A stretch of DNA of 45,893 nucleotides from Caulobacter sp. S45 (GTDB lineage Bacteria; Pseudomonadota; Alphaproteobacteria; Caulobacterales; Caulobacteraceae), in the NCBI RefSeq assembly GCF_903642205.1, contig NZ_CAHJWH010000006.1, forward strand, positions 1 to 45,893, in the 5' to 3' direction. The stretch's first letter is position 1, and every line of letters begins with the position of its first letter. Of this stretch, positions 1 to 45,893 are shown in pieces. The position numbers and the translations under genes are program-made. Under the pieces are notes generated by a model. That model worked only from the letters and a program-made list of their open reading frames with translations, ran no database searches and was not told the DNA's origin.

Positions 1-11
1 TCGTCGGCCAT
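1..11 (-). CDS. 5' end of a gene cut by the left edge (efflux-operon partner?)
   Basis: Only the first codons are visible on the minus strand: an ATG at 11-9 followed by GCC GAC, giving M-A-D. A good ribosome binding site, AAGGA, lies 8 nt before the ATG, and the start is 17 nt after the stop of the outer-membrane efflux gene. That spacing and the Shine-Dalgarno sequence support a real start in the same operon. Family knowledge suggests a membrane-fusion protein or an inner-membrane transporter, since these commonly follow NodT-type lipoproteins. The sequence in the window is too short to test this. Confidence 0.5.
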
Positions 12-28
12 GGGCTTGGTCCTTGGAG

Positions 29-1540
29 TCAGCGGGCCGCCAGGCGCGGGCTCGGATCGGCGAAACCGCCGCCGAGCGCCTGCACCAGCGCCACATCGAG
101 AGACAGGCCCTGCGCCTGCAAGCCGGCCACGTTGCGCCGGGCGGCGAGCGCCCCGTTCTCCGCGGTCAGGACGTTAAGATAGGGCGACAGGCCGCCCTGG
201 TATCGTAGGTTGGCGATCCGATCGGCGTCGTTGGCGGAGACCAGCTGGGCCTCTGCATCCTTCAGCTGGTCGGCCAGGGCGCGCTGGGCGGAGAGAGCGT
301 CAGCCACGTCGCGCAGCGCATTGGCCAGGGTCTGGTCGTAGCTGGCGGCGGCGGCGTCGTACTCCGCCCGCGCGCCGCGATAGGCCCCTTCGAGCCGCCC
401 TTCCGAGAAGATCGGCAGCCGGATGGCGGGGCCGATGGCCCCGATCACCGAGCTGTAGCGGAACAGGGTGTTGATGCCGAGCGACTGCACCCCATAGACC
501 GCGGTGAGGTCCACGTTAGGGTAGAAGTCCGCCCGGGCGACCTTGATCTCCTTGGCCGCGGCGTCCGCTCGCAGCCTTGCGGCCACGATGTCGGGCCGGC
601 GCCCGACCAGGTCCACCGCCAGGTGCGCGGGAAGGCCGAAGGCGCGCAGCTGCGACAGCTTGGGCGCGGCGATCTGCAGCCCCCGATCCGGCCCGGCGCC
701 GACCAGCGCGGCGATCTGGTGGCGGCTGACCAGGATCTGGCGGTCGATCAGGTCGAGGTCGCCCTGGGCGGCGGGCACGAACTCGGCCTGCTGGCTCAGC
801 TCGCCCCGGGTCTCCAGACCGTTCTGCAGCCGCTGGGCGACCAGCTGCAGGGTCTGGCGGCGCACCTGCAGGGCGTCCACCAGCTCGGCCCGGTCGGCGT
901 AGAGCCGCACCAGGTCGGCGTAGGCGCTGGCCACGGCGACGGTCAGCTGCAGCCGCGCCGCGGCCGCATCCGCCTGCAACGCCTGCGCCGTGGAGGTGGC
1001 GGCGGCCAGAGCCGCGTGGTTGCGGCCAAAGAAGTCGAGCTGCCAGTCGAGGTCCGCCGCGATCCGGCTCTGGGTATGGTAGCCCGCCGGCAGGAACTGC
1101 TGGAAGATGGCCGGATAGCCCTCGTTCAGGCTCTGCTTGGTGGTCTGGATGCCGCCCTCCCCGCTGATCTGGGGCAGCAGGGCCGCACGGGTGGTCTCCA
1201 CCGTGGACTGGGCGGAGCGCACCCGCGCCTCCGCCAGCTTGAGGTTGGGCGCGCCCTGCAGCGCCTCGGCCTCGAGCGCGTCGAGCTGCGGGTCGCCATA
1301 GGCCTCCCACCAGCGGTCGCTGGGCCAGGTCGTGGCCGGCGCGGCGAAGCTCCGGGCGGTGGCGTAGCCTGCCGCCTGCGACAGCTGCGGCCTGGGACCG
1401 AGCGCCGGCGCGCAGCCGCAAAGCGCCGCCACCACCACCAGCGACAGCCCTGCGCCCAGCCTGTTCCGTCTCCCCGGACGCCGCACACGCCCCGTTGCGG
1501 GCGTCGCGGGCGATCCAGGTCGAGCCGCCATGATGCGCAT
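29..1540 (-). CDS. RND/MFS efflux outer-membrane lipoprotein, NodT family
   Basis: This is an outer-membrane channel of the TolC/NodT class, which forms the exit duct of tripartite drug efflux pumps. The N-terminus has a basic stretch, a hydrophobic segment and a lipobox ending L-C-G-C, so the mature protein would be lipidated at about Cys43. Two OEP repeats follow, with family-typical stretches such as WWEAYGDPQLD, VGRRPDIVAARLRADAA and YQGGLSPYLNVLTAEN. At about 503 residues it is close to full family length. The start is uncertain: ATG at 1540, ATG at 1531 or TTG at 1546. It is transcribed divergently from the TetR gene, and the palindrome at 1566-1577 lies just upstream, so repression by that TetR protein is likely. 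The pump substrate cannot be read from the sequence. Confidence 0.92.
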   Translation of the reverse strand: MRIMAARPGSPATPATGRVRRPGRRNRLGAGLSLVVVAALCGCAPALGPRPQLSQAAGYATARSFAAPATTWPSDRWWEAYGDPQLDALEAEALQGAPNLKLAEARVRSAQSTVETTRAALLPQISGEGGIQTTKQSLNEGYPAIFQQFLPAGYHTQSRIAADLDWQLDFFGRNHAALAAATSTAQALQADAAAARLQLTVAVASAYADLVRLYADRAELVDALQVRRQTLQLVAQRLQNGLETRGELSQQAEFVPAAQGDLDLIDRQILVSRHQIAALVGAGPDRGLQIAAPKLSQLRAFGLPAHLAVDLVGRRPDIVAARLRADAAAKEIKVARADFYPNVDLTAVYGVQSLGINTLFRYSSVIGAIGPAIRLPIFSEGRLEGAYRGARAEYDAAAASYDQTLANALRDVADALSAQRALADQLKDAEAQLVSANDADRIANLRYQGGLSPYLNVLTAENGALAARRNVAGLQAQGLSLDVALVQALGGGFADPSPRLAAR

Positions 1541-1565
1541 CGTCAACTCGACAATCTCGCTTTTC

Positions 1566-1577
1566 TACCGTACGGTA
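1566..1577. promoter_or_regulatory. Perfect 12-bp palindrome, probable TetR operator
   Basis: TACCGTACGGTA is a perfect inverted repeat in the 105-bp gap between the divergent efflux and tetR genes. A partial repeat (TACGG) continues to the right. TetR-family repressors usually bind short palindromes between themselves and the divergent target, so this is the best operator candidate. Binding is inferred. Confidence 0.6.
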
Positions 1578-1645
1578 CGGTCAGGCCAGGGGAATACCCC
1601 TCTGTTGCAGTGCGTCAAGACCCGACCGGGCGGATTGATCGGAAC

Positions 1646-2296
1646 ATGGACGACGGCTGTGCAAGAAGCCTGGCTCGTGACACCCGCCGCCAGGCGATCC
1701 TGGAGGTGGCGCGCCAGGTCTTCATGGAGGACGGGTTTGCGGCCGCTTCCATGTCGGCCATCGCCAGCCGGGTCGGTGGTTCCAAGGGCACGCTCTACAA
1801 CTACTTTCCGTCCAAGCACGAGCTGTTCGCCGCCGTCATCCAGAACGAATGCGACCTGAAGCAGGTCGCCTTGTTCGACGGCCTGGAGGCCAGCGGCGAC
1901 GACGTGGTGGCCGTGCTGCGCGAGGTCGGACGACGCTACACCCAGCTCGTGCTCGGGGAGCAGGTCGTCGTGCTGACCCGCGTCGTCATCGCCGAGTCCA
2001 CACGCTTTCCTGAGCTTGGACGCGTGCTGTACGAGGCGGGTCCCAAGCGCGGCCGGGTGCGCATGGCCGCCTACGTCACCGGGCAGATGGCGGCTGGCCG
2101 GCTGCGCCAGGGCGACCCGATGCGGATGGTGGACCAGTTCTGCGACATGTGCATGAGCGTGCTCTACCGCCAGCGCCTGATGAACGTCGTGGACGAGCCG
2201 GACGAGCAGATGGTGGCCGACAACGTGGAGGCCGCCATCGAGGTGATCCTGGCGGCCTACGGGCCGGCGGGCGCTGCGAGCTCGACGACAAGCTAG
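1646..2296 (+). CDS. TetR/AcrR family transcriptional regulator
   Basis: A 216-residue repressor. The N-terminal helix-turn-helix spans about residues 10-56 and carries the family hallmarks RRQAILEVARQVFMEDGF, ASMSAIASRVGGSKGTLYNYF and PSKHELF. The rest is a helical ligand and dimer domain that resembles the TetR_C domains of AcrR-type efflux regulators. I chose the ATG at 1646 because the helix-turn-helix begins about ten residues later; the frame is open far upstream but shows no regulator-like sequence. The gene is divergent from the efflux lipoprotein, with a palindrome in between. It probably represses the efflux operon and itself until an inducer binds. The inducer is unknown. Confidence 0.93.
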   Translation: MDDGCARSLARDTRRQAILEVARQVFMEDGFAAASMSAIASRVGGSKGTLYNYFPSKHELFAAVIQNECDLKQVALFDGLEASGDDVVAVLREVGRRYTQLVLGEQVVVLTRVVIAESTRFPELGRVLYEAGPKRGRVRMAAYVTGQMAAGRLRQGDPMRMVDQFCDMCMSVLYRQRLMNVVDEPDEQMVADNVEAAIEVILAAYGPAGAASSTTS

Positions 2297-2313
2297 GCGT
2301 GTAGAACAGCATC

Positions 2314-2327
2314 GGGCGGCGTCGCCC
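2314..2327. terminator. Small hairpin between convergent tetR and lpd
   Basis: GGGCG-GCGT-CGCCC forms a 5-bp GC stem with a 4-nt loop, directly between the tetR stop and the lpd stop. There is no T-tract. It could act as a weak bidirectional terminator for the two converging genes. Confidence 0.35.
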
Positions 2328-3725
2328 TCACGCCTGCATGGTCCAGCCTTCCACGCCCATGGCCGCCTGGCGAAGCGCTTCGGAGCGGGTGGGATGGGGG
2401 TGGCTGGTGCGGGCGACGTCTTCGGACGCGGCCCCGAACTCCATGGCCACACAGTATTCCCCGATCATCTCGCCGACCTCCGGCCCGATCATGTGGACGC
2501 CGAGGATGCGGTCGGTCTGGGCGTCGGCCAGCACCTTCACGAAGCCGTCCGTCTCGTGGTTGACCTTGGCGCGGGAATTGGCGGCGAAGGGGAACTTGCC
2601 GGCCTTGTACTTTACGCCCGCACCCTTCAACTCCTCCTCGGTCTTGCCGACCCAGGCGACTTCGGGGGCGGTGTAGATCACTGCAGGGATCACGTCGTAG
2701 TTCACGTGCCCCGCCTTGCCGGCGATCAGCTCGATGCAGGCCACCGCCTCGTCCTCGGCCTTGTGGGCGAGCGCAGGACCGTGTGTGACGTCGCCGATGG
2801 CCCAGACGCCCGGCGCGGAGGTCTTGTAGTGGTCGGTGTCGATGAAGCCGCGCCCGTCCGGCTTGATCCCCACGCTCTCCAGTCCGAGCTCGCCCGTGTA
2901 GGGTCGCCGCCCCACCGCCACCAGCACCACGTCCGCCTCCAGCGTCTCGGCCGCGCCGCCGGCCCTGGGCTCCACGGTGAGCTTCACGCCCGCGTCGGAG
3001 GTCTGGGCGCCTGTGACCTTCATGCCGAGCCGGAACTTGAGCCCCTGCTTGGTCAGGGTGCGCTGGAAGGCTGAGGCGATCTCGGCGTCGGCGCCGGGGA
3101 TGATGCGGTCCAGGAACTCCACCACCTCGACCTCCGCGCCCAGCCGACGCCACACCGAGCCGAGCTCCAGCCCGATGATGCCGCCGCCGATGACGATCAG
3201 CCTGCCCGGCACCTGCGGGATCGCGAGCGCGCCGGTGGAGTCGACGATACGTTCCTGGTCGACCTCCACTCCCGGCACGCGCGAGGGTTCGGAGCCCGTT
3301 GCGATGACGATGTTCTTGGCCTCCAGCGTCTGCTCGGCGCCGTCCTCGCTCCTGACGATGACCTTGCCAGGGCCGGCGAGGCGGGCCTCGCCCTTGATCC
3401 AGTCGGCCTTGTTCTTGCGGAACAGGAATTCCACGCCCTTGGTGAGCGCCGTGACGCTCTCGTCCTTCTGCTTGTGCATCTGCGGAAGGTCGAGCTCGGG
3501 GTTGACCTTGATGCCCAGGCTGGCGAAGCCGGTCCTGGCCTCATAGAACATCTCCGAGGCGTTCAGCAGCGCCTTGGACGGGATGCAGCCCACGTTCAGG
3601 CAGGTGCCGCCGAGCGTCTTCCTCCGCTCCACGCAAGCGACCTTCAGCCCCAACTGGCCAGCGCGAATAGCGGCGTTGTAGCCGCCGGGACCGCCCCCGA
3701 TGATGACGACGTCGTACTGGGTCAT
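2328..3725 (-). CDS. lpd: Dihydrolipoyl dehydrogenase (E3)
   Basis: The flavoprotein E3 reoxidises dihydrolipoyl groups of 2-oxo-acid dehydrogenase complexes and passes electrons to NAD. The 465 residues are normal for the family. The N-terminal FAD fold starts with VVIIGGGPGGYNAA, and the redox-active disulfide is in GGTCLNVGCIPSKALL. A second dinucleotide motif (VIGGGIIGLELGSVW) binds NAD, and the C-terminal HPHPTRSEAL holds the catalytic His/Glu pair. It is the last gene of the TCA block and would serve SucA/SucB. It does not follow sucB directly: its ATG overlaps the vapC stop as ATGA (3722-3725), so its translation may be coupled to a toxin gene. Confidence 0.97.
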   Translation of the reverse strand: MTQYDVVIIGGGPGGYNAAIRAGQLGLKVACVERRKTLGGTCLNVGCIPSKALLNASEMFYEARTGFASLGIKVNPELDLPQMHKQKDESVTALTKGVEFLFRKNKADWIKGEARLAGPGKVIVRSEDGAEQTLEAKNIVIATGSEPSRVPGVEVDQERIVDSTGALAIPQVPGRLIVIGGGIIGLELGSVWRRLGAEVEVVEFLDRIIPGADAEIASAFQRTLTKQGLKFRLGMKVTGAQTSDAGVKLTVEPRAGGAAETLEADVVLVAVGRRPYTGELGLESVGIKPDGRGFIDTDHYKTSAPGVWAIGDVTHGPALAHKAEDEAVACIELIAGKAGHVNYDVIPAVIYTAPEVAWVGKTEEELKGAGVKYKAGKFPFAANSRAKVNHETDGFVKVLADAQTDRILGVHMIGPEVGEMIGEYCVAMEFGAASEDVARTSHPHPTRSEALRQAAMGVEGWTMQA

Positions 3726-4201
3726 TTGTCTTCCTTGAGACGTGAAGCCAGCATCTGGGCCAACACGTCGGGTCTGTCGAGCGGCTGGTCGGACCTGGTC
3801 CAGTCGATAATGGGTAGGCCTTCCACGCGCAGGAAGTGCTTCAGATCCTTGGTGACGATCGTCCAGTCCCGCGCAAGCGCCTGGCCGGCGATCAGGGTAT
3901 CGAGAGCTCCGATCGAGCGACCGGCGCCTTCGAGCTCGGCCCTCAGGCGAGCCGCCGAGATGGCGTCGTCGGCGGAGAAGTCGACGATGTCCAAGCGGGT
4001 CAGAAGGTTATCCACGCGCTGCATATGCTCGGACGGACGCGCGCTCTTCAGCGATCCCACCATGAGTTCGTGGACAACGACGCTGCTGACGCAAATGCGC
4101 TCGCCCGCGTCTAGGGCGGCGGCGAACCGGGCCCGGGTGTCTCGCCCGCTCCGCATCTTCATGATGTCGATCGCGGTGCTGGTGTCGAGGCTGAGCATCA
4201 T
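3722..4201 (-). CDS. vapC: PIN-domain toxin, VapC family
   Basis: A 159-residue PIN-domain ribonuclease, the toxin half of a type II toxin-antitoxin pair. The four acidic metal-binding positions of the family can be placed at Asp6 (LSLDTST), Glu45 (VVHELMVGS), Asp101 (GALDTLIAGQA) and Asp119 (VTKDLKHF), so the active site looks intact. The gene overlaps vapB by 4 nt upstream and lpd by 4 nt downstream, which suggests coupled translation of all three. VapC toxins typically cut tRNA or rRNA; the target here is unknown. At 159 residues it is longer than the usual 130-140, with an extended C-terminal tail after about residue 130. Confidence 0.93.
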   Translation of the reverse strand: MMLSLDTSTAIDIMKMRSGRDTRARFAAALDAGERICVSSVVVHELMVGSLKSARPSEHMQRVDNLLTRLDIVDFSADDAISAARLRAELEGAGRSIGALDTLIAGQALARDWTIVTKDLKHFLRVEGLPIIDWTRSDQPLDRPDVLAQMLASRLKEDK

Positions 4202-4461
4202 TCGTCGAAGATGATGGGGTCGTCGAGGCCGGACGGCGGATCTGGCGGGGCGTCGGGGAAATCCTCGCCGTCACCCAGCGCATCGATACGCGCCCAGAAC
4301 GCCTCCCAGCTCTCCTGCTGCACCTTCATCGGCTCCAGGATCACCGCGTCGCCCTCCTTGCGCACCGAGACCTCGGTCCCCTCGAACCGGAACGCCTTGG
4401 GCAGGCGCACCGCCTGGCTGCCGCCATGGGTGAAGAGCTTGGCCGTTGCGGACATGACCAT
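4198..4461 (-). CDS. vapB: Antitoxin, VapB/AbrB-like
   Basis: The antitoxin partner of vapC, 87 residues from the ATG at 4461, or 85 from the ATG at 4455. The N-terminal half is a swapped-hairpin AbrB/MazE-type DNA-binding domain with the typical VapB run AKLFTHGGSQAVRLPKAFRF followed by VSVRKEGDAVILEP. The C-terminal half is acidic and rich in Asp and Pro, as expected for the arm that wraps the toxin. A perfect 12-bp palindrome at 4464-4475 sits immediately before the start and is a likely operator for autorepression by the VapBC complex. The 87-bp gap to the previous gene leaves room for a dedicated promoter. Confidence 0.92.
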   Translation of the reverse strand: MVMSATAKLFTHGGSQAVRLPKAFRFEGTEVSVRKEGDAVILEPMKVQQESWEAFWARIDALGDGEDFPDAPPDPPSGLDDPIIFDE

Positions 4462-4463
4462 TT

Positions 4464-4475
4464 CCGTAGCTACGG
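4464..4475. promoter_or_regulatory. Palindrome before vapB, probable autoregulatory operator
   Basis: CCGTAGCTACGG is a perfect 12-bp inverted repeat, 3 bp upstream of the first vapB ATG. VapBC complexes normally bind palindromes overlapping their own promoter, so this is a strong candidate by position. Confidence 0.55.
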
Positions 4476-4548
4476 CGTGTAGATATGTTTCCGACGGCGG
4501 CGCGTCAACTCGTCTGCCACGGGGCGACCGTCCTCCGGTCGACAGGCG

Positions 4549-5013
4549 TCAGGAACAGCGGCCCTTCATCAGCGACCGATACTCGCCGATGTCGCCGAGG
4601 TTCAGCAAGGTGAGCCGCCAGCCGCCATTGTCCTTGCTGAAGGAGAACGTGCCGATCGTGGCGCGATGGGCGTCGTGGAAGTCGAACCTGCCCGTGGGCT
4701 GCACCTTGCTTCTGATCATGTCGAGGTTCGAGCCGGCTTCGGGCGACTGACACGTCAGTTCCATCTTCATGTAGGTGGGAAAGGCGGATCGCGAGATCGT
4801 CTTGAAATGTTCCTGGTCGGCCTCGAACCCGACCTGCAGCGGGAAACGGGTCAGGCCCTGAAGCTTTCCCATGTCCTGCTGCAGCACGGCCAGACGGAAC
4901 TGCGTCCAAAACGCCTCGAACCCGTCCGCGGGACCGGGCTTGGCCGATGCGCCTGCAACCATCGACGCCAGCAGGGCGGCTGCGGCCCGAAGCGCTGCGC
5001 AAGCCGTCCTCAC
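4549..5013 (-). CDS. Exported protein of unknown function
   Basis: A 154-residue protein starting with GTG at 5013. The first 25 residues form a clear signal peptide: MRTACAAL, a hydrophobic alanine-rich core, then an AGASA-type cleavage site, so the mature part should be periplasmic. The rest contains FEAFWTQFRLAVLQQD, LTRFPLQVGF and GGWRLTLLNLGDIGEY. This layout is reminiscent of small NTF2-like or DUF-type periplasmic domains, but I do not recognise a family. The start overlaps the stop of the previous small gene (GTGA), so the two are probably co-translated. It lies in the five-gene insertion between sucB and lpd. Confidence 0.75.
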   Translation of the reverse strand: MRTACAALRAAAALLASMVAGASAKPGPADGFEAFWTQFRLAVLQQDMGKLQGLTRFPLQVGFEADQEHFKTISRSAFPTYMKMELTCQSPEAGSNLDMIRSKVQPTGRFDFHDAHRATIGTFSFSKDNGGWRLTLLNLGDIGEYRSLMKGRCS

Positions 5014-5228
5014 TGCGGATACCCCTTGGCCCAGCGGTAATGCACCGACGCCATCGCCCGTGCCGCCGCTTCCGAAAGTAATATCTGGTGCAGCTTCGTC
5101 TGGTTGCCGCCAAAACAGAATATCTTGTCGCCGGACGCGTGCAGGGTGGTGGCCAGCAAATACTTGTGGATGCGCTGATTGCCGTCTCCGGGGTCGAGCA
5201 TCGTATGATGGGCCTGGAACTCGGCCAA
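5010..5228 (-). CDS. Small protein of unknown function
   Basis: At most 72 residues from the TTG at 5228, or 63 from the internal ATG at 5201, which begins MLDPGDGNQRIHKYL and may be the better start. There is no signal peptide or membrane segment. The stop overlaps the GTG start of the exported protein downstream, and the gene lies 25 nt after the phosphatase-like gene, so the three probably form one transcript. The composition (KIFCFGGNQTKLHQILLSEAA) looks protein-like rather than like a shadow frame. I do not recognise the family; it could also be a remnant of a longer protein. Confidence 0.5.
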   Translation of the reverse strand: MAEFQAHHTMLDPGDGNQRIHKYLLATTLHASGDKIFCFGGNQTKLHQILLSEAAARAMASVHYRWAKGYPQ

Positions 5229-5253
5229 GTTCGTGTCAACGCTCCGCCGCGTA

Positions 5254-5694
5254 TCATCCAGGCAGTTGGACGAAACTGGCCCAGACTCCGGTGGGCTCCC
5301 AGATCTCCGTCATGTCACTGCGCGCCTCCCGCTCATCGAGCCCAAGCACGTCCCGACGATAGCGATAGAAAAACGCAGAGACCCTGAAGTTCGCGATGCA
5401 ATGCACATGGACAGTGGCGTCTTGGAGTTCAGCCAAGATAGAAGAGAACTGTTGAAAGTCGGCGTCCGTCGGGTTCTGAAAATCGACCGGAATATGCACA
5501 TAGCTCATGCCCAGGCGGGTGACGCTCCCCGCCTCGTCGGGCAAGGCCTTTTCGTGGCTGTGCAGCCCAAGGTTTACGACATGACTTACGCCGAGAGCCT
5601 GAAGCTCGCTAAGCTGACTCTCCGTGGGCTGGCCAGAGGTGGTAAGACGCTCATTCAAACGGCGCCAGTTATAGATGTGTTCAGGATTGGCCAC
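5254..5694 (-). CDS. Protein tyrosine phosphatase-like / BLH-type protein
   Basis: A 146-residue protein with the compact fold pattern of the dual-specificity/DUF442 phosphatase-like family. It starts EHIYNWRRLNERLTTSGQPTESQL, continues with LGVSHVVNLGLHSHEKALPDE, then VHIPVDFQNPTDADFQQF, and reaches the active-site loop VHVHCIANFRVSAFF. Cys99 and Arg104 occupy the nucleophile and phosphate-binding positions, but only four residues separate them instead of the canonical five. HC-x-AN-x-R seems to be a variant of this subfamily, so activity is likely but unproven. The gene starts 28 nt after the sucB stop, so it is read through from the TCA operon. Confidence 0.8.
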   Translation of the reverse strand: MANPEHIYNWRRLNERLTTSGQPTESQLSELQALGVSHVVNLGLHSHEKALPDEAGSVTRLGMSYVHIPVDFQNPTDADFQQFSSILAELQDATVHVHCIANFRVSAFFYRYRRDVLGLDEREARSDMTEIWEPTGVWASFVQLPG

Positions 5695-5722
5695 AGACGC
5701 CCTACCGACTTGCCTGCCGGCC

Positions 5723-7396
<1,674 letters not shown>

Positions 7397-7432
7397 GATG
7401 TCAAACAGTCCTGATTAGGGCGCCCGGAACCT

Positions 7433-7556
7433 CCGCTCATCCCGGCGAATGGCGGGAGCCAGATCATAGGGTGCGAGGGTTTATTCGAAGGAGAGGGCTC
7501 ATGCCCAAATTGTAGTGACCTACAATCGAGGGCCCGGCATTCGGCGGGATGAGCGG
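7433..7556. repeat. Inverted repeat pair in the sucA-sucB gap
   Basis: The 176-bp gap between sucA and sucB holds no gene. It contains 7433-7451 (CCGCTCATCCCGGCGAATG) and 7538-7556 (CATTCGGCGGGATGAGCGG), inverted copies with one mismatch in 19 bp, separated by about 86 bp. They could form a long stem-loop that tunes transcript stability or read-through between E1 and E2. They resemble the dispersed intergenic palindromes of Caulobacterales genomes, by memory only. Confidence 0.75.
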
Positions 7557-7572
7557 ATGCAATGGACATGGC

Positions 7573-10542
7573 TCAGGCGAACGCCTCGTCCAGGAAGGTC
7601 TGCAGTTCTTTCTGGTGGCGGCTCATCTGGCCCGCTGCGGTGGAGGCCGAAGCGGGGCGGCCGACATAGCGGGCGCGCTTGGCCCTTACCTCGACCTTGG
7701 TCAGGGTCAGCTCGACCCAGGGATCGACGAAGGTCCAACCGCCCATGTTCTTGGGCTCCTCCTGGCACCAGACCAGCTCCGCATTGGCGAAGCGGGCCAG
7801 TTCGCGGCGAAGCGTCTGCATGGGCCAGGGATAGAACTGCTCCAGGCGCAGGATGTAGACGTCGTCCACGCCCTTCTTCGCCCGTGCGTCGGTCAGGTCG
7901 TAATAGACTTTGCCCGAGCACAGGATCACCCGACGGACGTCGGCGTCCGGCTTCAGGGTGACGCCGGCGGCCTCAGGGTGCCGCTGGGCGGTGTCGTGCA
8001 GCACCCGGTGAAAGGTGGAGCCCTCCGCCAGGTCCGCCATCGTCGAAACTGCCTTCTTGTGACGGAGGAGCGACTTCGGCGTCATCAGGATCAGCGGCTT
8101 CCTGAAGCTGCGATGCACCTGCCGGCGCAGGATGTGGAAGTAGTTGGCAGGGGTGGAGCAGTTGGCGACCTGCAGGTTTTCCTCGGCGCACATCTGAAGG
8201 TAGCGCTCAAGGCGAGCCGAGGAGTGCTCAGGCCCCTGCCCTTCGTATCCGTGGGGCAGCAGCATGGTCAGGCCGCTCATCCGCAGCCACTTGCGCTCGC
8301 CCGACGAGATGAACTGGTCGACCACCACCTGGGCGCCATTGGCGAAGTCGCCGAACTGGGCCTCCCACATCACCAGGGTATTGGGGTCGGCCAGGCTGTA
8401 GCCGTATTCGAAGCCCAGCACCGCCTCTTCCGACAGGGCCGAGTCGATCACCTCGAAGAAGCTCTGGCCCGGCCGCAGGTTGTTGAGGGGCACATAGCGC
8501 TCCTCCGTCGCCTGGTCGATCACCGCGGAGTGGCGCTGGGAGAAGGTGCCCCGCTGGCTGTCCTGGCCGGACAGGCGCACCGGAAAGCCCTCGTCCAGCA
8601 GCGACGCGAAGGCCAGGTGCTCGGCCAGCGCCCAGTCGATGTTCTCGCCGGTGTCGAGCGCCGTGCGGCGTGCGTCGATCACCCGGCGGAGCGTCTTGTG
8701 GACGTCGAGCCGTTCGGGCATCGCGGTGATCAGGTGGCCGAGGTCCTTCAGCCGGGCTTCCGGCACGCCGGTCTCGCCGCGCGCCAGCTCCTGGCCGGGT
8801 TCGACCTTCAGGCCGGACCAGACCCCGTCCATCCAGTCGGCCTTGTTGGCGTGGAAGTTCTTGCCTGCCTCGAATTCCTCGTCGAGGAAACGGTCGAACT
8901 CGCTCAACCAGCCGTCCACTTCGCCCTGGGTGGCGACGCCCTCGGACACCAGCCGCTTGCCGTAGATCTCGCGGACCGACGGCGTGTCCTTGATCCGGGC
9001 GTACATCAGCGGCTGGGTGAAGGTCGGGTCGTCGCCCTCGTTATGGCCGAAGCGGCGATAGCAGAACATGTCGATCACCGTGTCCTTGCCGAACTTCTGG
9101 CGGTACTCGGTGGCGACCTTGGCGGCGAATACGACCGCTTCCGGGTCGTCGCCATTCACGTGCAGGATCGGCGACTGGACCATCAACGCGGTGTCAGAGG
9201 GATACGGCGAGGAGCGGCTGTTCCGCGGGCTGGTGGTGAAGCCGATCTGGTTGTTGACGATGAAGTGCACCGTGCCGCCGGTGTTGTAGCCCTTCAGCCC
9301 CATCAGCATGAAGCACTCGGCGATCACGCCCTGGCCGGCGAAGGCGGCGTCGCCATGCAGCAGCAACGGCATGACCTTGCCGCGGTCGGCGGTCTCGTCC
9401 TCCCGACTGTCGATGGTCTGCTTGGCGCGCGCCTTCCCGATCACCACGGGATTCACGATCTCCAGGTGGCTGGGATTGGCGGTCAGCGACAGGTGCACGC
9501 TGTTGCCGTCGAACTCCCGGTCGCTGGAGGCGCCCAGGTGGTACTTGACGTCGCCCGAGCCCTCGATGTCGGAGGGGAGCGAAGTGCCGCCCTGGAACTC
9601 GTGGAAGATCACGCGGTACGGCTTGCCCATCACCGCGGCCAGCACGTTCAGCCGCCCCCGGTGGGGCATGCCGATGACGATCTCGTCGACGCCCAGCGCC
9701 CCGCCGCGCTTGATGATCTGCTCCAGGGCCGGAACCATGGACTCCGCCCCATCCAGGCCGAAGCGCTTGGTGCCGGGGAAACGCTTGTGCAGGAAACGCT
9801 CGAAGCCCTCGCCCTCGATCAGCTTCTTCAGGATCGCCTTCTTGCCGTCGGGCGTGAAGGTGATCTCCTTGTCCTTGCCCTCTATCCGCTCCTGTATCCA
9901 CGCCTTCTCGGTGGGATCGGAGATATGCATGTACTGCACGCCCACAGCGCCGCAGTAGGTGCGCCGCAGGATCGACAGGATCTCACGGATCGTGGAGGTC
10001 TCTAGCCCCAGAACATAATCCAGGAAGATCGGCCGGTCGTAGTCGCGCTCGGCGAAGCCATAGCTGGCCGGGTCGAGTTCGGCGCTCTGCACCTTGGGCT
10101 CCAGGCCCAGGGGGTCGAGGTTGGCCTGCAGGTGGCCGCGGGTGCGGAAAGCGCGGATCATCATGATCGCGCGCACCGAATCGAGCGTGGCCGCACGCAC
10201 GTCTACGGGCGACGCCGGCGGCGTCTTCTCGGCTATGGCCTTGGAGACCTTGGCCTCGATGACCGGCCACAGGCCGTCGATGGCCGACAGCCACTCCGGC
10301 CGCTGCACGGGCGTCGCCGCCTTGGTCCAGCTAGGCTCCGCGGCTCCGGCCTCAATGGCGGGCTTCGCCTCGCGCAGGCTCTGGAAATAGGCGCGCCAGG
10401 ACGGTTCGACCGCGTCGGGGTCCTTGGCGTAGCGCTCGTAGAGGTCTTCGACGAAGGCGGCGTTGGCGCCGTACAGGAAGGAGGTTTCGCTCAGCACCTC
10501 GGCGGTGCGAACGGTGTTCCGAAGACCTGCATCGTCAGCCAT
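7573..10542 (-). CDS. sucA: 2-oxoglutarate dehydrogenase E1 component
   Basis: The thiamine-diphosphate-dependent E1 decarboxylates 2-oxoglutarate and passes the succinyl group to lipoate on SucB. The 989 residues match the family. The N-terminal segment carries SFLYGANAAFVEDLYERY, the tail that docks E1 to the complex. The catalytic region contains GMPHRGRLNVLAAVMGKP, and a typical C-terminal transketolase-like domain follows (EAQFGDFANGAQVVVDQF, LPHGYEGQGPEHSS). It is followed by sucB after a 176-bp gap holding an inverted repeat, and preceded by sucD 118 bp upstream, so it may be co-transcribed with sucD or have its own promoter. Confidence 0.97.
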   Translation of the reverse strand: MADDAGLRNTVRTAEVLSETSFLYGANAAFVEDLYERYAKDPDAVEPSWRAYFQSLREAKPAIEAGAAEPSWTKAATPVQRPEWLSAIDGLWPVIEAKVSKAIAEKTPPASPVDVRAATLDSVRAIMMIRAFRTRGHLQANLDPLGLEPKVQSAELDPASYGFAERDYDRPIFLDYVLGLETSTIREILSILRRTYCGAVGVQYMHISDPTEKAWIQERIEGKDKEITFTPDGKKAILKKLIEGEGFERFLHKRFPGTKRFGLDGAESMVPALEQIIKRGGALGVDEIVIGMPHRGRLNVLAAVMGKPYRVIFHEFQGGTSLPSDIEGSGDVKYHLGASSDREFDGNSVHLSLTANPSHLEIVNPVVIGKARAKQTIDSREDETADRGKVMPLLLHGDAAFAGQGVIAECFMLMGLKGYNTGGTVHFIVNNQIGFTTSPRNSRSSPYPSDTALMVQSPILHVNGDDPEAVVFAAKVATEYRQKFGKDTVIDMFCYRRFGHNEGDDPTFTQPLMYARIKDTPSVREIYGKRLVSEGVATQGEVDGWLSEFDRFLDEEFEAGKNFHANKADWMDGVWSGLKVEPGQELARGETGVPEARLKDLGHLITAMPERLDVHKTLRRVIDARRTALDTGENIDWALAEHLAFASLLDEGFPVRLSGQDSQRGTFSQRHSAVIDQATEERYVPLNNLRPGQSFFEVIDSALSEEAVLGFEYGYSLADPNTLVMWEAQFGDFANGAQVVVDQFISSGERKWLRMSGLTMLLPHGYEGQGPEHSSARLERYLQMCAEENLQVANCSTPANYFHILRRQVHRSFRKPLILMTPKSLLRHKKAVSTMADLAEGSTFHRVLHDTAQRHPEAAGVTLKPDADVRRVILCSGKVYYDLTDARAKKGVDDVYILRLEQFYPWPMQTLRRELARFANAELVWCQEEPKNMGGWTFVDPWVELTLTKVEVRAKRARYVGRPASASTAAGQMSRHQKELQTFLDEAFA

Positions 10543-10660
10543 GGACTCTCACCCTTGCGCCCGATCCGGCCAGGGTGTCGCCGAACAGGCGGCGAACGCG
10601 GATCACGCGATTAGCTATATGGTCGCCCTCGGCCCGTAACGGAACCGTGAACTGCAATAA

Positions 10661-11536
10661 TCAGCCCTTCAACAGCTCCAGCAGCGTCTCACCGAGTTTG
10701 GCGGGCGAGGGCGAGACCTTGATGCCCGCCGCCTCCATGGCCGCCGTCTTGTGCTCCGCTCCACCCTTGCCGCCGGAAATGATGGCGCCGGCATGGCCCA
10801 TCCGCCGGCCGGGAGGCGCAGTGACGCCGGCGATGAAGCCGACCATGGGCTTCTTGACCTTGGAAGCCTTGATGAACTCTGCGGCGTCCTCCTCGGCCGA
10901 ACCGCCGATCTCGCCGATCATGATGATCGACTTGGTGGCCTCGTCGGCCAGGAACATCTCCAGCACGTCGATGAATTCGGTGCCCTTCACCGGATCGCCG
11001 CCGATGCCGACGGCGGTGGTCTGGCCGAGCCCCGCACTGGTGGTCTGGAACACCGCCTCGTAGGTCAGGGTGCCGGAACGCGAGACCACGCCCACCGACC
11101 CGTCCAGGAAGATGGAGCCCGGCATGATGCCGATCTTGCACTGGTTGGGGGTCAGGACCCCCGGGCAGTTCGGCCCGATCAGGCGCGACTTGGACCCTGA
11201 CAGGCTGCGCTTCACCTTGATCATGTCCTCTACCGGGATGCCCTCGGTGATGCAGATGATCAACGAGATCTCGGCGTCTATGGCCTCAAGGATCGAATCG
11301 GCGGCGAACGGCGGCGGCACGTAGATGACGCTGGCGTCCGCGCCGGTCTTGGTCTTCGCTTCCAGCACGGTGTCATAGACCGGCAGGCCGACATGGGTCT
11401 GGCCGCCTTTGCCGGGGGTGACGCCGCCGGCCATCTTGGTGCCGTAGGCGATAGCCTGCTCGGTATGGAAGGTGCCCTGCGCCCCGGTGATGCCCTGGCA
11501 GATGACCTTGGTGGAACTGTCGATCAGGATGGACAC
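10661..11536 (-). CDS. sucD: Succinyl-CoA synthetase alpha subunit
   Basis: This subunit carries the phosphohistidine of succinyl-CoA ligase, which makes ATP or GTP from succinyl-CoA in the TCA cycle. At 291 residues it is of normal length. The CoA-binding Rossmann start ([19 protein letters not shown]) and the phosphorylated His248 in [10 protein letters not shown] are present. The beta subunit gene sucC, which usually lies directly upstream of sucD, is not there. The next gene upstream on the same strand, 132 bp away, is an amidohydrolase that ends in a terminator hairpin. sucD therefore probably has its own promoter, and sucC must be elsewhere in the genome. Confidence 0.97.
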
Positions 11537-11638
11537 GGGCGGGATCGGCCTCTCGTTCGCAGGCGCGGCAAGGCGCGTCCTCGGGCGCGGTGGGATTAGC
11601 GCAGGAATATGACCGGGGGAACCCTGTTCGGCTCCCTA

Positions 11639-11666
11639 TCTCCTCCTCCGCTGCGCGGGGAGGAGA
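11639..11666 (-). terminator. Terminator hairpin after the amidohydrolase gene
   Basis: TCTCCTCC (11639-11646) pairs with GGAGGAGA (11659-11666), an 8-bp perfect stem 2 bp after the amidohydrolase stop when read on the minus strand. It would separate that gene from sucD. Confidence 0.6.
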
Positions 11667-11668
11667 AA

Positions 11669-12937
11669 CTACGGTCGCACCACCACTCCGCCCTTCATCA
11701 CCAGCGCCACGTCGCGCACAGCCTTGATGTCCACCGTCGGATCGCCCTTCACCGCCACCAGGTCGGCCAGCAGGCCCGGATGGATGCGCCCCACCTTGTC
11801 CGCCTCGTGCAGGATCTTAGCATCCGTCGCGGTGGCGGCCAGCAAGGCTTGGCTCGGCGTCATGCCGTCGCGCACCATCAGCTCCAGCTCGCGCCAGTTC
11901 TCCCCGTGGGGGAACACGCCCACGTCCGAGCCGCAGCCGATCACCACGGCCGTCTTCAGCGCCAGGCGAAAGGCGCGCTCGGCCGCCTGCATGGACTTGG
12001 TGGGCGGACCGCCCGGGAGGTAGTGCTGGAAGTAGGCGGAAGTGGCGTCCACCGCCTCCAGGGTAGGGTTGTATGCGATCCCCTTGGCCGCCATCAGGCG
12101 GAAGGTCGGCTCCGTGCCGCCGTAGCCGTGCTCGATGGTGTCCACACCTGCTTCGGCCGCGCGGCGCATGCCTTCGTCGCTGGCGGCGTGGACGGCGGCG
12201 GAGTGGCCCTCGGAGTGGGCGGCGTCGGTGGCGGCCTTCATCTCGGCCTCGCTGAAGGTCGGCTCGGTGGCGCCGCCCGGGCCCACGCGGTAGTCGGCAT
12301 AGAGCTTCACCCAGTCGGCGCCGAGCGCGATCTGCTCGCGCACCGCCTTGACGATCTCGGCCTCGCCCGAAGCCTCTTGCGCGCCTTGCGGCAGGTCCCA
12401 GCCTTCCGCGTAGGTCTTGCGTGCGGGGCCGTAGGCGCCCGTGGCCACGATGGCGCGGGTTGAGACGAACAGGCGCGGACCTGTGACGATCCCCTCCTCG
12501 ATGGCGCGCTTCAGCCCCACGTCTGCGGAGCCGGCGCCCTCGGTGCCCAGGTCGCGCAGGGTGGTGAAGCCGGCCATCAGGGTGGCGGTGGCCTGCCTGC
12601 CTGCGCGCAGCGTGCGATAGGAGAGCGGTTCCTTCAGCACCTGATCGTCCCAGGGCGTCTCGTTGTAGGGATGCAGGAACAGATGGGAGTGGATGTCCAT
12701 CAGCCCGGGCAGCAGGGTGTCTCCGGGCAGGTCGATGACCCTTGCGCCGGGCGGCACGGACAGGCTGGCGGCGGGGCCGACGGCGGCGATGGTCTCACCG
12801 GTGACCAGGACCGCCCAGCCGGCATGGGCGACGCCGTCGTCGGCGGTGAACACACGGCCGGGGCGGAGCAGGGTCGACGTGGGCGCCTGGGCGAGCGCCG
12901 GGCGCGCGAAACCGAACGCGAGCAGCGCCGCGATCAT
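11669..12937 (-). CDS. Exported metal-dependent amidohydrolase (imidazolonepropionase-like)
   Basis: A 422-residue member of the amidohydrolase superfamily. It starts with a signal peptide (about residues 1-16, ending ARPALAQA), so it acts in the periplasm. The metal-binding HSH is in [17 protein letters not shown], further histidines are in [11 protein letters not shown] and TIEHGYGG, and the catalytic Asp is probably in [14 protein letters not shown]. The family includes Xaa-Pro-type peptidases and detoxifying hydrolases of mixed substrate, so the substrate stays open. It is divergent from the broken penicillin-acylase-family gene. Both families act on amide bonds, so they may once have shared a substrate or a regulator. 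Confidence 0.9.
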
Positions 12938-13095
12938 GACCGTTCGCTGCCGGAACGGTGCACCCGGTTGAGGCGACAGGGTTATGCTGGCGGTTCCGTG
13001 CGGCTCCGCTGCAGGGGAGCGGAGTTCGTGAGATCGCGCAAGCGGGTGAAGAGCTGCTAGGCTGCGCGCGAGGGCGACGCGGGACGGGGCTAAGC

Positions 13096-15329
13096 ATGCG
13101 GGTGCTGACGATGCTGGCGGCCGCCGCCGTGTTCGCGAACACGGCGCGCGCCGCCGACACCGCCGACCTCGCCCGGTGGCGAGCCGAGTCGGCGCGGGTC
13201 ACCATCACTCGGGATGACTGGGGCATCGCCCACGTGCACGGCCGCACCGACGCCGACGCCGTCTTCGGCATGATCTACGCCTAGGCGGAAGACGACTTCA
13301 ACCGGGTGGAGACCAACTACCTGAACGCGCTGGGCCGCCTGGCCGAAGCCGAAGGCGAGTCCGCCCTCTGGTCGGACCTGCGCCAGAGGCTGTTCGTCGA
13401 CCCGGCCGTGCTCAAGACCGACTACGCCGCCAGTCCGCTGTGGATCCGCTCGCTCACGGACGCCTGGGCGGACGGACTGAACGCCTATCTGGCGGACCAT
13501 CCTGACGTGAAGCCGAAGGTGATCACCCGCTTCGAACCCTGGATGGCGCTGAGCTTCACCGAGGGCAGCATCGGCGGTGACATCGAGCGAGCTTTCCTGC
13601 CCGAACTGCAGGTCTTCTACGACCGCCCGCAGGCGGCGGCCCGTGCCGAAGCCGCAGCCCGGCTGGCGGACGCCGAAAACACCAAGCGCTTCATGGAGCC
13701 CAGCGGCTCTAACGGGATCGCTATCGCGCCGTCAAACACAGCTGACGGCCACGCCCTGCTGCTGATCAACCCCCACACGTCCTTCTACTTCCGCTCGGAG
13801 CTGCAGATGAGCAGCGACGAGGGACTGGACGCCTATGGCGCGGCCACCTGGGGCCAGTTTTTCATCTACCAGGGCTTCAACCCGCACATCGGCTGGATGC
13901 ACACCTCCACCGGCGCCGATGCGGTTGACAAGTTCGCCGAGACCATCGTGCCCCGCGACGGGCGCCTCTTATACCGCTACGGGCGCGAGCTGCTGCCGGT
14001 ATCGACCGCCTCGATCACCCTGCCCTATCGCCGGGCGGACGGGACGATGGCGTCGCGCACCTTCACCGTCTATCGCACTCACCACGGCCCCATCGTGCGC
14101 CAGGCCGGCGGCAAGTGGATCGCGCTGGCCCTGATGGACAGGCCCGTGGCGGCGCTCAGCCAATCCTACCTGCGGACCAAGGCCCACGATTACGCGAGCT
14201 TCCTGAATATCGCCCAGACCTACCGCGCGAACTCCTCCAACAACACCGTGTTCGCCGACGACCGGGGCGAGATCGCCCTGCTCATGCCCCAGTTCATCCC
14301 CCGCCGCGACGACCGCTTCGACTACACGGCCCCCGTGGACGGGGCCGATCCGCCGCTGACTGGCAGGGCCTGACCGCCTTTGGGCACACGCCCCACCTGC
14401 TGAACCCGGCCAATGGTTGGATCATGAACACCAACGACTGGCCCTACTCCGCCGCCGGAGACCTCAGCCCCAGGCGTGAGGCCTTTCCCCGCTACATGGA
14501 CACGGCCGGCGAGAACCCGCGCGGCCTGCACGCCACCGAGCTCCTGACCGGCCGCCGCGGCTGGACCCTGGAGAGCCTGAACAAGGCGGCCTTCGATCCT
14601 CACCTCCCCGCCTTCGCCAGGCTGATCCCGCTGCTCGTGCAGGCTTACGACCAGGCGCCCGCCTCCGAGCCGCTGAAAAACCGCCTAAGGGATCAGGTCG
14701 CCACCCTGCGAACCTGGGACGACCGATGGGCGACGGACTCCGCGCCCACCTCGCTGGCGGTCTTCTGGGGCGAGGACCTTTGGGCCGACAGCGCACCCCT
14801 GGCCAAGGCCGCCAAGATGTCCGTCTACGACTGGATGGCGAACAGGACGAGCCCGCATCAGAAGCTCCACGCCCTGGCGACGGCATCCGATCGGCTCACG
14901 AAGGATTTCGGGCGCTGGCGCACGCCGTGGGGCGAGATCAACCGCTACCAGCGGCTTGACGACACCATCGCCCCGCACTTCGACGACGCCAAGCGCAGCC
15001 TGCCAGTGCCGTTCACCTCGGCCCAGTGGGGGTCGCTGGCCTCGTTCGGCGCGCACCGCTATCCCGACACGAAGCGCTACTATGGCTCCAGCGGAAACAG
15101 CTTCGTCGCCGCAGTGGAATTCGGGCCCAAGGTCCGCGCTGTCGCTGTCACCGCCGGCGGAGAGAGCGGGCATCTCGGCTCTTCGCACTTCACCGACCAG
15201 GTGGAGCGTTACCGGTCAGGCGATTTGCGTCCTGTCTACTTCTACCCCGAGGACCTCACCGGCCACGTTGCGCGCCGCTACCATCCCGGCGGGCCAAGCC
15301 TTGCAGAGCCGCAGGACACCACCCGTTGA
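13096..15329 (+). pseudogene. Penicillin acylase-family (Ntn-hydrolase) gene, broken twice
   Basis: The reading frame begins at the ATG at 13096 with a signal peptide ([19 protein letters not shown]) and the family's ITRDDWGIAHVHGRTDADAV. It then hits a TAG at 13282-13284 where relatives have a Gln codon (the CAG-type reading MIYAQAEDDFNR). The frame resumes and carries the self-processing site SGSNGIAI, whose Ser codon is at 13708-13710. Near 14350 a missing G in GATCCG-CCGCTGAC shifts the frame; the other frame continues with DWQGLTAFGHTPHLLNPANG to a stop at 15329. Without the two lesions this would be a periplasmic acylase of about 745 residues that cleaves N-acyl amides, such as acyl-homoserine lactones or beta-lactams. 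Confidence 0.85.
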
Positions 15330-15401
15330 CCTCCGGTTTGAAGTCTTCGATGGAACAGCGGACACAGGCGACCTGTCGGAGCCCACGGGCGCACCAAGCA
15401 C

Positions 15402-16283
15402 ATGAACCGGCTGCTGATCTTCGGCTACGGCTTCACGGGAGCCGCGCTTGTGCGGCGGCTGGACGGCTGGGCGGTGAGCGCGACCTCCCGCAACCCCGCC
15501 ACCCGCGCGAAGATAGCGCTTCGAGGGCTGGACGCCGTTGACCCCGCCGATCCCTCGGCCATCAGGCGCGCGTTCGCCGGGGCGCAGGCCCTCCTGATCG
15601 CCGCACCGCCTGGAGAACGCGGCTGCCCGGGACTGGCGGCGCTCAGTCCCCTCATGGCCGGCGGCCCTTCCCGATGGCTTGGCTATCTCTCCACCACCGG
15701 CGTCTATGGCGACCGCGCCGGCGGCTGGGTGCGGGAAGACACCCTGCCGACCCCGGCCTCTCCGGAGGGGGAGTGCCGACTGGTGGCTGAACGGGGTTGG
15801 AGCGAGCTCGCCAGGGCTACGGCTTCGCCCCTTTTCATCTTCCGCCTGCCCGGCATCTACGGTCCCGGCCGCTCTACCCTGGACCGTCTGCGCAGGGGTG
15901 AGGCCAAACGATGGACCAAGCCTGGGCAGGTGTTCTCGCGCATCCACGTGGACGATCTGGCCCAGGCGCTTTCGCTCGCCCTGGTCCGGCCGGAACGCGC
16001 CGGCCTATATAGTCTGTGCGACGACGAGCCGGCCGCGCCGGCCGACGTGACGGCATACGCCGCCCGGCTGCTCGGCATTCCCGCGCCGCCTGAGGCGCCG
16101 CTCGATCTCGCTGCCCTGTCTCCCCTGGCGCGCCGCTTCTGGGCGGAGTCCAAGCGCGTGTCGAACGCCCGCGCCAAGGCTGCGCTGTGCTGGCGGCCCG
16201 ACTATCCAAGCTATCGGAAAGGTCTTGAAGCTGTGCTTGCAGCGGAACTAAGGGCGGATGGAGACCCGGACCTCGCTTGCTGA
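15402..16283 (+). CDS. NAD(P)-dependent epimerase/SDR-family protein (YeeZ-like)
   Basis: A 293-residue atypical short-chain dehydrogenase. The N-terminal dinucleotide motif is FGYGFTGAAL (residues 7-16). YLSTTGVYGD supplies the Thr/Tyr part of the active site, and FRLPGIYGPGRS and FSRIHVDDLAQAL are typical of the extended epimerase subfamily. The usual YxxxK lysine is not evident (GECRLVAERGW follows), so catalysis may be altered, as in YeeZ-type proteins. It follows the broken acylase by 72 bp on the same strand. Its 3' end overlaps, in antisense, a possible small gene on the minus strand. The substrate is unknown. Confidence 0.85.
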   Translation: MNRLLIFGYGFTGAALVRRLDGWAVSATSRNPATRAKIALRGLDAVDPADPSAIRRAFAGAQALLIAAPPGERGCPGLAALSPLMAGGPSRWLGYLSTTGVYGDRAGGWVREDTLPTPASPEGECRLVAERGWSELARATASPLFIFRLPGIYGPGRSTLDRLRRGEAKRWTKPGQVFSRIHVDDLAQALSLALVRPERAGLYSLCDDEPAAPADVTAYAARLLGIPAPPEAPLDLAALSPLARRFWAESKRVSNARAKAALCWRPDYPSYRKGLEAVLAAELRADGDPDLAC

Positions 16284-16397
16284 AGCCGCCGCCGGCCCAG
16301 CGGCCTGAAGCGCCAGGTGCGCCGCCGCGATACACAGCAGGGCCGCTACGGCCGCGCTGGCCCGTTTCGAGACGAAAAGCAGAAGCTCGACGGCCAA
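16248..16397 (-). CDS. Possible small single-pass membrane protein
   Basis: A 49-residue frame starting with TTG at 16397, preceded by GGAGG at a spacing of 7 nt, the best Shine-Dalgarno sequence in this region. The translation has a charged start (FVSKRAS), then one strongly hydrophobic helix (AAVAALLCIAAAHLAL), then an Ala-rich tail. It overlaps the last 36 bp of the epimerase-like gene in antisense and lies in the leader of the MBL-fold gene. I recognise no family. It could be a chance frame, since GC-rich DNA often encodes Ala/Leu runs; the ribosome binding site is the main argument for it. Confidence 0.4.
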   Translation of the reverse strand: MAVELLLFVSKRASAAVAALLCIAAAHLALQAAGPAAASASEVRVSIRP

Positions 16398-16454
16398 CGC
16401 GGGGCCTCCTACATCGGAACCGCGAGCGCGACGCAAAGGACAGGCCGAAGACCT

Positions 16455-17351
16455 ATGATCCCCTATGTGCGCGAGATGGACTTCAAGTACGGCCGGCCCG
16501 ACCAGGTGTCGCCCCTCATCACCCGCGTCGTGGCCGACAATCCCGGCCCCTTCACCTACGTCGGGACCGCCACCTTCCTGGTCGGCGGGCAGCGGCTGGC
16601 GGTGATCGACCCGGGGCCCCTGCTGGACACTCACCTTGCGGCGCTGACCTCGGCCATTGCGGGACGCCCTGTCAGCCACATCTTCACGACCCACACCCAT
16701 GCAGACCATTCCCCCCTCGCCCACCCTTTGAAAGAGCTGACCGGTGCGACCATCGTCGGCCGCGCCGCGCCCGAAGCCACCAGCGGCGAGGCGCCGGACG
16801 AGGCGAGCTTCCGACCCGACATCGAGATCGCCGACGGCGAGGTGATCGAGGGCGACGGCTGGACGCTGGAGGCGATCCTTACCCCGGGACACGCCTCGAA
16901 CCACGTCGCCTACAGGCTGAAAGAGGAGAACGCCCTGTTCTGCGGGGATCACGTGATGGGCTGGTCGACGACCGTGGTGAGCCCGCCCGACGGTGACATG
17001 AGCGACTATTATCGAAGCCTGGACAAGGTTCAGGCGAGAGGGTTCGCGACGCTCTGGCCCACCCATGGCCCCCCGATCCGGGACGTAGCGCCCTTCCTCG
17101 CCGGCTATATCGAGCACCGGCTGAAGCGGGAGGCGCAGATCGTGCGCGAGCTTGGGCGCGGCCCTCGCACGATCGCGGAGATGACGCCGCGGCTGTATAT
17201 CGGCGTGGACCCACGGCTACACGGCGCGGCGAGTCGCTCCATGCTGGCGCACCTGATCCACATGGCGCGCAACGGCGTGGTCCGTGCAGACGGCGAGCCC
17301 TCCATGGACGCGATCTATAGCCTGCCCGGACAGGTCGAGCCGTTCAGGTGA
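16455..17351 (+). CDS. MBL-fold metallo-hydrolase (glyoxalase II / LACTB2-like)
   Basis: A 298-residue metallo-beta-lactamase-fold hydrolase. The metal site HTHADH is at residues 80-85 (FTTHTHADHSPL). Further ligands are in LTPGHASNHVAY, FCGDHVMGW and LWPTHGPPI. The C-terminal part is a winged-helix-like domain (REAQIVRELGRGPRTIAEMTPRLY), as in LACTB2-type proteins. The start is the ATG at 16455, followed by IPYVREMDFKYGRPDQVSP, which matches the family N-terminus. No operon partner is evident. The 3' end overlaps the convergent kinase gene by 8 bp. The physiological substrate is unknown. Confidence 0.9.
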   Translation: MIPYVREMDFKYGRPDQVSPLITRVVADNPGPFTYVGTATFLVGGQRLAVIDPGPLLDTHLAALTSAIAGRPVSHIFTTHTHADHSPLAHPLKELTGATIVGRAAPEATSGEAPDEASFRPDIEIADGEVIEGDGWTLEAILTPGHASNHVAYRLKEENALFCGDHVMGWSTTVVSPPDGDMSDYYRSLDKVQARGFATLWPTHGPPIRDVAPFLAGYIEHRLKREAQIVRELGRGPRTIAEMTPRLYIGVDPRLHGAASRSMLAHLIHMARNGVVRADGEPSMDAIYSLPGQVEPFR

Positions 17352-18846
17352 GGCCTGTGGCGGCGAGCCGGCGGCTCGGCTCCAGCGTCGCATCGATCCT
17401 GCGCCAGCCGATCTCGCCGGTTCCGACTTGGAGCTGGCGGTCCAGCACCGCCTCATTCGCGTCCGAGGCGTCGCCCAAGCGCGCCTTCAGCCGCTCTCGC
17501 AGGACGTCGGCTGGAGCCTCCATCCACAGGCCATGGAACGGCGTTTGCAGGCGCAAGGCGAGCGCCTGGGCCTGCTGGCGTTCCTGCGGCCTCAGGAAAA
17601 CGGCGTCGAGCACCACGCTTACCCCGGCTTGAAGCGCCGCGCCGGCCTCTTCCACCATGAGGCGGTAGACCTCCGCGCTGGCGTCGGCCGAATAGGCCGA
17701 CTCGGGGAGGCGCTCGGTGGGCGCCTTGCCGAAGAGACGCTTACGGACCTCGTCGCTGCGCAGCACCACGGCCCCCGGTGAAAGTCCCAGGCGTGGCCCA
17801 AGCTCCCGGCTCAGGATCGACTTGCCGGACCCCGACAGGCCACCCACTGCCGAGAGGACAGGCCTGCTCGCGCTGAGATGATCCTGCGCCGCGCGGAGAT
17901 AGCCCCGGCCCTGTTCGGCATCACCGCCGTGGCCGGACACGTGCGCCCGCACCGACGCACGCACAGACTGGAACAGCGGCATGGCCGCCAAGCCATCCAG
18001 CCGCTCCGTTCCAAAGCTGCGCCCGGCCTCGTCAAGCCAGCCGTTCAACACCCGGTTGGCCGCCTCGCCGCGTCCCCGGTGGGCCAAGTCCATGAGTACG
18101 AAGGCGAGGTCGTAACCGACGTCGATCTCGCTCAGCACGTCGTTGAATTCGATGCAGTCAAACAGGATCGGACGCCCGTCCTCCACCACGATGTTGCCGA
18201 GGTGCAGGTCGCCGTGGCAGCGCCGGGCAAAGCCGTCGTCCCGCCGACGGTTCAGCAGCGGCGTCAGGCGTCGGAAGGCGTCTCCGGTGTCGTTGATAAG
18301 CCGCTCCACCTGCTCGTGGCCCAACTTCGACGCAAGCGATCGGAGCTGCTCGGCGTTCGAGCCAAGCACGTAGTCCAGGGCGGCCGCGCCACCCCTCGAC
18401 GTCAGCGGCGCCGTAGCCTGAAAGCCTGCGATCTCGCGGCCCAGCCGCTCTCCCAAGGGTCCGTCGACCTGCTCGGGACGACTTGCCAGGATGTTGTCGG
18501 AACTGAACGGCCGCATTTCCAGGACGCAGTCGATCATCGCAGCCGAGTTTTTCGTTGCTGAAGCGAGACGAAACGCACCGTTGCCGCCCCGTACTACAGA
18601 GTGGACGGTCCTATAGACGTCTGGAGCGGTCCTGCGATTGAAGGCCAGCTCGCGGCGCGTGGCCCAGGCCCGCTTCTCAACCGTGGTGAAGTCCAGGAAG
18701 CCGAAGTCCACCGGCTTCTTCAGCTTCAGCACCCGGTCCGCGAACACATAGACCTTGGCGATAGGGGTTTCGTGCACATGCCGCGCCCGTTCGCCGGAGC
18801 CTGCGCCGGCTTCCAGCCATGCCTCCAGCTCGTCTCGCCCGCTCAC
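17344..18846 (-). CDS. Bifunctional APH-like / P-loop kinase (AAA) protein
   Basis: A 500-residue two-domain protein. Residues 1 to about 320 resemble the aminoglycoside phosphotransferase fold, with the catalytic loop RRCHGDLHLGNIVVEDG and the metal site LFDCIEFND. Residues from about 335 on form a P-loop kinase domain with Walker A GGLSGSGKS and LRSDEVRKRLFG, similar to gluconokinase or shikimate kinase. The fusion is a known but poorly characterised family, and its substrate is unknown. Its ATG overlaps the pdxH stop by 4 nt (18843-18846), so the two are translationally coupled. Its 3' end overlaps the convergent MBL gene. Confidence 0.88.
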   Translation of the reverse strand: MSGRDELEAWLEAGAGSGERARHVHETPIAKVYVFADRVLKLKKPVDFGFLDFTTVEKRAWATRRELAFNRRTAPDVYRTVHSVVRGGNGAFRLASATKNSAAMIDCVLEMRPFSSDNILASRPEQVDGPLGERLGREIAGFQATAPLTSRGGAAALDYVLGSNAEQLRSLASKLGHEQVERLINDTGDAFRRLTPLLNRRRDDGFARRCHGDLHLGNIVVEDGRPILFDCIEFNDVLSEIDVGYDLAFVLMDLAHRGRGEAANRVLNGWLDEAGRSFGTERLDGLAAMPLFQSVRASVRAHVSGHGGDAEQGRGYLRAAQDHLSASRPVLSAVGGLSGSGKSILSRELGPRLGLSPGAVVLRSDEVRKRLFGKAPTERLPESAYSADASAEVYRLMVEEAGAALQAGVSVVLDAVFLRPQERQQAQALALRLQTPFHGLWMEAPADVLRERLKARLGDASDANEAVLDRQLQVGTGEIGWRRIDATLEPSRRLAATGLT

Positions 18847-19463
18847 GGGTACAGGCGCAGGGTCGTCCAGGACGCGCTCAGGCCCTCGCGGCGGAAGACC
18901 ATGCGGTCGTGGAGGCGGGAGCGACGGTCACGCCAGAACTCGAAGCTCAGGGGCTGGACCCGGTAGCCTCGCCAGAAGGGAGGTCGCGGAGGCGTCTCGC
19001 CGCCATACTCGTCGTCGACGGCCTGCACCCGCGCTTCCAGCTCCGCCCGTGACGGCAAGGGGCGCGATTGATCCGACGCCCAGGCGCCCACCTGGCTCCC
19101 GCGGGGACGGCTGGCATAATAGGCGTCGCTCTCCGCCTCGGTAACCGCTTCCACAGTTCCGCGTATGCGCACCTGGCGGCGCAGCGACTTCCAGTGGAAC
19201 AACAGCGCCGCCTTGGGATCGGCCTCGAGCTGGCGGCCCTTGTCGCTCTGCACGTTGGTGTAGAAGACGAAGCCCCGCGCGTCCCAGTCCTTCAGGAGAA
19301 CCATGCGGACGTCTGGCAGGCCGCGGTCATCGACCGTAGCCACCGCCATGCCGTTTGGATCATTGGGCTCGCTGGCCTCGGCCGCCCTCAGCCAGCGATC
19401 GAACAATCCCAGCGGGTCATCGCCTTCGAACAGACCTTCGTCCACCTCCTCGGCCGGATCCAT
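18843..19463 (-). CDS. pdxH: Pyridoxamine 5'-phosphate oxidase
   Basis: An FMN-dependent enzyme that makes pyridoxal 5'-phosphate from pyridoxine or pyridoxamine phosphate. The 206 residues match the family. Recognisable stretches are [60 protein letters not shown] and the C-terminal [17 protein letters not shown] that closes the active site. It is the first gene of a two-gene unit with the APH-like kinase and is divergent from aroC, with 59 bp between them for both promoters. Confidence 0.96.
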
Positions 19464-19522
19464 GGGTCGTCTCCGCAGCGGCCGTTTGTGGCCCGCTCAG
19501 GGGTTCGATAGAAGCCCCGGCC

Positions 19523-20614
19523 ATGTCGCACAACAGCTTCGGGCACCTGTTCCGCGTCACCACCTGGGGCGAGAGCCACGGACCGGCGATCGGCTGCGTG
19601 GTGGACGGCTGCCCGCCGGGTCTGCCGCTCACCGAAGATGACGTGCAACGCTGGCTTGACCTGCGCAAGCCCGGCTCCTCCCGCTTCGTCACTCAGCGCC
19701 GGGAGCCTGACACGGTGCGGATCCTGTCCGGTGTATTCGAAGACCACACCACGAGCGGTCCGGTCACGACGGGCACTCCGATCTCCATGATGATCGAGAA
19801 CGTGGACCAGCGATCGAGGGACTATGGCGCCATCGCCCAGCAGTTCCGGCCGGGCCACGCAGACTTCACCTACGCGGCCAAATACGGCGTCCGCGACCCT
19901 CGCGGCGGTGGCCGGGCCTCAGCGCGGGAGACCGCCATGCGGGTGGCCGCGGGGGCAGTCGCTCGCAAGGTTCTAGGCGTGGCGGTCGTGATCCGTGCCG
20001 CCCTAGTGCAGGTCGGTCCACACCGTATCGACCCCGAGCGTTGGGACTGGGCCGAGACGCTGCGCAACCCCTTCTGGTGCCCCGACGCGCAGATCGCTTC
20101 GATGTGGGAGGACTACCTGGACGCCGTGCGAAAAGCCGGATCATCTGTCGGCGCGGTGGTGGAGGTGCACGCCGAAGGCGCGCCTCCTGGCTGGGGCGCA
20201 CCGGTCTACGGCAAGCTCGATGCGGAACTTGCTGGCGCCCTCATGTCGATCAATGCGGTCAAAGGAGTGGAGATCGGGGACGGGTTCGCTGCTGCAGTCC
20301 TCTCGGGCGAGCAGAACGCCGATGAGATGCGCCGGGGGGCGGAAGGGCCGGTCTTCGGCTCGAATCACGCTGGAGGCGTGTTGGGGGGCATTTCCACTGG
20401 CCAGCCGATCGTCGCCCGCATCGCGCTGAAGCCGACATCCTCCATCCTTGCACCCCGTCGGTCCCTAGATGAGGCGGGCGCGGAGATAGAGGTGCGCACT
20501 ACGGGCCGCCACGACCCCTGCGTTGGGCTGCGCGCCGCGCCTGTGGCCGAGGCGATGATGGCGTGCGTGCTTGCCGACGCAAAACTTCGCCATCGAGGTC
20601 AGACGGGGCGCTAA
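19523..20614 (+). CDS. aroC: Chorismate synthase
   Basis: The last shikimate-pathway step, turning 5-enolpyruvylshikimate-3-phosphate into chorismate with reduced FMN. The 363 residues from the ATG at 19523 are the normal length. The family signatures are present: [19 protein letters not shown] near the N-terminus, DFTYAAKYG and [17 protein letters not shown] in the middle, and [17 protein letters not shown] plus GRHDPCVG in the C-terminal half. The gene is divergent from pdxH, and its end converges on the ABC permease gene 34 bp away. Confidence 0.97.
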
Positions 20615-20648
20615 GACCGCCCCACTCCCTCCTGCGGCGGGCGCAGGC

Positions 20649-21482
20649 TCAGCTTTTCAGCCTCCAGCCGGTACGAAAGATCTGCAGCACGGCCACGGCG
20701 AGTACAATCGCCAGACCGAGGGTGTAGAAGACGCCCACCAGCACCGATCCGTCCGACCTGCCGATGAAGCCGTAGCGAAAACCATCGATCATGTAGAAGA
20801 ACGGGTTGAACTTCGAAAGCGCGCCGAACGGCGCTGGCAGGTTGGTGACCCTGTAGAAGGTGCCCGACAGAAAGGTCATTGGTGTGACGATGAAATTGGT
20901 CACCGAAGCCAGATGATCGAACTTTTCCGCCCAGAGACCCGTGACGACGCCCACCAGCGCCAGCACGATTGACGACATCACACTGAAGTAGAGGATGGCC
21001 CAGGGATGGACGATCCCGAAGCGCGAGAATGGCCACACGGTGATCGTGGTGACCAGACCCACCAACAGACCCCGGGTCACGGCGCCCGCCGTAAAGCCGA
21101 CCGACAGCTCCGCAGGCGACAGCGGCGGAGTGAGGAAATCCACGGCCGTGCCCATCAGCTTGGCTTGAACGAGCGAGGATGAGGAATTGGCGAAGGCGTT
21201 GTTCAGGATCGACATCATGATCAACCCCGGTCCTACGAACTGGGCGAAGGACACGCCGTCGACGGCCGGCCGGGCGCCGCGCATCGCAACGACGAACACC
21301 ATCATATAAAGCAGGGTGATGACGACGGGCGAGAGCAGCGTCTGGAACGCCACCTTCCAGAAACGCAGCACTTCACGGCGATAAAGGGTGCTTAGCCCCT
21401 CCCAATTTACTCCGTGATAGTCACGCGGCTGCTGTGGCGTGATCGCGTGCGTAATTCGCGTGATCGGCGTCTGAGCGTTCAT
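20649..21482 (-). CDS. ABC-2 type transporter permease (orphan)
   Basis: An inner-membrane permease of the ABC-2 type, 277 residues from the ATG at 21482. An ATG at 21569 would add 29 residues of poor composition, so the shorter start is preferred. The protein has six hydrophobic segments, including TLLSPVVITLLYMMVFVVAM and FIVTPMTFLSGTFY, and resembles multidrug or export permeases of the YadH class. ABC-2 permeases need an ATP-binding partner, normally adjacent, but both neighbours (aroC and gcrA) are unrelated. The partner must be encoded elsewhere. It is divergent from gcrA and shares that intergenic region. Confidence 0.88.
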   Translation of the reverse strand: MNAQTPITRITHAITPQQPRDYHGVNWEGLSTLYRREVLRFWKVAFQTLLSPVVITLLYMMVFVVAMRGARPAVDGVSFAQFVGPGLIMMSILNNAFANSSSSLVQAKLMGTAVDFLTPPLSPAELSVGFTAGAVTRGLLVGLVTTITVWPFSRFGIVHPWAILYFSVMSSIVLALVGVVTGLWAEKFDHLASVTNFIVTPMTFLSGTFYRVTNLPAPFGALSKFNPFFYMIDGFRYGFIGRSDGSVLVGVFYTLGLAIVLAVAVLQIFRTGWRLKS

Positions 21483-21548
21483 GCGGGCTATGTGCGCCGC
21501 AGCACGTCCTCCCGCAACCTGACACGCAGCTGTTCTGATGCCCAGGCC

Positions 21549-21586
21549 GAGTCGCGCGTGAATCAACATTTAGTTTCTGTGGAAAG
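21549..21586. promoter_or_regulatory. Two GANTC sites and a DnaA-box-like site before gcrA
   Basis: GAGTC (21549-21553) and GAATC (21560-21564) are CcrM-type methylation sites 11 bp apart. CTTTCCACA, read on the minus strand at 21578-21586, matches the DnaA box TTATCCACA at 7 of 9 positions. In Caulobacter, gcrA is controlled by DnaA, and GcrA acts at methylated GANTC sites, so the cluster is plausibly regulatory. Function is inferred. Confidence 0.45.
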
Positions 21587-21710
21587 GTGAAAATCAAGCT
21601 ATTGTGGGCACGGAGTAGCCAGGTACGATATCTTGTGTTGGCGGGCGTCAAGCTCACCAACGGACGCAAGATGTGGGGTCGCGCCGCGACCCGGATCGCG
21701 GAGGTGGGAC

Positions 21711-22220
21711 ATGGGCTGGACCGAGGAGCGGGTCGAGGTTCTCAAGAAGCTCTGGCTGGACGGGTTCAGCGCCAGCCAGATCGCCAAACAGCTTGGCGAT
21801 GGCCTGACCCGCAACGCGGTCATTGGCAAGGTGCACCGTCTTGGGCTGTCAGGACGCGCGGCGCCTTCACAGCCTCAACGTCCTGCCTTCAAAGCTAGCC
21901 GGCCTGCGCGGCCTGCTGCTGCCGTCCAGCCGGCGGCGGTCCGGCGGCCAGAGCCCACGATTACAATTCCACCGCCGCCGGCCGTATCCGCGTGCGAGGA
22001 AACCGGCTCCGCAACCGTGCTGACGCTCGGCTCGCACATGTGCAAGTGGCCGATCGGAGATCCGTCGAGCGATAGTTTCAGCTTCTGCGGCCGCGCTTCG
22101 AACGAAGGACCTTACTGCGTCCAGCACGCCCGGGTGGCGTATCAGGCCGCTCCGCGCAAGGTCTCGGGCAAGCGCAGCGAGTCATCGGAGCTGGTGCGCT
22201 CACTGCGGCGATACATGTGA
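21711..22220 (+). CDS. gcrA: Cell-cycle regulator GcrA
   Basis: A sigma70-associated activator that, in Caulobacter, turns on cell-cycle genes carrying methylated GANTC sites. The 169 residues are close to the roughly 173 of the Caulobacter protein. The N-terminal helix-turn-helix (GWTEERVEVLKKLWLDG, SASQIAKQLG, TRNAVIGKVHRLGLSGR) is textbook for the family. The C-terminal sigma-binding part contains CKWPIGDP and FCGR, then YCVQHARVAYQ. I chose the ATG at 21711 because GAGGTGG lies just before it and the helix-turn-helix begins at residue 2. A strong hairpin follows the stop. GANTC and DnaA-like sites lie in its upstream region. Confidence 0.96.
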   Translation: MGWTEERVEVLKKLWLDGFSASQIAKQLGDGLTRNAVIGKVHRLGLSGRAAPSQPQRPAFKASRPARPAAAVQPAAVRRPEPTITIPPPPAVSACEETGSATVLTLGSHMCKWPIGDPSSDSFSFCGRASNEGPYCVQHARVAYQAAPRKVSGKRSESSELVRSLRRYM

Positions 22221-22227
22221 CTGGATG

Positions 22228-22251
22228 GCTCCTCCCCAGGAGGGGAGGAGC
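22228..22251. terminator. Bidirectional terminator between gcrA and ndk
   Basis: GCTCCTCCCC (22228-22237) and GGGGAGGAGC (22242-22251) form a perfect 10-bp stem with an AGGA loop, 7 bp after the gcrA stop and 10 bp after the convergent ndk stop. There is no long T-tract. Confidence 0.75.
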
Positions 22252-22261
22252 TAGGCTGCCT

Positions 22262-22681
22262 TCAGCCGACGATCTCGGCGTCGGGGAAGAACTGGGCTAT
22301 CTCGGCCTTGGCGGTTTCCGGAGCGTCAGAACCGTGGACGGAGTTCTCACCGATCGACTTGGCGTAGAGCTTGCGGATGGTGCCATCGGCGGCCTGTGCT
22401 GGATTGGTGGCCCCCATGATCTCGCGGTACTTGGCTATGGCGCCGTCGCCTTCCAGCACCTGCACCACCACGGGGGCGGAGGTCATGGTCTCCACCAGCT
22501 CGCCGAAAAAGGGTCGCTCCTTGTGGACGCCGTAGAATTGTTCGGCGTCGGCGCGGCTCATCTTGATGCGCTTCTGGGCGACGATGCGCAGGCCAGCCTT
22601 CTCGATCACCGCGTTGATGGCGCCGGTCAGGTTGCGCTCAGTGGCGTCGGGCTTGAGGATCGAGAAGGTGCGTTCGGTCAT
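22262..22681 (-). CDS. ndk: Nucleoside diphosphate kinase
   Basis: Transfers the gamma phosphate between nucleoside di- and triphosphates through a phosphohistidine. The 139 residues are normal. The start [19 protein letters not shown] and the active-site NSVHGSDA, with the phosphorylated His116, identify it. It is convergent with gcrA (shared terminator hairpin) and divergent from the ABC-F gene. The divergent gap holds an inverted repeat pair. Confidence 0.97.
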
Positions 22682-22765
22682 GGCTGTGTAGTTTCTTTTG
22701 GGAAGGAGGAGGTCGCGGGCTTATAGCGATGCGATCCCAATACGCCAACCGCACTAGGCGTTGAT

Positions 22766-22886
22766 CCTTCGACAAGCTCGGGATGAGGCGCTAGGAGGAG
22801 CGGCTCGGTCGGACCTCAAGCCCTGCCCGAGCCTCCCTGCCCAGCCCTCCCCCTCGCTGTCGCCTCATTCCTGAGCTGGTCGAAGG
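22766..22886. repeat. Inverted intergenic repeat pair upstream of the ABC-F gene
   Basis: CCTTCGACAAGCTCGGGATG (22766-22785) and its inverted relative TCCTGAGCTGGTCGAAGG (22869-22886) lie about 80 bp apart in the 225-bp gap between ndk and the ABC-F gene. They share the core of the pair found at the other end of the ABC-F gene. No gene is seen in this gap. Confidence 0.8.
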
Positions 22887-22906
22887 ACGAGGCGCACCCC
22901 GGCCCC

Positions 22907-24796
22907 ATGCTGCAGATCACCGACCTCTCCTTCAACGCCTGGGGCCGCCGCTTCTTCACCGACGCCAGCGTGCGGGTGCCGGATGGCGCCAAGGTGGGGC
23001 TGGTCGGCCGCAACGGCGTGGGCAAGTCCACGCTGTTCAAGCTGATCCTGGGCGAGCTGCCGCCGCTCACCGGCGAGATCGCCGGCCCTCGATCCGGGCG
23101 CATCGCCACCGTCGCCCAGGAGCACGCCGCCACCGCCGTTCGCCTGCTCGACACGGTGCTCGCCGCAGACGTTGAGCGCGCCACCCTGTTGGCCGAGCTC
23201 GACACCGCCGCGCCCGAGCGGCTCGGCGAGATCCACGGCCGCCTGATCGACATCGGCGCCGAGGCCGCGCCCTCCCGCGCAGCGGAAATCCTGAGCGGGC
23301 TCGGCTTCTCCCATGCCGACCTCGCCCGCCAGATGGCGGAGTTCTCCGGCGGCTGGCGCATGCGCGTGGCGCTGGCCAGCGCGCTGTTCGCCGAGCCCGA
23401 CCTGCTGCTGCTCGACGAGCCTACCAACTATCTCGATCTGGAAGGCGCGCTGTGGCTGGAGCAGCGGCTGAAGCGTTACCCGCGCACAGCCGTGGTGATC
23501 AGCCACGACCGCGAGCTGCTGAACAACTCCGTCGACCACATCTTGCACATCCGCGAGGGCAAGCTCGACCTCTACGCCGGCGGCTATGACGACTTCGAGC
23601 GGATGCGGGCGGAGAAGCAGCGCCTTGCCGGCGCCCAGGCCGCCAAGCAGGACGCCGAGCGCGCCAAGCTTCAGGCCTTCGTCGACCGCTTCCGCGCCAA
23701 GGCCACCAAGGCGGCGCAGGCCCAGTCGCGCATGAAGCGGCTGGCCAAGATGCAGGCCATCACCGTCTCGGTGGAGAGCGAGGCGGCCGCTTTTACCCTG
23801 CCCTCCCCCGAACGCCCGCTGAGTCCGCCGCTGGTGCGGCTGGAGAAAGCCGCCGTCGGCTATGACGGCCGGGCGATCCTGCGGAACCTGACGCTGCGTC
23901 TCGACGTCGACGATCGCATCGGTCTGCTTGGCGTGAACGGCGCGGGCAAGTCGACTTTCGCCAAGCTGCTGGCCGAGGCCCTGACACCCATGGCCGGCGA
24001 GCTGGCGCACCAACCGAGGATGCGCGTCGGCTGGTTCAACCAGCACCAGATCGAGGCCATGGATCCGGCCGACACGCCGCTGGACATGATCCGGCGCGCG
24101 CTCCCTGAAGACACCGAGCCTCGCCGGCGCTCGAAGCTCGCCCAGTTCGGCATCACCTCGGAAAAGATGGAGACCACCGCGGAAAACCTCTCCGGCGGCG
24201 AGCGCGCACGACTGCTGCTGCACCTCGTAGCCATGCAGGCGCCGCACCTGCTGATCCTGGACGAACCCACCAACCACCTGGACATCGACAGCCGGCGCGC
24301 CCTGATGGAGGCGCTGAACGGCTACGAAGGCGCGGTGCTGCTGATCACCCACGACCGCTCCCTGATGGAGCTGGTGGCGGACCGGCTATGGCTGGCGGCG
24401 GACGGGACGATCACCCCGTTCGAAGGCGACATGGAGGCCTACGTCAAGCTGGTGCTTGACCGGGCGAAGACGGTGTCGCGAGAGCAGGCCGGCTCCGCCC
24501 CACCCGCCGACTCGGCGAAGGACGCCCGCAAGGCCTCGGCCAGCGCCCGCGCGCAGGTCGCGCCGCTGAAGCGGACCATGGAGGCGGCGGAGAAGCGGAT
24601 GGACACGCTGACGGGCATGATCGCCAAGCTGGACGTGGCGCTATCGGATCCCGCGCTGTTCGCGCGCGATCCAGGGCGCGCGGTGGCGCTCGGCAAGGCC
24701 CGGGTGGAGACGGCCGACCAGCTCGCGGTGGCTGAGATGGCGTGGATGGAGGCGGCGGAGGCCTACGAAGCGGCGAAGGCGGAAGCGGCGGTTTAG
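22907..24796 (+). CDS. ABC-F family ATPase (Uup/YheS-like)
   Basis: A soluble tandem ATPase of 629 residues with no membrane domain. Nucleotide-binding domain 1 has Walker A GRNGVGKS (34-41), the signature EFSGGWRMRVALA and Walker B LLLLDEPTNYLD. Domain 2 has GVNGAGKST, NLSGGERARLLL and LLILDEPTNHLD. A charged inter-domain linker (AKQDAERAKLQAFVDRFRAKATKAAQAQS) and a C-terminal coiled-coil after about residue 540 complete the ABC-F layout. Such proteins act on the ribosome in translation control or antibiotic protection. YheS/Uup-type housekeeping is more likely here than resistance. The gene is bracketed by two inverted repeat pairs. Confidence 0.93.
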   Translation: MLQITDLSFNAWGRRFFTDASVRVPDGAKVGLVGRNGVGKSTLFKLILGELPPLTGEIAGPRSGRIATVAQEHAATAVRLLDTVLAADVERATLLAELDTAAPERLGEIHGRLIDIGAEAAPSRAAEILSGLGFSHADLARQMAEFSGGWRMRVALASALFAEPDLLLLDEPTNYLDLEGALWLEQRLKRYPRTAVVISHDRELLNNSVDHILHIREGKLDLYAGGYDDFERMRAEKQRLAGAQAAKQDAERAKLQAFVDRFRAKATKAAQAQSRMKRLAKMQAITVSVESEAAAFTLPSPERPLSPPLVRLEKAAVGYDGRAILRNLTLRLDVDDRIGLLGVNGAGKSTFAKLLAEALTPMAGELAHQPRMRVGWFNQHQIEAMDPADTPLDMIRRALPEDTEPRRRSKLAQFGITSEKMETTAENLSGGERARLLLHLVAMQAPHLLILDEPTNHLDIDSRRALMEALNGYEGAVLLITHDRSLMELVADRLWLAADGTITPFEGDMEAYVKLVLDRAKTVSREQAGSAPPADSAKDARKASASARAQVAPLKRTMEAAEKRMDTLTGMIAKLDVALSDPALFARDPGRAVALGKARVETADQLAVAEMAWMEAAEAYEAAKAEAAV

Positions 24797-24815
24797 GTCG
24801 CGGGACTGCCCTCGT

Positions 24816-24914
24816 CCTTCGACAAGCTCAGGATGAGGGCTACTGAGCGCCGCGTCCCTCGACCCCTGCCGCCGCGAAAATCTCCATTAGGAATCCTCCT
24901 GAGCTTGTCGAAGG
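24816..24914. repeat. Inverted repeat pair between ABC-F gene and smpB
   Basis: CCTTCGACAAGCTCAGGA (24816-24833) and TCCTGAGCTTGTCGAAGG (24897-24914) are perfect 18-bp inverted copies in the 144-bp gap between these convergent genes. Paired in RNA they would make a long stem with a 63-nt loop, suited to bidirectional termination or mRNA end protection. By memory, this element is common between genes in Caulobacterales and Sphingomonadales. Confidence 0.85.
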
Positions 24915-24940
24915 GCCAGGATTTTGGTCCCGCTGCGGCC

Positions 24941-25414
24941 TCAGCCTCTCTCCCGCATCAGCCGCGCCTTGTCGCGCTGCCAGTCGCGGTCGGCCTCCGC
25001 CTCACGCTTGTCGTGGTTCTTCTTCCCCTTGGCGACCGCCAGCTCCAGCTTGGCCAACCCCTTGTCGTTCCAGTACAGCCGCATGGGGATCAGGGTCCGC
25101 CCCTCCCGGTTCACCGAACCCAGCAGGCGGTCGATCTGGCGCCTGTGCATCAGCAGTTTCCGCGGCCGGCGCGGCTCGTGGTTGAATCGCGAGGCGGCGG
25201 CGTATTCAGGGATGTAGGCGTTGACCAGGATCAGCTCGCGCCCCTCGACCGCGGCGTAGGACTCCGCCACGTTGGCGCGGCCCAGACGGAGCGACTTCAC
25301 CTCGGAGCCTGTGAGCGACAGACCCGCCTCCAGCGTCTCCTCAATGAAGTAGTCGTAGCGCGCGCGGCGGTTTTCCGCGATCAGCTTTTGGGTGGAGGGC
25401 GGCGGCTTGGTCAT
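24941..25414 (-). CDS. smpB: SsrA-binding protein
   Basis: SmpB brings tmRNA to stalled ribosomes in trans-translation. The 157 residues are normal. The conserved N-terminal segment [35 protein letters not shown] and the C-terminal basic tail ([25 protein letters not shown]) that enters the empty decoding site are present. The ATG overlaps the dapA stop by 4 nt, so dapA and smpB are translationally coupled, an arrangement I recall from other alphaproteobacteria. The gene ends near an inverted repeat pair. Confidence 0.97.
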
Positions 25415-26298
25415 GAGCCGACCCCCGCCTGCCGCATGGCGTCGCGGACCAGTGGGCGCGCCGCTTCAGCGCAGGGCGTGATCGGCAGACGTACATCCGG
25501 TGTGCAGAACCCGAGTTCAGACAGCGCGAACTTGGTCGGCGACGGCGAGGCGTCGGCAAACAGCGCCTTGTGCAGCTTCACCAGGCGGTCCTGCCACCGC
25601 AGGGCCGCGGCGAAGTCGCCCGCCATGGCCGCCTCCATGAAGGCGACGCACGCCTCAGGCGCCACGTTGGAAGTGACCGAGATGCAGCCGTGTCCGCCAT
25701 GGGCCATGTAGCCGAGCGCGCTGGGATCGTCGCCGGAGAACATGACGAAGTCCTCCCCGCACATCAGCCGCATCAGGCTCGCGCGCGCCAGATCGCCGGT
25801 AGCGTCCTTCACCCCCACGATGTTGGGCAGCCTGGCCAGCCGGGCCAGGGTGTCGTTGGAGATGTCTCCGGCCGTGCGGCTCGGCACGTTGTAGACGATC
25901 AGAGGCAGCTGCACAGCCTCGTTCAGGGCGGCGTAGTGGGCGTAGAGGCCCTCCTGGCTCGGCCGGTTGTAGTAGGGCGTGACCACCAAGGCGGCGTCCG
26001 CGCCCACCGTCTTGGCATGACGCACCAGCTCGATCGCCTCGGCCGTCGCGTTGGAGCCGCAGCCGACGATCACGGGCGTGCGTCCGGCGGCGGTGGCCAC
26101 GCACAGCTCCACCACGCGGCGGTGTTCGTCATGGGTCAGGGTCGACTTTTCCCCCGTGGTGCCGACCGGGGCGACGCCATGCACGCCGGCGGCGACCTGG
26201 CGCTCCACCAGGCGCACGAAGGCGTCCTCGTCCACCGCCCCGTCCCGGAACGGGGTGACCAGGGCGGTGACGACGCCCTTGAACAATGGCTGGGGCAT
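25411..26298 (-). CDS. dapA: 4-hydroxy-tetrahydrodipicolinate synthase
   Basis: Condenses pyruvate with aspartate semialdehyde, the first committed step to lysine and meso-diaminopimelate for the cell wall. The 295 residues form a TIM barrel with GTTGEKSTL near residues 47-54, the catalytic Tyr136 in VYNVPSRT and the Schiff-base Lys164 in VGVKDATGD. It is the first gene of the dapA-smpB unit and is divergent from the lytic transglycosylase, so two cell-wall genes share one intergenic region. Confidence 0.96.
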
Positions 26299-26366
26299 AG
26301 GTGCCGGATTCCTGCACTTGCGACGTCAACCGGTCGCCAAGGCCGACGCTGGCGCACATGATTAAT

Positions 26367-26380
26367 GGTGTGACAACACC
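26367..26380. promoter_or_regulatory. Short inverted repeat in the dapA/transglycosylase gap
   Basis: GGTGT-GACA-ACACC is an interrupted palindrome in the 167-bp divergent gap, just after the AT-rich ATTAAT. It could be an operator serving either gene; 5-bp arms are weak evidence. Confidence 0.25.
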
Positions 26381-26465
26381 ACGCCCAGAATATCGGTCCT
26401 AAGCGCTTGCCCGCAACAGCGGTCTCGCGCAGGACTGGTCTAGCGGCTCAGTACCAGGAGAGCGC

Positions 26466-28667
26466 ATGTCGGCGTCCCCCCGCGATCTCAACCCTGTGGC
26501 CACGACCCCGCTCGCCGCCAGCCCCCTGGCGGCGAGGCTCGGCCGAAAGGCTCTGCTCGGCACGCTGCTGACTGCGGCCTGCGGCGGCGCCTTCGGCCAG
26601 TCCATGGACGCGCCGGCCACCCAACCCGTCCAGCCCCCTGCCCCCATCGTTGCGGCGGTCCCTTATACGACCCTGTCCAGCTCGCTGCAGCCGTCAGACG
26701 CCGCCCTGCTGCGCCAGGCCCTGCTGGCGGCGCGACGGGGTGACGTGACCACCGCTCAGGGACTGCAGGCCCAGATGACCAACGCCACCGCCAAGCGGCT
26801 GGTGACCTGGGCCATGGTCGATTCGGACGGACCGGAACTCGACTACTTCACTCTAGTGAACGCCATGCACGATCTGGAGGGCTGGCCCCGCCCGGCGCGC
26901 CTGCGCGCGGCGCTGGAGAAGGCGCTGGAGACGGCCTCGATCCCGCCCGCTCAGGTCATCTCCATCTTCCAGGGTCGCGATCCCGAGACGGCGCAGGGCG
27001 CCATCGCACTTGTAGCAGCCTACCAAGCGCAGGGCCGCACGGCCGACGCCTCCGCCCTGGTGAAGCACTTCTGGCGCAACCGCGCCTTCGACGCCGAGCT
27101 TCAGGGCCGGATGCTGGCTCGCTTCGGCATCTACCTGACCCAGGACGACCATGCCGCCCGGTTGGAGATGTTGCTCTACAGCGGCGACAGCTCCGCCGCT
27201 CGCCAGCTGATGGAGATGGTCGCGCTGGATCAGCGTGCGCTGGCCCAGGCCCGGATCGCCTTTCACTCGGAGCGGTCGGACGCGCCCATGCTGCTGGGCT
27301 TGGTCCCCGCCAGTCTGCAGAACAACCCCGGGCTGGCCTTCGACCGGGCGCGCTACTACCGCAAGCACAACCTGGAATCCATCGCCGCCGGCCTGGTGCG
27401 GAACTTCCCCACTTCCACGCCTGAGCAGCCCGAAGCCACCAAGGCGATCTGGGCGGAACGCCGCGCCCTGATGTTTTCCGCCCTGCAGAGCCTGGACTAC
27501 CGCGGCGCCTACACAGCGGCGAATGACAACGGCCTGCAGCCCGGCCAGGACGCCAACGAGGCGCAGTTCTTCGCCGGCTGGATCGCGCTCACCAAGCTGA
27601 ACAACGCCGACTTGGCCGACAAGCATTTTGCCCGGCTGCAGTCCGGCGCCACCACGCCGATCACCATGAGCCGCGCCTACTACTGGCGAGGGCGCACCGC
27701 CTTCATCAAGGGCGACGCCATGGACGCCAACCTGTTCTGGGGCGAAGGGGCCAAGTACTACACCGCCTTCTACGGCCAGCTCTCCGCCGCCAAGATTGGC
27801 CAAGCCCGTTTCGAGCTCGGGAGCGACCCCGTCCCCACCGCCGCCGACCAGACCCGCTTCGAGAGCCGAAGCGTCGTCCAGGCAGCGCGGATGCTTGGGG
27901 ACGCCGGCGACCACCAGTTGCTGACCAGCTTCGCCATGGCGGCGGAGGAGGACATCACCAGCCCGGCGGAGCTGGCCCTGCTGGTCGACCTGACCCGCAT
28001 GTATGCCGACCAGTCGCTGTCCATGCGCGTGGTGCGCTCGGGGGCCATGCGGGGGCTGTATCTGCCCCAGCGCGGCTATCCGATCCGCACCGCGCCGCTG
28101 GGTTACGGCTTGGCGGAGCCCGCCTTCGTCTTCGCCATCACCCGCCAGGAATCGAGTTTTGATCCGTTGGCCCGCTCCTATGTCGGCGCGCGAGGCATGA
28201 TGCAGCTAATGCCCGCTACCGCCGCCGCTGTCGCCCGTCGTCAGGGCGTCGAGTATTCAGCATCCCGTCTGGACGATCCCGATTACAACATGAGGCTGGG
28301 CGCCGCCTTCCTGGGCCAGCTCACCACGGATTTCGATGGATCCTACGTACTGGCGACAGCGGCCTACAACGCCGGGCCGGGCCGGCCGCCGCAGTGGATC
28401 GCCTCGTGCGGCGATCCTCGGGGCGGCCATTCCGACCCCGCAGATTTCATCGAGTGCATCCCGTTCTCGGAGACCCGCGACTACGTCATGCGGGTCATGG
28501 AGAACGTGCAGGTCTACCGCGCACGTCTGGCCGGCGGCACGGCGCCGCTCACCATCGCGACGGACTTGAAGCGCGGCGGCTGGGTTCCCTCCGTCACCGC
28601 GCCCGGCGCCTACGCCGCCCCAGCCCAGTACGGCCAAGCCGTCAGCAGGGCGACGGTGGCGCGGTAG
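26466..28667 (+). CDS. Soluble lytic murein transglycosylase
   Basis: Cleaves peptidoglycan between MurNAc and GlcNAc, leaving 1,6-anhydro ends. The protein has 733 residues. The N-terminus has a long basic leader, a hydrophobic core (ALLGTLLTAACGGAFGQS) and then the mature periplasmic part. Residues of about 60-520 are an alpha-helical superhelix of TPR-like repeats, as in Slt70. The catalytic C-terminal domain carries FAITRQESSFDP (Glu562 as acid catalyst), GARGMMQLMPATA and AAYNAGPGR. The ATG at 26466 follows a purine-rich GGAGAG. It is divergent from dapA. Confidence 0.94.
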   Translation: MSASPRDLNPVATTPLAASPLAARLGRKALLGTLLTAACGGAFGQSMDAPATQPVQPPAPIVAAVPYTTLSSSLQPSDAALLRQALLAARRGDVTTAQGLQAQMTNATAKRLVTWAMVDSDGPELDYFTLVNAMHDLEGWPRPARLRAALEKALETASIPPAQVISIFQGRDPETAQGAIALVAAYQAQGRTADASALVKHFWRNRAFDAELQGRMLARFGIYLTQDDHAARLEMLLYSGDSSAARQLMEMVALDQRALAQARIAFHSERSDAPMLLGLVPASLQNNPGLAFDRARYYRKHNLESIAAGLVRNFPTSTPEQPEATKAIWAERRALMFSALQSLDYRGAYTAANDNGLQPGQDANEAQFFAGWIALTKLNNADLADKHFARLQSGATTPITMSRAYYWRGRTAFIKGDAMDANLFWGEGAKYYTAFYGQLSAAKIGQARFELGSDPVPTAADQTRFESRSVVQAARMLGDAGDHQLLTSFAMAAEEDITSPAELALLVDLTRMYADQSLSMRVVRSGAMRGLYLPQRGYPIRTAPLGYGLAEPAFVFAITRQESSFDPLARSYVGARGMMQLMPATAAAVARRQGVEYSASRLDDPDYNMRLGAAFLGQLTTDFDGSYVLATAAYNAGPGRPPQWIASCGDPRGGHSDPADFIECIPFSETRDYVMRVMENVQVYRARLAGGTAPLTIATDLKRGGWVPSVTAPGAYAAPAQYGQAVSRATVAR

Positions 28668-28668
28668 G

Positions 28669-28776
28669 ATCGCTTTCGCGCAACGCCGCGTGGTCTGGCC
28701 CGACGGCAAGACCGGCGGCATGTCGAAGCCGTTGAGCGCCGAAGCCGCACTGCTGCTGCGCGCGACGCCACTTTAG
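28669..28776 (+). pseudogene. Short open relic after the transglycosylase gene
   Basis: A frame without a start codon encodes WPDGKTGGMSKPLSAEAALLL and ends with TAG at 28776. The composition looks like a protein C-terminus rather than random GC-rich DNA. It is wedged between the transglycosylase stop and an IS relic, so it may be the 3' remnant of a deleted gene. I cannot name the family. Confidence 0.3.
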
Positions 28777-28783
28777 GCGGACG

Positions 28784-28879
28784 TCAAGTTTGATGCCGGC
28801 CTCCTTCGACGGCCGCAAGCCGCACCGCGCGCTCGCGCACCTGAGACGGAAACTCGTTCGTCGTCCTGCTTGTGATAGC
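28784..28879 (-). mobile_element. N-terminal remnant of an IS3-type OrfA transposase
   Basis: The minus-strand frame reads TNEFPSQVRERAVRLAAVEGG and ends in TGA at 28784-28786. FxxxVRERAVRL is the hallmark opening of IS3-family OrfA proteins (helix-turn-helix subunit of the transposase). Only about 30 residues remain, with no ATG at the expected place and no OrfB. It is an inactive scar of an insertion. Confidence 0.6.
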
Positions 28880-29026
28880 TTCGTCCTCTCAGGAGTTGAC
28901 GCCTCCGGCACCCGGGACGGGTCACCGCCGACCGCACCGGAGGTGAATTGCGCTTCGGCACGAGGCACAGCGCCAACGCCGCCGCGCTTAGAAGCCGCAG
29001 CCGGGTCTTCGCGTGATCCTGGACAT
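28880..29026 (-). pseudogene. Truncated 5' fragment of an exported-protein gene
   Basis: From an ATG at 29026, the minus strand shows pieces of a signal peptide in two frames: RLRLLSAAALALCLVP in one, then VPRAEAQFTSGAVGGDPSRVPEAS in another, the typical cleavage site and mature start. A frameshift separates them, and the sequence runs into the IS3-type remnant at 28879. This looks like an exported-protein gene cut by an insertion and then decayed. The family is unknown. Confidence 0.35.
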
Positions 29027-29166
29027 GGTCAAATCCCAGTGTGCATTGAGGGCGGATCATGACGCCGGGGCTGACGGTGGGCGTTACCGACGGGACGGCG
29101 CAGCCTCCTGTTGCATGTCGACTCAACTATGAGGCCAACCTAAACCTGCGAAGGTCGGAGTTTGCG

Positions 29167-32100
29167 ATGTCAGGACGGCCATCTCTCGTAAGGCTCGCCG
29201 CCCTCCTACTCGCCTCGGCGGGAGGAGCCGGCGTGGGCCGAGCCGCCGTCAATCCTTTGATGTTCCAGGATCTGCACTGGCGCTCCATCGGGCCGTTCCG
29301 AGGCGGGCGGGTGCTGGCGGTCGCGGGCGCGCCGGATGACGCCAAGCGCTTCTACTTCGGCGCGGTGAACGGCGGGGTCTGGCGCACCGACGACGCCGGC
29401 CGCACCTGGCGCCCCATCTTCGACGCCGAGCCGGTGGGCTCCATCGGCGCCCTGGCCGTCGCGCCCTCCGCGCCGCAGGTGATCTACGTCGGCACGGGCG
29501 AGGCCGACATGCGCTCCGACATCGCCCAGGGCTCAGGGATGTTCAAGTCCATTGACGGCGGCGCCACGTGGGCCTCCATCGGGCTGAAGGACACCCAGCA
29601 GATCGGCAAGATTCTGGTGGATTCCCACAATCCCGACGTGCTGCTGGTCGCGGCGCTCGGCCACCCCTACGGCCCCAACGCCGAGCGCGGCGTGTTCCGC
29701 TCCGCCGACGGCGGCCGCACCTGGACCCGGACCCTGTTCAAGGACGCCGACACCGGGGCCATCGACATGGCCTATCAGCCCGGCGACCCAGACGTGGTCT
29801 ACGCCTCGCTCTGGCGGACGCGGCGGCCGCCCTGGAACGTCTATCCGCCATCGAGCGGCCCAGGCGGCGGCGTCTACAAGTCCGTCGACGGGGGGCGGAG
29901 CTGGACTTCGCTGGCCGGACGCGGTCTGCCGGACAAGCCTGGCCACATCGGCCTCGCCACCACGCCGGCGCGGCCGAACCGCGTCTTCGCCCTGGTCGAC
30001 GCGGTGGAGGACGGCGGGCTCTACCGCTCCGACGATGCGGGGGCGAACTGGACCAAGCTCAGCGGCGACAAGCGCATCTGGCAGCGCGGCTGGTACTTCG
30101 GCGGGATCACCGCGGACCCGAAGAACGCCGATCGGGTCTGGGTCTGCGACACCATCATCCTGCGCTCCGACGACGGCGGCGCCCACTTCCTGCCCATCAA
30201 GGGCGACCCCACGGGCGACGACTTCCACAGCCTGTGGATCGATCCCGCGAACCCCGACCGCCGTATCCTGGGCGTCGATCAGGGGACGCTGGTGACGCTG
30301 AACGGCGGCGTCACCTGGAGCTCCTGGTTCAACCAGCCCACCGGCCAGTTCTACCACGTCGCCACCGACAACCGCTTCCCCTACCGCGTCTATGGCGCCC
30401 AGCAGGACTCCGGCGCCGCGGGCGTTCCGAGCCGCACCGACGGCCAGGACGACGGCGTCAACATGACCCACTTCCGCGAGATCACGGCCGGGGGCGAGAG
30501 CGACGAGATCGCCCCCGACCCGGACGATCCGGACACCGTCTACGGCGGGCGGGTGGACAAGCTCGACCTGCGCTCGGGCCAGAGCCGCAGCATCGACCCG
30601 ACGCTGGCCTTCCCGGACAACTACCGCGGCACCTGGACCCTGCCGCTGGTGTTCGGCCGCCGCGACCACAGCCTCTACTTCGGCAACCAGCGCATCTTCC
30701 GCACCGCCGACGGCGGCCAGCACTGGACGCCCATCAGCCCCGACCTGACCCGCAAGACCCTCGCCGTCCCCGCCACCCTGGACGCACCCACCGCCGCCGA
30801 CACCTCCGAAACCGGTCCCCGGCGGGGCGTGGTCTACGACATCGCCACATCGCCCCTGAAGGATGGCCTGATCTGGGCCGGCACAGACGACGGCCTGGTC
30901 TGGCGCGCCCGCGACGGCGGCGGCCATTGGGACGACGTTACCCCGGCCGCCCTTGCCCCCTGGTCCAAGGTCGGGACCGTGGAGCCGTCGCACTTCGATC
31001 CCCAGGTCGCCTACATCGCGGTGGACCGGCATCGGCTGGACGACCCGGCGCCCTACCTCTACTGCACCCGCGACGGCGGCCGGAGCTGGACGCCGATCAC
31101 CGTCGGGCTCCCGAACGACGGCTCACCGAACTCGGTGAACGTCATCCGGGAGGACACTGCCCGGCGCGGGCTGCTCTATGCGGGGACGGAGCGGGGCGCC
31201 TTCGTTTCCTTCGACGATGGCGCAGACTGGCAGCCGCTGCAGCGGGACCTGCCGCGCACGTCGGTCCGCGACATCACCGTCCACGGTGACGACCTGGTGA
31301 TCGCCACCCACGGGCGCGGCTTCTACATCATGGACGACATGACGCCCTTGCGCGCTCTGGCCGCCGGCGCTGGCGCGCCCGCCGGGATGCGCCTGTTCGC
31401 CCCCGCCCCCGCCGTCCGCCTGCACGAGCCGCCGTTCACCGGCACGCCCATGCCCAAGGACGAGCCCATGGCGCCGAACCCGCCTCCGGGCGCCTACATC
31501 GACTACACGCTGGACCAGCCGGCCTCCACGCCGGTCCAGATCACCATCCAAGACGCGCAAGGCGCGGTGGTGAACCGCTTCAGCAGCAGCGATCCGGCGC
31601 CCCCTCTCGACCTTTCCAAGATCGATGCCGCGCCTGAATGGCTGACCAGGGCGGCCCCGCCGTCCGCCGCCCCCGGCCAGCACCGCTTCGTCTGGGACCT
31701 GCACTACGCCGCGCCCCCGGCGCCAGCCGGGGACGACGCGGAGGCGGAAAGCGCCTCTGGCGTGTGGGCGCCTCCAGGCCTCTATACCGTGGAGCTGACG
31801 GTGGGCGGCCGCAGCCTGCGCCAGCCGCTGGAGGTCCGCCCCGATCCGAGATTGAAGCTCGATCCGGCGGCCTTCCAGGCCGAGTTCGCCCTCGCCCGCC
31901 GCATCGAGCAAGCGCAGGCGCAGGTCCAAGCCACCCTCGCCAAGGCGGCGGCCCTCAAGAAGAGCTTGACGGCGCAGGCCCAGACCGCCGACGCCGCTCG
32001 CAAAGCCGCCCTGGAGCAGGCGGTGGCGCGGGTGGATGCCGTGGCCGACCTGCCGGTGCAGGATCCAGCCAACTCGATGGGCCACCCTCCCGCGTCGCTT

Positions 32101-32259
32101 ACGGGGCTCAGCGACATCTCTGCACGCCTCGTGAAGCTGGAGATCGCCGTGGACGGAGCGGACGGCGCGCCCACCCCCGACGACGTCAGCGGCTTCGACC
32201 AGGCCCAGGCGGCGTTTAAGCTCGCCCAGCAGCAGCTCCACGCGCTGGGCGCGCCATGA
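29167..32259 (+). CDS. Exported Asp-box beta-propeller protein (sortilin/VPS10-like), copy 1
   Basis: A 1030-residue secreted or periplasmic protein. I chose the ATG at 29167 because GGAG lies 6 nt before it and a signal peptide follows (LVRLAALLLASAGGAGVGRAA). Residues from about 30 to 720 contain about eleven Asp-box motifs (S-x-D-x-G-x-T-W), such as TDDAGRTW, SIDGGATW, SADGGRTW and TRDGGRSW, forming one or two beta-propellers as in sortilin-N and BNR proteins. It includes FNQPTGQFYHVATDNRFPYRVYG. A beta-sandwich-like segment follows, then a C-terminal alpha-helical domain rich in Ala/Gln (EQAQAQVQATLAKAAALKKS). The stop overlaps the ATG of a paralogue by 4 nt. Such proteins bind glycans or peptides; the ligand is unknown. 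Confidence 0.9.
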   Translation: MSGRPSLVRLAALLLASAGGAGVGRAAVNPLMFQDLHWRSIGPFRGGRVLAVAGAPDDAKRFYFGAVNGGVWRTDDAGRTWRPIFDAEPVGSIGALAVAPSAPQVIYVGTGEADMRSDIAQGSGMFKSIDGGATWASIGLKDTQQIGKILVDSHNPDVLLVAALGHPYGPNAERGVFRSADGGRTWTRTLFKDADTGAIDMAYQPGDPDVVYASLWRTRRPPWNVYPPSSGPGGGVYKSVDGGRSWTSLAGRGLPDKPGHIGLATTPARPNRVFALVDAVEDGGLYRSDDAGANWTKLSGDKRIWQRGWYFGGITADPKNADRVWVCDTIILRSDDGGAHFLPIKGDPTGDDFHSLWIDPANPDRRILGVDQGTLVTLNGGVTWSSWFNQPTGQFYHVATDNRFPYRVYGAQQDSGAAGVPSRTDGQDDGVNMTHFREITAGGESDEIAPDPDDPDTVYGGRVDKLDLRSGQSRSIDPTLAFPDNYRGTWTLPLVFGRRDHSLYFGNQRIFRTADGGQHWTPISPDLTRKTLAVPATLDAPTAADTSETGPRRGVVYDIATSPLKDGLIWAGTDDGLVWRARDGGGHWDDVTPAALAPWSKVGTVEPSHFDPQVAYIAVDRHRLDDPAPYLYCTRDGGRSWTPITVGLPNDGSPNSVNVIREDTARRGLLYAGTERGAFVSFDDGADWQPLQRDLPRTSVRDITVHGDDLVIATHGRGFYIMDDMTPLRALAAGAGAPAGMRLFAPAPAVRLHEPPFTGTPMPKDEPMAPNPPPGAYIDYTLDQPASTPVQITIQDAQGAVVNRFSSSDPAPPLDLSKIDAAPEWLTRAAPPSAAPGQHRFVWDLHYAAPPAPAGDDAEAESASGVWAPPGLYTVELTVGGRSLRQPLEVRPDPRLKLDPAAFQAEFALARRIEQAQAQVQATLAKAAALKKSLTAQAQTADAARKAALEQAVARVDAVADLPVQDPANSMGHPPASLTGLSDISARLVKLEIAVDGADGAPTPDDVSGFDQAQAAFKLAQQQLHALGAP

Positions 32260-35200
32260 GCGCCTTCAAGCGCGCCGCACCGGCCGCCGTCATCGGCCTG
32301 CTGCTCGGCGCAGCCACCGTCCACGCAACGCCCGATGCTGCGCCCTACGGCGACCTGCACTGGCGCCAGCTCGGCCCCTTCCGCGGCGGCTGGGCCACCA
32401 TGGTGGAGGGTGTGGCCGACCAGCCGGACACCTTCTATCTCGCCGCCGCGGGCGGTGGCCTTTGGCGCACCACGGACGCCGGGCGGACCTGGGGCGCGCT
32501 GTTCGAGCACGGTCCCGCAGCCTCGGTGGGCGCGGTGGCGGTCGCGCCCTCGGACCCGCGGGTGATCTACATCGGCACCGGCCAGCCGGAGCCCCGCTAC
32601 GACGTGGCCGCAGGCCTCGGCGTCTATCGATCCGGCGACGGGGGCGCCACCTGGAGCGACCTCGGGCTGCACGACACCCGCTACATCGGCAAGATCTGGG
32701 TCGATCCGCACGATCCAAACACGCTGCTGGTCGGCGCCCAGGGCCACTTCTTCGGCCCCAGTCAGGACCGCGGCGTCTACCGCTCCACCGACGGGGGCCG
32801 GACCTGGGCGCACGTGCTGAAGCTCGACGACTGGACCGGCGTGGTGGACATCGCCGCCGATCCGGCTGACCCGCGGGTGCTGTTCGCCTCCGCCTGGGAA
32901 GCGCGCCAGTATCCCTGGCAGAGCTATTTCACGCCCGTGTCCGGTCCGGGCAGCGCGATCTACAAGTCGCTGGACGGGGGCGCGAGCTGGACCCGGCTGC
33001 AGGGCGGCGGCTGGCCCGGCGGGACGCTCGGGCGCATCGGCCTGGCCGTCACCCGCACGGCGGCGGGACCGCGGGTCTATGCGGCGGTGGACTCCCCCAA
33101 GTCCGGCGGCCTGTACCGCTCAGACGACGGCGGGGCGCGTTGGAGCCGCGTCAACGACGAGGCCGCCTTCACCAGCTGGTACGCCAGCCGCCTGGCCGTG
33201 GCGCCGGACGATCCGGACACCGTCTACACCGTGGGCCAGTCGATCCGCCGCTGCGACCAGGGCGGCGCGCGCTGCGAGATCATCAAGGGCGCGCCAGGCG
33301 GCGACGACTACCACCACATCTGGATCAACCCGCGCCACCCGGACCACCTCATCACCGGCAGCGACCAGGGTGCTGTGGTCAGCGTGAACGGCGGCCGGAG
33401 CTGGAGCAGTTGGTACAACCAGCCGACGGGCCAGTTCTACCACCTGGCGGCCGACGACCGCTTTCCCTATTGGATCTATTCCGGACAGCAGGACAGCGGC
33501 ACCGTGGGTATCGCCAGCCGGAGCGACTACGGCGCCTTGAGCTTCAGGGACTGGCATCCGGTCGGCGGCGACGAGCGGGACTACGACATCCCCGACCCCG
33601 CCGACCCGCTGATCGTCTACGGCTCAGGCCTGGGCGGGCGGGTCAGCAAGTGGGACGGCCGCACGGGACAGGTGCAGAACATCTCCCCCTGGCCGGTCTC
33701 GAGCTACGGCAAGCGGCCGACGCTCAGCCGCTACCACTACCTGTGGGTCACGCCCCTGGTCGCCTCGCGGACGGGAACGCCTTCGATCTATCTCGGCGCG
33801 CAGGTGCTGTTCCGCTCCACCGACCAGGGGCGGAGCTGGGCCACGATCAGCCTCGATCTCACCGGCAAGATGGCGGGCGCCGCCGGCTGCGACGGCGACG
33901 TGTCGCTCCAGGCCGCCAAGTCCTGCGGCTACGGCGCCATCTCGGCAGTCGAGCCCTCCCCTCGGCACGAAGGCGAAATCTGGGTCGGGGCCGATGACGG
34001 CCTGATCCAGCTGACGCGCGACGGTGGCGCGACGTGGCGCGACGTCACCCCGCCCTTGATGCCACTCTGGGCCAAGGTCGCCACGCTCGACGTCTCCGCT
34101 CTCCAGGACGGCGTCGCCTACGCGGTGGTGGACGACCAGCGGCTGGATGACTTCCAACCCCACGTGCTGCGCACCCGCGATTACGGCCACACTTGGACGC
34201 CGATCACCACCGGCCTGCCGGCGGACCACGTCGCCAGCGTGGTGCGCGCCGACCCGATACGCCCCGGCCTGCTCTACGGCGGGACGGATGCGGGCGTGTA
34301 CGTCTCGTTCGACGACGGCGACCACTGGGGCCCGCTGCAGCAGAACCTGCCGACCGCCTGGGTGCGAGACCTGCTGGTCCACGACGGCGACCTGATCGCC
34401 GCCACCCAGGGCCGAGCCCTCTGGACGCTGGACGACCTCAGCGTCCTGCGCCAGCTCACGCCCGCGATCGAGGCGGCGCCTGCGCACCTGTTCAGCCCCG
34501 CGCCGGCGCTACGCGTGCGCGCCGACGAGAACAAGGACACCCCGCCGCCCCCGGAGACCCCGCTCGGTGAGAACCCGCCGGCAGGCGCGGTGATCGACTA
34601 CTGGCTGGGCTCCGCGCCCAAGATGCCAGTGGTGCTCGAGGTCCGCGACGCCGAAGGCCACAGGGTCGCCCGCTTCGCCAGCGACGACCGGCCCAAACCG
34701 CCGGCCGCAGAGCGTTACTTCGCCATGGGCTGGACCCGACCGCCCGAGCCGCTCCCGGCCACTCCCGGCCTGCACCGCTTCGTCTGGAACCTGCGCTATC
34801 CAAGGCCTGAGGCGATCAAACAGGAGTATTCCATCGCTGCGGTCTGGGGCCGCGACACGCCCGTGGCGCCGCTCGGCCCCTACGTGACGCCCGGCCCGTA
34901 CCAGGTCGTGCTGCGCGCCGACGGCCAGACTTTCTCCGCCACGCTCACCGTACGGGCGGACCCGCGGGTGAGCGTCTCCGCCGCCGACCTGCAGGCGTCG
35001 CTGGCGCTGTCTCAGCGCATCGGCGCCGGTCTGGCGCGGGCGCGCAAGGGCTATGGCGAGACCAGGGCGGTGAAGGCGCGGCTGGATGTGTTGTTCCCGG
35101 CTGCGGCTGTGGCTGCGGCTACGTCCGAGCCGACCTCCGGGCGCACCGCCCGCGACGACCGCGCCGCCCTGCTGCCGGACCAGGTCCGCGCCATCGCCAG

Positions 35201-35501
35201 CGGCCTGCGCCAGCCGCCCGCACCAAATGAACCGGCCTTCGACGACATAGACGGCCGGCTCGCCAGCGTGGAGTCCGACTTGGAAGCCGCCGACGCTGCG
35301 CCCACCTCCGGCCAGACCCAGGTGGTGGACGACGCCCTGGGCCAGCTCGACGCCGCCTGGAGCCGCTGGAGCGCCTTCAAGTCCGGTCCGCTGGCCGCGC
35401 TGAACGTCTCTCTCGTCCGCCAGGGCCGAACGCCCGTGAGCGTGCCGCCCGCAGATAAGCTCAACGTCGAGGCGCCTGATCCGGGGCAGGACCTGCCGTA
35501 G
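32256..35501 (+). CDS. Exported Asp-box beta-propeller protein (sortilin/VPS10-like), copy 2
   Basis: A 1081-residue paralogue of the preceding protein with the same layout: signal peptide (AAPAAVIGLLLGAATVHA), about ten Asp-boxes (TTDAGRTW, SGDGGATW, STDGGRTW, SLDGGASW, STDQGRSW and others), then a beta-sandwich-like segment and a helical C-terminus. Shared blocks such as LHWRxxGPFRGG near the N-terminus and YNQPTGQFYH with FPYWIYSGQQDSG show common origin, yet the two have diverged well beyond a recent duplication. The start overlaps the upstream stop (ATGA), so the pair is made in a coupled way and may work as a heteromer. A TonB-dependent receptor follows 96 bp later. Confidence 0.9.
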   Translation: MSAFKRAAPAAVIGLLLGAATVHATPDAAPYGDLHWRQLGPFRGGWATMVEGVADQPDTFYLAAAGGGLWRTTDAGRTWGALFEHGPAASVGAVAVAPSDPRVIYIGTGQPEPRYDVAAGLGVYRSGDGGATWSDLGLHDTRYIGKIWVDPHDPNTLLVGAQGHFFGPSQDRGVYRSTDGGRTWAHVLKLDDWTGVVDIAADPADPRVLFASAWEARQYPWQSYFTPVSGPGSAIYKSLDGGASWTRLQGGGWPGGTLGRIGLAVTRTAAGPRVYAAVDSPKSGGLYRSDDGGARWSRVNDEAAFTSWYASRLAVAPDDPDTVYTVGQSIRRCDQGGARCEIIKGAPGGDDYHHIWINPRHPDHLITGSDQGAVVSVNGGRSWSSWYNQPTGQFYHLAADDRFPYWIYSGQQDSGTVGIASRSDYGALSFRDWHPVGGDERDYDIPDPADPLIVYGSGLGGRVSKWDGRTGQVQNISPWPVSSYGKRPTLSRYHYLWVTPLVASRTGTPSIYLGAQVLFRSTDQGRSWATISLDLTGKMAGAAGCDGDVSLQAAKSCGYGAISAVEPSPRHEGEIWVGADDGLIQLTRDGGATWRDVTPPLMPLWAKVATLDVSALQDGVAYAVVDDQRLDDFQPHVLRTRDYGHTWTPITTGLPADHVASVVRADPIRPGLLYGGTDAGVYVSFDDGDHWGPLQQNLPTAWVRDLLVHDGDLIAATQGRALWTLDDLSVLRQLTPAIEAAPAHLFSPAPALRVRADENKDTPPPPETPLGENPPAGAVIDYWLGSAPKMPVVLEVRDAEGHRVARFASDDRPKPPAAERYFAMGWTRPPEPLPATPGLHRFVWNLRYPRPEAIKQEYSIAAVWGRDTPVAPLGPYVTPGPYQVVLRADGQTFSATLTVRADPRVSVSAADLQASLALSQRIGAGLARARKGYGETRAVKARLDVLFPAAAVAAATSEPTSGRTARDDRAALLPDQVRAIASGLRQPPAPNEPAFDDIDGRLASVESDLEAADAAPTSGQTQVVDDALGQLDAAWSRWSAFKSGPLAALNVSLVRQGRTPVSVPPADKLNVEAPDPGQDLP

Positions 35502-35597
35502 CAACTTCAACGTGCCGCCGAGGGAAGCGCGACGGCAGGCGGGCGACGGCCTCGCCCATCTGGATCGACGAAATAAGGCTGAGAGGGGAAGACCTGA

Positions 35598-37715
35598 ATG
35601 ACTGTTCGCAAGGTCCACGTGTCGAGTGGATTTCTGGTGTCTTGCCTGCTGGCCCACGGCGTCGCCATGGCCCAGTCATCCGACGGGTCGGGCGAGGCGT
35701 CCCAGGCTCCGGCGACGCGGCTCTCCACCGTGGTGGTCACCGCTACCCGCACCCCCGAACCTGTCGATCAGATCCCCGCTGACATTTCCGTCGTCGATGG
35801 ATCGGAGCTGAGGTTCCGCGACGCCCGGACCCTGGCCTCCGCGCTCAGCCTCGTTCCGGGCGTGGAGGCGCCCGCAGGCGGCGACTCCGGCCCCTCCAGC
35901 GCGGTGCCGTCGTTCTGGGGCCTGCACGAGTTCGACGCCTTCCTGCTGGTGGTCGACGGCGTGCCCTGGGGCGGCGCCTTCAACCCGATGATCACCACGC
36001 TCGACATGAACGATGTCCAGCGCGTCGAGGTGCTGAAGGGCTCGGCGCCGGTGATGTTCGGCGCCACCTCCTTCGTCGGCGTGGTACAGCAGATTCACTA
36101 TCCCGCCGGCGAGGCGGCCGACGAGATCGACCTCGACTACGGCGAATACGACTCGGCGCGGGGGTCGGCGTCGCTGGTCCTGCCCCAGATCGGCGATCTC
36201 AAGCAGTCCCTGGCGATCGACGGCCAGAGCCTGGGTTTCGCCGACAAGCGGGAGGCCGTCGCCAACGGCAAGGCGTTCTACCGCGGCGCGCTTGACCTTG
36301 GCGGCGGCAAGCTGACCCTCGACGCCGACCTCACCTTCGTGCGCGACACGCCCCCGAGCCCGGTCATCCGCTCCGGCGCGGGCCTGACCGGCCTGACGCC
36401 GATCAACGCCAACTTCAACCCCGCCGACGCGCGCATCAACCAGAACGAGTACCACGGTCAGGTCGGCTACGAGCGGCCCACGGCGCTCGGCGACTGGAGC
36501 ACGCTCGTGTCGATCGCTCATTCCGACATCAAGGACGTCCGCGCCTTCCTGCACCCCGAACTTAGCGGCGCCGCGGACAGCCAGGACCAGGACCGCCATA
36601 TCGACGACGACTACGTGGACACCCACCTAACCAATACCTTCGGTCCGAGCGTCCTGACTGTGGGCGCCGACCTGCTCTACGGCCATGGCCAGCAGACGAC
36701 GCGCAACGGCAACAGCGGCTACACCGTGCCCCTAGACGGCTCGGTCCTGCCGCCCGTCACCTCGCAGATCGCCGTCAACGAGATCGGCAACCTCAACGAT
36801 GACCGGGTGTTCGCCGGGCAGTACGCCCAGCTCGACTGGAAGCCGGGCGTCCGGTGGGACGTCACCGCGGGCCTGCGTCTCAACGAGACCTACGAGCACA
36901 AGATCTCCAGCGACTTCAACACCCCGCCGCCTGAACTCGACAGCCAGACCGCGAGCCGCACGGTCGTGCGGCCGACCGAAACCGTCGGCGCCAGCTATCG
37001 CGCCTGGCGCGACGGCCCGGACGAGCTGGTCGCCTATGCCGACTTCCGTAACGCCTTCAAGCCGTCGGCGCTCGACTTCGGGCCGGACTACACCCCGACC
37101 ATCCTGATGCCGGAAACCGCGAAGAGCTACGAGGCCGGGCTGAAGGGCGCGGTGGATGCCGGCCGGCTGACCTACCAAGCCGAACTATTCCAGCTCGATT
37201 TCAGCAACCTGGTGGTGGCGACGCCCTCCGGCGACCTGGCCAACGCCGCCGGCGAGCGCCTGCGCGGCGTGGAGCTTGAGACGCGCTGGGAGGTGGTCCG
37301 GGACCTCTCGCTGGCGGGCAACTTCGCCTACCACGACGCCAAGTTCACCCAGTACCTGTTCGCCGATCCGGACTCGGGCCTGTCGGTCGATGTCGGCGGT
37401 AACCAGCTTCCCCTCTCGCCGCACATCCTCGCCTCCGGCGGGCTGCTCTACACGCCCCCCCGGGGGCTGAACGGCGCGGTGGTGGTCAACTACATCGGCC
37501 GGCGCTACCTCGACGAGGAGAACACAGCCCCCGTCGGCGGCTATGCGACCGTGGCGGCGACGCTGGGCTATCGCTTCGGCCGCTACGGCATCGCCCTGGA
37601 AGGCGAGAACCTGACCAACCGGCGTCCGCCGGTGACATCGAGCGAATTCGGCAGCGAGTCGTTCTACCTGTTAAACGCGCGAACGGCTTGGGTCCGCGTC
37701 ATCTGCAAGCTCTAA
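35598..37715 (+). CDS. TonB-dependent outer-membrane receptor
   Basis: A 705-residue outer-membrane transporter powered by TonB. It has a signal peptide (GFLVSCLLAHGVAMAQS), a TonB-box-like STVVVTATRTPEP, a plug domain with FDAFLLVVDGVPWGG and VQRVEVLKGSAPVMFG, and then a 22-strand barrel. It ends YLLNARTAWVRVICKL, where most relatives end in an aromatic residue. The ATG at 35598 is preceded by GAGAGGGG. It lies 96 bp after the second propeller gene on the same strand, so the propellers and the receptor may capture and import the same substrate. The ligand is unknown; no SusD partner, siderophore or cobalamin gene is present. Confidence 0.92.
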   Translation: MTVRKVHVSSGFLVSCLLAHGVAMAQSSDGSGEASQAPATRLSTVVVTATRTPEPVDQIPADISVVDGSELRFRDARTLASALSLVPGVEAPAGGDSGPSSAVPSFWGLHEFDAFLLVVDGVPWGGAFNPMITTLDMNDVQRVEVLKGSAPVMFGATSFVGVVQQIHYPAGEAADEIDLDYGEYDSARGSASLVLPQIGDLKQSLAIDGQSLGFADKREAVANGKAFYRGALDLGGGKLTLDADLTFVRDTPPSPVIRSGAGLTGLTPINANFNPADARINQNEYHGQVGYERPTALGDWSTLVSIAHSDIKDVRAFLHPELSGAADSQDQDRHIDDDYVDTHLTNTFGPSVLTVGADLLYGHGQQTTRNGNSGYTVPLDGSVLPPVTSQIAVNEIGNLNDDRVFAGQYAQLDWKPGVRWDVTAGLRLNETYEHKISSDFNTPPPELDSQTASRTVVRPTETVGASYRAWRDGPDELVAYADFRNAFKPSALDFGPDYTPTILMPETAKSYEAGLKGAVDAGRLTYQAELFQLDFSNLVVATPSGDLANAAGERLRGVELETRWEVVRDLSLAGNFAYHDAKFTQYLFADPDSGLSVDVGGNQLPLSPHILASGGLLYTPPRGLNGAVVVNYIGRRYLDEENTAPVGGYATVAATLGYRFGRYGIALEGENLTNRRPPVTSSEFGSESFYLLNARTAWVRVICKL

Positions 37716-37937
37716 CCGGGGGTTAAACCGGTGCGAAAGATCATAGGACTCCCCCCCGTGCGGCGCGGTGCCCGTCATTCCGTTGCGGTCGTCCGCGTTG
37801 ACGCTGGTCGGATCGCACAGCGCGAGCGGCATGTGTTCGAGCGGTCCCGCCATGTTGGTCGGTCGCCAGAAATCGATCCACACCAACCCCGCGACGTCGT
37901 CGCGCTCGTAGCGCGTGCCATCGTCGAGCGGCCTTCT
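37716..37937 (-). pseudogene. Gene relic, CmcJ/NvfI-like oxygenase C-terminal region
   Basis: The minus-strand frame contains YERDDVAGLVWIDFWRP, then MAGPLEHMPLALCDPTSV and GGESYDLSHRFNP. The order W/F-WRP, then PLALCD, then GE-Y-L-x-NP, is the pattern I associate with the C-terminal half of CmcJ/NvfI-type oxidoreductases. No matching N-terminal half or start codon is present upstream; that sequence reads as shadow. The relic directly abuts the TonB receptor stop, in convergent orientation. It is probably a remnant of a deleted gene. The family name is a judgement from memory. Confidence 0.45.
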
Positions 37938-37986
37938 TCCGTTCTGAGCCGAATTCGGAGATCGGGATGAACGTTGTTCCTGCGAT

Positions 37987-38742
37987 CTACAGTCGAAGGC
38001 TTGGGTGCGAAGTCGTGGCTGCAAGCGCTTCGCGTCGGGCCTGCCCCAGCCGCCGCTGGCGTCGGCTGTACCAGAAGGTCCAGAGCCCGAGCGCGCCCAT
38101 GGTGGCGTTGCCCATGATCGGCCCAACGACCAGGTACTCGCGAACGCTGATCGTATAGACCAAGGTGCAGGAGAGCGCCGCCTCGCCCACCAGGCCGAAG
38201 CCCCACACCAGGGTCATCAGCGTCATGGATCGGCGGAAGAACGCGTTGTCGCGGAGCCCCTCGAAAGCGGCCAGTTCCGATGACCTGCTCCGCATCATGC
38301 GAGCGCGGGCGAGCTGATAGACCAGCGGTCGTCCGATGGCCGCCGAGCCGAGGAAGACCATGCCGATCAGCACCGTGACGAGCTTCTCGCGCAGTTGCAG
38401 CAGATGCACCGAACCGCCGCCGAAGACGGCCAGCACCGACAGCACGATGCCGCCGAGAACCAGCATTGACAGGGCGTCGACCCTGCGGCGACGGGCGAAC
38501 TCCACAAGGCTCCAGACGACCGGCGGTCCCGAGGAGGCGATCAGCGCATTGACGTCGCCCAGTGTGGGCTTGGCCTGGTCATAGATGACATAGGGCAGGA
38601 CGAAGTTGACCAGGACTTCGGTCCCAAGCTTGACCCCGTTCTTGCGCATATAGCCAAGGACCTGATCCAGCGGTTTGCCGAGGGCGGCAGCCTCGCTCTG
38701 TTCGTTCAGGCGCGCGCCCTGCTCCACCACCAAGTCCGTCAT
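37987..38742 (-). CDS. VC0807-like integral membrane protein
   Basis: A 251-residue inner-membrane protein with about six hydrophobic segments (LVNFVLPYVIYDQA, DALSMLVLGGIVLSVLAVFGGG, LVTVLIGMVFLGSAAIG, MTLMTLVWGFGLVGEAALS and YLVVGPIMGNATMGALGLWTFWY). The motif FLxSxxIGRPLxY and the general plan match the VC0807 family of unknown function. The ATG at 38742 follows a purine-rich stretch. The gene lies downstream of a two-component pair on the same strand. Its upstream region carries the inverted repeat GGTGAC-N4-GTCACC (38820-38835), which recurs before the kinase gene. It is therefore the best candidate target of that system. Confidence 0.85.
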   Translation of the reverse strand: MTDLVVEQGARLNEQSEAAALGKPLDQVLGYMRKNGVKLGTEVLVNFVLPYVIYDQAKPTLGDVNALIASSGPPVVWSLVEFARRRRVDALSMLVLGGIVLSVLAVFGGGSVHLLQLREKLVTVLIGMVFLGSAAIGRPLVYQLARARMMRSRSSELAAFEGLRDNAFFRRSMTLMTLVWGFGLVGEAALSCTLVYTISVREYLVVGPIMGNATMGALGLWTFWYSRRQRRLGQARREALAATTSHPSLRL

Positions 38743-38819
38743 GATCGTCTCCTTCTCTCGATGACAGGAGCTTGAGCGCGATCAGAGCTGGCCGTCAGTG
38801 TCCGCCGTCATCTCCAAAA

Positions 38820-38835
38820 GGTGACGAAAGTCACC
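38820..38835. promoter_or_regulatory. Inverted repeat before the VC0807-like gene (operator site A)
   Basis: GGTGAC-GAAA-GTCACC has perfect 6-bp arms around a 4-bp centre, about 78 bp upstream of the membrane protein start and just after the response-regulator stop. The same GTGAC-N4-GTCAC design occurs at 40664-40677. LuxR/NarL-type regulators bind such repeats. Confidence 0.6.
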
Positions 38836-38861
38836 GGCCTCGTTGGGCTCGTGTGGAGCGA

Positions 38862-39467
38862 TCAGAGCCAGCCGTTGGAGCGGGCAATGCGGCCTGCCTC
38901 GATCCTGTTGGCCGCCCCCAGCTTCTGGGCGGCTTCGGAGAGGTAGTTGCGGACGGTGCCCACCGACAGGCCGAGCGCTAAGGCGATTGCGCGGTTGGAG
39001 CGGCCCTCCTCCGCCAGCCTCAGGATCGCCCGCTCGCGCTCGCTCAGCGGGTCGGCCGGGGTGTCCCAGACAGCTTCCGCCAGGTGGGGCGAGATGGCCT
39101 TGCCGCCGGCGACGACCGTGCGCACGGCAGCGGCCAGCTCGGCGCTGGGCGCATCCTTCAGTAGATATCCGCGCACGCCTGCGTCCAGCGCGCGGCGAAG
39201 ATAGCCCGCCCGTCCGAAAGTGGTGACGATCAGGACTCGTGTGGGTGAGCGCTGCGCCTGCAGCCGCGCTGCGACCTCAATGCCGCTCAGCTCAGGCATC
39301 TCGACGTCCGAGACCAGGATGTCGGGCTGCAGGGCCAGGACGAGCTCCAGCGCCCGCTGGCCATCTGGCGCGCGGCCGACCACGTCCAGATCGTCCTCCA
39401 GGTCCAGCAGCGCGGCAAGCGCACCGAGCACCAGGGCTTGGTCTTCGGCAATGACGACGCGGATCAT
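38862..39467 (-). CDS. DesR-type response regulator (LuxR/NarL family)
   Basis: A 201-residue regulator. The receiver domain has the acidic pair in IAEDQ, the phosphoacceptor Asp54 in LVSDVEMPE and the conserved Lys in GYLLKDAPSAE. The C-terminal LuxR-type helix-turn-helix is LSERERAILRLAEEGRSNRAIALALGLSVGTVRNYL. Length and layout match DesR-like regulators. Its ATG overlaps the stop of the sensor kinase gene by 4 nt, so the two are co-translated. Likely targets are its own operon and the downstream VC0807-like gene, both of which carry the same inverted repeat upstream. Confidence 0.93.
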   Translation of the reverse strand: MIRVVIAEDQALVLGALAALLDLEDDLDVVGRAPDGQRALELVLALQPDILVSDVEMPELSGIEVAARLQAQRSPTRVLIVTTFGRAGYLRRALDAGVRGYLLKDAPSAELAAAVRTVVAGGKAISPHLAEAVWDTPADPLSERERAILRLAEEGRSNRAIALALGLSVGTVRNYLSEAAQKLGAANRIEAGRIARSNGWL

Positions 39468-40663
39468 GCCCGCCGGCCTGCGCCTGCCGGCAGGCTCGCG
39501 GTCAGCTGGAGGCCCTCGCGGCCGCTCTCCACCCTGAGACTGCCGCCTGCGGCCTCCAGGCGGATCCTCATGCCAGACAGCCCGAATCCCTCCGCCACCG
39601 CGCCGCCGCGTCCATCATCGGTGACACTCAGCTTCATCTCTCCGTCCGGCGTGGACTCCACGCCGATCGTGCAGACCCTGGCATGGGCATGGCGGATCAC
39701 ATTGGTCACGGCCTCCCGCAAGGCCATGGTGATGACGGCCTCCCGCTGCGGATCGCCGTCCACGACCTGGTTGCGCACCTGCACCTGCACCTGCACGCCC
39801 GCGGCAGACAGGGCGCGCTGCGCCCGCTCGACCTCGGCGGCGAGGCTCGCGCCCTTCATGCCGACCACGGCGGTACGCACCTCGACCAAGGCGTCTCGGG
39901 CGATGGCGGCGAGCTCCTGCATCTCGCGTCGCGCCGCGTCCAGGTCACGGTCGCAAAGCCGCTGGGCGAGGTCGGCCTTGACGGCGACCAAGGTCAGGGT
40001 ATGGCCGAGCAGATCGTGTAAATCCCGGGCGATCCGTTCCCGCTCGGCCGCAGTGGCCAGGGCGCGCACCTCGCCCTGCGCCTGCTCGAGCTGGCGGTTC
40101 TTCTCCTCCAGCTCGCTCTGCCAGAGCACGCCGAAGCCGATCAGAGCACCGAAGAAGATGCCCGATACCCAGGCCGGCCAGGGCTGATGGGTCGCCAGCC
40201 CGAACGCCGCGAGCGCCAGTTGCAGGCCGACCAGCATCACGGTCGCGCGACGCCTGGGCCTCATCCTGGCGGCGAACGAGGCGCCGTAGACGTTGAAAAC
40301 GCTCCAGGCGCCGCCGAAGGGACTGAGCGCAAAGCCAACGCCTGCTGACGCCAGGGCGTGAAGCATCGGCGAGCGTCGCGTCCGTAGCCCGTCGGCGTAG
40401 ATGGCTAGAAATATCGTCGTGCCGACGAGCCCGGCGGCTAGCTCTGGTGGGCGGGGCGGCCGGAACAGCCATGGCGTGAAATAGAGGGCGAGGTAAGCCA
40501 GCCAGACCAGCCGACCGGCCAGCTTGGGCGGCGACGGACGTCGCTCCGGGGGAGCGACCTTCCTCAAGTTCGCAGGGTCTCTCCCCACCAGCTTCAATAC
40601 GCGTGCCGCACACCGGCCTCCTCCGCTGCTGCGCAAGGATGGCTGTTCCAGCTGATCCGACAA
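39464..40663 (-). CDS. DesK-type sensor histidine kinase
   Basis: A membrane sensor kinase of up to 399 residues from the TTG at 40663. The start is uncertain: conserved sequence begins near PPKLAGRLVWLAYLALYF (about residue 46), and an inverted repeat at 40664-40677 abuts the TTG, so a later GTG or TTG may be used. About five or six membrane helices precede a coiled coil (SELEEKNRQLEQAQGEVRAL). The DHp box is ERERIARDLHDLLGHTL, with the phosphorylated His216. The ATPase domain has REAVTNVIRHAHA and a DDGRGG box. DesK relatives sense membrane or envelope state. The signal here is unknown. Confidence 0.92.
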   Translation of the reverse strand: MSDQLEQPSLRSSGGGRCAARVLKLVGRDPANLRKVAPPERRPSPPKLAGRLVWLAYLALYFTPWLFRPPRPPELAAGLVGTTIFLAIYADGLRTRRSPMLHALASAGVGFALSPFGGAWSVFNVYGASFAARMRPRRRATVMLVGLQLALAAFGLATHQPWPAWVSGIFFGALIGFGVLWQSELEEKNRQLEQAQGEVRALATAAERERIARDLHDLLGHTLTLVAVKADLAQRLCDRDLDAARREMQELAAIARDALVEVRTAVVGMKGASLAAEVERAQRALSAAGVQVQVQVRNQVVDGDPQREAVITMALREAVTNVIRHAHARVCTIGVESTPDGEMKLSVTDDGRGGAVAEGFGLSGMRIRLEAAGGSLRVESGREGLQLTASLPAGAGRRA

Positions 40664-40677
40664 GTGACAGACGTCAC
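40664..40677. promoter_or_regulatory. Inverted repeat before the sensor kinase gene (operator site B)
   Basis: GTGAC-AGAC-GTCAC has perfect 5-bp arms. On the minus strand it reads AGGTGACGTCTGTCACTT, next to GGTGACTTTCGTCACCTT at the other site: the same arms, spacing and 3' flank. It probably mediates autoregulation of the two-component operon. No gene is seen between here and 40876. Confidence 0.55.
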
Positions 40678-40875
40678 CTGCCGCTGCTCATGGGCCGCCA
40701 CACTCTGCTCAGGATGGGCAGCGCGCTCCAGGTGCACTTGTCCCTCTGCTGCGGCGGCCCCAGCCGGCTTCGTCATTCTTGCGATCATTGGCGCGTGATG
40801 GAAACATTTCGGCGTTGTCGCGTAAGCGCGTCAGAAGCAGCTTCGGTACGGCCTGTCAGCGCCAGGGAATACGAC

Positions 40876-41251
40876 ATGGCCGCCACGTTCCAACACTTCG
40901 CCATCAACGCAGACGACGTGCAGCACGCGAAACGCTTCTACGAGGGCGTGTTCGGCTGGCGCTTCAATCCCTGGGGGCCGCCAAACTTCTACCAGATGAA
41001 AAATGCCGGGTCCGGACTGCTCGGTGCTGCAGGAGCGGCGGGAACTTGTCCCAGGCGTGCGGATGGCAGGGTACGAGGCTAGCATTGGCGTGGACGACCT
41101 GAAGGCGACCATCGCGGCCGCGGAAGCCGGCGGCGGAAAGATCGTCATGCAGCCCTATCAGATCGAAGGCGTGGGGGAGCTCATCTATTTTGAGGACCCG
41201 TAAGGTTATCTAGTCGGGGCCATGCAGTACGGGCCGGGCGTCTTCGATTGA
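40876..41251 (+). pseudogene. VOC-family (glyoxalase-like) protein gene, broken twice
   Basis: From the ATG at 40876 the frame reads FQHFAINADDVQHAKRFYE and VFGWRF, the start of a vicinal-oxygen-chelate domain, up to GSGLLGA. There GGTGCTGCAGGAG lacks two bases relative to the expected reading, and the homology continues in another frame with LQERRELVPGVRMAGYEASIGVDD and GGKIVMQPYQIEGVGELIYFEDP. A TAA at 41201-41203 then replaces what is usually a Glu codon, after which YLVGAMQYGPGVFD leads to the natural stop at 41251. With both lesions the protein cannot be made in full. Confidence 0.8.
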
Positions 41252-41256
41252 CGTAA

Positions 41257-41750
41257 ATCGGTGACGGCGTCGACATCCGTTCCCTAGCCATCACCTTGAA
41301 AGGCGGCGCCGTCATAGCTCGACACCGCCAGCCTCGGCGTCAGCCGGTCTTCGCCTGTTCAGGGGTCATGCATGTGGCGACCCGCGCCATGGTCTGGCTG
41401 GCGCCTGCGACGAAGGCGATCTGGCTTCCGGCCGGCGTGGAGCACAGCATTGAAATGCAAGGCGAGGTCGCCATGCGCACGATCTACGTCGCTCCACCAA
41501 GAAGCGCCCTCGTCTCCGAGGAGCCCGCCGTGCTGGAGGTTGCGCCGCTGCTCAGGGAGTTGATCGTCCACATCGTACGGATCAGCATGCTGGCGCCCGC
41601 GCTCCCGGAACAGGATCGGCTTGCAGGTGTGTTGGTGGATCTGATCCGAACGGCCCGCTCTGAGGACCTCTTCCTGCCGCTTCCAGCCGACGCTCGGGCC
41701 GCTCGCCTGGCGCAGCGTCTGCAGGCGCGACCGGCGCAGAAACCCCCTCA
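41257..41750 (+). pseudogene. AraC-family regulator, sensor half only, degraded
   Basis: A frame with no ATG at its start (it opens after a TAA at 41254) encodes an AraC-type cupin sensor domain: IRSLAITLKGGAVIARHR, then VFACSGVMHVAT, IWLPAGVEHSIEMQGEVAMRTIYVAP and VLEVAPLLRELIVHIV. It runs to about LPLPADARAARLAQRLQ. The double helix-turn-helix that should follow is absent; beyond 41750 the frame turns into unrelated Arg/Ala-rich sequence ending at 41910. Start, DNA-binding domain and probably function are all lost. Its position right after the broken VOC gene suggests the two once formed a regulator-enzyme pair. Confidence 0.7.
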
Positions 41751-41896
41751 GTCTCGGAGTGACGCTCGCGCTCGAACCGCCGGACGATCGCGATCGACAG
41801 CCCCGGCGGGGTTGCCGGCGATCAGGCATCTCCTGCCGGGAGCCCATCCTCTCGGCCCCAGGATTTGCGTTGGGAAGCAGACGTGGTGCACCCATG

Positions 41897-41912
41897 TACT
41901 AAACCGTTAGTA
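41897..41912. promoter_or_regulatory. 16-bp operator-like palindrome with no obvious gene
   Basis: TACTAA-ACCG-TTAGTA has perfect 6-bp arms and TetR-operator-like spacing. It lies in the decay zone between the AraC relic and the recombinase fragment and has no intact gene to serve. Confidence 0.4.
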
Positions 41913-42014
41913 TTGCGCCAGTTTAGATGGGGAGCGGGAGCCTCCTCTCTGAAGAAGAACGTGGATGGGCCACGTCCTCTCCAAAACAGGAGACGAGCGA
42001 TAACGGAAGAGGTT

Positions 42015-42252
42015 ATGCACCCGCTACGCCGCAGAATGCTTGAAGATATAACCGTGCGCAACCTCAGTGAGGGGGAAGCAGCAGGTCTACATCCGATCGG
42101 TCCGCACCTGCTGCCGGTACTGCAACAAGACGCCCTCGGAGTTGACGGTCGAGGATGTGCGGACCTTTCGCCTGCACCTGGTGGAAAGCGGTCTGGCGCC
42201 GGGCAGCGTCAACGGCGCCATGGTGGGCCTTCGGTTCTTCTTAGCCCACTGA
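42015..42252 (+). mobile_element. N-terminal fragment of a tyrosine recombinase, frameshifted
   Basis: The ATG at 42015 (or 42036) opens with MLEDITVRNLSEG. One extra G in the run GGGGG (near 42075) shifts the frame, and the homology goes on with QQVYIRSVRTCCRYC, ELTVEDVRTFRLHLVESGL and SVNGAMVGLRFFLAH. This is the SAM-like core-binding domain typical of integrases that accompany IS91-type elements. The catalytic domain with the Arg and Tyr residues is missing. The fragment stops at 42252, where it meets, tail to tail, an IS5-type transposase fragment on the other strand. It is non-functional. Confidence 0.7.
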
Positions 42253-42436
42253 CATCCCATAGAGGGACGTAGAAGATCGCGTTCAAGACCTCTCGAACAT
42301 TCACCTTCCGCGGGCGACCACTCAGCCTCGCCGGGGGGATCAGCGCCTCCACCAGCGCCCATGCCACATCGGTCAGGTCGCTGGGATATCGGAAGCCTCG
42401 ACGATCCGCTGCACGACGGTGCTCAGGCTTCCAAAT
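42241..42436 (-). mobile_element. N-terminal fragment of an IS5-type transposase, broken
   Basis: The minus strand reads WKPEHRRAADRRGFRYPSDL, then TDVAWALVEALIPPARLSGR and NVREVLNAIFYV, the N-terminal domain of IS5-family (IS1182/ISL-type) transposases. The expected ATG is ATT (42436-42434). After FYV the homology continues one frame over (MGCQW), then ends abruptly at about 42241 at the integrase remnant. The catalytic DDE domain is missing. The 180 bp further right (to 42621) hold an open minus-strand frame with LSTAYEPIRKKLDGQNRLRL that I cannot assign. Confidence 0.7.
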
Positions 42437-42621
42437 GGGCGCTCTTCGGCTCAGGCGGCCAAGCAATCGCAACCGATTCTGACCATCCAACTTCTTCCGG
42501 ATCGGCTCATAGGCGGTTGATAAAGGCCGCCCGACCTCCCGAGGGTTGAACGCCGTCACGTTGGCTGTATCGACTTTGTCCGGATGGCCTGTGGGAAGAC
42601 GCGCTTGCCAGTTCGACGCCC

Positions 42622-43500
42622 TCAACGCGTGGGGACCGGGGTCTCCCCTCTGTAGTCATAGAAGCCTCGCCCAGTCTTCTTGCCGAGCCAGCCGGCCTCG
42701 ACATATTTCACCAGCAGGGGACAGGGCCGGTACTTGCTGTCGGCTAGGCCGTCGTACAGCACGTTCATGATGGCAAGCACCGTGTCCAATCCGATGAAGT
42801 CGCCCAGCTCAAGCGGGCCCATGGGATGGTTGGCGCCCAGGCGCATGGCTGTATCGATGGCGTCCACGGTGCCCACGCCCTCGTAGAGGGTGTAGACCGC
42901 TTCGTTGATCATCGGGGCCAGGACGCGGTTGACGATGAAGGCCGGAAAGTCCTCGGCGTTGGCGGTGGTCTTGCCGAGGCTGCGGGCGAAGGCGACAGCG
43001 GCTTCGTAGGTCGGCGCATCGGTGGCGATACCGCGGATGATCTCCACCAGCTTCATCAGCGGGGCGGGATACATGAAGTGCAGCCCGATGAACCGCTCGG
43101 GCCGGTCGGTGACCGAGGCCAGCCGGGTGATCGAGATAGAGGATGTGTTCGAGGCCAGGATGGTCTGGGGCGCGAGGTGCGGAGTGAGGCTGCGGAAGGC
43201 CGCCTTCTTCACCTCCTCGTTCTCTGTGGTGGCCTCGATCAGAAGGTCGACAGCGCCGACCTCCTCAAGGGTGGCGTTGCTTTGGATGCGCGAGAGGGTG
43301 GAGGCGACGGCGCCGGGATCAACCGCACCCTTCGCCGCCTGACGGTCCAGCTTGGCGTGCACGAGCTCCAGGGCGGTCTGGCTGCGGGCGGCGTCCAGGT
43401 CGTGCAGCCGGACATCGTAGCCCGCCAAAGCGCAGACGTGGCTGATGCCTGTGCCCATCTGGCCCGCGCCAACCACGCCGACCGTCTTGATCTCGCTCAT
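42622..43500 (-). CDS. 3-hydroxyacyl-CoA / 3-hydroxybutyryl-CoA dehydrogenase
   Basis: Oxidises (S)-3-hydroxyacyl-CoA with NAD, in beta-oxidation, butanoate metabolism or aromatic degradation. It has 292 residues from the ATG at 43500 (MSEIKTVGVVGAGQMGTGI); an upstream extension adds only poor sequence. The NAD motif GAGQMG is at about residues 10-15. The catalytic region has LASNTSSISITRLAS and RFIGLHFMYPAPLMKLVEII (the His of the catalytic pair), and the C-terminal domain has DFPAFIVNRVLAPMINEAV and KTGRGFYDY. It is separate from the fadB-type fusion, so it is a PaaH/HbdA-type stand-alone enzyme. No pathway partner is adjacent. Confidence 0.94.
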   Translation of the reverse strand: MSEIKTVGVVGAGQMGTGISHVCALAGYDVRLHDLDAARSQTALELVHAKLDRQAAKGAVDPGAVASTLSRIQSNATLEEVGAVDLLIEATTENEEVKKAAFRSLTPHLAPQTILASNTSSISITRLASVTDRPERFIGLHFMYPAPLMKLVEIIRGIATDAPTYEAAVAFARSLGKTTANAEDFPAFIVNRVLAPMINEAVYTLYEGVGTVDAIDTAMRLGANHPMGPLELGDFIGLDTVLAIMNVLYDGLADSKYRPCPLLVKYVEAGWLGKKTGRGFYDYRGETPVPTR

Positions 43501-43614
43501 CGATTCGCCTTGCGCGCGGCAGGAAGCCGAGTTCGGCCGGCGCTGAGAATATCGGTCACCGTCAATGGATAAGATGTTGCTGCGATGCACACAAGCACCG
43601 TAGGGGCGCCACGT

Positions 43615-45414
43615 TTACGCTTGGGTCAATTGATGCAGCCGGGCGTAGGCGCCGCCTTGCGCCACAAGCTCTCCATGACCGCCCTCCTCCACGATCCGGC
43701 CATCCTCGAACACCAGGATGCGGTCGGCCTCGCGGATGGTGGAGAGCCGGTGGGCGATGACGATGGTTGTGCGTCCGGCCATCAGCGCCTCGCTCGCCGC
43801 CTGCACCTGGCGTTCCGTCTCTACGTCAAGCGAGGAGGTCGCCTCGTCCAGCACCAGGATGGGCGCGTCGGCCAGGAAGGCGCGGGCGATCGCCACCCGC
43901 TGGCGCTCGCCGCCGGAAAGCTTCACCCCGCGCTCGCCGACCAGCGTGTCGTAACCTCTGGGCAGACGGGCGATGAAGTCGTGGGCACGGGCGCGCCTCG
44001 CGGCCGCCACGATCTCGTCCTGGGTGGCGTCGGGACGTCCATAGGAGATGTTCTCAGACAGGCTGCGATGGAACAGGGCCGGATCCTGGGGAACGAGCGC
44101 GACGGCGCGGCGGACCGAGCCCTGGGTGACCGCGGCGATGTCGGTCCCGTCGATCAGGATGCGGCCGCCGTCCAGGTCGTAGAGGCGCTGGATCAGCTTG
44201 ACGAAGGTCGACTTGCCGGACCCGGTCGGACCCACCAAGGCGACTCGTTCGCCCGGTGCGATGTCGAGTGAGAAGCGGTCGAAGATGGAGCGGGTCTGGC
44301 CCTTGTAGCGGAAGGTCACGCGGTCGAAGACGATCCCGCCGCGCGCGCCGCGCACCGGCGCCCTGTACTCGGGCGCGCCGGCGACGTCGGCCACTTGCGG
44401 CTCGGTCTGCATGTAGGCGGCGACGTCGAGCACGTCGTCCAGACCTTTCTGCAGGTTGCGCAGCGTCTCGGAAAAGTTGCGCAGATAGCCGCTCATCAGC
44501 GTGAAGGAGGTCAGGGCGAAGGCCACGTCCCCGGCGCTGGCCCGGTGATGCGCCCAGGCCCAGACGATCATGCCGGTGAGCCCGCCCTGCAGCACCCACA
44601 TCAGCAGGTTCTGGCCGAGCCCCGCCCAGTTGAAGGCGTTCCAGGTGCGGATGGTGGCCGCCCGCCACTCCGCGGTCACCCGCGAGAAGTGGGCGGTCTC
44701 CCGCGCCTCCGCCCCGAAGGCCTTGACCACCGGATTGCCGCCGATGGCATCGGCGAGATGTGCCCCGATGCGGGTGTCGAGCGCGTTGGAGACGAGGTTC
44801 ACGGGGCGGATGACGCGAGAGGTGACCCCCAGGTTGTAGCCGATGAAGACCACGAACAGCACGCCGCAGAACAGCCCCGCCAGTGGCCAGCGAAGCGCCA
44901 TGCTCACCGCCAGGCCGAACAGCACCACGAAGCCTGGACCCAGCACAAAGAAGATGCTGTCGGTGACCACGTCATAGCCCCACATGGCCCGGCTCACCCG
45001 CCGTACCGTGGCGCCGGAGAAGGTGTCGGCATGCCAGTCGGAGGAAAATGCCTGCACCCGGGCGAAGGCCGTGTTGGTGAGCGCCTCCATGGCGCGGGCC
45101 GAAAAGCTGTTGGTCAGGCCGAAGGCCTGGTTGCGCAGGATGTAATAGCTGAAATAGAGCCCCGACAGCAGGATCCACTGCCGCCAGGCGTCGGCCGCCA
45201 CATGACTTGGGCGGGAGGCCGCCTCCACCAGGGCGCCCGCCGCCCAGGGGATGGCGAGGTCGCACAGGGTGCCGGCGAGCATGAGCGCGGTTATGGCGGC
45301 GAAGCGGCCGGGTCGGCGCATCCACTGGTCGAAGACGAAGCCGAGCACCTTGCCGGTTGGCAGGGGACGCGCGGTCCGCCCGTGCACTCCGGTCTCGTCG
45401 TCCACCTCGTCCAT
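43615..45414 (-). CDS. ABC exporter, fused permease and ATPase (type IV)
   Basis: A 599-residue half-transporter that works as a dimer in the inner membrane. The N-terminal part has six membrane helices ([54 protein letters not shown] and others). The C-terminal ATPase has Walker [11 protein letters not shown]-loop, signature [15 protein letters not shown] and Walker [14 protein letters not shown], followed by [15 protein letters not shown]. It belongs to the MsbA/multidrug group. The substrate cannot be deduced. It is divergent from the aspartic protease at the right edge and separated from the dehydrogenase by 114 bp. Confidence 0.93.
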
Positions 45415-45545
45415 CCGCCGCCAGATAGGCCGGCAGGAGAGCTCTCGCGAGGCGTAGAGGTTTTTTCGCGGCGATTCACCGGTTGCAAAGCGCGATAGAC
45501 TATCGACGACAAGGGCCGAGAAGCGGCTCGCAGGCAGAGTACCCG

Positions 45546-45893
45546 ATGTTCAGGCACGCGCTCGTCCTGGTCGTCGCCGTGGCCGTCGCCCTCGGCATGG
45601 CCCAGCAGCTGCTGAAGATGGCTGATGCGTCGGCGACAGCGCGCGTGGTCTCCGAGCCTGCACCCGACGCGTCTCAGCCGGTTGCAGCTGCGGCCCCCGC
45701 CTCAGCTGCCGCGCCGGCGATCACGGGGAAGGCGGCGCCCGACATCAGCAGCGCGGATGCGAGCCGCGCCCCCAACGACGCCCAGGTCACGAAGGCGCCC
45801 GATGGGCACTACTGGGCCGACGCGCAGGTGAACGGTCGCCCAATCCGGTTCCTGATCGACACCGGCGCCAGTTTCGTCGCCCTCACTCGCAGC
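45546..45893 (+). CDS. Retropepsin-like aspartic protease (TIGR02281 type), cut by the right edge
   Basis: The first 116 codons of a membrane-anchored protease. The N-terminus (RHALVLVVAVAVALGMAQQ) is a single anchor or signal helix. An Ala/Pro-rich linker to about residue 80 follows, then the protease domain begins with GHYWADAQVNGRPIRFLIDTGASFVAL. The catalytic Asp105 lies in the D-T-G motif. Such proteins dimerise like retropepsins and sit in the periplasm. The ATG at 45546 is the first start after the divergent ABC exporter, and the 131-bp gap between them must hold both promoters. The rest of the gene lies outside the window. Confidence 0.88.
   Translation, partial: MFRHALVLVVAVAVALGMAQQLLKMADASATARVVSEPAPDASQPVAAAAPASAAAPAITGKAAPDISSADASRAPNDAQVTKAPDGHYWADAQVNGRPIRFLIDTGASFVALTRS

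Follow-up and report, generated by a model that had tools for sequence, protein, structure and literature searches.

Orthologues of two large, apparently exported propeller proteins, A and B, are repeatedly associated, both physically and genomically, with TonB-dependent receptors of two dissimilar families, T1 and T2, and both families are siderophore-type rather than SusC-type. The locus described here lies in a stretch of 45,893 nucleotides from Caulobacter sp. S45 (the window), in which A, B and T1 follow one another on the forward strand. Similar propeller-receptor neighbourhoods in other bacteria make it probable that the A-B-T1 locus is a variant of an already known way of capture and import. 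We tentatively propose, with a confidence that comes close to an even chance but stays short of it, that A and B are exported soluble double propellers without a lipid anchor, a proteobacterial counterpart of BtuG and XusB, which would bind a scarce small ligand such as a metal chelate or short oligomer and partner a TonB-dependent receptor that carries it across the outer membrane. The two propellers may sit on either side of that membrane, as periplasmic acceptors or as secreted capture proteins. We infer that A and B act jointly and bind the ligand of the receptor.

Propeller A (1030 aa, 29167..32259) is read from the ATG at 29167; a start at an earlier in-frame ATG, 29059, would lengthen the protein to 1066 aa. 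Propeller B (1081 aa, 32256..35501) starts on four bases shared with the stop of A, in a common ATGA, and is a paralogue of A (43% identity over 1043 aligned columns). A 96 bp spacer (35502..35597), with a purine-rich, ribosome-binding-like stretch ahead of the ATG (by eye), leads to T1 (705 aa, 35598..37715). These coordinates agree with the first-pass annotation, which had described two proteins of over 1000 residues overlapping as ATGA and a same-strand receptor 96 bp on. The 10-11 Asp-boxes it had reported per propeller were recovered with the pattern [STA]x[DN]xGxx[WFH], which occurs 11 times in A and 10 times in B; 1000 composition shuffles gave on average 0.24 and 0.20 occurrences and never more than 3 and 2. 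The signal-peptide-like N-termini of both proteins, judged by eye, agree with its view of them as exported. Simple consensus scans of 28500-38900 found no sigma-70-like promoter and no terminator-like site on the + strand, a result that neither shows nor excludes co-transcription and is compatible with one transcript or several.

T1 carries Plug (PF07715, 62.0 bits) and TonB_dep_Rec_b-barrel (PF00593, 129.2 bits) domains, both above the Pfam cut-off. A TonB-box-like stretch, VVVTA, lies near its N-terminus and is found by pattern match in its relatives from genomes G165 and G183. T1 scores 123.6 bits against the siderophore-receptor model TIGR01783 (below the cut-off of 223.5) and 31.9 bits against the SusC/RagA model TIGR04056 (cut-off 368.25). 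BLAST finds no similarity between the T1 and T2 families at E<=1e-8.

T1 is present in 15 of 199 sampled Caulobacteraceae genomes: all 15 are among the 22 that clearly bear propellers (B-type match at E<=1e-40) and none among the 177 others, these counts, like the T2 counts below, being raw sample figures before any correction for descent. In G165, from another genus, the genes run A-T1-C, spaced 31 and 67 bp apart, and a genome of the window's own genus (G169) holds a decayed A/T1 remnant left by a deletion. T1 lies away from propellers in 13 of the 15 genomes, at contig ends in at least four of these. Across 398 genomes of the order, our search returned T1 from the genome of the window only; since two candidates alone were scored per genome, this absence says little. 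Of the propeller loci examined, none but the window showed the A-B-T1 order itself. The conserved three-gene order that the first-pass annotation had put forward for checking did not recur, and we dropped a conserved three-gene operon as an explanation.

The second receptor family, T2, is found at A/B propeller loci in Dyella, in Rhodanobacter and in a species of the same genus as the window. Among 41 propeller-bearing genomes searched, 14 carry T2, which lies at a propeller locus in eight of them (0-1829 bp apart). In 78 Rhodanobacteraceae genomes, T2 occurs in 27, propellers in 33 and both in 25; nine of the 27 T2 genomes have the two adjacent, at 77-252 bp. This adjacency is concentrated in the T2 copies closest to that of Dyella, nine of ten of which lie within 252 bp of a propeller, compared to none of 17 more distant copies adjoining one. 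When 1809 ORFs lying no more than 6 kb from a propeller were clustered without prompting, T2 came out as the family found at the largest number of loci (eight). The orthologues of A and B are themselves neighbours elsewhere: they are divergent in G193, stand on either side of T2 in Dyella and are separated by a single gene in an Acetobacteraceae MAG. The propeller-receptor link proposed from the window thereby recurs with two dissimilar receptor families, both of which co-occur strongly with propellers (uncorrected for descent).

Many propellers have no detected receptor beside them. The 80 best named loci were screened with a custom model trained mainly on Caulobacter receptors: ten had a detected receptor, and the other 70 had none in the flanks examined. 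Of 150 genomes of the order, 31 carry propellers without evident receptor linkage, and such propellers also occur in Acidobacteria, Bacteroidota and others. Such figures would fit a loose association, in which A and B would be widespread stand-alone envelope or secreted propellers and their receptor neighbours and co-occurrence would stem from common lineages and from genes passed between soil bacteria. The different neighbours of T1 in 13 of its 15 genomes point the same way. We consider this rather unlikely, as the same linkage appears in two dissimilar receptor families and in both Caulobacteraceae and Rhodanobacteraceae, and as the Dyella-like T2 copies adjoin propellers so regularly. Nonetheless, the scarcity of receptors at the 80 loci, the separate T1 genes, five of them beside modA, the distant T2 copies and the lack of an anchor Cys all count against propellers as uptake partners.

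The structure predicted for A bears on what such a partner might do. In this confident model, residues 27-727 match GH74 xyloglucanases, which are tandem seven-bladed propellers, and GH74 enzymes fill ranks 1-24 of a Foldseek search. A VIA comparison of the model with GH74 aligned 608 residues (Z 30.4, rmsd 5.2); since single propellers also score Z 27-28 in the same comparison, it is the aligned length and not Z that supports the GH74 fold, an assignment made by matching rather than by a blade-by-blade count. Beyond the GH74-like part, the model predicts a beta-sandwich and then helices (900-939, 943-960, 981-996 and 1004-1028; mean pLDDT 91.7). VIA rows for the C-terminal part cover the sandwich (model residues 9-169), and the helices gave no Foldseek match under E 0.001. 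Modelling covered A, for which the C-terminal helical domain earlier ascribed to both propellers is predicted.

Both proteins had also been called sortilin-like. This name is backed by the Pfam label, as Sortilin-Vps10 (PF15902) matches A and B at 82.8 and 69.5 bits (cut-off 33), and the Asp-box repeats are a further likeness to sortilin/Vps10 receptors. The predicted fold of A, however, is GH74-like: sortilin appears from Foldseek rank 36 downward (E 2.0e-12, TMq 0.17 compared to 0.43 for the top GH74 enzyme). This leans against a single ten-bladed propeller, and we set a sortilin-type receptor aside as the fold of A. The Vps10 domain of sortilin is a ten-bladed propeller, according to PMC2716378.

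At the sequence level, a phmmer search of A against PDB sequences returned nothing at E<=0.01; a profile built from 64 relatives retrieves GH74 and a BNR protein. A viral library gave general propeller and fibre matches only. The first propeller of GH74 holds an Asp (D in 2cn2, A in 2cn3) which we take to be catalytic, in agreement with the titles of the mutant structures. In the corresponding column (V67 of P0001), the 64 aligned relatives have V (36), N (13), A (11) or T (4) and never Asp. As judged from this alignment, one GH74 catalytic Asp is absent from the A/B family.

This absence counts against the idea that A and B are GH74-fold hydrolases which use other catalytic residues to trim a glycan or conjugate whose product the receptor imports, even though the column after the Asp position is Asp in 17 of the 64 relatives. 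Loci that combine GH74 and TonB transporters are known: PMC8245568 describes a Xanthomonas xyloglucan locus with a GH74 xyloglucanase and TonB-dependent transporters. The window resembles it in the predicted fold of A and in its transporter, and the top NCBIfam match of A and B is a family named glycosylhydrolase, although its scores (137.2 and 137.9 bits) fall below the cut-off of 175. Unlike the Xanthomonas enzyme, A and B have an added C-terminal half, the receptor is siderophore-type, and a Pfam scan of ten other window genes found no glycoside hydrolase. We regard import coupled to such an enzyme as quite improbable.

PorZ and the BT4663-type double propellers have propellers followed by a beta-sandwich, an order also predicted for A. 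Unlike for these proteins, no type IX secretion or sensor-kinase context was seen, nor was a sequence relation shown. A role in envelope assembly or secretion like that of the surface double propeller PorZ, with the receptor as bystander, draws on a LolA-like gene that lies within 0-82 bp of a propeller at seven loci and appears fused at two more (PF17131 at 21.3 bits in the sole matching copy, below the cut-off of 30). It also draws on the sandwich of A, whose many sandwich matches include PorU (Z 10.1, rmsd 2.5 over 94 residues) and PorZ (Z 8.1, rmsd 3.2 over 89 residues). Such a role is very unlikely, as the LolA-like gene mostly accompanies D-type propellers rather than A or B, sandwiches often reach Z values near 8, and the recurrent receptor neighbours are left unexplained.

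For the proposed uptake partnership, the closest precedents are two Bacteroides systems, BtuG-BtuB for vitamin B12 and XusB-XusA for xenosiderophores, in which, as PMC10404256 and PMC13142918 describe, a beta-propeller gene lies beside a small-molecule-type TonB-dependent transporter. The window, G165 and the Dyella T2 locus share this adjacency. BtuG and XusB are single seven-bladed surface lipoproteins, whereas A and B are unanchored, paired, proteobacterial, about twice the propeller size and extended by a sandwich and helices. A lipid-anchor Cys is found in neither A (Cys 327 and 633 only) nor B (Cys 333, 340, 545 and 557 only). Of 99 relatives checked, 12 contain a lipobox-like string, and the six of these that were read by eye resemble ordinary signal peptides. 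In the literature library searched, no paper came up that linked sortilin/VPS10 or BNR-like propellers with TonB-dependent receptors.

Propeller-assisted TonB uptake is known so far from Bacteroides lipoproteins. If the proposed partnership is true, such uptake would also operate in soil Proteobacteria, through proteins that are built differently. It would then give a function to a large family that Pfam labels sortilin, that comes closest in NCBIfam to a glycosylhydrolase model and that is encoded on at least 583 stretches in one scan, and it would open the ligands of two orphan receptor families to testing. A more specific version seems unlikely to us: a SusD-free proteobacterial uptake device in which two GH74-fold paralogues that lost GH74 catalysis join as a heteromer for capture or acceptance and pair interchangeably with dissimilar siderophore-type TonB receptors, of which at least T1 may carry a molybdenum or tungsten species. 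Rfam, searched for a riboswitch clue to the ligand in the window and in seven related loci, gave no family that reached its cut-off.

As in SusCD, a putative exported binding protein adjoins a TonB-dependent transporter; unlike in SusCD, T1 is not SusC-type, and no SusD domain was found among 13 window proteins scanned with Pfam. The first-pass description, a SusD-free analogue of a Sus system, is a poor fit: the siderophore model gives T1 a higher score than SusC/RagA does (both under their cut-offs), and relatives of T1 can lie beside modA. In five related genomes T1 has modA next to it in place of a propeller, and molybdate as the ligand of the window's T1 is a lead only.

Propellers A (29167-32259, + strand, 1030 aa) and B (32256-35501, + strand, 1081 aa) are encoded by ORFs overlapping as ATGA, and the TonB-dependent receptor T1 (35598-37715, + strand, 705 aa) starts 96 bp downstream of B on the same strand, in agreement with the gene positions of the first-pass annotation. 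The reported richness in Asp-boxes is also confirmed: using a mid-strict pattern, we count 11 in A and 10 in B compared to means of 0.24 and 0.20, respectively, in 1000 shuffles. Pfam labels A and B as Sortilin-Vps10 and T1 as plug and TonB barrel. A and B are 43% identical. The genome, assembled as a draft of 265 contigs, has a third paralogue, C, on contig C86. It is 49% identical to A, and the genome yielded no fourth at E<=1e-3. On C86, propeller C and a different receptor share one strand (L034 3412-11474), with a glycerophosphodiesterase gene between them on the opposite strand. Downstream of T1, the window encodes a LuxR-type response regulator and a histidine kinase on the opposite strand (38862-40663, - strand).

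An AlphaFold2 model of A built with 64 aligned sequences (mean pLDDT 91.7, pTM 0.91) argues against its earlier description as sortilin-like. In a Foldseek search of the PDB, GH74 enzymes take all of the top 24 places (best E 1.8e-24), and the first sortilin appears at rank 36 (E 2.0e-12). VIA-align matches A to a GH74 enzyme over 608 aligned residues (5.2 A, Z 30.4), spanning residues 35-730. Because single seven-bladed propellers also score Z 27-28, over around 280 residues, we argue the GH74 assignment from aligned length. The predicted fold of A is the tandem propeller of GH74, described as 7+7 blades (PMC2716378), and 'sortilin' is the name of the Pfam model. Beyond the propellers, the model has a beta-sandwich and then helices, consistent with the C-terminal helical domain proposed from the sequence; modelled separately, these parts reach pLDDT 89.5. 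The sandwich is similar to many Ig-like domains (VIA match to PorU, Z 10.1), and the helical part has no structural match in Foldseek or VIA. The C-terminal part modelled alone gave no Foldseek match under E 0.001.

In the GH74 fold, the cleft between the propellers holds the glycan. The Asp distinguishing 2cn2 from 2cn3, which we take to be a catalytic residue of GH74, is missing at the aligned column in all 64 sequences, with Asp in the next column in 17 of them. The absence of this conserved Asp would make ligand binding likelier than GH74-type cleavage. Neither carries a lipid-anchor Cys, so both are probably soluble exported proteins.

The first-pass annotation had A and B form a heteromeric binder feeding T1, a SusD-free analogue of a Sus system. 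T1 is nearest to siderophore receptors (TIGR01783, 123.6 bits, below that model's cut-off) and scores 31.9 bits with the SusC/RagA model. In a sample of 199 Caulobacteraceae genomes, with three candidates scored in each, B has matches in 27 at E<=1e-3 and in 22 when the threshold is tightened to E<=1e-40. T1, for which five candidates per genome were scored, is found at E<=1e-40 in 15 of the 199; every one of these 15 belongs to the 22 clearly propeller-bearing genomes, and the other 177 have none. T1 adjoins propellers in the window, and also in G165, a genome of another genus, where 31 bp separate A from T1 and 67 bp separate T1 from C. In G169, from the window's genus, the tail of an A-type gene is joined to the final 64 residues of T1, and the joined stretch has an internal stop (L167 1-750, contig C327); it is the decayed remnant, left by a deletion, of an A...T1 neighbourhood. 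The other 13 of the 15 genomes showed no propeller beside T1, and in at least four of them (G166, G198, G218, G238) T1 is at or near a contig end.

In G184, G199, G203, G211 and G233, the genome's sole TIGR01256 (modA) match lies around 14-130 bp upstream of T1 (L157 1975-5290; L158 3424-6380; L160 3170-6174; L161 6986-10189; L162 8545-11552), forming a possible path across the outer membrane for complexes of molybdate or tungstate. A cytochrome b561 cluster gene is close by in four of these five loci, and L161 additionally has a molybdopterin oxidoreductase gene. Since the five receptors belong to a different subclade from the window's T1, whose genome carries modA on a separate contig adjoining genes resembling modB and modC, molybdenum is just a lead for T1 cargo.

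Clustering of the 1809 ORFs lying up to 6 kb from a propeller, done without a prior hypothesis, placed a second receptor family, T2, at the most loci (8). Next came a dispersed dehydrogenase family, a LolA-like gene and panB, each at 7 loci, those of panB all in one genus; the names dehydrogenase and panB were assigned by eye. A BLAST comparison of T2 with T1 gives no match at E<=1e-8, and the models nearest to T2 are siderophore-receptor and FecA. Propeller loci that include T2 occur in three Dyella species, Rhodanobacter, three MAGs and G169. All three Dyella species have A divergent from a T2-B pair, and in G169 T2 adjoins an intact A, 82% identical to the window's. Distances from T2 to the propeller are 0 to 1829 bp, one gene separating T2 from A at L238. 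An SMP-30/strictosidine-synthase-like gene adjoins T2 at L240 6502-7440 (Pfam) and L228 1704-2720 (by eye).

Among 41 propeller-bearing genomes, T2 is present in 14 and at the propeller locus in 8; no propeller was seen beside T2 in the other six, three of which have it on contigs under 6 kb. As these 41 had been picked for their propellers, T2 and the propeller were each used as query against 78 Rhodanobacteraceae genomes; 27 have T2, 33 have propellers and 25 have both (Fisher's exact test, 2e-11, uncorrected for the relatedness of the genomes). Nine of 27 T2 copies lie 77-252 bp from a propeller: 9 of the 10 at least 67% identical to Dyella T2 and 0 of the remaining 17.

The propeller family itself is independent of receptor linkage. 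Matches occur in 31 of 150 genomes of the order, and a named-genome scan gave at least 583 stretches encoding propeller relatives, the best 80 coming from Caulobacter, Dyella, Rhodanobacter, Acidobacteria, Bacteroidota and others. A receptor was detected at 10 of these best 80; the detection model was one of our own making, built largely from Caulobacter receptors, and could overlook distant ones. In a FastTree phylogeny of 145 propellers, four orthogroups (A, B, C and D) are resolved. Both A and B hold Caulobacteraceae and Rhodanobacteraceae members, which indicates either that their split predates either set or that genes were exchanged.

The original observation is confirmed, and its interpretation is supported in part. 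A and B are neighbours in the window (overlapping), in G193 (divergent), in Dyella (flanking T2) and in an Acetobacteraceae MAG (one gene apart), but the remaining Caulobacteraceae loci examined did not show the two together. Propellers form tight neighbourhoods with two siderophore-type receptor families, but T1 is away from them in 13 of 15 genomes. The recurrence of these neighbourhoods, together with the near confinement of both receptors to propeller-bearing sampled genomes, suggests that A and B take part in the receptor's uptake process, where they would meet the ligand either extracellularly or in the periplasm. Propeller partners of TonB transporters are described for BtuB (BtuG) and XusA (XusB) (PMC10404256, PMC13142918), a role like that proposed here. 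As A and B differ from what is described there in size, propeller number, pairing and lack of an anchor, we do not class them with BtuG and XusB. On the enzyme side, a Xanthomonas xyloglucan locus is described with GH74 alongside TonB transporters (PMC8245568). If the functional link is real, A and B would represent a variant of known propeller-partner uptake that merits bench work.

Other genes recur beside the propellers. The LolA-like exported protein gene adjoins D-type propellers (L037 11219-12196; L108 3460-4248; L137 10717-11556; L138 444-1430; L240 3310-4320), and apparent LolA-like/propeller fusions are found in two genomes (L123 11052-15056; L131 3943-7920). Similar LolA-like genes are also present at L205 and L210. 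In genus g3, an LprI-like gene (L035 7276-8349, domain checked; L112 10854-11930) overlaps the B stop by 4 bases, taking the position after B held by T1 in the window.
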